34,899 bases of DNA from contig CANGXP010000018.1 of NCBI GenBank assembly GCA_947457935.1, positions 1 to 34,899 on the forward strand. The letters are read 5' to 3'. A model generated the notes under the pieces. The model saw only the letters and a program-made list of their open reading frames with translations, had not been told where the DNA came from and made no database searches. The position numbers and the translations under genes are program-made. Positions 1 to 34,899 of this stretch are shown here, piece by piece (position 1 is the stretch's first letter; each line of letters starts with the position of its first letter). Source of the DNA: Alphaproteobacteria bacterium (lineage in GTDB: Bacteria; Pseudomonadota; Alphaproteobacteria; JAJTHO01; CANGXP01).

Positions 1-2
1 TC

Positions 3-125
3 GCTTGGGTTATCCTTAAACGCGCCGCATATGCCCTCAAAACTACCGTCTATCAACTAAAAGAAAAATTACTCTATGACTATGTATATTCAGCGTTGAA
101 TAATCCACTCAGACTTGTGATGTGA
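3..125 (+). other. Open reading frame fragment entering from the left edge, unrecognised
   Basis: The frame starting at base 3 is open from the window edge to a TGA at 123-125 and would encode about 40 residues, rich in Lys, Leu and Tyr at the end. It has no start inside the window, so it could be the C-terminal tail of a gene lying to the left. I do not recognise the family. After the TGA the same frame stays open into the small ORF at 168-359, so the two may be pieces of one broken gene. Coding status is uncertain. Confidence 0.25.
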
Positions 126-130
126 ATCAC
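117..130. promoter_or_regulatory. CRP/FNR-family-like palindrome (GTGAT-N4-ATCAC)
   Basis: The bases GTGATGTGAATCAC form a perfect inverted repeat of five bases around four. They match the CRP core GTGA-N6-TCAC and resemble the FNR/FixK core TTGAT-N4-ATCAA. The same arms occur again at 5486-5499. The site overlaps the stop of the left-edge ORF and lies about 240 bp upstream of the lon promoter, so its target is unclear. Confidence 0.35.
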
Positions 131-167
131 TCAGCTGCGTAAGTCCTGCTCAAGAACAACAAAACAA

Positions 168-359
168 ATGGCGGAAGAAATACAAAAAAAATGGCCTGAG
201 CAAAAGGTTGCCCCCAGTGATATACGAAAAGAAATAGAAGGAAAACTTGGAGACATGTATTTTCGTACAGGTCGCGAAGAAACCTTTAACACAGATGACG
301 CTACTTTTGTTTCATCTTCAGCTCTTAGAGAAGCAATAAATTCAAACCCACGTGTTTAA
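168..359 (+). CDS. Small hypothetical protein, possibly a gene remnant
   Basis: This is a 63-residue ORF starting with ATG and ending with TAA just before the lon promoter. The product is hydrophilic and charged, with no signal peptide, membrane segment or recognised motif. No Shine-Dalgarno sequence is visible before the ATG. The reading frame continues upstream through AAA-rich codons to the TGA at 123-125, which fits the idea that this is the 3' part of a larger gene interrupted by a stop. I cannot assign a function. Confidence 0.35.
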   Translation: MAEEIQKKWPEQKVAPSDIRKEIEGKLGDMYFRTGREETFNTDDATFVSSSALREAINSNPRV

Positions 360-372
360 ATTTGCTGTATTC

Positions 373-400
373 TTGACATAGGCAGCTCTATTGTTATACT
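373..400 (+). promoter_or_regulatory. Probable sigma-70 promoter of lon
   Basis: A perfect -35 hexamer TTGACA (373-378) is followed after 16 bases by TATACT (395-400). A second -10-like TATAAT is present at 412-417. The lon ATG lies 56 bases downstream of the first -10. No heat-shock sigma-32 type -10 (CCCCAT-like) is visible here, although lon is often heat-shock controlled in other bacteria. Confidence 0.6.
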
Positions 401-455
401 ATATTTGCTTATATAATGAGCAAACGTCAGCCCATCCTGTGTAGATTAGATTCGC

Positions 456-2858
456 ATGTCCCCTGCTTTGCTATATCCTATTTTGCCGCTTCGTGACATT
501 GTGGTGTTCCCGCAGATGATTGTGCCGCTGTTTGTGGGGCGCGATAAATCTGTGACCGCGTTGGAGCAAGCTATGCGGGAGAGCAAGCATATTCTGCTGC
601 TCACGCAAAAAACCGCTGCGGAAGATGACCCCAAACCCCATGACTTATTTTCTGTGGGAACTGTGGGCAATGTTCTGCAGTTGCTAAAGCTGCCTGATGG
701 CACGGTGAAGGTGCTGGTGGAAGGATTGCGCCGCGCCGAAGTGGTGGAGTATAAAATCACCGATGGTTTTTATGCAGGGCACGCGCATATTTTGGATAAT
801 GCCCGCGATGACAAAGGCGATATAAATGCATTGTGTCGGGCGGTTTTGTCGCAATTTGAACAGTATATTAAGCTGAATAAAAAGATTGCCCCTGAAGTTC
901 TCACGGCTGTTAATCAGATTGATGATGCGGGCAGACTGGCGGATACGATCGCCTCGCACCTTGCGCTAAAGATTGCGGACAAGCAAGATTTGTTGGAAAC
1001 CTTGAGTGTCTATAGCCGCTTAGAAAAAGCATTTGGCTATATGGAAGGCGAAATTGGGGCGTTGCAAGTTGAAAAGCGCATTCGCACGCGCGTTAAAAAA
1101 CAAATGGAGAAAAATCAGCGCGATTATTATTTGAATGAGCAAATGAAGGCCATTCAAAAGGAACTCCATGAAAATGAAGAAGGCAAAGACGAATTAAGCC
1201 AGCTTGAAGCGAGTTTAAAGAAATTACGCTTAACCCCCGAGGCAAAAGAAAAAGTTGCTTCTGAAATTAAGAAATTACGCGCGATGAGTCCCATGTCTGC
1301 TGAAGCGACAGTGGGACGTAATTACCTTGACTGGATTGCAACATTGCCATGGAAGAAAAATTCTAAGCTGAAGCATGATATTCACGCAGCGGAAAATATA
1401 CTTAACCAAGATCACTACGCATTAGAAAAAGTGAAAGAGCGGATTTTGGAATATTTAGCCGTGCAAGTGCGCGCTAAAAATCTTAAAAGTCCTATTTTAT
1501 GCTTAGTGGGCCCTCCCGGTGTGGGAAAAACGTCCTTGGCAAAATCAATTGCACGGGCAACAGGGCGGAATTTTGTGCGGTTGTCTTTTGGCGGCGTGCG
1601 TGATGAATCTGAGATACGGGGGCATCGCCGCACCTATATTGGCTCCATGCCCGGTAAAATTATTAACAGCATGAAAAAGGCGAAAACGAGTAACCCGCTG
1701 TTGCTGATTGATGAAATTGATAAATTGGGGCAAGATTTCAGGGGGGATCCTGCCTCTGCCTTGCTTGAGGTGCTAGACCCTGAACAAAACAAAACCTTTA
1801 ATGATCATTATCTTGAGTTAGATTACGATCTCTCGCAAGTGATGTTTGTGTGTACGGCAAACACGTTGAATATGCCTCAACCGTTACTGGATAGGATGGA
1901 AGTTATTCGTCTTGCGGGCTATACGGAAGAGGAGAAGGTGGAGATTGCTAAAACCCACCTTATTCAACGACAACAGGCGGATCACGGTTTGCGGAAAGAT
2001 GAGTGGTTTATTACCGATGCGGCGTTGCGTGATGTGATTCGCTATTACACACGAGAAGCAGGGGTGCGGAATTTAGAGCGGGAACTGGCAAAACTCACCC
2101 GTAAAGCGACCAAAGAAATTTTGAGTAATCCCGCTGTTAAAACAATTACGGTCACACCTGAAACATTAGAAAAATATTTGGGTGTGAAAAAATTCCGCTA
2201 TGGTGTGGCGGAGATAAAAGATCTGATTGGTGTTGTTACAGGTTTGGCGTGGACAGAAGTGGGCGGTGAATTGCTGTCTATTGAAGCGGTGAGCATGATT
2301 GGCAAGGGGAAAGTCACCACTACGGGCAAGCTGGGAGATGTGATGCAGGAATCCATTAGTGCGGCGACAAGCTTTATTCGCTCGCAATGCGTGCATTACG
2401 GCATTAAGCCGAGTGTGTTTGAAACACAAGATATTCACGTGCATGTGCCTGAGGGGGCAACCCCGAAAGATGGTCCTTCGGCGGGGGTGGCGATGTGTAC
2501 CGCGATTGTTTCTGCACTGACAGGCATTGCGATCCGCCGCGATATTGCCATGACGGGTGAAATGACGTTGCGCGGTCGCGTGCTGCCGATTGGCGGACTC
2601 AAAGAAAAGCTGTTGGCGGCTTTGCGCGGCGGCATCAAAACCGTGTTTATTCCACAAGAAAATGTGAAAGACCTCGCGGAGATTCCCGCCAATGTTAAAG
2701 AGGGCTTAGAAATTATCGCGGTGTCTCATGTCAATGAAGTGCTGGAACAGGCGTTGACCTCGCGGCTTATTCCGATTGAGTGGGAAATGGAAGTAGAGAG
2801 CAAGGGAACTGCGCCGATACTGCTTCCTCTTGGCGATGAGTTAGGGATTCGGCATTAG
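456..2858 (+). CDS. lon: ATP-dependent Lon protease (endopeptidase La)
   Basis: Lon is a cytoplasmic AAA+ serine protease that degrades misfolded proteins and short-lived regulators. The 800-residue length is normal for the family. The order is an N-terminal LON substrate-binding domain starting near [12 protein letters not shown], a coiled-coil linker around residues 190-270, an AAA+ module with Walker [10 protein letters not shown] near residue 352 and Walker B LLLIDEID near 416, and a C-terminal protease domain. The catalytic dyad is visible: Ser675 in PKDGPSAG, and Lys718, the second lysine of [10 protein letters not shown]. The 3' end overlaps the convergent dsbD-like gene by 18 bases. 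In many alphaproteobacteria lon follows clpP-clpX; here it stands alone behind its own promoter. Confidence 0.97.
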
Positions 2859-4850
2859 GGTTTCTATAACGCCGTTTGGCGTTAGCAACTGTGGCAGCAC
2901 AACAGGGTCTTTTCCCAAAGGATAATAGACATACAGCGGCACGCCTGACCGCCCAAATTGCTCTAAATATTTACCGATGGCGGTATCGCGATTTGTCCAA
3001 TCCAACACGATCAGTTTGACGTTATTTTGCTGAAATGCGGCTTGTACCCGTTCATGCTTTAAAGTGACCCGTTCGTTGACTTTACAGGTGATGCACCACG
3101 CTGCTGTCACATCCACAAATACAGGTTGGTTTGCAGTAAATGTTGCAATATCGTTGGGAGAAAAAGCTTTTGTGGTGGTTGGTTGGGGTTGCGGTGTTGT
3201 GAAAATGAGCAGTGCTAAAAAAAGAGCAAGTCCGCAATAGCTTAACTTAGCAAGACTTTTGTTGCGATAGACAACAAAGGCAGTAACCACGAGAAGTGTA
3301 ATACCGATGAGGGCTTTTAGTAACGCCTCAATCTGTTGCTGTTGCAACACATAGAGTAACCAAACCGCCGTTGCATACATCGGCAATGCCAGCCAATGCT
3401 TAAGGCGTTCCATCCACGCACCAGAACGCGGCATTTTGCGGCGTAGCCACGCACTATGCGTGATGAGCAAATAGGGTGCGGCAAGCCCTAATCCCAGTGC
3501 AATAATAACGCTGAAGGCTTCCAAGGGTGGCTTTACGAGGGCATAACCAAGGGCTGCAGCCATGAAGGGGGCGGTGCAGGGGGTGGCGACCACCGCCGCA
3601 ATCATCCCCAAAAAGAAGCTGCTTTTCAGACTGCTTTGCTGGCTTATTTTCCCGCCCGTGTTGCCTAATAAGGTGGGCAGTGACAAAACCCCTGATAAAC
3701 TTAATCCCAACGCAATGAAGACAAATGCCAATGCCATGACAAAGGCGGGTGCTTGTAACTGAAAGCCCCAACCAACAGCGTTCGCGGTGTGTTGCAAGGA
3801 TAAAACAATCCCGCCAAAAATCAGAAACGCGACAAGAATGCCGCCTGTATATGCCCATCCTTCTTGCCGTGCATGGAAAGCGTCTTTGTTTGGTAATTTA
3901 CTTAAGGAGATGGCTTTTAAGGCTAGTACAGGGAATACGCACGGCATCAAGTTCAAAATAAGCCCGCCGATAAAGGCAAAAGCAGTTGCAAGCCAGAAAG
4001 AAAGCGTGGGAGAGGAGGGCAGGGGAGCTGTTGTTGAAGGGGCGGCTGTGAAGGCAAAGGCGCGTTTTTCTGTTGCTGTTTGAAGCGTGATAATGCCTGA
4101 AAGAGTCTTGTTTTCTGCGGAGGAAATGAGCGGTAATGTAAAGAGATAGTCCTCGCCTTGCTGTGTGAACGATTGCGTTATAACATTTTCCACAATACCT
4201 TCTTGGGTTAGAAAGAGCGTGCCTGTTTGGGCTGCTGGCAACACAGATTGTGGCACACGGAACGCGAGGTTTTTTTCTGTTTCTTGGTATGAAAGCGGCT
4301 GATTTAGGGGCGTTGCAAAGGCAGTATGAGCCGCGTTAAAAAGAGCTTCAGTTTCTTTTGAGGCAACAGGCGCAACGCTAGATACAGGGATGGAGAGTGT
4401 GAAGGTTGCTATTTCAGGAATACAAATATCTTTGCATACCAGCCACGTTGCGGTTGCTTTAATGTCAAGAGAGTCGAAAGGAAGATTTTTAGGAAGCATG
4501 AGCGTGCTAAGTAGGGTAACGGGGGCATCGTAGCCATAGGTGACAAGCGGTGGTGTGGGGATAAGTTTGGGCGTGGGGAACATAAGTGGGGAGGCACTAA
4601 CGCCTTCAGTCAATGCCCATTTTATTGTTGCGGGCAGACCACTATCGCCCGCATTTTGCCAATAGGTATGCCATCCTGCTTCTAGCTCTAAATTGAGTGC
4701 TATATCAACTTGTTGGCTTGCTGTAACAGCGGGCGTTTCAACAATCAGTGATGCTTTTGTGTGCGGTGTGGTAATTGTTTGCGTGTTGTTTTGGGCAGAC
4801 GCAGCAGAACTTAAAAAAACTACGAAAAAGAGCAAGAGACAGACGCGCAT
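2841..4850 (-). CDS. dsbD: DsbD/ScsB-family thiol:disulfide interchange protein
   Basis: This inner-membrane protein should carry electrons from cytoplasmic thioredoxin across the membrane to periplasmic thiol-disulfide proteins. The parts are: a signal peptide ending near AASAQ; an N-terminal periplasmic domain (to about residue 275) with a C-x3-C pair at 139/143; a membrane domain with two conserved cysteines in the MPC (304) and TPC (425) motifs; and a C-terminal thioredoxin-like domain with WCITC (586/589). The arrangement and about 669 residues fit DsbD/ScsB rather than short CcdA. I chose the ATG at 4850 because an AGGTG sequence sits six bases before it; a GTG at 4859 would add three residues. 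The gene converges on lon. Confidence 0.88.
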   Translation of the reverse strand: MRVCLLLFFVVFLSSAASAQNNTQTITTPHTKASLIVETPAVTASQQVDIALNLELEAGWHTYWQNAGDSGLPATIKWALTEGVSASPLMFPTPKLIPTPPLVTYGYDAPVTLLSTLMLPKNLPFDSLDIKATATWLVCKDICIPEIATFTLSIPVSSVAPVASKETEALFNAAHTAFATPLNQPLSYQETEKNLAFRVPQSVLPAAQTGTLFLTQEGIVENVITQSFTQQGEDYLFTLPLISSAENKTLSGIITLQTATEKRAFAFTAAPSTTAPLPSSPTLSFWLATAFAFIGGLILNLMPCVFPVLALKAISLSKLPNKDAFHARQEGWAYTGGILVAFLIFGGIVLSLQHTANAVGWGFQLQAPAFVMALAFVFIALGLSLSGVLSLPTLLGNTGGKISQQSSLKSSFFLGMIAAVVATPCTAPFMAAALGYALVKPPLEAFSVIIALGLGLAAPYLLITHSAWLRRKMPRSGAWMERLKHWLALPMYATAVWLLYVLQQQQIEALLKALIGITLLVVTAFVVYRNKSLAKLSYCGLALFLALLIFTTPQPQPTTTKAFSPNDIATFTANQPVFVDVTAAWCITCKVNERVTLKHERVQAAFQQNNVKLIVLDWTNRDTAIGKYLEQFGRSGVPLYVYYPLGKDPVVLPQLLTPNGVIETLMPNP

Positions 4851-4916
4851 ATTTAACACCTGAAGATACGATAATCTATCCTATCATATAACGCGTTAAT
4901 TTTGAGAAACGAGTTT

Positions 4917-5399
4917 TTAAAAAATATCGCGCACTGTCATTAAATTGGTGTCGAGTCCACCAAACGAGTTTTTCGTGCGGAAGAAGCCTTCTGAATTCAT
5001 GCAAACGTCCATGACAGATATGCGAATGCGAAATCGCTCGGTTAATCCCGTTGATTGTGCTCCTGGGGGGGCAGCACGAAATGATTCATATTTACAACGA
5101 TAAAAAGCTTGCTCCAATGTCCGCCCGTTATAGCCGCGATATTCTTCTTCAGCAGGCGCACCTTGGCGAGGGTTGTCTTGATAGGCAGACAAAGCCATCT
5201 GTTGTTCCAGTGGATAGGCGGGAGGAGCTGCCTGCTGTTGCCTTGCTGCGCCGCCACCAAGAACAGGCATTATTTGAGTAGTGCCTCGATTATTATCAAA
5301 AGATTGGACGCTGAGATTTTGTGCGTATCCTTCTTGGAATGCAAAAAACATCCCTGAAACAGAAAGCATAAAAAAAAAGTATTTTTTAATTTTTGACAT
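4917..5399 (-). CDS. Exported hypothetical protein
   Basis: This is a 160-residue protein of no recognised family. From the ATG at 5399 it begins MSKIKKYFFFML and has a clear signal peptide ending near GYAQ, so it is probably periplasmic or outer-membrane attached. A Gly/Gln/Ala/Pro-rich low-complexity stretch (about residues 45-90) is followed by a more structured C-terminal part with two cysteines (FYRCKYE and DVCMNSEGF) that could form a disulfide. The frame is open further upstream to 5465, but that would put a charged extension before the signal peptide. It is transcribed away from the receptor-STAS-kinase operon. Confidence 0.65.
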   Translation of the reverse strand: MSKIKKYFFFMLSVSGMFFAFQEGYAQNLSVQSFDNNRGTTQIMPVLGGGAARQQQAAPPAYPLEQQMALSAYQDNPRQGAPAEEEYRGYNGRTLEQAFYRCKYESFRAAPPGAQSTGLTERFRIRISVMDVCMNSEGFFRTKNSFGGLDTNLMTVRDIF

Positions 5400-5485
5400 A
5401 CTTAAAAATATCAAATCCTGCTTTTTTTTGCAAGAAGATTTTTCTGTTTTTCTATTTATAATCAATGTCTTATATTTTATTTTAA

Positions 5486-5499
5486 GTGATTAAAATCAC
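5486..5499. promoter_or_regulatory. CRP/FNR-family-like palindrome in a divergent promoter region
   Basis: The bases GTGATTAAAATCAC form a perfect inverted repeat (GTGAT-N4-ATCAC), matching the CRP core GTGA-N6-TCAC and close to the FNR/FixK core. It lies in the 189-bp AT-rich gap between the exported-protein gene (minus) and the receptor-STAS-kinase operon (plus). A -10-like TATATT is at 5557-5562, which would place the box about 75 bases upstream of the operon's transcription start. A CRP/FNR-type regulator could therefore control either side. Confidence 0.45.
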
Positions 5500-5588
5500 A
5501 AAGTCGCTTGCACACCTATAAAGTGCATGTAGGTATTTTTTAACTATTTGATTGTATATATTAAGAGCGACACTTATAAGGTGTGATT

Positions 5589-6569
5589 ATGATGATACGC
5601 TATAATGAGACACAGTCTGGTTTGTCTGTCTTGGAACAAGCAAATATACCAGCCGTATTGGTGCAAGAAATATTCGTTGTACAATCACAGATGTTTGCTG
5701 GATTGCAGCAACACTTGCGCTTGTTTAAGGAAGAGATAGAAAGTTATTTGACAACAATAACCGTGCCGTTGGCGCAACAAGAAAAAACGGTGCAAGAGCA
5801 GCAGCAAATCTTACAAAAAGTTATAAGGAATGCAGAGGTTTTAGAGCTTGGCAATGCAGAAAATTTGAGTTTATCAGAATATGGAGACTTTGTAGAAAGT
5901 ATTCTGAATAATGCAATTCTTCTGACGATTGCTTATTCAAAGCAAGCTATTTCTATGGTTTATCGCCTAAGTGATGTTGTAGAGCGATTGGGTACTTTAG
6001 GGCAATTAGTTGTAAATATTAGCACGGTTAATCGAAAAACAAAAATGCTGGCACTGAATGCAACGCTTGAGGCCGCACATGCGGGGCAAGAAGGGCGCGC
6101 CTTTCATCATGTGGCGGCAGAGGTGCGCGATTTGTCGGAGAGTATCTCAAAATTATCACACAATATGCAGACTGAAATTCATCATGTCACACAGGGTGTG
6201 TTGGAAACCCACAAAATGTTGGTGCAATGCGCCGCAATGGACATGCAACCGATGGCGGAAGCAAGTGAAAAATTAGAGCATTTGATTACCGCCTTGCTAA
6301 CCCAACAAGAGCGTTTTGCTGCTGTAAAGCAAGAGATACAAGCGTTGCCAGCACCGCAAGGAGATCTTCCTACAGTTTTTCCTCTTGTGAAAAAGATACA
6401 AAAATTCCAAAGTATTGTGGAAAAAATACAGCAGCAGCAGGGGGGAGTTTTAGAAAAATTAAATAATTCAACATCTATTGAAGAGATGCAGGCGTTTTTT
6501 GCAACACAGGAGAATGAAATGCGCGCGTTTTTTTCAATGGATGCGTCAGAAATAACTACAGTACCATAA
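5589..6569 (+). CDS. Soluble methyl-accepting chemotaxis-like signalling protein
   Basis: This is a 326-residue protein without signal peptide or membrane segment. Residues 148-182 (NRKTKMLALNATLEAAHAGQ and the following GRAF..VAAEVRDLSES) match the highly conserved hairpin tip of methyl-accepting chemotaxis proteins, which normally contacts CheA and CheW. The flanks (about 60-145 and 185-310) are Gln/Glu-rich and helical, as expected of antiparallel coiled-coil arms. No sensor domain such as PAS, HAMP or a haem-binding globin is evident. An AAGGTG sequence at 5578-5583 favours ATG 5589 (or 5592) over the GTG at 5583. It is first in an operon with STAS and HATPase genes; no cheA, cheW or cheR is in the window. 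Confidence 0.72.
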   Translation: MMIRYNETQSGLSVLEQANIPAVLVQEIFVVQSQMFAGLQQHLRLFKEEIESYLTTITVPLAQQEKTVQEQQQILQKVIRNAEVLELGNAENLSLSEYGDFVESILNNAILLTIAYSKQAISMVYRLSDVVERLGTLGQLVVNISTVNRKTKMLALNATLEAAHAGQEGRAFHHVAAEVRDLSESISKLSHNMQTEIHHVTQGVLETHKMLVQCAAMDMQPMAEASEKLEHLITALLTQQERFAAVKQEIQALPAPQGDLPTVFPLVKKIQKFQSIVEKIQQQQGGVLEKLNNSTSIEEMQAFFATQENEMRAFFSMDASEITTVP

Positions 6570-6588
6570 CACAAGTGGAGTAAGGACG

Positions 6589-6897
6589 ATGCAATATTCA
6601 TCAGAGGCTGCCTCAAATGGCGGCATAAAATATACTCTCTCAGGGCAGTTATCGGCGCAGCATCACCCGATTTTTCGCGTTCTATTAAAAGAACTTGAGG
6701 CAGCAACTTTTTCGCACTGTACGCTGAATTTGGCGCAATTAGAGTTTATTGATTCAGGGGGACTGGGGATGCTGTTGCTTGCGAATGATATGTGCAAAAA
6801 ACGAGGTTCTATACTGGTTTTACAAGGGGCTACAGGGAATGTATTAAAAATACTCACCTTATCACAATTCCAAAAAATTATGACAATGATAGATTGA
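6589..6897 (+). CDS. STAS-domain protein (anti-sigma factor antagonist type)
   Basis: This 102-residue single-domain protein looks like SpoIIAA/RsbV. The core LNLAQLEFIDSGGLGMLL carries the conserved D-S-x-G-L-G motif with Asp55 and Ser56; in the family that serine is phosphorylated by the partner kinase, which breaks their complex. It starts 19 bases after the receptor-like gene stops, with GGAG and AAGGA sequences before the ATG. The HATPase gene starts two bases after its stop. By family knowledge it should bind the HATPase product in its unphosphorylated state; what the pair controls is not shown by the sequence. Confidence 0.83.
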   Translation: MQYSSEAASNGGIKYTLSGQLSAQHHPIFRVLLKELEAATFSHCTLNLAQLEFIDSGGLGMLLLANDMCKKRGSILVLQGATGNVLKILTLSQFQKIMTMID

Positions 6898-6899
6898 CA

Positions 6900-7385
6900 A
6901 TGTATTTATCACCTCAAGAAGCAGGTATGTGGGAGGCGAGGCTTCCCACAGAAAAAATAATACGAGAGCCGATTGCGGCATTATTAGTGGAAGAGATGCA
7001 GCAATTTATTCGCTTTTCGGAAGAAATGCGCTTCAAAATAGAATTTTGTTTGCAAGAGGGACTACAAAATGCAGTCGTGCATGGAAATTTAGAAGTGACC
7101 ATGCCCCTGTTATCCTTAGAAGATTTTGAGCACGCTCAAAATATTATAGAGCATCGTTTGACTATCCCCCTTTTTAACCAACGACAAGTACAGGTTGTCT
7201 GTCGATTGTTTTCTGAAAGTTTGGAATTGAATATTAAAGATGAAGGCAAGGGTTTTTCAATAGCCGAAAAGCAAAAAGAAACGCTGTTTGGGCGGGGATT
7301 TATGCTGATGACAGAATTATCCGATGGATTTTCGTATTGCCAAAAAACAACAACATTGCAAATTCTGTTCAAGAAGTTGTCATAA
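6900..7385 (+). CDS. HATPase_c anti-sigma-type serine kinase (RsbW/SpoIIAB-like)
   Basis: This 161-residue GHKL-fold protein has an N-box EFCLQEGLQNAVVHGN (residues 48-63, with Glu53, Asn57 and His61), a G1 box DEGKGF (114-119) and a G2-like GRGF (131-134). No histidine phosphoacceptor or sensor domain is present, so the anti-sigma/RsbW branch is more likely than a histidine kinase. About 25 residues between N-box and G1 (LSLEDFEHAQ to NQRQ) look like an insertion relative to compact RsbW proteins. The ATG at 6900 lies two bases after the STAS stop, suggesting translational coupling; the frame is open further upstream inside the STAS gene. The 3' end overlaps hemY, on the other strand, by 17 bases. 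Confidence 0.78.
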   Translation: MYLSPQEAGMWEARLPTEKIIREPIAALLVEEMQQFIRFSEEMRFKIEFCLQEGLQNAVVHGNLEVTMPLLSLEDFEHAQNIIEHRLTIPLFNQRQVQVVCRLFSESLELNIKDEGKGFSIAEKQKETLFGRGFMLMTELSDGFSYCQKTTTLQILFKKLS

Positions 7386-8625
7386 AACCATCACAAGAGT
7401 CACAAACAGCGTGCCACGTTACAGGATGATTGCCGCAAGCATGGCATGTCCAATCGTGTAAGGGAGCAGCTTGTTGGGCTTCAAGCGCGTATTTTTCAGT
7501 GATATTCTTTGGTTTGTTTCCTTGCTCTGCCATTTTTTGCAAGAGGGTGTAAGCAGTACGATTTGGTGTGATTTTTAGCGATTTTTCTGCAAAATCGGTT
7601 GCTCTGCCGAGAATACCGAGAGAAAATTCTGCGGCTGCGAGAAGTAATAAGCTGTTGATATTTTTTACATGTGGAGCAGTGAAATATTTTATGTGTTTGT
7701 AGGCGGCGAATGGCTCAAGCATTTCAACACTTGCCTGAAACGCTGTTGCAAGGGCGGGATGCGGGTTTTTCTTCCATGTTTTATAAAGCAGCGTGCGCGC
7801 GCGCGCTTCTTGGGTAGGCAGCAGAGCGTGTGCAAATTCAATGACTGTGGGGATATTTTTTTTATCAAGATTAAAAGCGCGTTCAAGCAAAGCTAATGCT
7901 TCCGATCCAGAAAGTAGGCGACTTTTTTCAAGTAAAACACCTTGCAAAGCCTGTTGCGCAACAGCACGCGGGAGTATTTTTTTTGTCAGTGTGTTGGTGA
8001 TGGCTTGTTCGGCTGCATCCCAGTTTTTTTGCTTGACGATTTCTTGCACAAAATTTTCTGTCGCCCACACGTTTTCAGGATGCGCATAATAAAAATCAGT
8101 GATTAATTTTTGTGTAGTATTGGTATCGTTTGTTTTTCGTGCGTTGGTGATTAACCCCCTCATGCCAAGAGCCGTTGTTTCAGGACGTTTTGTCATTTCG
8201 GTATAAAAACGCGTCGTTGCGGCAGTATTTTGCTGAAGTTGCGCTGCTTGTGCTTGCAATAATAATGTGAGTGAGTGCTCACTCAGCAAGCCATGTGCTT
8301 TTTTCGCAAAGGATTCTGCCAAATCACCTTGTTGTGAGGCAAGGGCAAGGAGTGCTTTACCCGCATAGTCGATGCCCTGTTGTTGGCGTTTTAAGCGGTG
8401 TCTGTCGCGCCAATGCAATGGGAAATGTGCCAGTGTAAGTAGAAAATATAAGCCCAAAGCGAGGATAACAAACACAATGCTGGCTGCACCCAATAACACC
8501 GCAACTGAAGTCTGTATCTCATAGCCCAGCCATATAAGACTGACATTGCCTTGATTATCAGCGAGCCACACAGCCCCTGCAATCAGCGCAATCAGAAAAG
8601 CGGTTGCAAAAATTTTTCTAATCAT
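7369..8625 (-). CDS. hemY: HemY-like inner-membrane TPR protein
   Basis: This is the alphaproteobacterial protein of the hem operon called HemY (not the protoporphyrinogen oxidase of the same name). Two N-terminal membrane helices (residues 1-25 and about 40-65) are followed by a helical TPR-type region and a C-terminal zinc-ribbon-like pair, CHACG and CDSC. Its exact role in haem synthesis is not settled. The ATG at 8625 overlaps the stop of the mitofilin-like gene by eight bases (ATGATTAG), so it is translationally coupled. A palindromic repeat at 8267-8286 encodes S-E-H-S-L-T-L within the protein. The 3' end overlaps the convergent HATPase gene. Confidence 0.85.
   Translation of the reverse strand: MIRKIFATAFLIALIAGAVWLADNQGNVSLIWLGYEIQTSVAVLLGAASIVFVILALGLYFLLTLAHFPLHWRDRHRLKRQQQGIDYAGKALLALASQQGDLAESFAKKAHGLLSEHSLTLLLQAQAAQLQQNTAATTRFYTEMTKRPETTALGMRGLITNARKTNDTNTTQKLITDFYYAHPENVWATENFVQEIVKQKNWDAAEQAITNTLTKKILPRAVAQQALQGVLLEKSRLLSGSEALALLERAFNLDKKNIPTVIEFAHALLPTQEARARTLLYKTWKKNPHPALATAFQASVEMLEPFAAYKHIKYFTAPHVKNINSLLLLAAAEFSLGILGRATDFAEKSLKITPNRTAYTLLQKMAEQGNKPKNITEKYALEAQQAAPLHDWTCHACGNHPVTWHAVCDSCDGFMTTS
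8267..8286. repeat. Short palindromic repeat, copy 1 (inside hemY)
   Basis: GTGAGTGAGTGCTCACTCAG has TGAGTGAG and CTCACTCA arms separated by TG, giving an eight-base-pair stem. It is the most nearly perfect of four copies in the haem operon. Read on the gene strand it contributes Ser-Glu-His-Ser-Leu-Thr-Leu to the hemY product. Confidence 0.7.
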
Positions 8626-9472
8626 GAGAAGCGGCAGGGGTTGTAGGCAAAGGATGGGGTTGCTGTTGTTTTGCAAGGTCTTCTATTTGTTTTTCCAGCG
8701 CGTCTAACTCTTCCGCGACTTGTTGGCGTTTCTTGAGGTTGTCCTGCCAATCTTGCAGTTCTCGCTGACGCTTTAATTCCTGCGGAAGGCGTTCAACTTC
8801 GGAGATAGCGCGTTGAATTTGTTCTTGGCGCAAGGCTTCTTGCGTTTGCGCAATTGCATCGTTATCAGCAGCGTATACTTTTTTCACCTGCACCAGCGAG
8901 GCGAGAGTTTTGCCAAGCCAACTCGTGTGCTCTTCAGTAAGCATCACAGGTTTTTTGACGATAGAGTTGAATGACTCAAGCAATTGTGCTGTGGTTGCAG
9001 TACCAGTTTGTGCTGTAGCTTCAAGCGTGGGTGTTTTGGTGAGAATCCCCAAAGACGCAAAGGCGGATTTTGTTTGTGCATAGGCAAATGAGAACGCCGC
9101 ACCTGTATTTACCTTTTGTTGTAAAAGCTGAAGAGCAAGAGAGGCGAGCAGGGGGGTGTTTGTGGCGGGCTGCTGGATGATTTGCGTTGTGTTTTCTGGT
9201 ACAGGGCGATTGTGCAGGGCTGCAACATCGTTTTTTAAGGCAGACAGTGTTGCTTCAACACTTGTGGGAAGGGCAGGGGGCTGTTGGTTTTCTAAGGTTG
9301 TGATTTGTTCTTGAAGAGCGGCAATTTTGAGTTGCAGAGCGTTTTGAGAGCGGGACATTTTCTGCCAGCCTATCCACACCGTGCAACTTACTAATACTGC
9401 CATGCTGAGGGCTGCAAGCGTTATAAGTTGCTTCGTGGAGAGCGATTTTTTAACGGGGGTGGGCGCGGTCAT
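8618..9472 (-). CDS. Mitofilin-like / HemX-like inner-membrane protein
   Basis: This 284-residue protein has one membrane helix at residues 17-37, a short coiled coil (about 38-65, LQLKIAALQEQITTLENQ), a helical middle and a long charged coiled coil at 205-275. This topology and the place between hemD and hemY are those of the alphaproteobacterial mitofilin-related proteins, thought to be relatives of mitochondrial Mic60. The ATG overlaps the hemD stop by four bases (ATGA) and the 3' end overlaps hemY by eight, so the genes are translated together. It is the only gene of the operon without the palindromic repeat. The family assignment rests on topology and position because the sequence is poorly conserved. 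Confidence 0.68.
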   Translation of the reverse strand: MTAPTPVKKSLSTKQLITLAALSMAVLVSCTVWIGWQKMSRSQNALQLKIAALQEQITTLENQQPPALPTSVEATLSALKNDVAALHNRPVPENTTQIIQQPATNTPLLASLALQLLQQKVNTGAAFSFAYAQTKSAFASLGILTKTPTLEATAQTGTATTAQLLESFNSIVKKPVMLTEEHTSWLGKTLASLVQVKKVYAADNDAIAQTQEALRQEQIQRAISEVERLPQELKRQRELQDWQDNLKKRQQVAEELDALEKQIEDLAKQQQPHPLPTTPAASHD

Positions 9473-10155
9473 ATGTTTCCCTGTGCAATGATTGTTTGTA
9501 GCAAACTTTCCGTATCAGGGCTAGGAGAAATCACGCATCGCGCTTGCGCGAGCAGGGGGTGAGCGGCGGCGGTTGCGTGGCTCAAACAAAACAGCGTTAA
9601 GGAAGGTAGACGGGGTTGTTGCGCATGATGCAACATCAGTTTTACAAAAATTTCTGCGGTGCGTGCAGACCATAGCCCTACAGCGTTTATCGTGGTATCG
9701 CTAATGTGAGTGAGTGTTCGCGCACTAAAGTTTTCTGCAGCGTTCGCGCTGTAAACAATGCTTTCTCCTGTGAGAAACTTTGGAGGAAGTGGCTGTGTGA
9801 TATGCTCGCCGCGAAAATAATAAACAGGCATGGTAAGATTAGTGAGCATTGATTGCACGGTTGGGGCAACAAAGGCGATATGTTGAAATCCCTGCTGTTT
9901 TGCGGTTGTAGCCGTGGCATTCCCGACGCAATATAGGGGTTTTTGTAATAATGCTGGAAAGGTTGCCACGGCAGGAATGGCGTTTTTGCTGGTAAATAAA
10001 ATGGCGGGTGCGTTTAACGCGTTGTCCACCTCTTGTAAGGTGGGGAGGTGTGTAATCATTGTTAATAGGGGATCAATCAGGCTGTTAATGCCCAAACTGG
10101 CAAGGCGATGCTGGATTTTTTCACTGTCTGCTTGAGGGCGGGTGAGCAGCAGCAT
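9469..10155 (-). CDS. hemD: Uroporphyrinogen-III synthase
   Basis: HemD closes hydroxymethylbilane with inversion of ring D to give uroporphyrinogen III in haem synthesis. The 228-residue protein has the two-domain family layout: an N-terminal MLLLTRPQADS strand, ILFTSKNAIPAV near residue 55, and a second half with VGLWSARTAEIFVKL, where family members have an (F/W)TS-type motif. Sequence conservation in HemD is low, and the position directly after hemC supports the call. Its ATG shares one base with the hemC stop (TGATG). A degenerate palindromic repeat lies at 9706-9725 in a different frame from the other copies, giving A-R-T-L-T-H. Confidence 0.87.
   Translation of the reverse strand: MLLLTRPQADSEKIQHRLASLGINSLIDPLLTMITHLPTLQEVDNALNAPAILFTSKNAIPAVATFPALLQKPLYCVGNATATTAKQQGFQHIAFVAPTVQSMLTNLTMPVYYFRGEHITQPLPPKFLTGESIVYSANAAENFSARTLTHISDTTINAVGLWSARTAEIFVKLMLHHAQQPRLPSLTLFCLSHATAAAHPLLAQARCVISPSPDTESLLQTIIAQGNI
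9706..9725. repeat. Short palindromic repeat, copy 2 (inside hemD, decayed right arm)
   Basis: The left half GTGAGTGAGTG is identical to the other copies. The right half reads TTCGCGCACT instead of an exact CTCACTCAC arm. It falls in a different reading frame of its host gene from the copies in hemY and hemC, so conservation of a peptide does not explain the repeat. Confidence 0.6.
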
Positions 10156-11066
10156 CAGCGGCGCACCGTTTTCATAAATTCAATCCCCGCTTGGGCAATT
10201 AAATCGTGCCCAACGCGCTTCCCCATTTCAAAAGCATCAGAGGGCAATCCTGTTGCGGTAGCTGTATATGATTGCGTGCCATCTTCAAGGGAAACAAAGG
10301 CGCGTAACGTGAGTGAGTGTTCACTATTGATTTCTGCAAAGGCAGCAACGGGGGTTTTGCAGTTTGCTTCTAAGGCAAGCAACACGGCACGTTCTGCGGT
10401 GATACAGGCGGCTGTTGCAGCATCATTTAGGGGGGCAAGCATGGCGGCAATATCCGCGCGATGTTCTGCGTAAAGAATAGCAATCACGCCTTGGCTTGCG
10501 GCAGGTAGCATTTCATCGGCGGTGAAAATTTGTGTTGCATGGTCTGTGAGATTAAGGCGTTCTAGACCTGCCATTGCCAAAATAATTGCATCAAAATCTT
10601 CAGTTGCCAATTTTTGCAAGCGGGTAGGAACATTCCCGCGTATGGATTTAACGAGGAGGTCAGGGCGTTTTGCAAGGAGCTGTGCTTGCCGTCTTAACGA
10701 TGATGTGCCAATAACAGATCCTTTTGGTAATGCCTCTAGTGTGAGTGAGTGTTTACTCACTAGTGCGTCCACACTATTTGCGCGGGGTAATACAGCACCA
10801 ATAGCAAGCCCCTGTGGCAAATCAGTGGGCACATCTTTCAAAGAATGCACTGCAATATCCACGTCATTGTTTAATAAAGCATGGTCAAGCTCTTTGCAAA
10901 ATAACGCTTTCCCACCAACATCATATAAGGGTATGTCAAGAATTTTATCACCTGAGGTGGTCATCGGCACAACAAACGTCTCTCTCTTCAGCAAGTGTTG
11001 AACAAGAGTTGTTTGCGCGAGGGCAAGTTTGCTAGCGCGCGTGCCTATACGAACGGGTGAGTGCAT
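10155..11066 (-). CDS. hemC: Porphobilinogen deaminase (hydroxymethylbilane synthase)
   Basis: HemC joins four porphobilinogen molecules into hydroxymethylbilane in the cytoplasm. The 303-residue protein starts RIGTRASKLALAQ and has the catalytic aspartate in HSLKDVP (Asp78), the GTSSLRRQAQL and RGNVPTRL substrate-binding motifs, and the dipyrromethane cofactor cysteine in LEANCKTP (Cys236). It heads a four-gene minus-strand operon (hemC-hemD-mitofilin-like-hemY) in which every junction overlaps. Two palindromic repeats lie inside the gene, encoding S-E-H-S-L-T-L and S-K-H-S-L-T-L in surface-loop positions without clearly lengthening the protein. A MITE-like element sits just upstream. Confidence 0.96.
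   Translation of the reverse strand: MHSPVRIGTRASKLALAQTTLVQHLLKRETFVVPMTTSGDKILDIPLYDVGGKALFCKELDHALLNNDVDIAVHSLKDVPTDLPQGLAIGAVLPRANSVDALVSKHSLTLEALPKGSVIGTSSLRRQAQLLAKRPDLLVKSIRGNVPTRLQKLATEDFDAIILAMAGLERLNLTDHATQIFTADEMLPAASQGVIAILYAEHRADIAAMLAPLNDAATAACITAERAVLLALEANCKTPVAAFAEINSEHSLTLRAFVSLEDGTQSYTATATGLPSDAFEMGKRVGHDLIAQAGIEFMKTVRR
10309..10325. repeat. Short palindromic repeat, copy 3 (inside hemC)
   Basis: GTGAGTGAGTGTTCACT keeps the left arm, the spacer and five bases of the right arm, then diverges. On the gene strand it encodes Ser-Glu-His-Ser-Leu-Thr-Leu, the same peptide as the hemY copy, near the C-terminal domain of the deaminase. Confidence 0.65.
10741..10760. repeat. Short palindromic repeat, copy 4 (inside hemC)
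   Basis: GTGAGTGAGTGTTTACTCAC has arms that pair with two G-T wobbles. CTAG tetramers on both sides (just before 10741 and at 10760) extend the symmetry outward. On the gene strand it encodes Ser-Lys-His-Ser-Leu-Thr-Leu, just before the LPKGSVIGTSS motif. Confidence 0.68.
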
Positions 11067-11109
11067 TGTGTCGCGTTAAGGCTTGTGCTTTCTACTGTCA
11101 ACTGTAAAA

Positions 11110-11238
11110 TATAGTTGCTCCACTTTAGAGTATTACATGTCTGCGAACTGCCCTTAGCGTTGCTTATGTACAAAGGGTACACCGCGCGCCGCTGCGGTTG
11201 TTCTCGACTATGTAATATTCTAAATTGAAACAACTATA
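11110..11238. mobile_element. MITE-like element with 29-bp terminal inverted repeats
   Basis: Bases 11110-11138 (starting TATAGTTGCTCCAC) and the reverse complement of 11210-11238 (starting TATAGTTGTTTCAA) agree at 25 of 29 positions. They frame a 129-bp unit with no credible ORF. The outermost bases read TA on both sides, compatible with a TA target duplication as made by IS630/mariner-type transposases. The symmetry continues weakly inward (CATGTCTGCGAAC against CATAGTCGAGAAC), and an inner GC-rich stretch (CCGCGCGCCGCTGCGG) may fold. It occupies most of the gap between hemC and tsaD, so it probably carries or modifies their promoters. Confidence 0.6.
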
Positions 11239-11262
11239 GCGTTCTGGATACCTTAAAAAAGC

Positions 11263-12291
11263 ATGATAAAAATACTCGCCCTTGAAACAAGTTGTGATGA
11301 AACTGCCGTTGCGGTGGTGGATAGTCATAAGCGTATTCTGGCGCATGTTATTCGCTCGCAAATTGAGGAACATCAACTATATGGCGGCGTTGTGCCGGAA
11401 CTTGCCTCGCGGGCGCATTTGGACTTCCTTCCTTCCTTAGTGACGGAAGCGTTGAAACAAGCGAGGCTTGGATATGGTGATGTGTCCGCGATTGCCGCAA
11501 CCACTGGTCCTGGATTAATGGGGGGGCTGTTAGTGGGGGCGACATTCGCCAAAGCGGTTGCTTTTGCAAGGAATTTGCCTTTTTTGGGCATTAATCACCT
11601 TGAAGGACACGCGCTCACCGTGCGGCTTACACACGATGTGCCTTTTCCGTATTTGTTGTTGCTTACTTCAGGGGGGCATTGCCAAATTTTGGAAGTACGC
11701 GGCGTGGGCGATTATAAAGAGCTTGGAACAACATTGGATGATGCAGCGGGGGAAGCGTTCGATAAAGTTGCTAAAATGTTGGGTTTGGGTTTCCCTGGAG
11801 GGCCTGCGGTGGAAAAAATGGCGTTAAAAGGACAGCCGAACATCCCCTTGCCGCGTCCGTTGATGGAGCAAAACAATTATAATTTTTCTTTCTCAGGTTT
11901 AAAAACAGCGGTGTTGCAGTATCAACAAAAACATGCGCCGCTTTCCCCGCAAACGGTTGCAGATTTGTGCGCCTCATTTCAAGCAGCCGTGAGGGATTGT
12001 TTTGTTAATCGTTTGACGAAGGCGATACAAGCCTTGCCACTATGTCAACACGTTGTGGTCGCAGGCGGAGTGGCAGCAAATGTGTATTTACGCGATGCTT
12101 TGCAGGAATTATGTACACAGCAAGGGCGAATTTTTGTTGCGCCGCCGTTAGCTCTTTGCACAGATAATGCCGCCATGATTGGATGGGCAGCTATGGAAAG
12201 ATTCCGTTTGGGGTATCAAGATCCCCTCACGCTTCGCCCCCGCCCAAGGTGGCCACTTAAGGAGCTGACTTCATGCAATACTGGCTTTTAA
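11263..12291 (+). CDS. tsaD: tRNA N6-adenosine threonylcarbamoyltransferase TsaD
   Basis: TsaD transfers the threonylcarbamoyl group to A37 of ANN-decoding tRNAs (t6A), working with TsaB, TsaE and TsaC, none of which is in the window. The 342-residue protein has the family's ASKHA fold. It starts ILALETSCDETAVAVV and carries the metal-binding pair in NHLEGH (His112 and His116), LTSGGH, the GEAFDKVAKMLGLGFPGGP segment and VVAGGVAANVYLR near the C-terminus. The start lies 24 bases after the MITE-like element. The last 19 bases overlap the EVE-domain gene, so the two are probably co-translated. Confidence 0.96.
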   Translation: MIKILALETSCDETAVAVVDSHKRILAHVIRSQIEEHQLYGGVVPELASRAHLDFLPSLVTEALKQARLGYGDVSAIAATTGPGLMGGLLVGATFAKAVAFARNLPFLGINHLEGHALTVRLTHDVPFPYLLLLTSGGHCQILEVRGVGDYKELGTTLDDAAGEAFDKVAKMLGLGFPGGPAVEKMALKGQPNIPLPRPLMEQNNYNFSFSGLKTAVLQYQQKHAPLSPQTVADLCASFQAAVRDCFVNRLTKAIQALPLCQHVVVAGGVAANVYLRDALQELCTQQGRIFVAPPLALCTDNAAMIGWAAMERFRLGYQDPLTLRPRPRWPLKELTSCNTGF

Positions 12292-12683
12292 AAACCGAAC
12301 CTTATAAATTTTCTTATGCGATGCTGGAGCAGGCAGGGAGCACGCATTGGGATGGCGTGCGTAATTATCAGGCGTGTAATAATATTAAAGCGATGAAAAT
12401 AGGCGACAAAGCCCTTATTTATCATTCTGTTGATGAGCGGCAGATTGTGGGGATTGCGTCGGTTATTAAAGAATATTACCCTGACCCAACGGACGAAACA
12501 GGGCGGTTTGTGATGGTGGATATTGCGCCCGTTGCGGCGTGTGTCAAACGGGTGTCTCTGGCGGAAATCAAATCACATCCGCTATTACAAAATATGGCGA
12601 TGGTGCGGCAAGGGCGGTTGTCTGTGTCGCCTGTGACGCGAGAAGAGTGGGATGTTGTAATGCAGTTAGCAGGTAACGGATAA
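12273..12683 (+). CDS. EVE-domain protein
   Basis: This is a 136-residue single-domain protein of the EVE (PUA-like) family. It begins YWLLKTEPYKFSY and has the characteristic WDGVRNYQACN segment (residues 26-36) and an ALIYHS strand. EVE domains bind modified bases in DNA or RNA; human THYN1 is a relative. It overlaps the end of tsaD by 19 bases. An EVE gene close to tsaD (often with gpsA between) is a known alphaproteobacterial arrangement; here gpsA is missing. A role linked to tRNA or DNA modification is inferred from context only. Confidence 0.9.
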   Translation: MQYWLLKTEPYKFSYAMLEQAGSTHWDGVRNYQACNNIKAMKIGDKALIYHSVDERQIVGIASVIKEYYPDPTDETGRFVMVDIAPVAACVKRVSLAEIKSHPLLQNMAMVRQGRLSVSPVTREEWDVVMQLAGNG

Positions 12684-12726
12684 AACCATTGCGAAACGCC
12701 ATGTTTATGGCTAGTAATTTCCAGCT

Positions 12727-13683
12727 ATGACCGATGCACTTACCGTCAGCGATCTCACCAAAAAATACGACACCATCACGGCGGTGAACGATGTGTCGTT
12801 TTCTGTTAAAGTGGGGGACGTGTTGGGCTTTTTGGGGCCCAATGGGGCGGGTAAATCCACCACCATGAAAATGATTACAGGATTTCTACAGCCCGATGCG
12901 GGGGAAGTAGTAGTGTTGGGAAAATCAATGCACACGCACCCGTTGCTTGCGAAAGCCGCCATAGGGTATTTGCCTGAAGGCTCGCCGCTTTACGGGGATA
13001 TGACCGTTATAAATTTCTTAGGTTTTATGGCGCAAATGCGCGGTATTACAGAGATTAAAAAGAAGGGGGCGGCGATTAATCGTGCTGTATCGCGGATGCA
13101 ACTGCAAAGTGTGTTGCGACAACCGATTGACACGCTCTCAAAAGGATTCAAGCGACGTGTTGGCTTTGCACAGGCAATTTTACACAATCCAAAAGTGCTG
13201 ATTTTAGATGAGCCGACAGATGGGCTTGACCCCAACCAAAAACATCAAATTCGCCAGCTTATCCGCGATATGGCAAAAGAAAAAGCCATTGTTATTTCAA
13301 CGCACATTTTGGAAGAAGTAGAGGCGATTTGCACCCGTGCTATCATTCTCAATCAGGGAAAAATTGTGTTGGACAGTACGCCCCAGCAAATGCAACTAGA
13401 AGCACAAGAGCAACGCCATGTTATTGTGCATGTTCCCCGCGCCCAAAGCGATAAATTATTACCCACGTTGTTGAAAATAAACGGTATTATCAAGGTTGAG
13501 TTTCAACAAGCAGATGACCCCACACAGGCAGCGTTGCGTATTCATGGCGAAAAGGATTTAGCATTGCTGGATACCGTGCATAAGGTGCTGAGTGACCACC
13601 AGCTTCAAGCCTCGCAAATTCGCATGGAAACAGCGCGGGTGGAAGATATGTTCCGTAAAGTGACGTTAGGGACGATGAATTGA
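12727..13683 (+). CDS. ABC transporter ATP-binding protein (GldA-like)
   Basis: This is the cytoplasmic ATPase of an ABC-2 type exporter, 318 residues. It has Walker A GPNGAGKST (37-45), a signature motif LSKGFKRR (137-144), Walker B VLILDEPTDGLD (157-168) and the switch histidine in STHILEE (His193). The LSKG form and an approximately 80-residue C-terminal extension are typical of the GldA/CcmA/NatA group. It is followed by a permease and GldG-like and DUF4340 proteins, with stop and start codons touching, so this is one operon. The substrate is unknown; relatives are tied to gliding motility in Bacteroidota, but the family is widespread in non-gliding bacteria. Confidence 0.92.
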   Translation: MTDALTVSDLTKKYDTITAVNDVSFSVKVGDVLGFLGPNGAGKSTTMKMITGFLQPDAGEVVVLGKSMHTHPLLAKAAIGYLPEGSPLYGDMTVINFLGFMAQMRGITEIKKKGAAINRAVSRMQLQSVLRQPIDTLSKGFKRRVGFAQAILHNPKVLILDEPTDGLDPNQKHQIRQLIRDMAKEKAIVISTHILEEVEAICTRAIILNQGKIVLDSTPQQMQLEAQEQRHVIVHVPRAQSDKLLPTLLKINGIIKVEFQQADDPTQAALRIHGEKDLALLDTVHKVLSDHQLQASQIRMETARVEDMFRKVTLGTMN

Positions 13684-14429
13684 TGAAAGTTTTTTCCTCC
13701 GCAACACGCCTTATTTGCAAACGAGAGTTGTTCTCGTATTTCAGCACGCCGATGGCATATATTTTTCTCGTGCTATTCCTGCTGTTAAGTAACGCGCTGA
13801 CGTTTTTTATGGGCGGATTTTTTGCAGCGGGGCAGGCGGATTTACGCAGTTTCTTCCTGTTCCATCCTTGGCTGTATTTGATTTTCATCCCGAGTTTAAC
13901 CATGCGATTATGGTCGGAAGAGCGTAAAAATGGCTCGATTGAACTGTTGATGACGTTGCCGATTACCGCGCTAGAGGCAGCGTTGGGCAAGTTTTTCGCT
14001 GCATGGATATTCACAGGGATTGCCTTGCTGCTTACCGTGCCGTTGTGGATAACCGTGAATTATTTGGGGCAGCCTGATAATGGTATTATCGCGTTGAATT
14101 ATCTTGCAAGTTGGTTGCTTGCGGGGGCGTTGGTGAGTGTGGGGTGTTTTTGTTCTGCCTTGTGTAAAAATCAAATGGTGGCTTTCATTTTAGGCAGTAG
14201 CTTGACGTTCTTATTTATTTTAAGCGGTACGCCCGTTATTTTGAGTTTTTTTAAGGGCTGGTTACCGAGTGTATTGTTAGAAGGTATTGCGAGTATGAGC
14301 GTTTTAACGCATTACGCGGCGATGGGTAAAGGGTTGGTGGGCGTGCATAACGTTGTGTTTTTTGGCGTGATGATTGCCTATTTTATGGCGGCTACCACCC
14401 TGATTATTCAAACAAAAAAGGCGGATTAG
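13683..14429 (+). CDS. ABC-2 type permease (GldF-like)
   Basis: This 248-residue inner-membrane protein has six hydrophobic segments (about residues 20-45, 58-75, 100-125, 140-165, 168-195 and 223-243). It begins with a cytoplasmic helix containing CKREL and an FSTPMAYIF segment usual for GldF-type ABC-2 permeases, and includes the conserved PSLTMRLWSEERKNGSIELLMTLP-type region, split here over residues 61-84. The ATG at 13683 shares its A with the stop of the ATPase gene (TGATG), indicating translational coupling; a TTG at 13680 is a less likely start. It is the membrane partner of the preceding ATPase. Confidence 0.88.
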   Translation: MKVFSSATRLICKRELFSYFSTPMAYIFLVLFLLLSNALTFFMGGFFAAGQADLRSFFLFHPWLYLIFIPSLTMRLWSEERKNGSIELLMTLPITALEAALGKFFAAWIFTGIALLLTVPLWITVNYLGQPDNGIIALNYLASWLLAGALVSVGCFCSALCKNQMVAFILGSSLTFLFILSGTPVILSFFKGWLPSVLLEGIASMSVLTHYAAMGKGLVGVHNVVFFGVMIAYFMAATTLIIQTKKAD

Positions 14430-14431
14430 CC

Positions 14432-16258
14432 ATGAAAATGATGCGCTATAATCTGTGGGGTACGATTGGCTTAGGGTTCATTGCCTTTTTATTGCTGAAT
14501 GTGTTGTTGGAGATTGTTACGCCTCGTTTGAAAATTGATTTGACGGCAGACAGGCTTTTTACCGCATCCAGCGGTACGAAAAAAATTATCAATGACATTA
14601 AAGAGCCTGTTACGCTGACTCTTTATGTATCTAAGGAGCTTTCAAAGCTTGTGCCGCAATATGCGCCGTTTATTGCCCGTGTGGAAGATACGTTAGAGGA
14701 TTATGCGGCGCGTAGTAACGGAAAAATTCGCCTCATTTTACGAAATCCTGAGCCGTTTTCCGATGTAGAAGACGAGGCGATTGCAGCGGGGTTGCAAAGT
14801 GCCGCCATGCAAGGCAGTGCGGAGAAATTTTATTTTGGCTTAGTGGGGACGAATAGCGTTGATGGCAAAGAAATAATCCCGTTTTTCAGCCTCGATAGAG
14901 AACAATTTCTAGAATATGACTTAAGCAAACTGCTGTTTTCTTTGGCAAGCCCGCAACGCAAAAAAGTCGCGATTTTGTCGGGATTGCCCTTAAGTGGAGA
15001 TGAGATGGCGGCATTGTTTGGGCAAACACCGCAGCCGTGGGCATTTTTGCAAGCCTTGCAGCAGTTTTTTGCCACGGAAATGCTGCCTGAAAGCGTTAAA
15101 GAAATTCCTGTTGATACAGATGTGTTGCTTGTAATCCATCCTGATGATTTTCCGCCAGAAACGTTGAAAGCGATTGATGCATTTGTTGTTAAAGGAGGCA
15201 AGGTTCTTGCGTTTGTTGACCCGTTAAGTGAGGCAGCACGTCCGAAATCAACCCTAAATCTCCCCAGCGAAACGCCTAAAATAGCGTTTTCGGACATATT
15301 ACAAGCATGGGGCGTGACCCTTGCAAAAGAACAATTCGTGGCGGATCACCGTTATGCGCGGCGTGTGCAGGTGGAAGTGGAAGGGCGGCAGCAGGAAATC
15401 AGCTATCTGGCGTGGTTGGGGCTACAAGAACAGGCGTTAGCCAAAAACGATGTGATGATAAGCTCGCTAAAACAGCTTAATGTGGGCAGTGCGGGGGCAT
15501 TGCAGGTTATTAAAAATAATAAATCAGTGATTAATATTACCCCGCTCGTGACCTCTTCCCCAGAATCAATGTTGATGCCGATTGACTTATTGCGGCCGTC
15601 TCCTGATGCACTAAAAATTTTGCAGGAATTCAAACCGCAAAATATTAACTATACCCTTGCAATGCGTCTTGAAGGCAAGGTGATGAGTGCGTTTAGCAAT
15701 CAGCCTTTGGGCAAAGAAACGCGCCTGATTGTGGTGGCAGACACAGACATGCTGCGGGATGCGCTGTGGACGCAAAACGTGATGGATAATGGCGTGCCTG
15801 CCTTATTGCCGTTTGCAGATAACGGCATGTTTGTGGTGAGTGCGATTGAAGATTTAAGTGGCGGCGGGGCTTTGGCGGGATTGGGGAGCCGTGGCACAAC
15901 AAACCGCCCATTCACCACGATTCAGGCAATGCAACGTGTCGCAGAGGAAAAATTTAGTCGTAAAGAGCTTGAGTTGCAAAATGAGCTGAAAAATACGCAA
16001 AGCAAATTAGAGGCGTTACTCAAGACAGAACAACAACAAGGCGCGGGTATTGTCACCCCCGAACAACAACAGGTTATTACGGATTTCCAGCAAAAAGTTT
16101 CCAATTTACGCAAGGAATTACGCAATGTGCAGCGCATTTTGCGTAAGGATATTGAACGGGTTGAAACGATTGTGCTGGTGCTGAATATAGCGGTGTTGCC
16201 CGTGTTGTTGTCGATTGCGGGGATGTATATCGTTCGGCGTAAGTGGAAGGTATTTTAA
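14432..16258 (+). CDS. GldG-like ABC exporter accessory protein
   Basis: This 608-residue protein has an N-terminal membrane helix (about residues 10-30), a large extracytoplasmic region and a second helix near the C-terminus (582-600, VLNIAVLPVLLSIAGMYIV) followed by RRKWKVF. The order matches GldG-type substrate-binding-like proteins: DLTADRLFTASSGTK after the first helix, then KKVAILSGLPLSGDE and LLVIHPDDFPPETLKAIDAF. A coiled coil at about 505-575 (KELELQNELKNTQSKLEAL) precedes the last helix. It starts two bases after the permease stops. It probably works with the ATPase and permease as one complex at the membrane. Confidence 0.87.
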   Translation: MKMMRYNLWGTIGLGFIAFLLLNVLLEIVTPRLKIDLTADRLFTASSGTKKIINDIKEPVTLTLYVSKELSKLVPQYAPFIARVEDTLEDYAARSNGKIRLILRNPEPFSDVEDEAIAAGLQSAAMQGSAEKFYFGLVGTNSVDGKEIIPFFSLDREQFLEYDLSKLLFSLASPQRKKVAILSGLPLSGDEMAALFGQTPQPWAFLQALQQFFATEMLPESVKEIPVDTDVLLVIHPDDFPPETLKAIDAFVVKGGKVLAFVDPLSEAARPKSTLNLPSETPKIAFSDILQAWGVTLAKEQFVADHRYARRVQVEVEGRQQEISYLAWLGLQEQALAKNDVMISSLKQLNVGSAGALQVIKNNKSVINITPLVTSSPESMLMPIDLLRPSPDALKILQEFKPQNINYTLAMRLEGKVMSAFSNQPLGKETRLIVVADTDMLRDALWTQNVMDNGVPALLPFADNGMFVVSAIEDLSGGGALAGLGSRGTTNRPFTTIQAMQRVAEEKFSRKELELQNELKNTQSKLEALLKTEQQQGAGIVTPEQQQVITDFQQKVSNLRKELRNVQRILRKDIERVETIVLVLNIAVLPVLLSIAGMYIVRRKWKVF

Positions 16259-16261
16259 ACA

Positions 16262-17299
16262 ATGCGCCGTTTACTGTTCGCGCTGTTGGGAGTGGGGCTG
16301 TTGTTAGGCACTGTGTTGCTGTTGCGGCAACCTGACGCAACGCTGCCGCAAGAACTATTGTTGCCTGACTTGAAAGCCGCAATAAACGACGTTGCAACCA
16401 TTGATATTGTCAATGACGGTTTTAAATTTTCCGTTGAGCGGGTGCAAAATGAATGGGTTGTGCCTGCGGTGCGCTCGTTTCCTGCAGATTTTTCCCAAGT
16501 GCGGGCGCGACTGATGAGGCTTGCAGAAGCGCAGATTGTTGATTTGAAAACAAGCAATCCTGATTTTTATCCGCAGTTATTTTTAGAAGATCCCAACCGC
16601 CAAGGCGCACAAGGAACAAGGGTTACGCTTAGGGCGCAAGAAAAGGTGTTGGCGGATATTGTCATCGGCAAACAGGTCGGAGAGGCATTTTATGTCCGCA
16701 CCGTGGATGGCACGCAAACCTACTTAGTAAAAAATATTGTTCCCTTCCCTAAAACTGCAAAAGAATGGCTTACACCAACCCTTACAGACATTGACCAAGA
16801 ACGTGTGGCGCGTGTTTCTTTAAGCAGTGGTGTGGCGGTGGAGCGGCAATCGCCGTTTGATTTGCAATTTGTGTTTACAGGGGCGTTGAGCGGAAAACCG
16901 TTGCAAGATCCTTACGCGGCGGATGGTTTTGGGGCACTGTTTTCATATCTTCAGTTCGATGATGTGCGCCCGCTGCAGGAAGTTTCTGCCCTGCCTGTGC
17001 GTTATACTGCCGAGGTGACAACTTTCGATGGATTGCATCTGACATTAAAGTTGCTGGAGGACAACGGGACGTTCTGGGCGTTGCTTGAAGCGCGTGCTGT
17101 TGCGGTGAATACGGCGCAAATAGCGGAAAAAAAACCTGCGAATGCAAAGCGTCCGCTTGCGTTGCTAGAACCCCCTGTTGTGCAAAATGAAATAGAGTCT
17201 CTTAATAAAATTGCTAAAAAATGGGCATTTAAGTTACAAGATTTCAAAATAAAACGCCTTCAGGAAAAAAAAGAGAGCGTCTTGTTGGGAAAAAGGTAG
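16262..17299 (+). CDS. DUF4340-domain protein
   Basis: This 345-residue protein has an N-terminal membrane anchor (residues 4-21) and a long extracytoplasmic part. It fits the DUF4340 family, whose members regularly follow GldA/F/G-like ABC genes. Features typical of the family are the VERVQNEWVVP segment near residue 58, repeated beta-type modules, and ADIVIGKQVGEAFYVR near 135. The start is three bases after the GldG-like stop, and it is the last gene of the operon. The function is unknown; association with the exporter is inferred from operon structure. Confidence 0.82.
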   Translation: MRRLLFALLGVGLLLGTVLLLRQPDATLPQELLLPDLKAAINDVATIDIVNDGFKFSVERVQNEWVVPAVRSFPADFSQVRARLMRLAEAQIVDLKTSNPDFYPQLFLEDPNRQGAQGTRVTLRAQEKVLADIVIGKQVGEAFYVRTVDGTQTYLVKNIVPFPKTAKEWLTPTLTDIDQERVARVSLSSGVAVERQSPFDLQFVFTGALSGKPLQDPYAADGFGALFSYLQFDDVRPLQEVSALPVRYTAEVTTFDGLHLTLKLLEDNGTFWALLEARAVAVNTAQIAEKKPANAKRPLALLEPPVVQNEIESLNKIAKKWAFKLQDFKIKRLQEKKESVLLGKR

Positions 17300-17354
17300 A
17301 CTTAGCTTTTTTATTTTTTACAGTGCGTTTTTAAATTTAACAAAGGAGAGAATC

Positions 17355-18713
17355 GTGCGTTTTTCAACAACGGCTTTGGTTGCAACAGGCGTAATGGCCG
17401 TAAGCACCTTGATGGGAACATCAGCGAAAGCCGAAATTGAGTATTATAAAAACGATCTGGTGGATGTACGGCTAGGGCTTTCAGCAGGCGCGATCTATTT
17501 TCAAAATCGCAACTCCAATTTTGGTAAGGGTGATAGAAATACGCCCTCAAACACCAACACCACATGGAATGAAGGGTTTGTAGAGCCTAGTGTTAAGGTG
17601 GATTTTAATTTAGAAGACAAGGGAACAATTTATACAGGACTCAGTGTTGTGGGGTCTTATACCCGTGGCGATGGTGATCCCACAGGGCTAACTCAAGGCG
17701 AGCCAGAAGATATTGATATTGATAATGCGTACATCGGCTGGAAATCACCCAAATTTAACAGCGAGACATTAGGAGACTACACGCTTGATGTATCAACAGG
17801 GCGGCAGTTTTATACGATCGGTGATGGATTCCTCGTAGGAGATCCCCATTTTGACCAAGGGGAAGAGGGGGCTTTATATCTTTCTCCCAGAAATAGTTTT
17901 AAAAACACCTTTATCGTGAAGTTTGATAACACCACCTATCACGCCGATGTGTTTATGTTAAAACTGGATAAGGACCAGACATTTTCCCGCGTCTATGGAA
18001 CAAACTTAGAGTATCGCGCAACAGATAAATTCGTGTGGGGATTAACATATTTGAATATTGTTGATTCAGATAACGGCTCTAACACAAGCAATCTTGACTC
18101 ACGAGATGGGCTGCAAACAAGCAGTGTACGCTTGCAAGGTAATCCGTTTTCTGCTGCACCGAACTGGTTTTTTGCAGGAGAAGCCGCCTATCAATGGAAT
18201 GACAGAAGCACAAGAGATGTGCGCGCTTATGCTTATTATGGCGAGGTGGGCTATACCTTTGCGGATGTGATGTGGCAGCCAAAGTTGAATTATCGTTACA
18301 TGACCTATTCGGGCGACAAAGCGAGCAGTACAGACAAAGATGAAGCGTTCGATTCTCTGTTTTTTGGCTATAGCCGCGGGCGGGGATCGTGGTTCTTAGG
18401 CGAGGTGGTGGGTGAGTACACCATTTTTAACACGAATGAGCATGTACATATGGTGCAGCTCAAAGTGAATCCGCTGGAAGAAGTGACAACAGGGTTTGTG
18501 TATTACAACTTCCGCCGTGATGAACCTGTTGTGGGCACAGCCAAAGCCTACGCAAACGAGCTGGATATTTTTGCGGATTATCGGGCAACCTCGTGGCTAA
18601 CCCTCTCTACCACCTACGCGAGCGCGTTCCCTGACAGTGCTGCAAAAGCAGAAAACAATGGTTTTAATGATACCTATTCACTTATCCTGTTTTCTGCCTC
18701 GATAAACTTCTAG
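17355..18713 (+). CDS. Outer-membrane beta-barrel protein (alginate-export/porin-like)
   Basis: This 452-residue exported protein has a signal peptide (MRFSTTALVATGVMAVSTLM, cleaved near SAKA) and a mature part of alternating amphipathic strands rich in Tyr, Gly, Asp and Asn. It ends in SASINF, with the terminal phenylalanine expected of a barrel protein recognised by the Bam complex. The style (VRLGLSAGAIYF, YIGWKSP, GRQFYTIGDGFLVG) resembles the alginate-export/OprD-like porin families; the substrate cannot be read from the sequence. The start is a GTG preceded by a strong AAGGAGAG at 17343-17350. The gap after the DUF4340 gene is 55 bases, so co-transcription is possible. Confidence 0.75.
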   Translation: MRFSTTALVATGVMAVSTLMGTSAKAEIEYYKNDLVDVRLGLSAGAIYFQNRNSNFGKGDRNTPSNTNTTWNEGFVEPSVKVDFNLEDKGTIYTGLSVVGSYTRGDGDPTGLTQGEPEDIDIDNAYIGWKSPKFNSETLGDYTLDVSTGRQFYTIGDGFLVGDPHFDQGEEGALYLSPRNSFKNTFIVKFDNTTYHADVFMLKLDKDQTFSRVYGTNLEYRATDKFVWGLTYLNIVDSDNGSNTSNLDSRDGLQTSSVRLQGNPFSAAPNWFFAGEAAYQWNDRSTRDVRAYAYYGEVGYTFADVMWQPKLNYRYMTYSGDKASSTDKDEAFDSLFFGYSRGRGSWFLGEVVGEYTIFNTNEHVHMVQLKVNPLEEVTTGFVYYNFRRDEPVVGTAKAYANELDIFADYRATSWLTLSTTYASAFPDSAAKAENNGFNDTYSLILFSASINF

Positions 18714-18750
18714 TTTTTTGAGAATAGCTGTTGTAGATAAGGCATCAAAG

Positions 18751-18834
18751 GCGGGTGTGGCGAAATGGCAGACGCACCAGATTTAGGTTCTGGCGAGGTA
18801 ACTCGTGGGGGTTCAAGTCCCTCCACCCGCACCA
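18751..18834 (+). tRNA. tRNA-Leu (anticodon UAG)
   Basis: A complete class II tRNA: acceptor stem GCGGGTG/CACCCGC, D-loop TGGCGAAATGGCAGAC, anticodon arm CCAGA-TTTAGGT-TCTGG with anticodon TAG, a variable arm, and a T-arm with GTTCAAGTC. CCA is encoded at the end. It reads CUN leucine codons. Confidence 0.96.
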
Positions 18835-18900
18835 TCCACCTTCGCTTCGCTATGGCGCGATTGGCTTGCCAATCCTGACGAAGCGTTAGAGAAGTGGATG
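18833..18900. repeat. Nested palindrome directly after tRNA-Leu
   Basis: Three nested pairs of arms are present: CATCCAC (18833-18839) with GTGGATG (18894-18900), CGCTTCG (18843-18849) with CGAAGCG (18879-18885), and GATTGGC-TT-GCCAATC (18859-18874). The outer arm starts in the encoded CCA of the tRNA. There is no T-run behind it, so it is not a standard terminator. It could aid 3' processing of the tRNA or be a REP-type palindromic element. The rest of the gap up to tig (18901-18992) holds nothing else I can identify. Confidence 0.55.
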
Positions 18901-18992
18901 CCACGCTATAGTCTGTTAAGACGAAGGCGGGCAGGTTTGATGCCACTCTGGCAAAAATAAAGATTTTGATGCATTTTATACGAGAAAGATTT

Positions 18993-20405
18993 ATGCAAGT
19001 TACTGAAACACTGAATAAAGGTCTGCAGCGTCATTTTACGGTGGTTGTGCCGCAAAACATTATTGAAGCAGAAGCAACACAAAGACTGAACGCGCTTAGC
19101 CACAAGGTAAAAGTAACAGGGTTTCGCCCTGGAAAAGTGCCTGCAGCGATTATGAAGCAACGCTATGGACAATCTGTGTTGGGGGAAACATTGGAAAATG
19201 TGGTGCAAAAAACCTCTGAGCAGGTGTTGCAAGAGCGGAATTTGCGTCCTGTAGTGCAGCCTAAAATTAGTGTGACAAAGTTTGCTGAGAACAGCGAGCT
19301 TGAATATACGCTGGAAGCAGAGCTTGCGCCTGATGTGCCTGCGATTGATTTAAAAGCACTGTCTTTGTCAGGGTATGATATTGATGTAACTGAAGAAAAA
19401 GTTGCAGAAGCGATTCAGCGTCTTGCAGAGGGGAGTCAGCAGTTTGAAGAATTACCTAAAGCACGGGCAGCGAAAGCGGGCGACCAAGTAACGATTGATT
19501 TCTTGGGCAGCATTGAGGGGACTCCCTTTGCAGGTGGCAAAGGAGAAGGTTTTACGGTTGTGCTGGGCAGCAAGCAAATGATTCCGGGATTTGAAGACGG
19601 TATTATTGGCAAAAAGCAAGGCGAAGAATTTACGATTAACGTGTCTTTCCCTGCTGATTATGGCGCGGCAAACCTTTCAGGTAAAGCGGCAGATTTCGCA
19701 ATCAAGTTGCACACAATTAAACAACCCATTGCGCAAGAAGTGAATGATGCGTTCGCCAAAGTCATGGGTGTTGATTCTTTAGAGCAACTGAAGGAACGCG
19801 TTACCGATAATCTTAAAAAAGAATTTAAGACGTTAACACAAGATTACTTGAAAGCAGAATTACTGAAAGCCGTGGATGCAGCAGTTGATTTTGAACTCCC
19901 GCCCAGCCTTGTGGCAGCGGAATTAAAAGTGGTGCAGCAGCATGTGGAAGATGACCATGTGCATGATGAGAATTATCACCACGACCATGATACACCAGAA
20001 GCAAGCCCCGAGTTACAAGCGATTGCGGCACGGCGCGTGAAGTTAGGGCTTGTGTTGGCAGATATTGGCAACAAAAACAACGTGACGGTAACAGATGATG
20101 AAGTGCGCGATGCTATTTTGCAGCAGGCATTTCGTTCGCCTAACCCGCGTCAAGTATTAGAGTTTTTCCAACAAAATCCCCGCGCAATCAACAATATTCG
20201 TGCACCGCTCTATGAAGATAAAGTTGCCGCGTTTATGATTGAACAAGCAACTGTGTCTTTAAAGCCGATTTCTGAAGAAGCTTTTTACAAGGCTGCAGAG
20301 GCACAACAAGCGGATGCCGAAAAATTGACGAACGATACGGCAGAAAAACCGAAAAAAGCACCCGCGAAAAAAACTAAAGCTAAAACAGAGCAAACAGGAG
20401 AGTAA
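18993..20405 (+). CDS. tig: Trigger factor (ribosome-associated chaperone and prolyl isomerase)
   Basis: Trigger factor binds the ribosome near the exit tunnel and shields nascent chains. The 470-residue protein has an N-terminal ribosome-binding domain with the signature GFRPGKVP (residues 43-50), an FKBP-type isomerase domain at about 150-245 ([11 protein letters not shown] to [11 protein letters not shown]) and a C-terminal arm domain. A His/Asp-rich stretch near residue 315-335 ([17 protein letters not shown]) is unusual and might bind metal. The C-terminus is Lys/Ala/Thr-rich. I chose ATG 18993 because the conserved [10 protein letters not shown] begins there; an in-frame ATG lies at 18966. 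clpP follows after two bases. Confidence 0.95.
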
Positions 20406-20407
20406 CC

Positions 20408-21049
20408 ATGGCTTTTGATAGAGATCCCTTAGAGGTTTATAATAACACCCTTGTGCCGATGGTGGTGGAGCAAACCAACCGTGGTGAGCGTTCTTACGAC
20501 ATTTATTCGCGTCTTCTCAAAGAGCGGATTATTTTCCTCGTAGGGCCTGTGCATGATGGCATTTCCTCACTTGTTTGCGCGCAGTTGTTGTTTTTGGAAT
20601 CGGAAAATCCGAAAAAAGACATCTACATGTATATTAACTCACCGGGGGGGGTGGTCACGTCTGGTCTTGCGATGTATGACACCATGCAATACATCTCTCC
20701 CGATGTGTGCACCGTATGTATTGGGCAGGCAGCCAGCATGGGATCGTTGTTGCTGACAGCGGGCGCAAAAGGCAAACGCTATGCGTTGCCAAACTCACGG
20801 ATTATGATTCACCAGCCTTCAGGCGGTTTCCAAGGGCAGGCAACGGATATTGAAATCCATGCAAAAGAAATTCTGTCTCTCAAAGCACGTCTCAACAATC
20901 TCTATGTGAAGCACACAGGGCAGAAATTGAGCGTGGTGGAAAACTCTATGGAGCGCGATAACTTCATGAATTCTGAAGATGCGAAAAAATTTGGCTTGAT
21001 TGATGAAGTTGTGGCACAGCGTCCGCAAGCGTCTGACGAGAAAAAGTAA
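20408..21049 (+). CDS. clpP: ATP-dependent Clp protease proteolytic subunit
   Basis: ClpP is the serine peptidase that forms a 14-subunit chamber and works with ClpX or ClpA. The 213-residue protein has the full catalytic triad: Ser110 in GQAASMGS, His135 in MIHQPSGG and Asp184 in MERDNF, at the same spacing as in E. coli. The start lies two bases after the tig stop, so tig and clpP form an operon. In most alphaproteobacteria clpX follows; here a stem-loop and tRNA-Pro follow instead, and clpX is not in the window. Confidence 0.97.
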
Positions 21050-21058
21050 ATAAATTGA

Positions 21059-21097
21059 GGTGAGGCTGGAAGCAGAAGCATTTGTTTCCAGCCCACC
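21059..21097 (+). terminator. Stem-loop after clpP, possible terminator
   Basis: GGTGAGGCTGGAA (21059-21071) pairs with TTCCAGCCCACC (21086-21097), giving about 12 pairs with one bulged base around a 14-base loop. A clear run of T does not follow, so it may protect the tig-clpP mRNA end rather than terminate by itself. Confidence 0.45.
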
Positions 21098-21154
21098 AAC
21101 CTTAAAGCTTGCTATTTTGTAATGGCAGCGTTATAGACAACTTCCTTTTTCGTT

Positions 21155-21232
21155 CGGGGTGTAGCGCAGCCTGGCTAGCGCGCCTGGTTTGGGTCCAGGA
21201 GGTCGGGGGTTCGAATCCCTCCACCCCGACCA
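21155..21232 (+). tRNA. tRNA-Pro (anticodon UGG)
   Basis: A complete tRNA: acceptor stem CGGGGTG/CACCCCG, anticodon arm CCTGG-TTTGGGT-CCAGG with anticodon TGG, T-arm GGTTCGAATCC, discriminator A and encoded CCA. Confidence 0.96.
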
Positions 21233-21252
21233 TTCTTTTGTGAATGGTTTTT
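21230..21252 (+). terminator. Rho-independent terminator of tRNA-Pro
   Basis: ACCATTC and GAATGGT form a seven-pair stem around TTTTGT, followed by a T-run at 21248-21252. The left arm uses the CCA end of the tRNA. The mscL start lies 14 bases further on, so termination here separates the tRNA from mscL, or only partly so. Confidence 0.7.
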
Positions 21253-21266
21253 AAAGCGAGCTCATC

Positions 21267-21668
21267 ATGTTAAAAGAATTCAAAGAATTTATCTCTCGTG
21301 GCAGCGTTGTTGACCTCGCTGTGGGGATTATTATTGGTGCTGCATTCACAGGCATTGTGAATTCCTTGGTAGCGGATGTGATTATGCCCGTGATGGGGAT
21401 CATCACAGGGGGACTTGATTTTTCTAGCTATTTTATCAGTTTGTCTGGCGTGCAGTATGAAACGCTTGATGCCGCGAAAAAGGCAGGGGCAGCAACACTC
21501 CGTTACGGCGTATTCCTCAATGCCGTATTAAATTTTCTAATTGTTTCTGCCGCAATATTTATTTTAGTCAAACAAGTGAATCGCTTTAAAAAGCAGCAGC
21601 CCGCACCAGCTCCCTCCGCCAGTGAGGCATTATTGTCAGAAATTCGCGATCTGCTTAAAAATAAATAA
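21267..21668 (+). CDS. mscL: Large-conductance mechanosensitive channel
   Basis: MscL opens under membrane tension to release solutes during osmotic downshock. The 133-residue length is normal. It begins LKEFKEFISRGSVVDLAVGIIIGAAF, the conserved amphipathic helix and first pore helix; the second helix is LRYGVFLNAVLNFLIVSAAIFILV (about residues 75-98), and the C-terminal bundle ends SEALLSEIRDLLKNK. It appears to be a single-gene unit between tRNA-Pro and the efflux operon. Confidence 0.97.
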   Translation: MLKEFKEFISRGSVVDLAVGIIIGAAFTGIVNSLVADVIMPVMGIITGGLDFSSYFISLSGVQYETLDAAKKAGAATLRYGVFLNAVLNFLIVSAAIFILVKQVNRFKKQQPAPAPSASEALLSEIRDLLKNK

Positions 21669-21704
21669 TCTTATCCTTGCAATAAGAGACGCGAGCATTA
21701 TTTT

Positions 21705-21742
21705 TATAAAATTAATTGTGCTGGTAGTTTAAAAATTTTATA
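21705..21742. promoter_or_regulatory. AT-rich inverted repeat upstream of the RND efflux operon
   Basis: TATAAAATT (21705-21713) and AATTTTATA (21734-21742) are perfect nine-base inverted arms separated by 20 bases, 32 bases before the GTG start of the membrane-fusion gene. It could be an operator. Alternatively, its AT-rich arms may just reflect promoter composition. No regulator gene is adjacent. Confidence 0.3.
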
Positions 21743-21773
21743 GCTACAAAGCGTTTTTTTAAAGGAAGTTGTT

Positions 21774-22874
21774 GTGAGTTCTGTTTTTAGTCGACTTTCC
21801 CCATGGCTCAAGCTGAGTGTGCTCATCGTTGTAATTTTTGCAAGCCTCGCAGGTACAAAGTTTTTGCAAATTAGTAAGGCGATTGCCCAAGCGGAAAGTT
21901 ATCCAGAACCCAGTGAGACCGTAAAAGAAGTTACGGTGGCGCAGCAACTGTGGTCAGCCGAAGCGACCGCTGTTGGCTCCGTTATGGCAATTAAACAAGT
22001 TGAAATTCGCAATGAATTAGCGGGTGTGGTTAAAGCTATCGGCTTTAAGTCGGGGGAAACCATTAAAGAAGGACAGCTTCTTTTAGAATTAGACACAGAA
22101 ACGGAACAGGCGAATTTGGCTGCCGCAAAAGCAGATTTAGTTTTGGCTAAAAAGACCTTGGCACGGCGCGAAAAATTGAAAATAAACCGTACTATTTCTG
22201 CAGAAGCGATTGACACGGCGCGTGCTGATGTGGCGAGAACGCTGGCTACAGTACAGTCTTTGCAAAAGACCATAATAAAGAAGAAAATTGTTGCGCCGTT
22301 TGCAGGACGTGTGGGGCTAACGAATTTACAAGCGGGATCCTACCTTCAAGAGGGAACGCTGGTAACAAGTCTTCAAGGCTTGGAACGTGATGCTTATGTT
22401 GATTTTAGCTTGCCGCAAGAGGCAGGTGAAATTGTGAAAATCGGACACCCTGTTCAACTCAAAGGTGTGGGATTTGCCAAGCAAGAGTTCACAGGCACCG
22501 TTGTCGCGGTAGAATCAATGATCACCAATGATCGCACTGTTAAGTTGCGTGCCGTTGTGAAAGATTTATCATCACTAACCCAAATGGGGCAGTTTGTGGA
22601 TGTGCGAGTGGCAATAACCCCGCCTGTGCCCATGATTATGGTGCCTGTGACAGCGGTACGGCAAGCGTCCTATGGAGCGCATGTCTATGTTTTACAGGAA
22701 AAAGAGGGGAAATTACGCGCTTTTCAACGCGGCGTTAAAACAGGTGCAATTGCAGGGGATGCGATTGTTATTAAAGAAGGACTGAGCGTCGGCGAAAAAA
22801 TTGCAGCCGATGGGTCGTTTAAATTACGCGAAGGCATCCTTGTTAATGTTGCTGCTGTTGGGGATGTAAAATAA
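21774..22874 (+). CDS. RND efflux membrane-fusion (periplasmic adaptor) protein
   Basis: This 366-residue adaptor links an RND pump to an outer-membrane channel. An N-terminal membrane anchor (residues 12-36) is followed by a lipoyl half-motif (EIRNELAGVVKAIGFKSGE), a helical hairpin (about 100-165, AKADLVLAKKTLARREKL), the second lipoyl half (KIVAPFAGRVGL) and beta-barrel and membrane-proximal domains, as in the AcrA/MexA/HlyD family. The start is a GTG with an AAAGGAAG sequence a few bases upstream. The stop TAA shares a base with the ATG of the pump gene. No outer-membrane channel gene is in the window. Confidence 0.92.
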   Translation: MSSVFSRLSPWLKLSVLIVVIFASLAGTKFLQISKAIAQAESYPEPSETVKEVTVAQQLWSAEATAVGSVMAIKQVEIRNELAGVVKAIGFKSGETIKEGQLLLELDTETEQANLAAAKADLVLAKKTLARREKLKINRTISAEAIDTARADVARTLATVQSLQKTIIKKKIVAPFAGRVGLTNLQAGSYLQEGTLVTSLQGLERDAYVDFSLPQEAGEIVKIGHPVQLKGVGFAKQEFTGTVVAVESMITNDRTVKLRAVVKDLSSLTQMGQFVDVRVAITPPVPMIMVPVTAVRQASYGAHVYVLQEKEGKLRAFQRGVKTGAIAGDAIVIKEGLSVGEKIAADGSFKLREGILVNVAAVGDVK

Positions 22875-25800
22875 TGAGTGCGGAAGGTCGTCCTAATCGT
22901 TTTGCAGACATGTTTGTTAAAATGCCTGTATTGGCATTGGTTGTGAATGTTGCGTTGTTGCTGTTTGGTTTACGCGCAGTGACAGATCTTCCCGTGCAGC
23001 AATACCCGCGCATTGAAAGCTCTTCTATTGTTGTCACCACCATTTATATTGGTGCCTCTGCAGAGAACATTCGGGGGTTCATTACCACGCCGATTGAGCG
23101 GGCAGTTTCTGCTATTTCTGGTGTTGATTATGTTGAATCGGATAGCGTTGCAGGGCTGAGTACCGTAACGGTGCGCTTAAAGTTAAACCATCCTAGCACG
23201 GTTGCGTTGGCAGAAATCGGCAACAGATTAGATCAAATTCGCAATGAACTTCCCACAGAATCAGAACCCCCCACGGTGCAAGTGGTACGGGCAGATAGAC
23301 CATATGCGACGTTTTATGTGAGTGTTACGTCTGATGCCATGACACCGCCACAGTTGACGGATTACCTAACACGCAATGTGCAGCCGAAAATGACAACGCT
23401 TCCAGGGGTGCAGCGCGTTGGTTTTGAAGGCGAACGTCCGCTTGCGATGCGTATTTGGCTGAATAATGATAAAATGGCATCGTTTGGTATTAGTCCGCAG
23501 CAAGTGCAAGATGCCTTGGTGAACAACAACTTTCTTGCTGCAGTAGGGCAGATTAAAAGCGGTCTTGTGCAAGTTGACTTGTTGGCAAATACAGATTCAC
23601 GGACTGTGCCAGAATTTGAGCAGCTTATTGTTCGCCAAAATGCGAATGGTACGGTGCGTATCAAGGATATTGCGCGGGTGGAATTAGGGTCAGAAGAGCC
23701 CATGGCGCGTGTTCGCTATAATGGCAAGGATGCTGTATATCTTTCTGTGTGGCCACTCCCAGGGTCAAACGAAATTAACCTTGCAAAAGCATTGCGTAAA
23801 ATGGTGGATGAAATTCGCCCCACGTTGCCGCCCACAACAGAAATTAATATTGCCTACGATGGCGCAACCTATATGGAAAATGCTATTCAGGAAATTTTTA
23901 AAACACTGGCGGAAACCGTTGCTATTGTTGGTTTAGTAGTATTTTTGTTTTTGGGTTCGTTTAGAACAGCGTTAGTGCCGCTGATTGCTATTCCTGTGTC
24001 GTTAATTTCAACAACAGCGATTATGCTTGCGCTCGGATTTTCGCTTAATCTGTTGACGTTATTGGCTATTGTGCTTGCCGTTGGACTGGTTGTTGATGAT
24101 GCGATTGTGGTGGTCGAAAACGTTGCAAGATTATTGCGTGAAGGAAAAACACGTTTTCAAGCAGCATTGATGAGCGCGCGTCAATTGTTTACGCCAATTA
24201 TTGCCATGACAATTACGCTTGCCGTGGTGTATGCGCCGATTGGCTTATTAACAGGGCTTACAGGCGTATTATTTAAAGAGTTTGCCTTCACACTAGCTAT
24301 TGCGGTGATTATGTCAGGCGTGGTCGCTGTGACCTTATCGCCCATCATGAGTGCGCGCATTTTACCTGCAGGCGGACGTGAAAGCCGCATGGCTAATTTT
24401 GTCAATCACCTGTTTGAACGGGTGCGGCGTGGTTATGAAGGTATCTTAGACAAGATACTCGGTGCACGACTGCCTGTTATTGCTTTTGGCGTTTTCATCA
24501 CCATAATGATTGCGCCCTTGTATCTGTTTTCAGGCAAAGAACTTGCGCCCGTAGAAGATGAAGGACTCATATTCATTATTGGCAATGCGCCGCCTGATGC
24601 CAGCCTTGATTACACCAGTGAAAAAATGTTGGAGCCGTTGAAAATCGGTGAAAAACTCCCTGAGTTTGGCAGTATGTTCCAGGTTATTACACCCAGCAGC
24701 GCCTTTGGGGGATATTTGTTGAAGCCTTGGCATGATCGTCCGCGTGCCTCACAAGAAATTCAACCTGAGGTTTTTGGCACTTTCACAGGGGTGGCGGGAT
24801 TGCAGTTGTTCGCGCTCTTGCCACCTGCTCTTCCAGGGGCAGGCAATTATGATGTAGAAATGGTTGTGCGTGGCAACGCATCCCCTGAAGAAATGGCTGG
24901 CTATGCCGCAAAAATAGTGGGAGCCGCGTTTGGCAGTGGCGTGTTTATGTTTGCGGACACAGATTTGAAAATCGATCTGCCACAAGTGCGCATTAGTGTT
25001 GATAGAGAACGTGTTGCTGATTTGGGCTTAGACTTAGCAGATGTGGGCAGACAGCTTGGATTCTTGCTTGCGGGAAATTATGTAAACCGATTCAATTATG
25101 AAGGGAGAGCCTATAAGGTTGTTCCACAAATTGAGAAAATTGATAGATCCGCTGCAACGCAACTCTTAGATTACAAAATTCAGACGCCTAGTGGCGGAAT
25201 AGTAACGCTTGCCTCGCTTGTGAAAATTGATGTAGTGGCAGCACCGCGCAAATTGACACGTTTTCAGCAAGCAGATAGCTTTCGGGTCTTTGGTGGTGTC
25301 ATCCCAGGGAACACGAAAGATGCCGCTTTAGCAAAGTTGGAAGCTGCAGCAAAAGAAATTTTACCAGCGGGCTTTACCATTGATTATGCAGGGGAATCTC
25401 GCCAAATTCGCCAAGAAGGAAACACGCTGTTAGGCACAATGGCGTTTGCCTTTACATTGATTTATCTGGTGCTTGCGGCACAGTTTAACAGTTTCCGCGA
25501 TCCCCTTGTGGTGTTAATGGGTTCCGTGCCGTTAGCGTTAGGAGGGGCGTTGGTATTCACGTTCCTTGGCTTTACAACGATTAACATTTATAGCCAAATT
25601 GGCTTGATTACCTTGATTGGCTTGATTGCTAAGAATGGTATTTTAATTGTGGAGTTTGCAAAGCATCAACAAGAACAAGGCATGACACGGCAGCAAGCTG
25701 CAAGAGAAGCGGCACTTGCGCGGTTAAGGCCTGTATTGATGACGACTGCTGCCACCATATTCGGGCACTTACCGCTCGTTTTTGTTTCAGGTGCAGGGGC

Positions 25801-25978
25801 AGAGGCGCGCAATAGTATTGGTATCATGCTGGTAACAGGTATGTTTATCGGCACACTCTTTACGTTGATTATTTTGCCTGCGTTGTATAGTCTTCTCGCA
25901 GAAGATAGACACGGCAAAGCCGCAGTTACGGAAGATGAGGAATTACCCAATGTTCGTGCGCATTTACCAACCCGCTAA
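22874..25978 (+). CDS. RND-family efflux pump, inner-membrane transporter (HAE1/AcrB type)
   Basis: This is a proton-driven exporter of 1034 residues with 12 membrane helices and two large periplasmic loops. The proton relay residues are visible: Asp408-Asp409 in VGLVVDDAIVVVEN (helix 4) and Lys920 in GLIAKNGILIVEFAK (helix 10). The start motif MSAEGRPNRFADMFVKMPVLA, ending in the first helix, and TLPGVQRVGFEG in the porter domain fit the MexF/MdtB/AcrB branch. It overlaps the adaptor gene by one base and the NDUFS4-like gene by 29 bases. Drug or solute specificity cannot be read from the sequence. Confidence 0.95.
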   Translation: MSAEGRPNRFADMFVKMPVLALVVNVALLLFGLRAVTDLPVQQYPRIESSSIVVTTIYIGASAENIRGFITTPIERAVSAISGVDYVESDSVAGLSTVTVRLKLNHPSTVALAEIGNRLDQIRNELPTESEPPTVQVVRADRPYATFYVSVTSDAMTPPQLTDYLTRNVQPKMTTLPGVQRVGFEGERPLAMRIWLNNDKMASFGISPQQVQDALVNNNFLAAVGQIKSGLVQVDLLANTDSRTVPEFEQLIVRQNANGTVRIKDIARVELGSEEPMARVRYNGKDAVYLSVWPLPGSNEINLAKALRKMVDEIRPTLPPTTEINIAYDGATYMENAIQEIFKTLAETVAIVGLVVFLFLGSFRTALVPLIAIPVSLISTTAIMLALGFSLNLLTLLAIVLAVGLVVDDAIVVVENVARLLREGKTRFQAALMSARQLFTPIIAMTITLAVVYAPIGLLTGLTGVLFKEFAFTLAIAVIMSGVVAVTLSPIMSARILPAGGRESRMANFVNHLFERVRRGYEGILDKILGARLPVIAFGVFITIMIAPLYLFSGKELAPVEDEGLIFIIGNAPPDASLDYTSEKMLEPLKIGEKLPEFGSMFQVITPSSAFGGYLLKPWHDRPRASQEIQPEVFGTFTGVAGLQLFALLPPALPGAGNYDVEMVVRGNASPEEMAGYAAKIVGAAFGSGVFMFADTDLKIDLPQVRISVDRERVADLGLDLADVGRQLGFLLAGNYVNRFNYEGRAYKVVPQIEKIDRSAATQLLDYKIQTPSGGIVTLASLVKIDVVAAPRKLTRFQQADSFRVFGGVIPGNTKDAALAKLEAAAKEILPAGFTIDYAGESRQIRQEGNTLLGTMAFAFTLIYLVLAAQFNSFRDPLVVLMGSVPLALGGALVFTFLGFTTINIYSQIGLITLIGLIAKNGILIVEFAKHQQEQGMTRQQAAREAALARLRPVLMTTAATIFGHLPLVFVSGAGAEARNSIGIMLVTGMFIGTLFTLIILPALYSLLAEDRHGKAAVTEDEELPNVRAHLPTR

Positions 25979-26243
25979 AACAGCGATGCAGTCAGGCAGG
26001 GCGAAAACAACACAATGGTTGTTAGAAGCCGTGCCAACACACCGAAAAAATCCTGAAAATTTAATGGGATGGATTAGTAGTAGCGACACGTTTTCAGAGA
26101 TAAAGCTGAAGTTTGACAGCAAAGAGGCTGCTATTGCTAAAGCGGAAAAAAATGGCTGGGAATATGAAGTTGTAGCCCCGCACAGCAAAAATTTTCGCCC
26201 CAAAAGTTATGCGGATAACTTTGCGTTTGGGCGCGTTCAGTAA
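25950..26243 (+). CDS. Complex I NDUFS4-like subunit (ETC_C1_NDUFA4 domain protein)
   Basis: This 97-residue protein is homologous to the accessory NADH:ubiquinone oxidoreductase subunit NDUFS4 (18 kDa), found in mitochondria and alphaproteobacteria. Typical family features are VRIYQPAKTAMQSGRAKT at the start, the GW(I/T)SS segment, the Lys/Glu-rich helix AAIAKAEKNGWEYEV and the final KSYADNFAFGR. The ATG at 25950 is chosen because the family begins here; it lies inside the last 29 bases of the pump gene. No nuo genes are in the window. The next gene starts on the last base of its stop. Confidence 0.92.
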   Translation: MFVRIYQPAKTAMQSGRAKTTQWLLEAVPTHRKNPENLMGWISSSDTFSEIKLKFDSKEAAIAKAEKNGWEYEVVAPHSKNFRPKSYADNFAFGRVQ

Positions 26244-26656
26244 TGCGGTTTGATGCATTCGCGCTGCAGCGTGTGGGGCATTGGCTGTATAAAAAACGCG
26301 TTCCACTGTTGCCTCATTGCATAGATTTTTTGATATTCTTGCTTTTTAATTCCAGTATTCCTCATAAAGTAGCCATCGGAAAAGGCAGCAAATGCGCCTA
26401 TCGGGGCATGAGTGTCCTTATTCACGAACGGGCGGTGATTGGCGAGAATGTTACGGTGGGGGCGCATGTTGTGATTGGCGGACGTGTTGGGTACAATGTT
26501 CCTGTGATAGAAGACGATGTGTTTATTTCCCCAAACGCTTGCATTATGGGCGATGTGCGGATTGGCAAAGGAAGCATTATTGGCGCAGGGGCGGTTGTGG
26601 TGCAGAGTTGCCCAGCCAATTCCCGCGTTGTTGCGCCGAAAGCGCGTCTTATCTAA
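26243..26656 (+). CDS. Hexapeptide-repeat acyltransferase (serine acetyltransferase-like)
   Basis: This 137-residue protein has a short helical lead (residues 8-35, LQRVGHWLYKKRVPLLPHCIDF type, hydrophobic) followed by left-handed beta-helix hexapeptide repeats (VAIGKG, AVIGEN, VTVGAH, VVIGGR, VRIGKG, SIIGAG). The layout resembles short CysE-type or polysaccharide-linked O-acetyltransferases, without the long N-terminal domain of classical CysE. A usual catalytic histidine would be the one in SVLIHERAVIG (near residue 61). The ATG shares its A with the previous stop (TAATG). The acceptor substrate is unknown. Confidence 0.82.
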   Translation: MRFDAFALQRVGHWLYKKRVPLLPHCIDFLIFLLFNSSIPHKVAIGKGSKCAYRGMSVLIHERAVIGENVTVGAHVVIGGRVGYNVPVIEDDVFISPNACIMGDVRIGKGSIIGAGAVVVQSCPANSRVVAPKARLI

Positions 26657-26673
26657 ATTGTCTTATCTAAATT
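26646..26673. repeat. Tandem 14-bp direct repeat before nfeD
   Basis: GTCTTATCTAAATT occurs twice in a row (26646-26659 and 26660-26673). The first copy contains the stop codon of the acyltransferase gene and the second runs into the TTGACA -35 box. It is either a slippage duplication or a pair of operator half-sites. Confidence 0.6.
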
Positions 26674-26699
26674 TGACAGTTTAGAAAAAATAGTATAGT
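26673..26699 (+). promoter_or_regulatory. Probable promoter of the nfeD-SPFH operon
   Basis: A perfect -35 TTGACA (26673-26678) is followed by TATAGT (26694-26699, spacing 15) or TAGTAT (26696-26701, spacing 17). The nfeD ATG is at 26724 with AAGG upstream, leaving a short leader. Confidence 0.5.
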
Positions 26700-26723
26700 A
26701 TATCACAAATTTAAGGTTGAACT

Positions 26724-27173
26724 ATGCTTCTTTCTCCGTCTCTCGTGTGGCTTGTCATCGGCATCGTTGCCATGTTGATTGAAATTCTGGCGATTATCCC
26801 TGGAATTGGGCTGTTATTCATCGGGTTAGCGGCACTCAGTGTCAGTATTCTGGTTACAACGGAAATGGGCGCGACTATCGGTCTCATTGGTCAATGTGTA
26901 TGGTTCTTCGGATTAACAGTTGTTTACGCTGTTGTATTGTGGAAGCCTTTGAAACGCTGGCGAATTTCTTCCGCAAAAGGCGAAACATATAACAACATGG
27001 TGGGCGATAAAGCCGTTGTGCTTGAAAATCCCTTGCAACAAGGCGTTATGGGTAAAGTCAGATGGTCGGGTACGGTGATGAATGCCAAGCTTTACCAAGA
27101 TGTTGTTACGGCTGCGGTTGATGCGACAGTTGAAATTGTTGCCGTTGAAGGCAATACTCTTATTGTAAAATAA
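26724..27173 (+). CDS. NfeD-family membrane protein
   Basis: This 149-residue protein has two or three membrane helices (about residues 6-27, 28-48 and 55-73) and a C-terminal OB-fold-like soluble domain (about 85-149, GDKAVVLENPLQQG and VRWSGTVMNAKL). This is the short NfeD (NfeD1b) type without the ClpP-like protease domain. It is followed after 17 bases by an SPFH-domain gene, the usual partner: NfeD proteins are thought to assist stomatin-like scaffolds in membrane microdomains. Confidence 0.9.
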   Translation: MLLSPSLVWLVIGIVAMLIEILAIIPGIGLLFIGLAALSVSILVTTEMGATIGLIGQCVWFFGLTVVYAVVLWKPLKRWRISSAKGETYNNMVGDKAVVLENPLQQGVMGKVRWSGTVMNAKLYQDVVTAAVDATVEIVAVEGNTLIVK

Positions 27174-27190
27174 AATTAAGGAGAACACAG

Positions 27191-28171
27191 ATGCTGCCTT
27201 TCGATCCCGCGACACTAATCATACTTATTTTTGTACTCCTCGCCTTTATGGGGGTGGTGAAAGGCGTGCGGATCGTGCCGCAACAAGAAGCGTGGATTGT
27301 TGAGAAGTTGGGGCGTTATGACCGAAAACTAGAACCGGGTCTCAATATTCTCGTGCCGTTTTATGAGCGCGTTGCCTACAAGCATTCTCTCAAAGAAACG
27401 GCATATGATGTGCATGAGCAAACGGCTATCACCCGCGATAACGTGACGTTATTATTAGACGGGGTGTTGTATTTGCGGGTTATCGATGCAACAGCTGCCT
27501 CTTACGGTGTAACAGATCCTATTTACGCGATGATTCAACTTGCGCAAACCACCATGCGTTCTGAAATTGGTAAACTGACGATGGATCAGACGTTTGAGGA
27601 GCGCGAAACGCTCAACCATAACATTGTTACCTCTATTAACCAAGCGGCGACAACATGGGGTGTGCAGTGTATGCGCTATGAAATTAAGAACATCACGCCG
27701 CCTGCAAGTGTGCTGCAAGCTATGGAATTACAAGTTGCAGCAGAACGTAAAAAACGCGCGCAGATCCTTGAGTCTGAAGGGAATCGCCAAGCGCAAATTA
27801 ACACGGCGGAAGGACAAAAACAGCAAGTGGTGTTGAACTCAGAAGCCGCATTGACGGATCAAGTGAACCGCGCCAAAGGGGAGGCGGAAGCTATACTCGC
27901 GGTTGCAGGGGCAACAGCAGAAGGATTGAGACAGGTTGCAAGCGCGCTTACCAGTGCAGGCGGCGTGGAAGCGATGAACCTGCGCGTTGCAGAACAGTAC
28001 GTTGAAGCATTCCGCCAGTTGGCACAAAAATCAACAACCGTGTTATTGCCCGCCAATACAGGGGATACTGCGAGCATGGTTGCCCAAGCCCTCACCGTGT
28101 TCAATCAACTGAAAGAAACAGGGCAAACACAGGTGACAAAAGGTGGCGCGGGATCGCCATGGAAGGGGTAA
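27191..28171 (+). CDS. SPFH/Band 7 (stomatin/QmcA-like) membrane protein
   Basis: This 326-residue protein has an N-terminal membrane segment (residues 6-25) and a SPFH domain (IVPQQEAWIVEKLGRYDRKL to about residue 190). A long Glu/Ala/Lys-rich coiled coil follows (190-255, ERKKRAQILESEGNRQAQ), and then the stomatin-type tail. The family forms oligomeric scaffolds in membranes and interacts with proteases such as FtsH in other bacteria. A strong AAGGAG sequence precedes the ATG. The stop codon lies inside the loop of the terminator that ends this operon. Confidence 0.92.
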   Translation: MLPFDPATLIILIFVLLAFMGVVKGVRIVPQQEAWIVEKLGRYDRKLEPGLNILVPFYERVAYKHSLKETAYDVHEQTAITRDNVTLLLDGVLYLRVIDATAASYGVTDPIYAMIQLAQTTMRSEIGKLTMDQTFEERETLNHNIVTSINQAATTWGVQCMRYEIKNITPPASVLQAMELQVAAERKKRAQILESEGNRQAQINTAEGQKQQVVLNSEAALTDQVNRAKGEAEAILAVAGATAEGLRQVASALTSAGGVEAMNLRVAEQYVEAFRQLAQKSTTVLLPANTGDTASMVAQALTVFNQLKETGQTQVTKGGAGSPWKG

Positions 28172-28201
28172 AAACCCCTTCCACGAAGTATTCGTTTTTT
28201 T
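28161..28201. terminator. Double-hairpin terminator after the SPFH gene
   Basis: GGAAGGGG (28161-28168) pairs perfectly with CCCCTTCC (28175-28182). Directly after it ACGAA-GTA-TTCGT (28183-28195) forms a second small stem followed by a run of T to 28201. The SPFH stop codon TAA is in the first loop. On the other strand it may also end transcription of the convergent lipoprotein gene, whose stop is at 28200. Confidence 0.8.
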
Positions 28202-28586
28202 AGGAATTACCCTTCGTCGTTTTTTGGTCGATAGGACGTAAAGGGATACTTACGTTGGTATCAAGCTTAAACATAGAGCCAGTAAGAAAATCGATAGCTA
28301 CCCCAACAGGAAGCCAAAGAATGTTTCCGCCAATAGTTGCCAAGAGACGCGGTTCACTATTAATGACACCAGCAGTTGGTTTGTATCCATCTTTTTCAGC
28401 AACGACAGTGTAGTCGCTTTTGCCTTTTAATGTAAAAATAGCGGGTGAAGTTTGAACTTGATTATCGATTCTAACTTCTGCGCCCGATGGAACGGTATCA
28501 ACAACTACAGTTTGTTTTGAAGGGGCTGTTATAGAGGCACAAGCCGTGGTTAACGAGAGAAGAGAAATAGCAAAAACTTTTTTCAT
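28200..28586 (-). CDS. Small lipoprotein with a PEGA-like domain
   Basis: This 128-residue protein has an N-terminal lipoprotein signal, KKVFAISLLSLTTAC, with the lipidated cysteine at residue 16. A PEGA-type beta domain follows (VVVDTVPSGAEVRIDNQVQ to YTVVAEKDGYKP, about residues 27-70), then a Gly/Leu-rich hydrophobic stretch (LLATIGGNILWLPVGVAIDFLTG, split here over about residues 82-105). That stretch is common in small outer-membrane lipoproteins of this kind. Function unknown. It converges on the SPFH gene across a shared terminator. Confidence 0.72.
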   Translation of the reverse strand: MKKVFAISLLSLTTACASITAPSKQTVVVDTVPSGAEVRIDNQVQTSPAIFTLKGKSDYTVVAEKDGYKPTAGVINSEPRLLATIGGNILWLPVGVAIDFLTGSMFKLDTNVSIPLRPIDQKTTKGNS

Positions 28587-28700
28587 CCTAAAAACCTTAT
28601 AATAGAGTTAACGTACTTCTTCTTACGAAACTTGTTTCACGTTTTCAATAAAGGCTTTAAACGCCATGCAATCAATAGGCTGCCTGTGCCTTTAAACACA

Positions 28701-29387
28701 CTAAACTGTTACAGTCTCACGCCGTAAAAACTTCCCCGCATCATCAAATATCAGTGCAACGGGCGTTGCTGTGGGGATTTCTACCGCTTGAATTTCTTCC
28801 TCATTCAGTTGCTCAATTTCTTTGATAAGGGCACGAATGCTATTGCCGTGGGCGACTAATAGAATCGTTTTGTTTGGCTGCATCAGCGGTTTAAGGATAG
28901 TATTGTAAAAAGGCGTAACCCGTGCCACAACATCTTTCAGGCTTTCAGTTGCGGGTAGTGTGAACGGAAACCCTGCAAAATTCGGGTGATTTTTCGGGTG
29001 ATGCTCGCTTGATTCAGGGAGCGGGGGCGGCGCAATATCATAACTCCGCCGCCAGATGTGCACTTGCTCTGTGCCGTATTTCTCGGCCGTTTCGGTTTTA
29101 TCCAGCCCCGTCAATCCGCCATAAAACCGTTCGATAATCTCGGGGCTTTCACTGGAAGGATACTCTTGTTCAATGCCTTGTTGCAAGATCGCAGCCGTTT
29201 TACGCGCCCGTTTTAGGGGAGAAACAAACGCTCTATCCACTACATACCCTGCTTTTTTCAAGGCTTTGCCCGCATTCAAGGCTTCTGTTTCGCCTTGAGG
29301 AGTGAGGTCAACATCCACCCAGCCTGTAAAGCGGTTTTCTAGGTTCCATTGGCTTTGTCCATGACGCACAAGCAAAAGTGTAATCAT
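28701..29387 (-). CDS. gpmA: 2,3-bisphosphoglycerate-dependent phosphoglycerate mutase
   Basis: GpmA interconverts 3- and 2-phosphoglycerate in glycolysis and gluconeogenesis. The 228-residue protein has the phosphohistidine motif LVRHGQSQWN (His9), NRFTGWVDVDLT, the ERFYGGLTGLDK segment and the second catalytic histidine in LLVAHGNSIRAL. The length is typical of the bacterial dPGM family. It is transcribed divergently from the exported protease gene, with only 42 bases between the start codons. Confidence 0.95.
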   Translation of the reverse strand: MITLLLVRHGQSQWNLENRFTGWVDVDLTPQGETEALNAGKALKKAGYVVDRAFVSPLKRARKTAAILQQGIEQEYPSSESPEIIERFYGGLTGLDKTETAEKYGTEQVHIWRRSYDIAPPPLPESSEHHPKNHPNFAGFPFTLPATESLKDVVARVTPFYNTILKPLMQPNKTILLVAHGNSIRALIKEIEQLNEEEIQAVEIPTATPVALIFDDAGKFLRRETVTV

Positions 29388-29429
29388 TTTGTAAATTCCA
29401 TTTTAATAAAAATCGTGTATAGTAGTGTG

Positions 29430-30359
29430 ATGCGAATTACAATTTCCCTCATCATTCTTTGTATTTTTAGCAGTGTTGCCGTTGCGCAGACTTCTAGCGT
29501 GAATTCAGGCAATGGTCAACCACCGCTCGCTATTTTCGGTCAGAACAGCGTGTTGAACAGTCTTGATCCTGCTTTGCGCGGGGTTGCGGCGTTTTTTTAT
29601 GATGGCAAAACGTATACAGATGCGCCGCGTTCTGCATCTTTGAATATAACGACAAACAAGATTGATCGTATCCAGCAAACAACAGCATTTCCATGGAACA
29701 CAGTCGGGTTTTTACGTATTGAAGATAACGGGGCGCAATATACCACCTGCACAGGGACTATGCTTGCCCCCCGTGTGGTGATTACTGCTGCGCACTGCTT
29801 TAAAGACGGCCAACAGGGCGAATTTGTGCTCGCACGAAACCGAACAGAGACACCATATCCTGCCGTGCCGATTCAGCGCGTGATGCTATTATCAGAATAT
29901 GAAAAGCAAAGTTTTAATAACAATTTTGATTTAGCGTTTGTAATTCTGGCGCGATCGCCCGTGCGCAATACCACAGGATTTGTGCCCGTGGGCGTGGTGC
30001 AGGATGCACATTTTCAGATGAGTCAAACAACCCCGTTGTTGTTGCTTGCGGCGGGTTATCCCACCCATTCTGAAACCAGCACAGAGGCAGGTAGTCTCAT
30101 GCTTTCTGCCACCACCACCTATCGCAATTCAAGTTTGCCTGATAAATCAAATCAATTCGAACATAAGGCATTTTCTAAAGAGGGTACTTCAGGTGGTGCA
30201 ATTTTCGCGCTTGACCCCGTCTATAATCAATTTGCACTTGTAGGAGTCATTTCCAGTCAACGAACGTGGCAAAATGGCGATGCATGGGCAGTCGGCATAA
30301 AAATTAATCCCTACGCACAGGCGCGAATTGCGGCGGTTGTAAGGCAGATACCGAATTAA
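29430..30359 (+). CDS. Exported trypsin-like serine protease (S1/V8-like)
   Basis: This 309-residue secreted protein has a signal peptide (residues 1-20, ending VAVAQ) and a chymotrypsin-fold triad: His122 in VITAAHCF, Asp167 in NNFDLAFV and Ser254 in EGTSGGAIF. Cys107 and Cys123 could form the disulfide near the histidine loop. The layout resembles the glutamyl-endopeptidase/trypsin-like group rather than HtrA: no PDZ domain follows. ATG 29430 is chosen because the signal peptide begins there. There is no Shine-Dalgarno, and a TATAGT at 29418-29423 sits only seven bases upstream. The 3' end overlaps thrS by four bases on the opposite strand. Confidence 0.85.
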
Positions 30360-32266
30360 GCAGGCAACGCCGCCTCACCCGCCACCTTCTCCAAGCACGC
30401 CTTTAAATCCACGATCTCTTGCCCTTGTGCGCCGAGTGTCCGCACGGCAACAGTCTTGGCTTCCATTTCATTTTTGCCAACTGCCCAGATGTAAGGGATT
30501 TTAGCAAGACTATGTTCGCGCACTTTGTAGCCAATCTTTTCGTTACGAATATCCGCCTCAGATTTTACTCCAAGTGTTGCCAGTTGTTTAACAATGGTTT
30601 GTACGTATTCATCCGCATCGGACGTGATCGAGGCCACCACCACCTGTAGCGGTGCGAGCCATAGCGGCAACTTACCTGCATAATGCTCTAGCAAGATACC
30701 AGTGAAGCGCTCTAATGATCCAAATAGGGCGCGATGCAGCATCACTGGGCGATGTTTTTGACCATCTTCCCCAATATAGGTTGCGCCAAGGCGTTCTGGT
30801 AAATTCAAATCCACCTGCAATGTGCCACACTGCCAGTCCCGCCCGATAGCGTCACGCAAGACAAACTCCAGTTTCGGGCCATAAAATGCACCTTCACCCG
30901 GATTGTAGCTATATGGCAGACCAGTGGCTTCCACCGCTTCTTTCAATGCAGCTTCCGATTTATCCCACACTGCATCACTGCCGACACGTTTTTCTGGACG
31001 ATCAGAGAATTTGATGCGTACGTCATGGAATCCAAAATCACGGTAAATTTTCAAAATCAGGTCGCAGACAACTTTACTTTCAACCGTAATCTGATCTTCC
31101 GTGCAGAAAATATGCGCGTCATCTTGCGTAAATGCCCGAACCCGCATGAGCCCATGCAATGCCCCAGAAGGTTCATAGCGATGGACTTTACCAAACTCAG
31201 CAATGCGCAGTGGTAAATCACGATAACTTTTAGTGCCCTGCTTATAAACCTGCACCCCACCAGGACAATTCATGGGCTTTAGAGCGTATACACGATCTTC
31301 TTTGGCCTGTGTGGTGAACATGTTTTCACCAAATTTTTCCCAATGGCCAGATGTCTCCCACAACGATCGATCCATAATATCGGGCGTGTTGATCTCCACA
31401 TATCCCGCCTTGACCTGCTCAGCACGCATGTAATTGATGAGCTTTTGGAACAGTGTCCAGCCTTTCGGATGCCAAAAAACAGAACCAGGTGCCTCTTGCT
31501 GAAAATGGAAGAGCCCCATTTGTTGCCCTAGCTTGCGGTGATCACGTTTTTCGGCTTCTTCCAGCATCGTTAAATGCGCCTGCAACTGCTCTTCCGTTGC
31601 CCAGGCCGTGCCATAAATGCGTTGCAGCATCGGGTTATTGGAATCGCCGCGCCAATACGCCCCAGCCAGTTTTGTGAGCTTAAACGCCGTGCCCAACTTG
31701 GCAGTCGACGGCAAGTGGGGGCCTCTGCACAAATCAATAAAATTGCCTTGCCGATAGAGGCTGATTTTCTGATTGCTCGGAATGCTGCTGATAATCTCTG
31801 CCTTGAAATGCTCGCCTTGTTTTTTGAAGAACTCAACGGCTGCGTCCCTGTCCCACTCCTCACGGGTGATGGCTTCACCACGCGCCACAATCTCTTTCAT
31901 ACGCTTTTCGATTTTGGTTAAATCTTCAGGCGTGAACGATGTTTCCCGATGAAAATCATAGTAAAAACCATGCTCAATGGCAGGGCCAATGGTCACTTGC
32001 GTTTCAGGATAGAGTTCTTTCACCGCTTCCGCCATCACGTGCGCTGCATCATGGCGCAAAATCTCGAGGGCTGCAGGATGGTCTTTGGTGAGTATTTCCA
32101 CCGCACTATCGCTTGCAATAACAAAACTCAAGTCTTTCTCTTCGCCATTCACTTTTATGGCAATCGCCGCTTTGGCAAGCGATTTGGAAATGCTTTCCGC
32201 CAAGGCTAAGCCAGAAACGGGGGCGGGGAATTCGCGGATGGAGGAATCGGGGAGGGTGATTTTCAT
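30356..32266 (-). CDS. thrS: Threonyl-tRNA synthetase
   Basis: ThrS charges tRNA-Thr. The 636-residue protein has an N-terminal TGS domain (residues 1-60), the SAD editing domain with [10 protein letters not shown] (from His72) and CRGPHLPST, the class II catalytic core with MNCPGG (zinc cysteine), [20 protein letters not shown] and [13 protein letters not shown], and a C-terminal anticodon-binding domain (about 535-636). The ATG at 32266 lies nine bases after the stop of the upstream nuclease gene on the same strand, so it may now be transcribed from the R-M operon. The first ~20 codons occur again, degenerate, at 34477-34641. Confidence 0.97.
32228..32266. repeat. Direct repeat: thrS 5' end, left copy
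   Basis: The first 13 codons of thrS here match 34603-34641 with only two differences in 39 bases; the match then fades over about 20 more bases into the gene. Together the two copies flank the R-M and toxin-antitoxin genes in the same orientation. Confidence 0.8.
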
Positions 32267-32275
32267 TTTTAATAC

Positions 32276-32830
32276 TCAAGAATCAGAGGCAGAGGGTATA
32301 GGAAGCCCTAGTTTTTGCAGAGGAATATAGTTGAAATAGTAGTGGCACCCAACATGAATAATATAGTCTAAGACATCTTTATAAGCGGGCTTTCTGAACC
32401 AGTCATTCAGCAGATAAATATACTCAACTTCCACGTTAAGCGGCGCGAGCAAACGACGGTATTGCTTTTTCTTGAAGTCACAGGTTTGGAGTTTTTCATC
32501 AACGGAACCCTCAACTTGCTGAAACTTACACTCCACAATAAAAAAAGTATTGTTTGCGAGAACATATAAGCAATCATCAGGCAGAAGTTGCTTTGAAAGG
32601 ATTCCATTCCAAACAATCCCTTGTTCCGCGAGGTGTTTATAAAGTCCTTGCTTTCTAAAAATATGCCCCACCAGTTTTTCTTCAAAAAAAATGTACCATA
32701 CACTTTTATGATCGGCATGGAGCGTTACTTTGTATCCTGTAATAGACTGCAAAAAAGCGGCAAGCTCAGTCTTCCCCTCAAACCGTATGCCTGTTTGCGT
32801 GTTTGCCCCACCGATGCCGCCTCGTATCAT
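32276..32830 (-). CDS. Type II restriction endonuclease, PD-(D/E)XK family (putative)
   Basis: This 184-residue protein has a textbook PD-(D/E)XK nuclease core: Pro84-Asp85 in LLPDDCLYVL, a 14-residue strand-turn, then Glu100-Cys-Lys102 in FFIVECKFQQ, followed by a conserved-looking helix with EKLQTCDFKKKQYRRL. The start has a glycine-rich IRGGIGGANTQTGIRFE motif, seen in some small type II restriction enzymes. It overlaps the methyltransferase gene by four bases (ATGA) and is translated after it, as expected for a protective R-M order. Specificity is inferred only from the partner. Its stop is nine bases before thrS. Confidence 0.75.
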   Translation of the reverse strand: MIRGGIGGANTQTGIRFEGKTELAAFLQSITGYKVTLHADHKSVWYIFFEEKLVGHIFRKQGLYKHLAEQGIVWNGILSKQLLPDDCLYVLANNTFFIVECKFQQVEGSVDEKLQTCDFKKKQYRRLLAPLNVEVEYIYLLNDWFRKPAYKDVLDYIIHVGCHYYFNYIPLQKLGLPIPSASDS

Positions 32831-33624
32831 TCTGCTGCTACCTGCATTTGAATGTTACAAACATCTTTTAATCTTTGTGTCGCTTTTTCAAGGTATTCTG
32901 ATTCTTGCTCGAACCCCACAAATTTCCGTCCTAATTGTGCACAAACGACACCCGTTGTACCACTGCCACAAAAAGGATCCAAAACTAATGCCCCTGCAGT
33001 GGTGCTGGCTGTAATGATACGCGTTAGTAATGCTTCTGGTTTTTGCGCGGGATGCTTACCGTAGCGTTTTTCAAAAGGCTTTGGCGGAGAAATATACCAA
33101 ACGCTTTGCATTTGCTTGCCGCCATTCTCTTCTTTCATCGCAGGATAATCATAATAGTGCTTTGCTTTTTCTGACTTACGCGCCCAAATAATAGTTTCGT
33201 GCGCATGGGTGAAATAGCGACACGCTAAATTAGGCGGCGGGTTAATTTTATGCCAAGCAATATCGTTGAGTATTTTATATTCTAACGATTGCAGTGCGAA
33301 TCCCACACTATAAATATTATGCAGCGTTCCCGATACCCACAACGTGCCATCAGTTTTCAGCAAACGCTTACATGCCGCGAGCCACGCCATGTTAAATTGA
33401 TGCATTTCTTCCACAGTGGAAAGTTTATCCCAATCTCCTTTATTCACACTCACCATTTGCCCTGCTTGGCAGGTTATGCCACCATTGGATAAGAAATAGG
33501 GCGGATCGGCGAATATCATATCGAAACTCGCCTCAGGTAATGCCGCCATTAATGCTAAGCTATCCCCCTGATACAGGCGAATACTTTGGTTGGGAAAAGT
33601 AGCAAAGGGGTTTGAAAGTGTCAT
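32827..33624 (-). CDS. DNA adenine-N6 methyltransferase, beta class (DpnA-like)
   Basis: This 265-residue site-specific adenine methyltransferase has catalytic motif IV DPPY at residues 40-43, before the AdoMet motif I DPFCGSGTTG at 216-225. That is the beta-class order. The context IFADPPYFLSNGG..VSVNKGDWDK and SGTLHNIYSVG, with KINPPPNLACRYFTHAHETI, closely resembles DpnA-type (DpnII system) enzymes as I recall them, which would point to GATC, but this is not proven. It is the first gene of the R-M pair and also resembles CcrM-type beta methyltransferases in general plan, without the CcrM C-terminal extension. Confidence 0.9.
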   Translation of the reverse strand: MTLSNPFATFPNQSIRLYQGDSLALMAALPEASFDMIFADPPYFLSNGGITCQAGQMVSVNKGDWDKLSTVEEMHQFNMAWLAACKRLLKTDGTLWVSGTLHNIYSVGFALQSLEYKILNDIAWHKINPPPNLACRYFTHAHETIIWARKSEKAKHYYDYPAMKEENGGKQMQSVWYISPPKPFEKRYGKHPAQKPEALLTRIITASTTAGALVLDPFCGSGTTGVVCAQLGRKFVGFEQESEYLEKATQRLKDVCNIQMQVAAE

Positions 33625-33660
33625 ATCTCAGATATGCCAGTGTTTGTACGCTTGTACAAG
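33623..33660. promoter_or_regulatory. Palindromes at the start of the methyltransferase gene
   Basis: ATATCT-C-AGATAT (33623-33635) overlaps the methyltransferase start codon. Just upstream lies CTTGTACAAG (33651-33660), a perfect ten-base palindrome, with a further TTTGTAC at 33643-33649. Such symmetry over an R-M translation start could be the binding site of the methyltransferase itself or another autoregulator. The rest of the 196-bp gap to the toxin gene shows no convincing gene. Confidence 0.35.
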
Positions 33661-33820
33661 AGCCTATAATAAACAGCAGACTATTATTTTTGTCGTACGT
33701 CAAGTTTATAGAGAAGAGGTAGTAACGGCAGGCCTGAACGCCACCAGCACAGCGACTTTTTGGGTAAGGCAAGTAAGAATAGTCAGGAATCGATTGATTG
33801 TAAACCCATGTTGTGGTTGT

Positions 33821-34114
33821 TCAGCTATAATCGCGCAGCTCTAGCCCATGCCATACACGCAAAATAACAGGGTTCTCCTCATCCAGCATATACCGCAAAA
33901 TATATCCATGCTTTCCAAAGGGCGTAAAATACTCTCTCCTGCCTGTATCATCAGGCATCCTAACCCCGATATGAGGCATCTCGCCTAACTGGGTAGCGGC
34001 ATGGTTAATCGTTTGGGCTGCCCTGCGTGCAGCATCGGGGTTTTTCTCTTTCAAAAACGAAAATACCCGCTCAACATCTGCAAGGGCAGGGCGTGTCCAT
34101 ATTACCGAGGGCAT
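33821..34114 (-). CDS. ParE/RelE-family toxin
   Basis: This 97-residue protein fits the ParE/RelE toxin superfamily: a starting strand VIWTRPALADVERVFSFL (two helices follow), then AARRAAQTINHAATQLGEMPHIG, VRMPDDTGRREYFTPFGKHGYILRYM-type strands (about residues 52-77) and a final VWHGLELRDY. The last motif is like the VLRVWHGRQ ending common in ParE toxins. The ATG lies inside the antitoxin gene with a 13-base overlap, the usual type II toxin-antitoxin order. Whether it targets gyrase (ParE) or ribosome-bound mRNA (RelE) cannot be decided by eye. Confidence 0.85.
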   Translation of the reverse strand: MPSVIWTRPALADVERVFSFLKEKNPDAARRAAQTINHAATQLGEMPHIGVRMPDDTGRREYFTPFGKHGYILRYMLDEENPVILRVWHGLELRDYS

Positions 34115-34365
34115 GGCAATTCGCCTTGCGTACCTATGCTATCAAGCCATTCCGTAACCGCTGTGTGAGAAACACCCCCGTCACGTTGGTATGCTTGCCA
34201 GCGTTGTGCATCTTCCTCACGCTCCCGCCAGTAGGCTTCTTGCTCTTGCAAGTATTTCTCAATAGCCGCTTTCATCAACCAATGCGGGGAACGTTGGGTA
34301 CGCACACCTAAGACTTGCAACCGTTCACGGGTCTGTGGGTCTAATTTAACGCCTGTTGTCTGCAT
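34102..34365 (-). CDS. Ribbon-helix-helix (CopG/ParD-like) antitoxin
   Basis: This 87-residue protein has an N-terminal ribbon-helix-helix DNA-binding domain: strand QTTGVKLDPQTRERLQVL, then a helix with RTQRSPHWLMKAAIEKYLQ. Its C-terminal tail (DGGVSHTAVTEWLDSIGTQ) matches the toxin-neutralising tail common in these antitoxins. The ATG at 34365 has AGAAGG upstream; an in-frame ATG at 34398 lies inside the operator and is less likely. It precedes and overlaps the toxin gene. By family rule it neutralises the toxin and represses its own promoter. Confidence 0.86.
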   Translation of the reverse strand: MQTTGVKLDPQTRERLQVLGVRTQRSPHWLMKAAIEKYLQEQEAYWREREEDAQRWQAYQRDGGVSHTAVTEWLDSIGTQGELPCPR

Positions 34366-34379
34366 AAACACCCTTCTTG

Positions 34380-34409
34380 TAGTTTCACCAAGTTGCACCT
34401 AGTAACACC
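34380..34409. promoter_or_regulatory. Operator of the toxin-antitoxin operon: three tandem decamers
   Basis: TAGTTTCACC, AAGTTGCACC and TAGTAACACC follow one another without gap, 15 bases upstream of the antitoxin ATG. The exact 10-bp period places all three on one face of the helix, as expected for cooperative binding by ribbon-helix-helix dimers. A -35-like TTGTAA (gene strand) lies upstream near 34434. Confidence 0.55.
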
Positions 34410-34476
34410 TTAACAAAAATGCATGAAGATTACAAGTGGCATGTTTTTCCTAGGCACTCCTGAGATTTTAAGTATT

Positions 34477-34641
34477 TTAGGCGACCACGCAGTGGCGGCG
34501 CAGCCAATATGGCGTAATTTCGAGAGTGAGCAGGCGCAAAGCGAAGCTTTTGCCGCGCAAACCAATGAAACTTGCTTTTTGCAAGCCTGAAATGGGATTG
34601 GCAAATTCGCGAATGGAGGAATCGGGGAGGGTGATTTTCAT
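34477..34641 (-). pseudogene. Degenerate second copy of the thrS 5' end
   Basis: A 54-codon ORF starts [13 protein letters not shown], identical to the first 13 residues of thrS, continues ANPISGL where thrS has PAPVSGL, and then runs into unrelated sequence to a TAA at 34477-34479. DNA identity to 32228-32266 is 37 of 39 bases over the start. It cannot make a synthetase. It lies in direct orientation with thrS, on the far side of the R-M and toxin-antitoxin genes, and is probably the scar of the event that brought them in. Confidence 0.75.
34485..34601. repeat. Palindrome-rich stretch of four consecutive hairpins
   Basis: Within about 120 bases four stems follow each other: CCAC-GCA-GTGG (34485-34495), GCCA-ATA-TGGC (34503-34513), GCAAAGC-GAA-GCTTTTGC (34536-34553, one bulge) and CTTGC-T5-GCAAG (34571-34585). 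The last is enclosed by CCAAT (34562-34566) and ATTGG (34597-34601). It fills the non-homologous part of the thrS fragment. Besides this, the 34366-34768 gap holds only the toxin-antitoxin control region, the thrS fragment and the IS tail. Confidence 0.5.
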
Positions 34642-34651
34642 AAATTGAAGA

Positions 34652-34899
34652 CTACGTTCTGCTATGAGTATTGATCATATTCTTTATTGCTTCTGAAGTT
34701 GGCAAACTAATAATGGGGATGGCTGCAATGCGCGAAAATATCCCTTCATAATCAATTTCATTATATAGTCATTCCAAAACAAAATTACCCATGAGGAGTT
34801 GCTCAAGATTTTTCCCTGAATAGATGAGTCTTTTTTTGAGTACGGCAAAAGCCTGTTCAATAGGGTTGAGGTCTGGACTGTATGTTGGGAGAGGCAAGA
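34652..34899 (-). mobile_element. IS630-family transposase, C-terminal part, interrupted by a stop
   Basis: The minus frame entering from the right edge reads LPTYSPDLNPIEQAFAVLKK, the conserved C-terminal block of IS630/Tc1-mariner DDE transposases (the SPDLNPIE motif holds the last catalytic acid). It hits a TGA at 34769-34771, then remains open in the same frame to a TAG at 34652-34654. That pattern suggests a transposase broken by a nonsense mutation, or a natural end at 34769 followed by chance. The element continues beyond the window. It lies directly upstream of the degenerate thrS copy. Confidence 0.8.

Follow-up and report, generated by a model that had tools for sequence, protein, structure and literature searches.

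A Partner-Switch Cassette Probably Detached from a Chemosensory Operon in an Alphaproteobacterial Genome

1. Introduction

Can a soluble chemoreceptor-like protein control a partner switch without the chemotaxis kinase CheA? The question is raised by three adjacent plus-strand genes, at 5589-7385 of the window, which encode an MCP-like coiled-coil protein, a STAS protein and a HATPase. The window is the whole stretch of DNA analysed here, that is, 34,899 nucleotides (contig CANGXP010000018.1) of an alphaproteobacterial genome of 1.83 Mb which is 99.6% complete. A sequence-only reading of this DNA had proposed a hybrid of chemotaxis and partner-switching logic, in which the coiled-coil protein may gate the switch directly and a CRP/FNR-like box upstream could tie the input to energy state or oxygen. 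The analysis described below leads to a different answer: the trio is probably a copy, inherited vertically but since relocated and reduced, of a partner-switch cassette which normally ends alphaproteobacterial chemosensory operons.

2. The Three Genes and Their Products

All three ORFs are present and all their products score above the Pfam cut-offs (Table 1), which confirms the earlier observation of three adjacent genes. The MCP-like protein matches MCPsignal (PF00015) with 53.8 bits against a cut-off of 34.6, over residues 122-251, and the match covers the hairpin tip. The region around N157 gives PDB matches to chemoreceptor tips (E 6e-10), which support the MCP tip assigned earlier to the first gene. 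No transmembrane helix was evident in this protein when the sequence was inspected by eye, and Pfam gave no match in it to HAMP, PAS or any further sensor domain. The STAS protein matches STAS_2 (48.8 bits against 29.2), its closest solved structures being SpoIIAA and MlaB, and the HATPase is the genome's top scorer for HATPase_c_2 (44.2 bits against 27.4). The D-S-x-G-L-G phosphosite of the former and the N, G1 and G2 boxes of the latter, both reported before, are seen in the alignments; the boxes are intact and read E53..N57 (EGLQNAVVHGN), DEGKG and GRG, respectively. The intergenic gaps are 19 and 2 bp, a tight operon spacing, and ribosome-binding-like sequences precede the MCP-like and STAS genes. 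Of the window's other genes that were checked, none is a che, PP2C or sigma-factor gene. Divergent to the trio lies a gene for a 182-aa protein (4917-5465, minus strand) with no Pfam match, whose start looks signal-peptide-like by eye, and close to the contig end a ParE-type toxin and an RHH protein (33824-34398, minus strand) constitute a parDE-like toxin-antitoxin pair.

Table 1. Coordinates of the features discussed (window positions unless a locus is named).
Feature	Position	Strand	Remarks
Perfect palindrome GTGATTAAAATCAC	5486-5499	.	about 90 bp upstream of the operon
Soluble McpA-like/MCP-like coiled-coil protein	5589-6569	+	326 aa from ATG; alternative start GTG at 5583
Receptor hairpin tip, residues 148-182	6030-6134	+	alignment, PDB matches
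Degenerate site of the family FQDRxxQ (CheZ-like D-x3-Q) motif	6399-6425	+	reads QKFQSIVEK (alignments)
STAS anti-sigma-antagonist-like protein	6589-6897	+	102 aa; STAS_2 match
Predicted phosphoacceptor D55-S56, DSGGLG loop of STAS	6751-6756	+	alignment; role by analogy with SpoIIAA/RsbV
Predicted HATPase_c_2 (SpoIIAB/RsbW-type) serine kinase	6900-7385	+	161 aa; ATG 2 bases past the STAS stop
696-aa soluble protein, two tandem MCP-like signalling repeats	L046:13098-15188	.	FQD-x3-Q in the first repeat only
Tip-less short proteins	L111:7752-8576, L121:2924-3676, L101:7614-8495, L133, L141:7743-8375	.	no Pfam CheZ match where scanned

Against nine relatives the MCP-like protein gives E values of 7e-30 to 7e-15 across about 200 aa, and it is, as judged by sequence, a diverged member of the McpA-like family. 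Compared with Tsr, the aligned tip carries the changes F373R, I377M, V384L, R388H, E391Q and V398H. In Tsr, whose numbering is used here, these positions are trimer and CheW contacts, and the window protein lacks the conserved residues there. The changes do not prove uncoupling from the array, because many alphaproteobacterial family members vary at the same positions. In addition, the alignments show the window protein to be without both the FQD-x3-Q motif and the C-terminal xELF tail of the family. Its AF2 model has a pLDDT of 75.9, and the best PDB matches of the model are chemoreceptor cytoplasmic domains, but with E above 0.001. The AF2 models in general (pLDDT 76-77, pTM 0.41-0.44) are of moderate confidence and say little.

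3. Chemosensory and Partner-Switch Genes in the Same Genome

The earlier statement that no cheA or PP2C gene is nearby holds within the window but is misleading for the genome, whose full che cluster on contig 6 has MCP-like, STAS and HATPase genes within the main operon, so that the window trio has a paralogous cassette there. The order on contig 6 (L046) is MCP-CheY-CheA-CheW-MCP-CheR-CheD-CheB, followed by a 696-aa protein, a STAS protein, a HATPase-REC-SpoIIE fusion and a LOV protein. While the boxes of the window HATPase are intact, G1 of the contig-6 HATPase is degenerate (SHVGEP) and its Asp is lost in the alignment. The 696-aa protein with its double repeat recalls DosM of V. cholerae, a receptor with a double signalling domain. 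The LOV protein (L046:17449-18084, 211 aa) is a blue-light sensor of the YtvA family, and since it directly follows the partner switch of the che cluster, light could be an input. A second CheA cluster on contig 27 (L048) encodes an 878-aa CheA with a C-terminal REC, CheW, CheY, CheB and CheR, and a receptor gene is absent nearby.

Genome-wide there are eight MCPsignal matches and two CheA clusters. The genome also encodes two REC-SpoIIE proteins, so the notion of a partner switch without a phosphatase is not supported. One of the two is an orphan located on contig 10. As for sigma factors, RpoD, two RpoH and two ECF factors (one with ChrR) were found, but no SigB/SigF- or RpoS-type factor in the genome.

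4. Relatives and the Origin of the Trio

In G002 and G003, two genomes from the order to which this bacterium belongs, and in numerous other Alphaproteobacteria the MCP-like, STAS and HATPase genes stand together, so the trio is conserved as a unit. In G002 and G003 the end of the che operon reads cheB, MCP-like, STAS, HATPase, REC/SpoIIE, and every relative found with all three genes has them in or beside a che operon with REC-SpoIIE. The sequence-only reading would have fallen if related genomes carried the genes apart; this was found in one relative only, G001 of the same order, where a detached STAS-HATPase-REC/SpoIIE set has no MCP-like gene beside it. The window copy, by contrast with its orthologues in G002 and G003, is not adjacent to cheB or SpoIIE in a che operon, and a detached trio with the MCP-like gene was seen in one genome only.

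The wider survey used 80 named loci fetched with a C-terminal family profile, a set which is selected for the motif and serves for gene order, tail and spacing only. A typical family member is the 374-aa protein of Bradyrhizobium sp. BTAi1 (L067:7455-8579). The 43 loci examined are mostly alphaproteobacterial (Bradyrhizobium, Kiloniella, Sneathiella, Roseibium, Rhodopila, Azospirillum and others), and the MCP-like gene adjoins cheB in 35 of them. Where more than 4.5 kb was available downstream (37 loci), STAS comes next in 26, PP2C is present in 27 and a HATPase lies nearby in 24. In many Gammaproteobacteria the family gene precedes cheY and the tail differs (ITFF).

In the STAS tree the window protein groups with those of G001-G003 (94/91), apart from the contig-6 copy of its own genome. 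In the MCP-like tree, too, the window protein falls beside those of G002/G003 (94/83, long branches), with the contig-6 repeats elsewhere; the window branch is very long (4.18), so this placement could reflect long-branch attraction. The trees and the gene order of G002/G003 together are best read as meaning that the trio is the order's own inherited cassette, moved from the operon and without REC-SpoIIE. The orphan REC-SpoIIE of contig 10 was considered as the lost fourth gene of the trio, but this is unsupported: in the tree it groups with the contig-6 protein (80/90) and not with REC-SpoIIE of G001-G003.

5. Proposed Working of the Cassette

With the cassette at its end, an alphaproteobacterial chemosensory operon normally runs cheA-cheW-mcp-cheR-cheD-cheB, MCP-like, STAS, HATPase / REC-SpoIIE. 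In such a system CheA, the array kinase, would pass phosphate to the REC domain of REC-SpoIIE, the phosphatase SpoIIE would dephosphorylate the STAS serine, and the HATPase, by analogy with SpoIIAA/SpoIIAB, would rephosphorylate STAS and swap between it and an output target. The McpA-like protein would sit with its tip in the array, and its D-x3-Q motif and ELF tail may act on phosphorylated REC. The window copy has lost the REC-SpoIIE gene along with the motif and the tail, and it retains the catalytic residues of the HATPase and the acceptor residues of STAS; to judge from these residues, it most likely provides the kinase side of the switch. Its phosphatase could be supplied in trans, either by the che-cluster HATPase-REC-SpoIIE, which has lost its G1 Asp, or by the orphan REC-SpoIIE of contig 10. 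The MCP-like protein itself may serve as a scaffold or adaptor and neither dephosphorylate REC nor receive a ligand.

If so, the trio illustrates that the partner-switch cassette is a module able to leave the chemotaxis operon. Loss of the REC partner gene here accompanies loss of the REC-acting motif, in what is a single case.

6. A CheZ-Like Motif and ELF Tail in the McpA-Like Family

When 33 tip-bearing MCPs were retrieved by receptor similarity, with the motif unused in the retrieval, F/V-QD-x3-Q stood exactly 112-113 residues past the tip Asn in 11 of the 33 rows (10 different proteins), and these 10 proteins end in I/V-ELF. The motif is absent from the other 22, among which the tail occurs only in the family-like protein of G045. 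In the family alignment all members other than the window protein have the motif, except repeat 2 of the contig-6 protein and the outlier G045. An hhalign comparison places CheZ and the family in register with 88.6% probability, against 5.6% for ordinary MCPs; the former value is inflated, since the family profile was built from motif-selected loci, while the 10 motif-independent proteins are free of this bias. Of eight members scanned with Pfam CheZ (PF04344), one gave a match, which was sub-threshold (E 0.031). In the fold search with the models the top matches were chemoreceptors, and CheZ was absent among the 50 matches listed.

An alternative identity of the motif, the MDxVTQQN motif of the methylation helix of longer receptors, is not favoured because the spacing disagrees: the Asp lies 115 residues past the tip Asn compared with 100 or 93 in ordinary MCPs, differences which are not whole heptads. 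General replacement of CheZ by the family was also considered and rejected, since this genome encodes a separate true CheZ, which reads NFQDVTGQRLTKV ... DDIDALFDSL. No CheZ match was found in G001-G003 and G084.

Two further observations concern the same gene slot and tail. Tip-less proteins of 210-293 aa with FQD-x3-Q and a (D/E)IxxF-type tail occupy the position beside cheB in several operons, usually before STAS (Table 1). Moreover, in most of the operons at L046, L050-L056 and L059 CheD ends in or near xELF/xIDLF like the McpA-like tails, which suggests a shared binding partner.

The McpA-like family is little studied, and it looks as though it carries a CheZ active site that the window copy has lost. 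As a tentative proposal, to which we give somewhat less than equal weight, McpA-like soluble receptors may be receptor-tipped, array-anchored phosphatases of the CheZ type, whose FQD-x3-Q helix, placed at a constant spacing from the tip, and CheY-binding-like ELF tail serve to dephosphorylate the REC of CheY or of REC-SpoIIE. If this is true, the array would be coupled to the partner switch, the long-unexplained conserved C-terminus would gain a role, and in the window trio we would see a natural variant having shed REC-phosphatase activity along with its REC partner. In the literature searched, chiefly open-access papers, nothing was found on a CheZ motif in chemoreceptors.

7. The Upstream Palindrome

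The CRP/FNR-like box proposed upstream of the operon corresponds to a real, perfect palindrome, but its interpretation fails. A search for HTH_Crp_2 gave no match in this genome, which is 99.6% complete, but did so in 14 of 14 control genomes, and CRP/FNR input to the operon is rejected because no Crp-type regulator was found. GTGA-N6-TCAC sites number two in the window, where 0.3 are expected. The GTGAT-N4-ATCAC pattern has 29 sites, most of which share a single sequence close to contig ends and so belong to a repeat. This sequence, GTGATGTGAATCAC or its reverse complement, occurs at 117-130 of the window and, in many contigs, some 100-180 bp from an end; the repeat, present in multiple copies and perhaps a mobile element, broke the assembly.

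8. Other Explanations Weighed

That the trio is a self-contained, CheA-independent unit, with the coiled-coil protein gating the HATPase/STAS switch directly, is unlikely. It would agree with the three genes lying together away from any che gene among those checked in the window, and with the altered CheW/trimer positions and the lost REC-acting motif, by which coupling to CheA may be gone. The relatives with all three genes, however, keep them with cheA/W/R/D/B and REC-SpoIIE, which makes CheA input through REC the simpler route; the switch of G001 lacks an adjacent MCP-like gene, so this protein is unneeded for switching; and contact between tip and HATPase found no structural support. The claim that the tip's target is the HATPase and not CheA is thus unsupported. 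The broader hybrid of chemotaxis and partner switching does exist and its trio is conserved, but it is normally linked to CheA and has precedents in Shewanella Che1 and the F7 clusters.

Decay is a further reading, in which the contig-6 cassette was gained or kept and the detached trio, having lost its phosphatase, drifts towards loss; the very long MCP-like branch, the lost motifs, the missing REC-SpoIIE neighbour and the restriction to one genome would all fit. We hold it to be quite improbable, as the three ORFs are intact, STAS DSGGLG and the HATPase boxes are kept while it is the che-cluster HATPase that lost the G1 Asp, and the operon retains tight spacing with ribosome-binding-like sequences ahead of its first two genes. 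Very unlikely, finally, is an ordinary cytoplasmic chemoreceptor which still signals to CheA, where STAS would influence that kinase like CheS of Sinorhizobium and the HATPase would be a bystander, in spite of the MCPsignal score, the two CheA clusters and the finding that S. meliloti CheS, a STAS protein, binds CheA (reviewed in PMC12654446). The protein has no sensor domain detectable by Pfam, its trimer/CheW contact positions are changed, and in the relatives STAS is accompanied by the kinase and the phosphatase of a partner switch. Furthermore, CheS-type operons are not known to contain HATPase or SpoIIE genes. The relocated, reduced copy of an operon-end cassette is accordingly the reading preferred here.

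9. Comparison with Known Systems

The trio shares with SpoIIAA/SpoIIAB and RsbV/RsbW the D-S phosphosite of STAS and a HATPase_c_2 protein with N, G1 and G2 boxes; it differs in that no cognate SigF/SigB-type sigma factor was found and the phosphatase lies elsewhere, fused to REC. CheS of Sinorhizobium and Agrobacterium resembles the STAS of the cassette in being small, in consisting of STAS alone and in its place within a che operon of Alphaproteobacteria, but CheS has been described as a modulator that binds CheA, and neither HATPase nor SpoIIE is encoded next to it. As for CheZ (PF04344), the other family members have in common with it NFQD/QFQD-x3-Q-R and an acidic ...LF tail resembling its ...DDIDALF, most of them differing from it by their MCP tip, and the window copy has neither motif nor tail.

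In the F7 stage-1 clusters cheR-cheD-cheB are followed by mcpA-like, anti-sigma-factor antagonist and serine phosphatase genes, and McpA is noted there for a conserved C-terminus of unclear role, whose pentapeptide has Val as its second residue (Ortega et al. 2020, PMC7184735). The family described here agrees in gene order and in the Val of its xVELF tails, while the window copy differs by its location outside the operon and its lost C-terminal tail. The presumed homology to P. aeruginosa McpA is based on gene position and tail, and the passages of PMC7184735 consulted make no mention of a CheZ-like motif in McpA-like receptors. The Che1 operon of Shewanella oneidensis contains a STAS antagonist and a regulator with an anti-sigma domain (CrsA/CrsR) together with an McpA-type receptor, and CrsR/CrsA control RpoS (PMC9855816); here, in contrast, no RpoS was found, and the HATPase and phosphatase of the window's cassette are separate genes. 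A link between chemosensory systems and partner switches is therefore already known from Shewanella Che1 and the F7 clusters, and the trio is a variant rather than a new category. The window copy stands out as detached, strongly diverged and without a phosphatase gene, and the CheZ-like motif in its family was unexpected.
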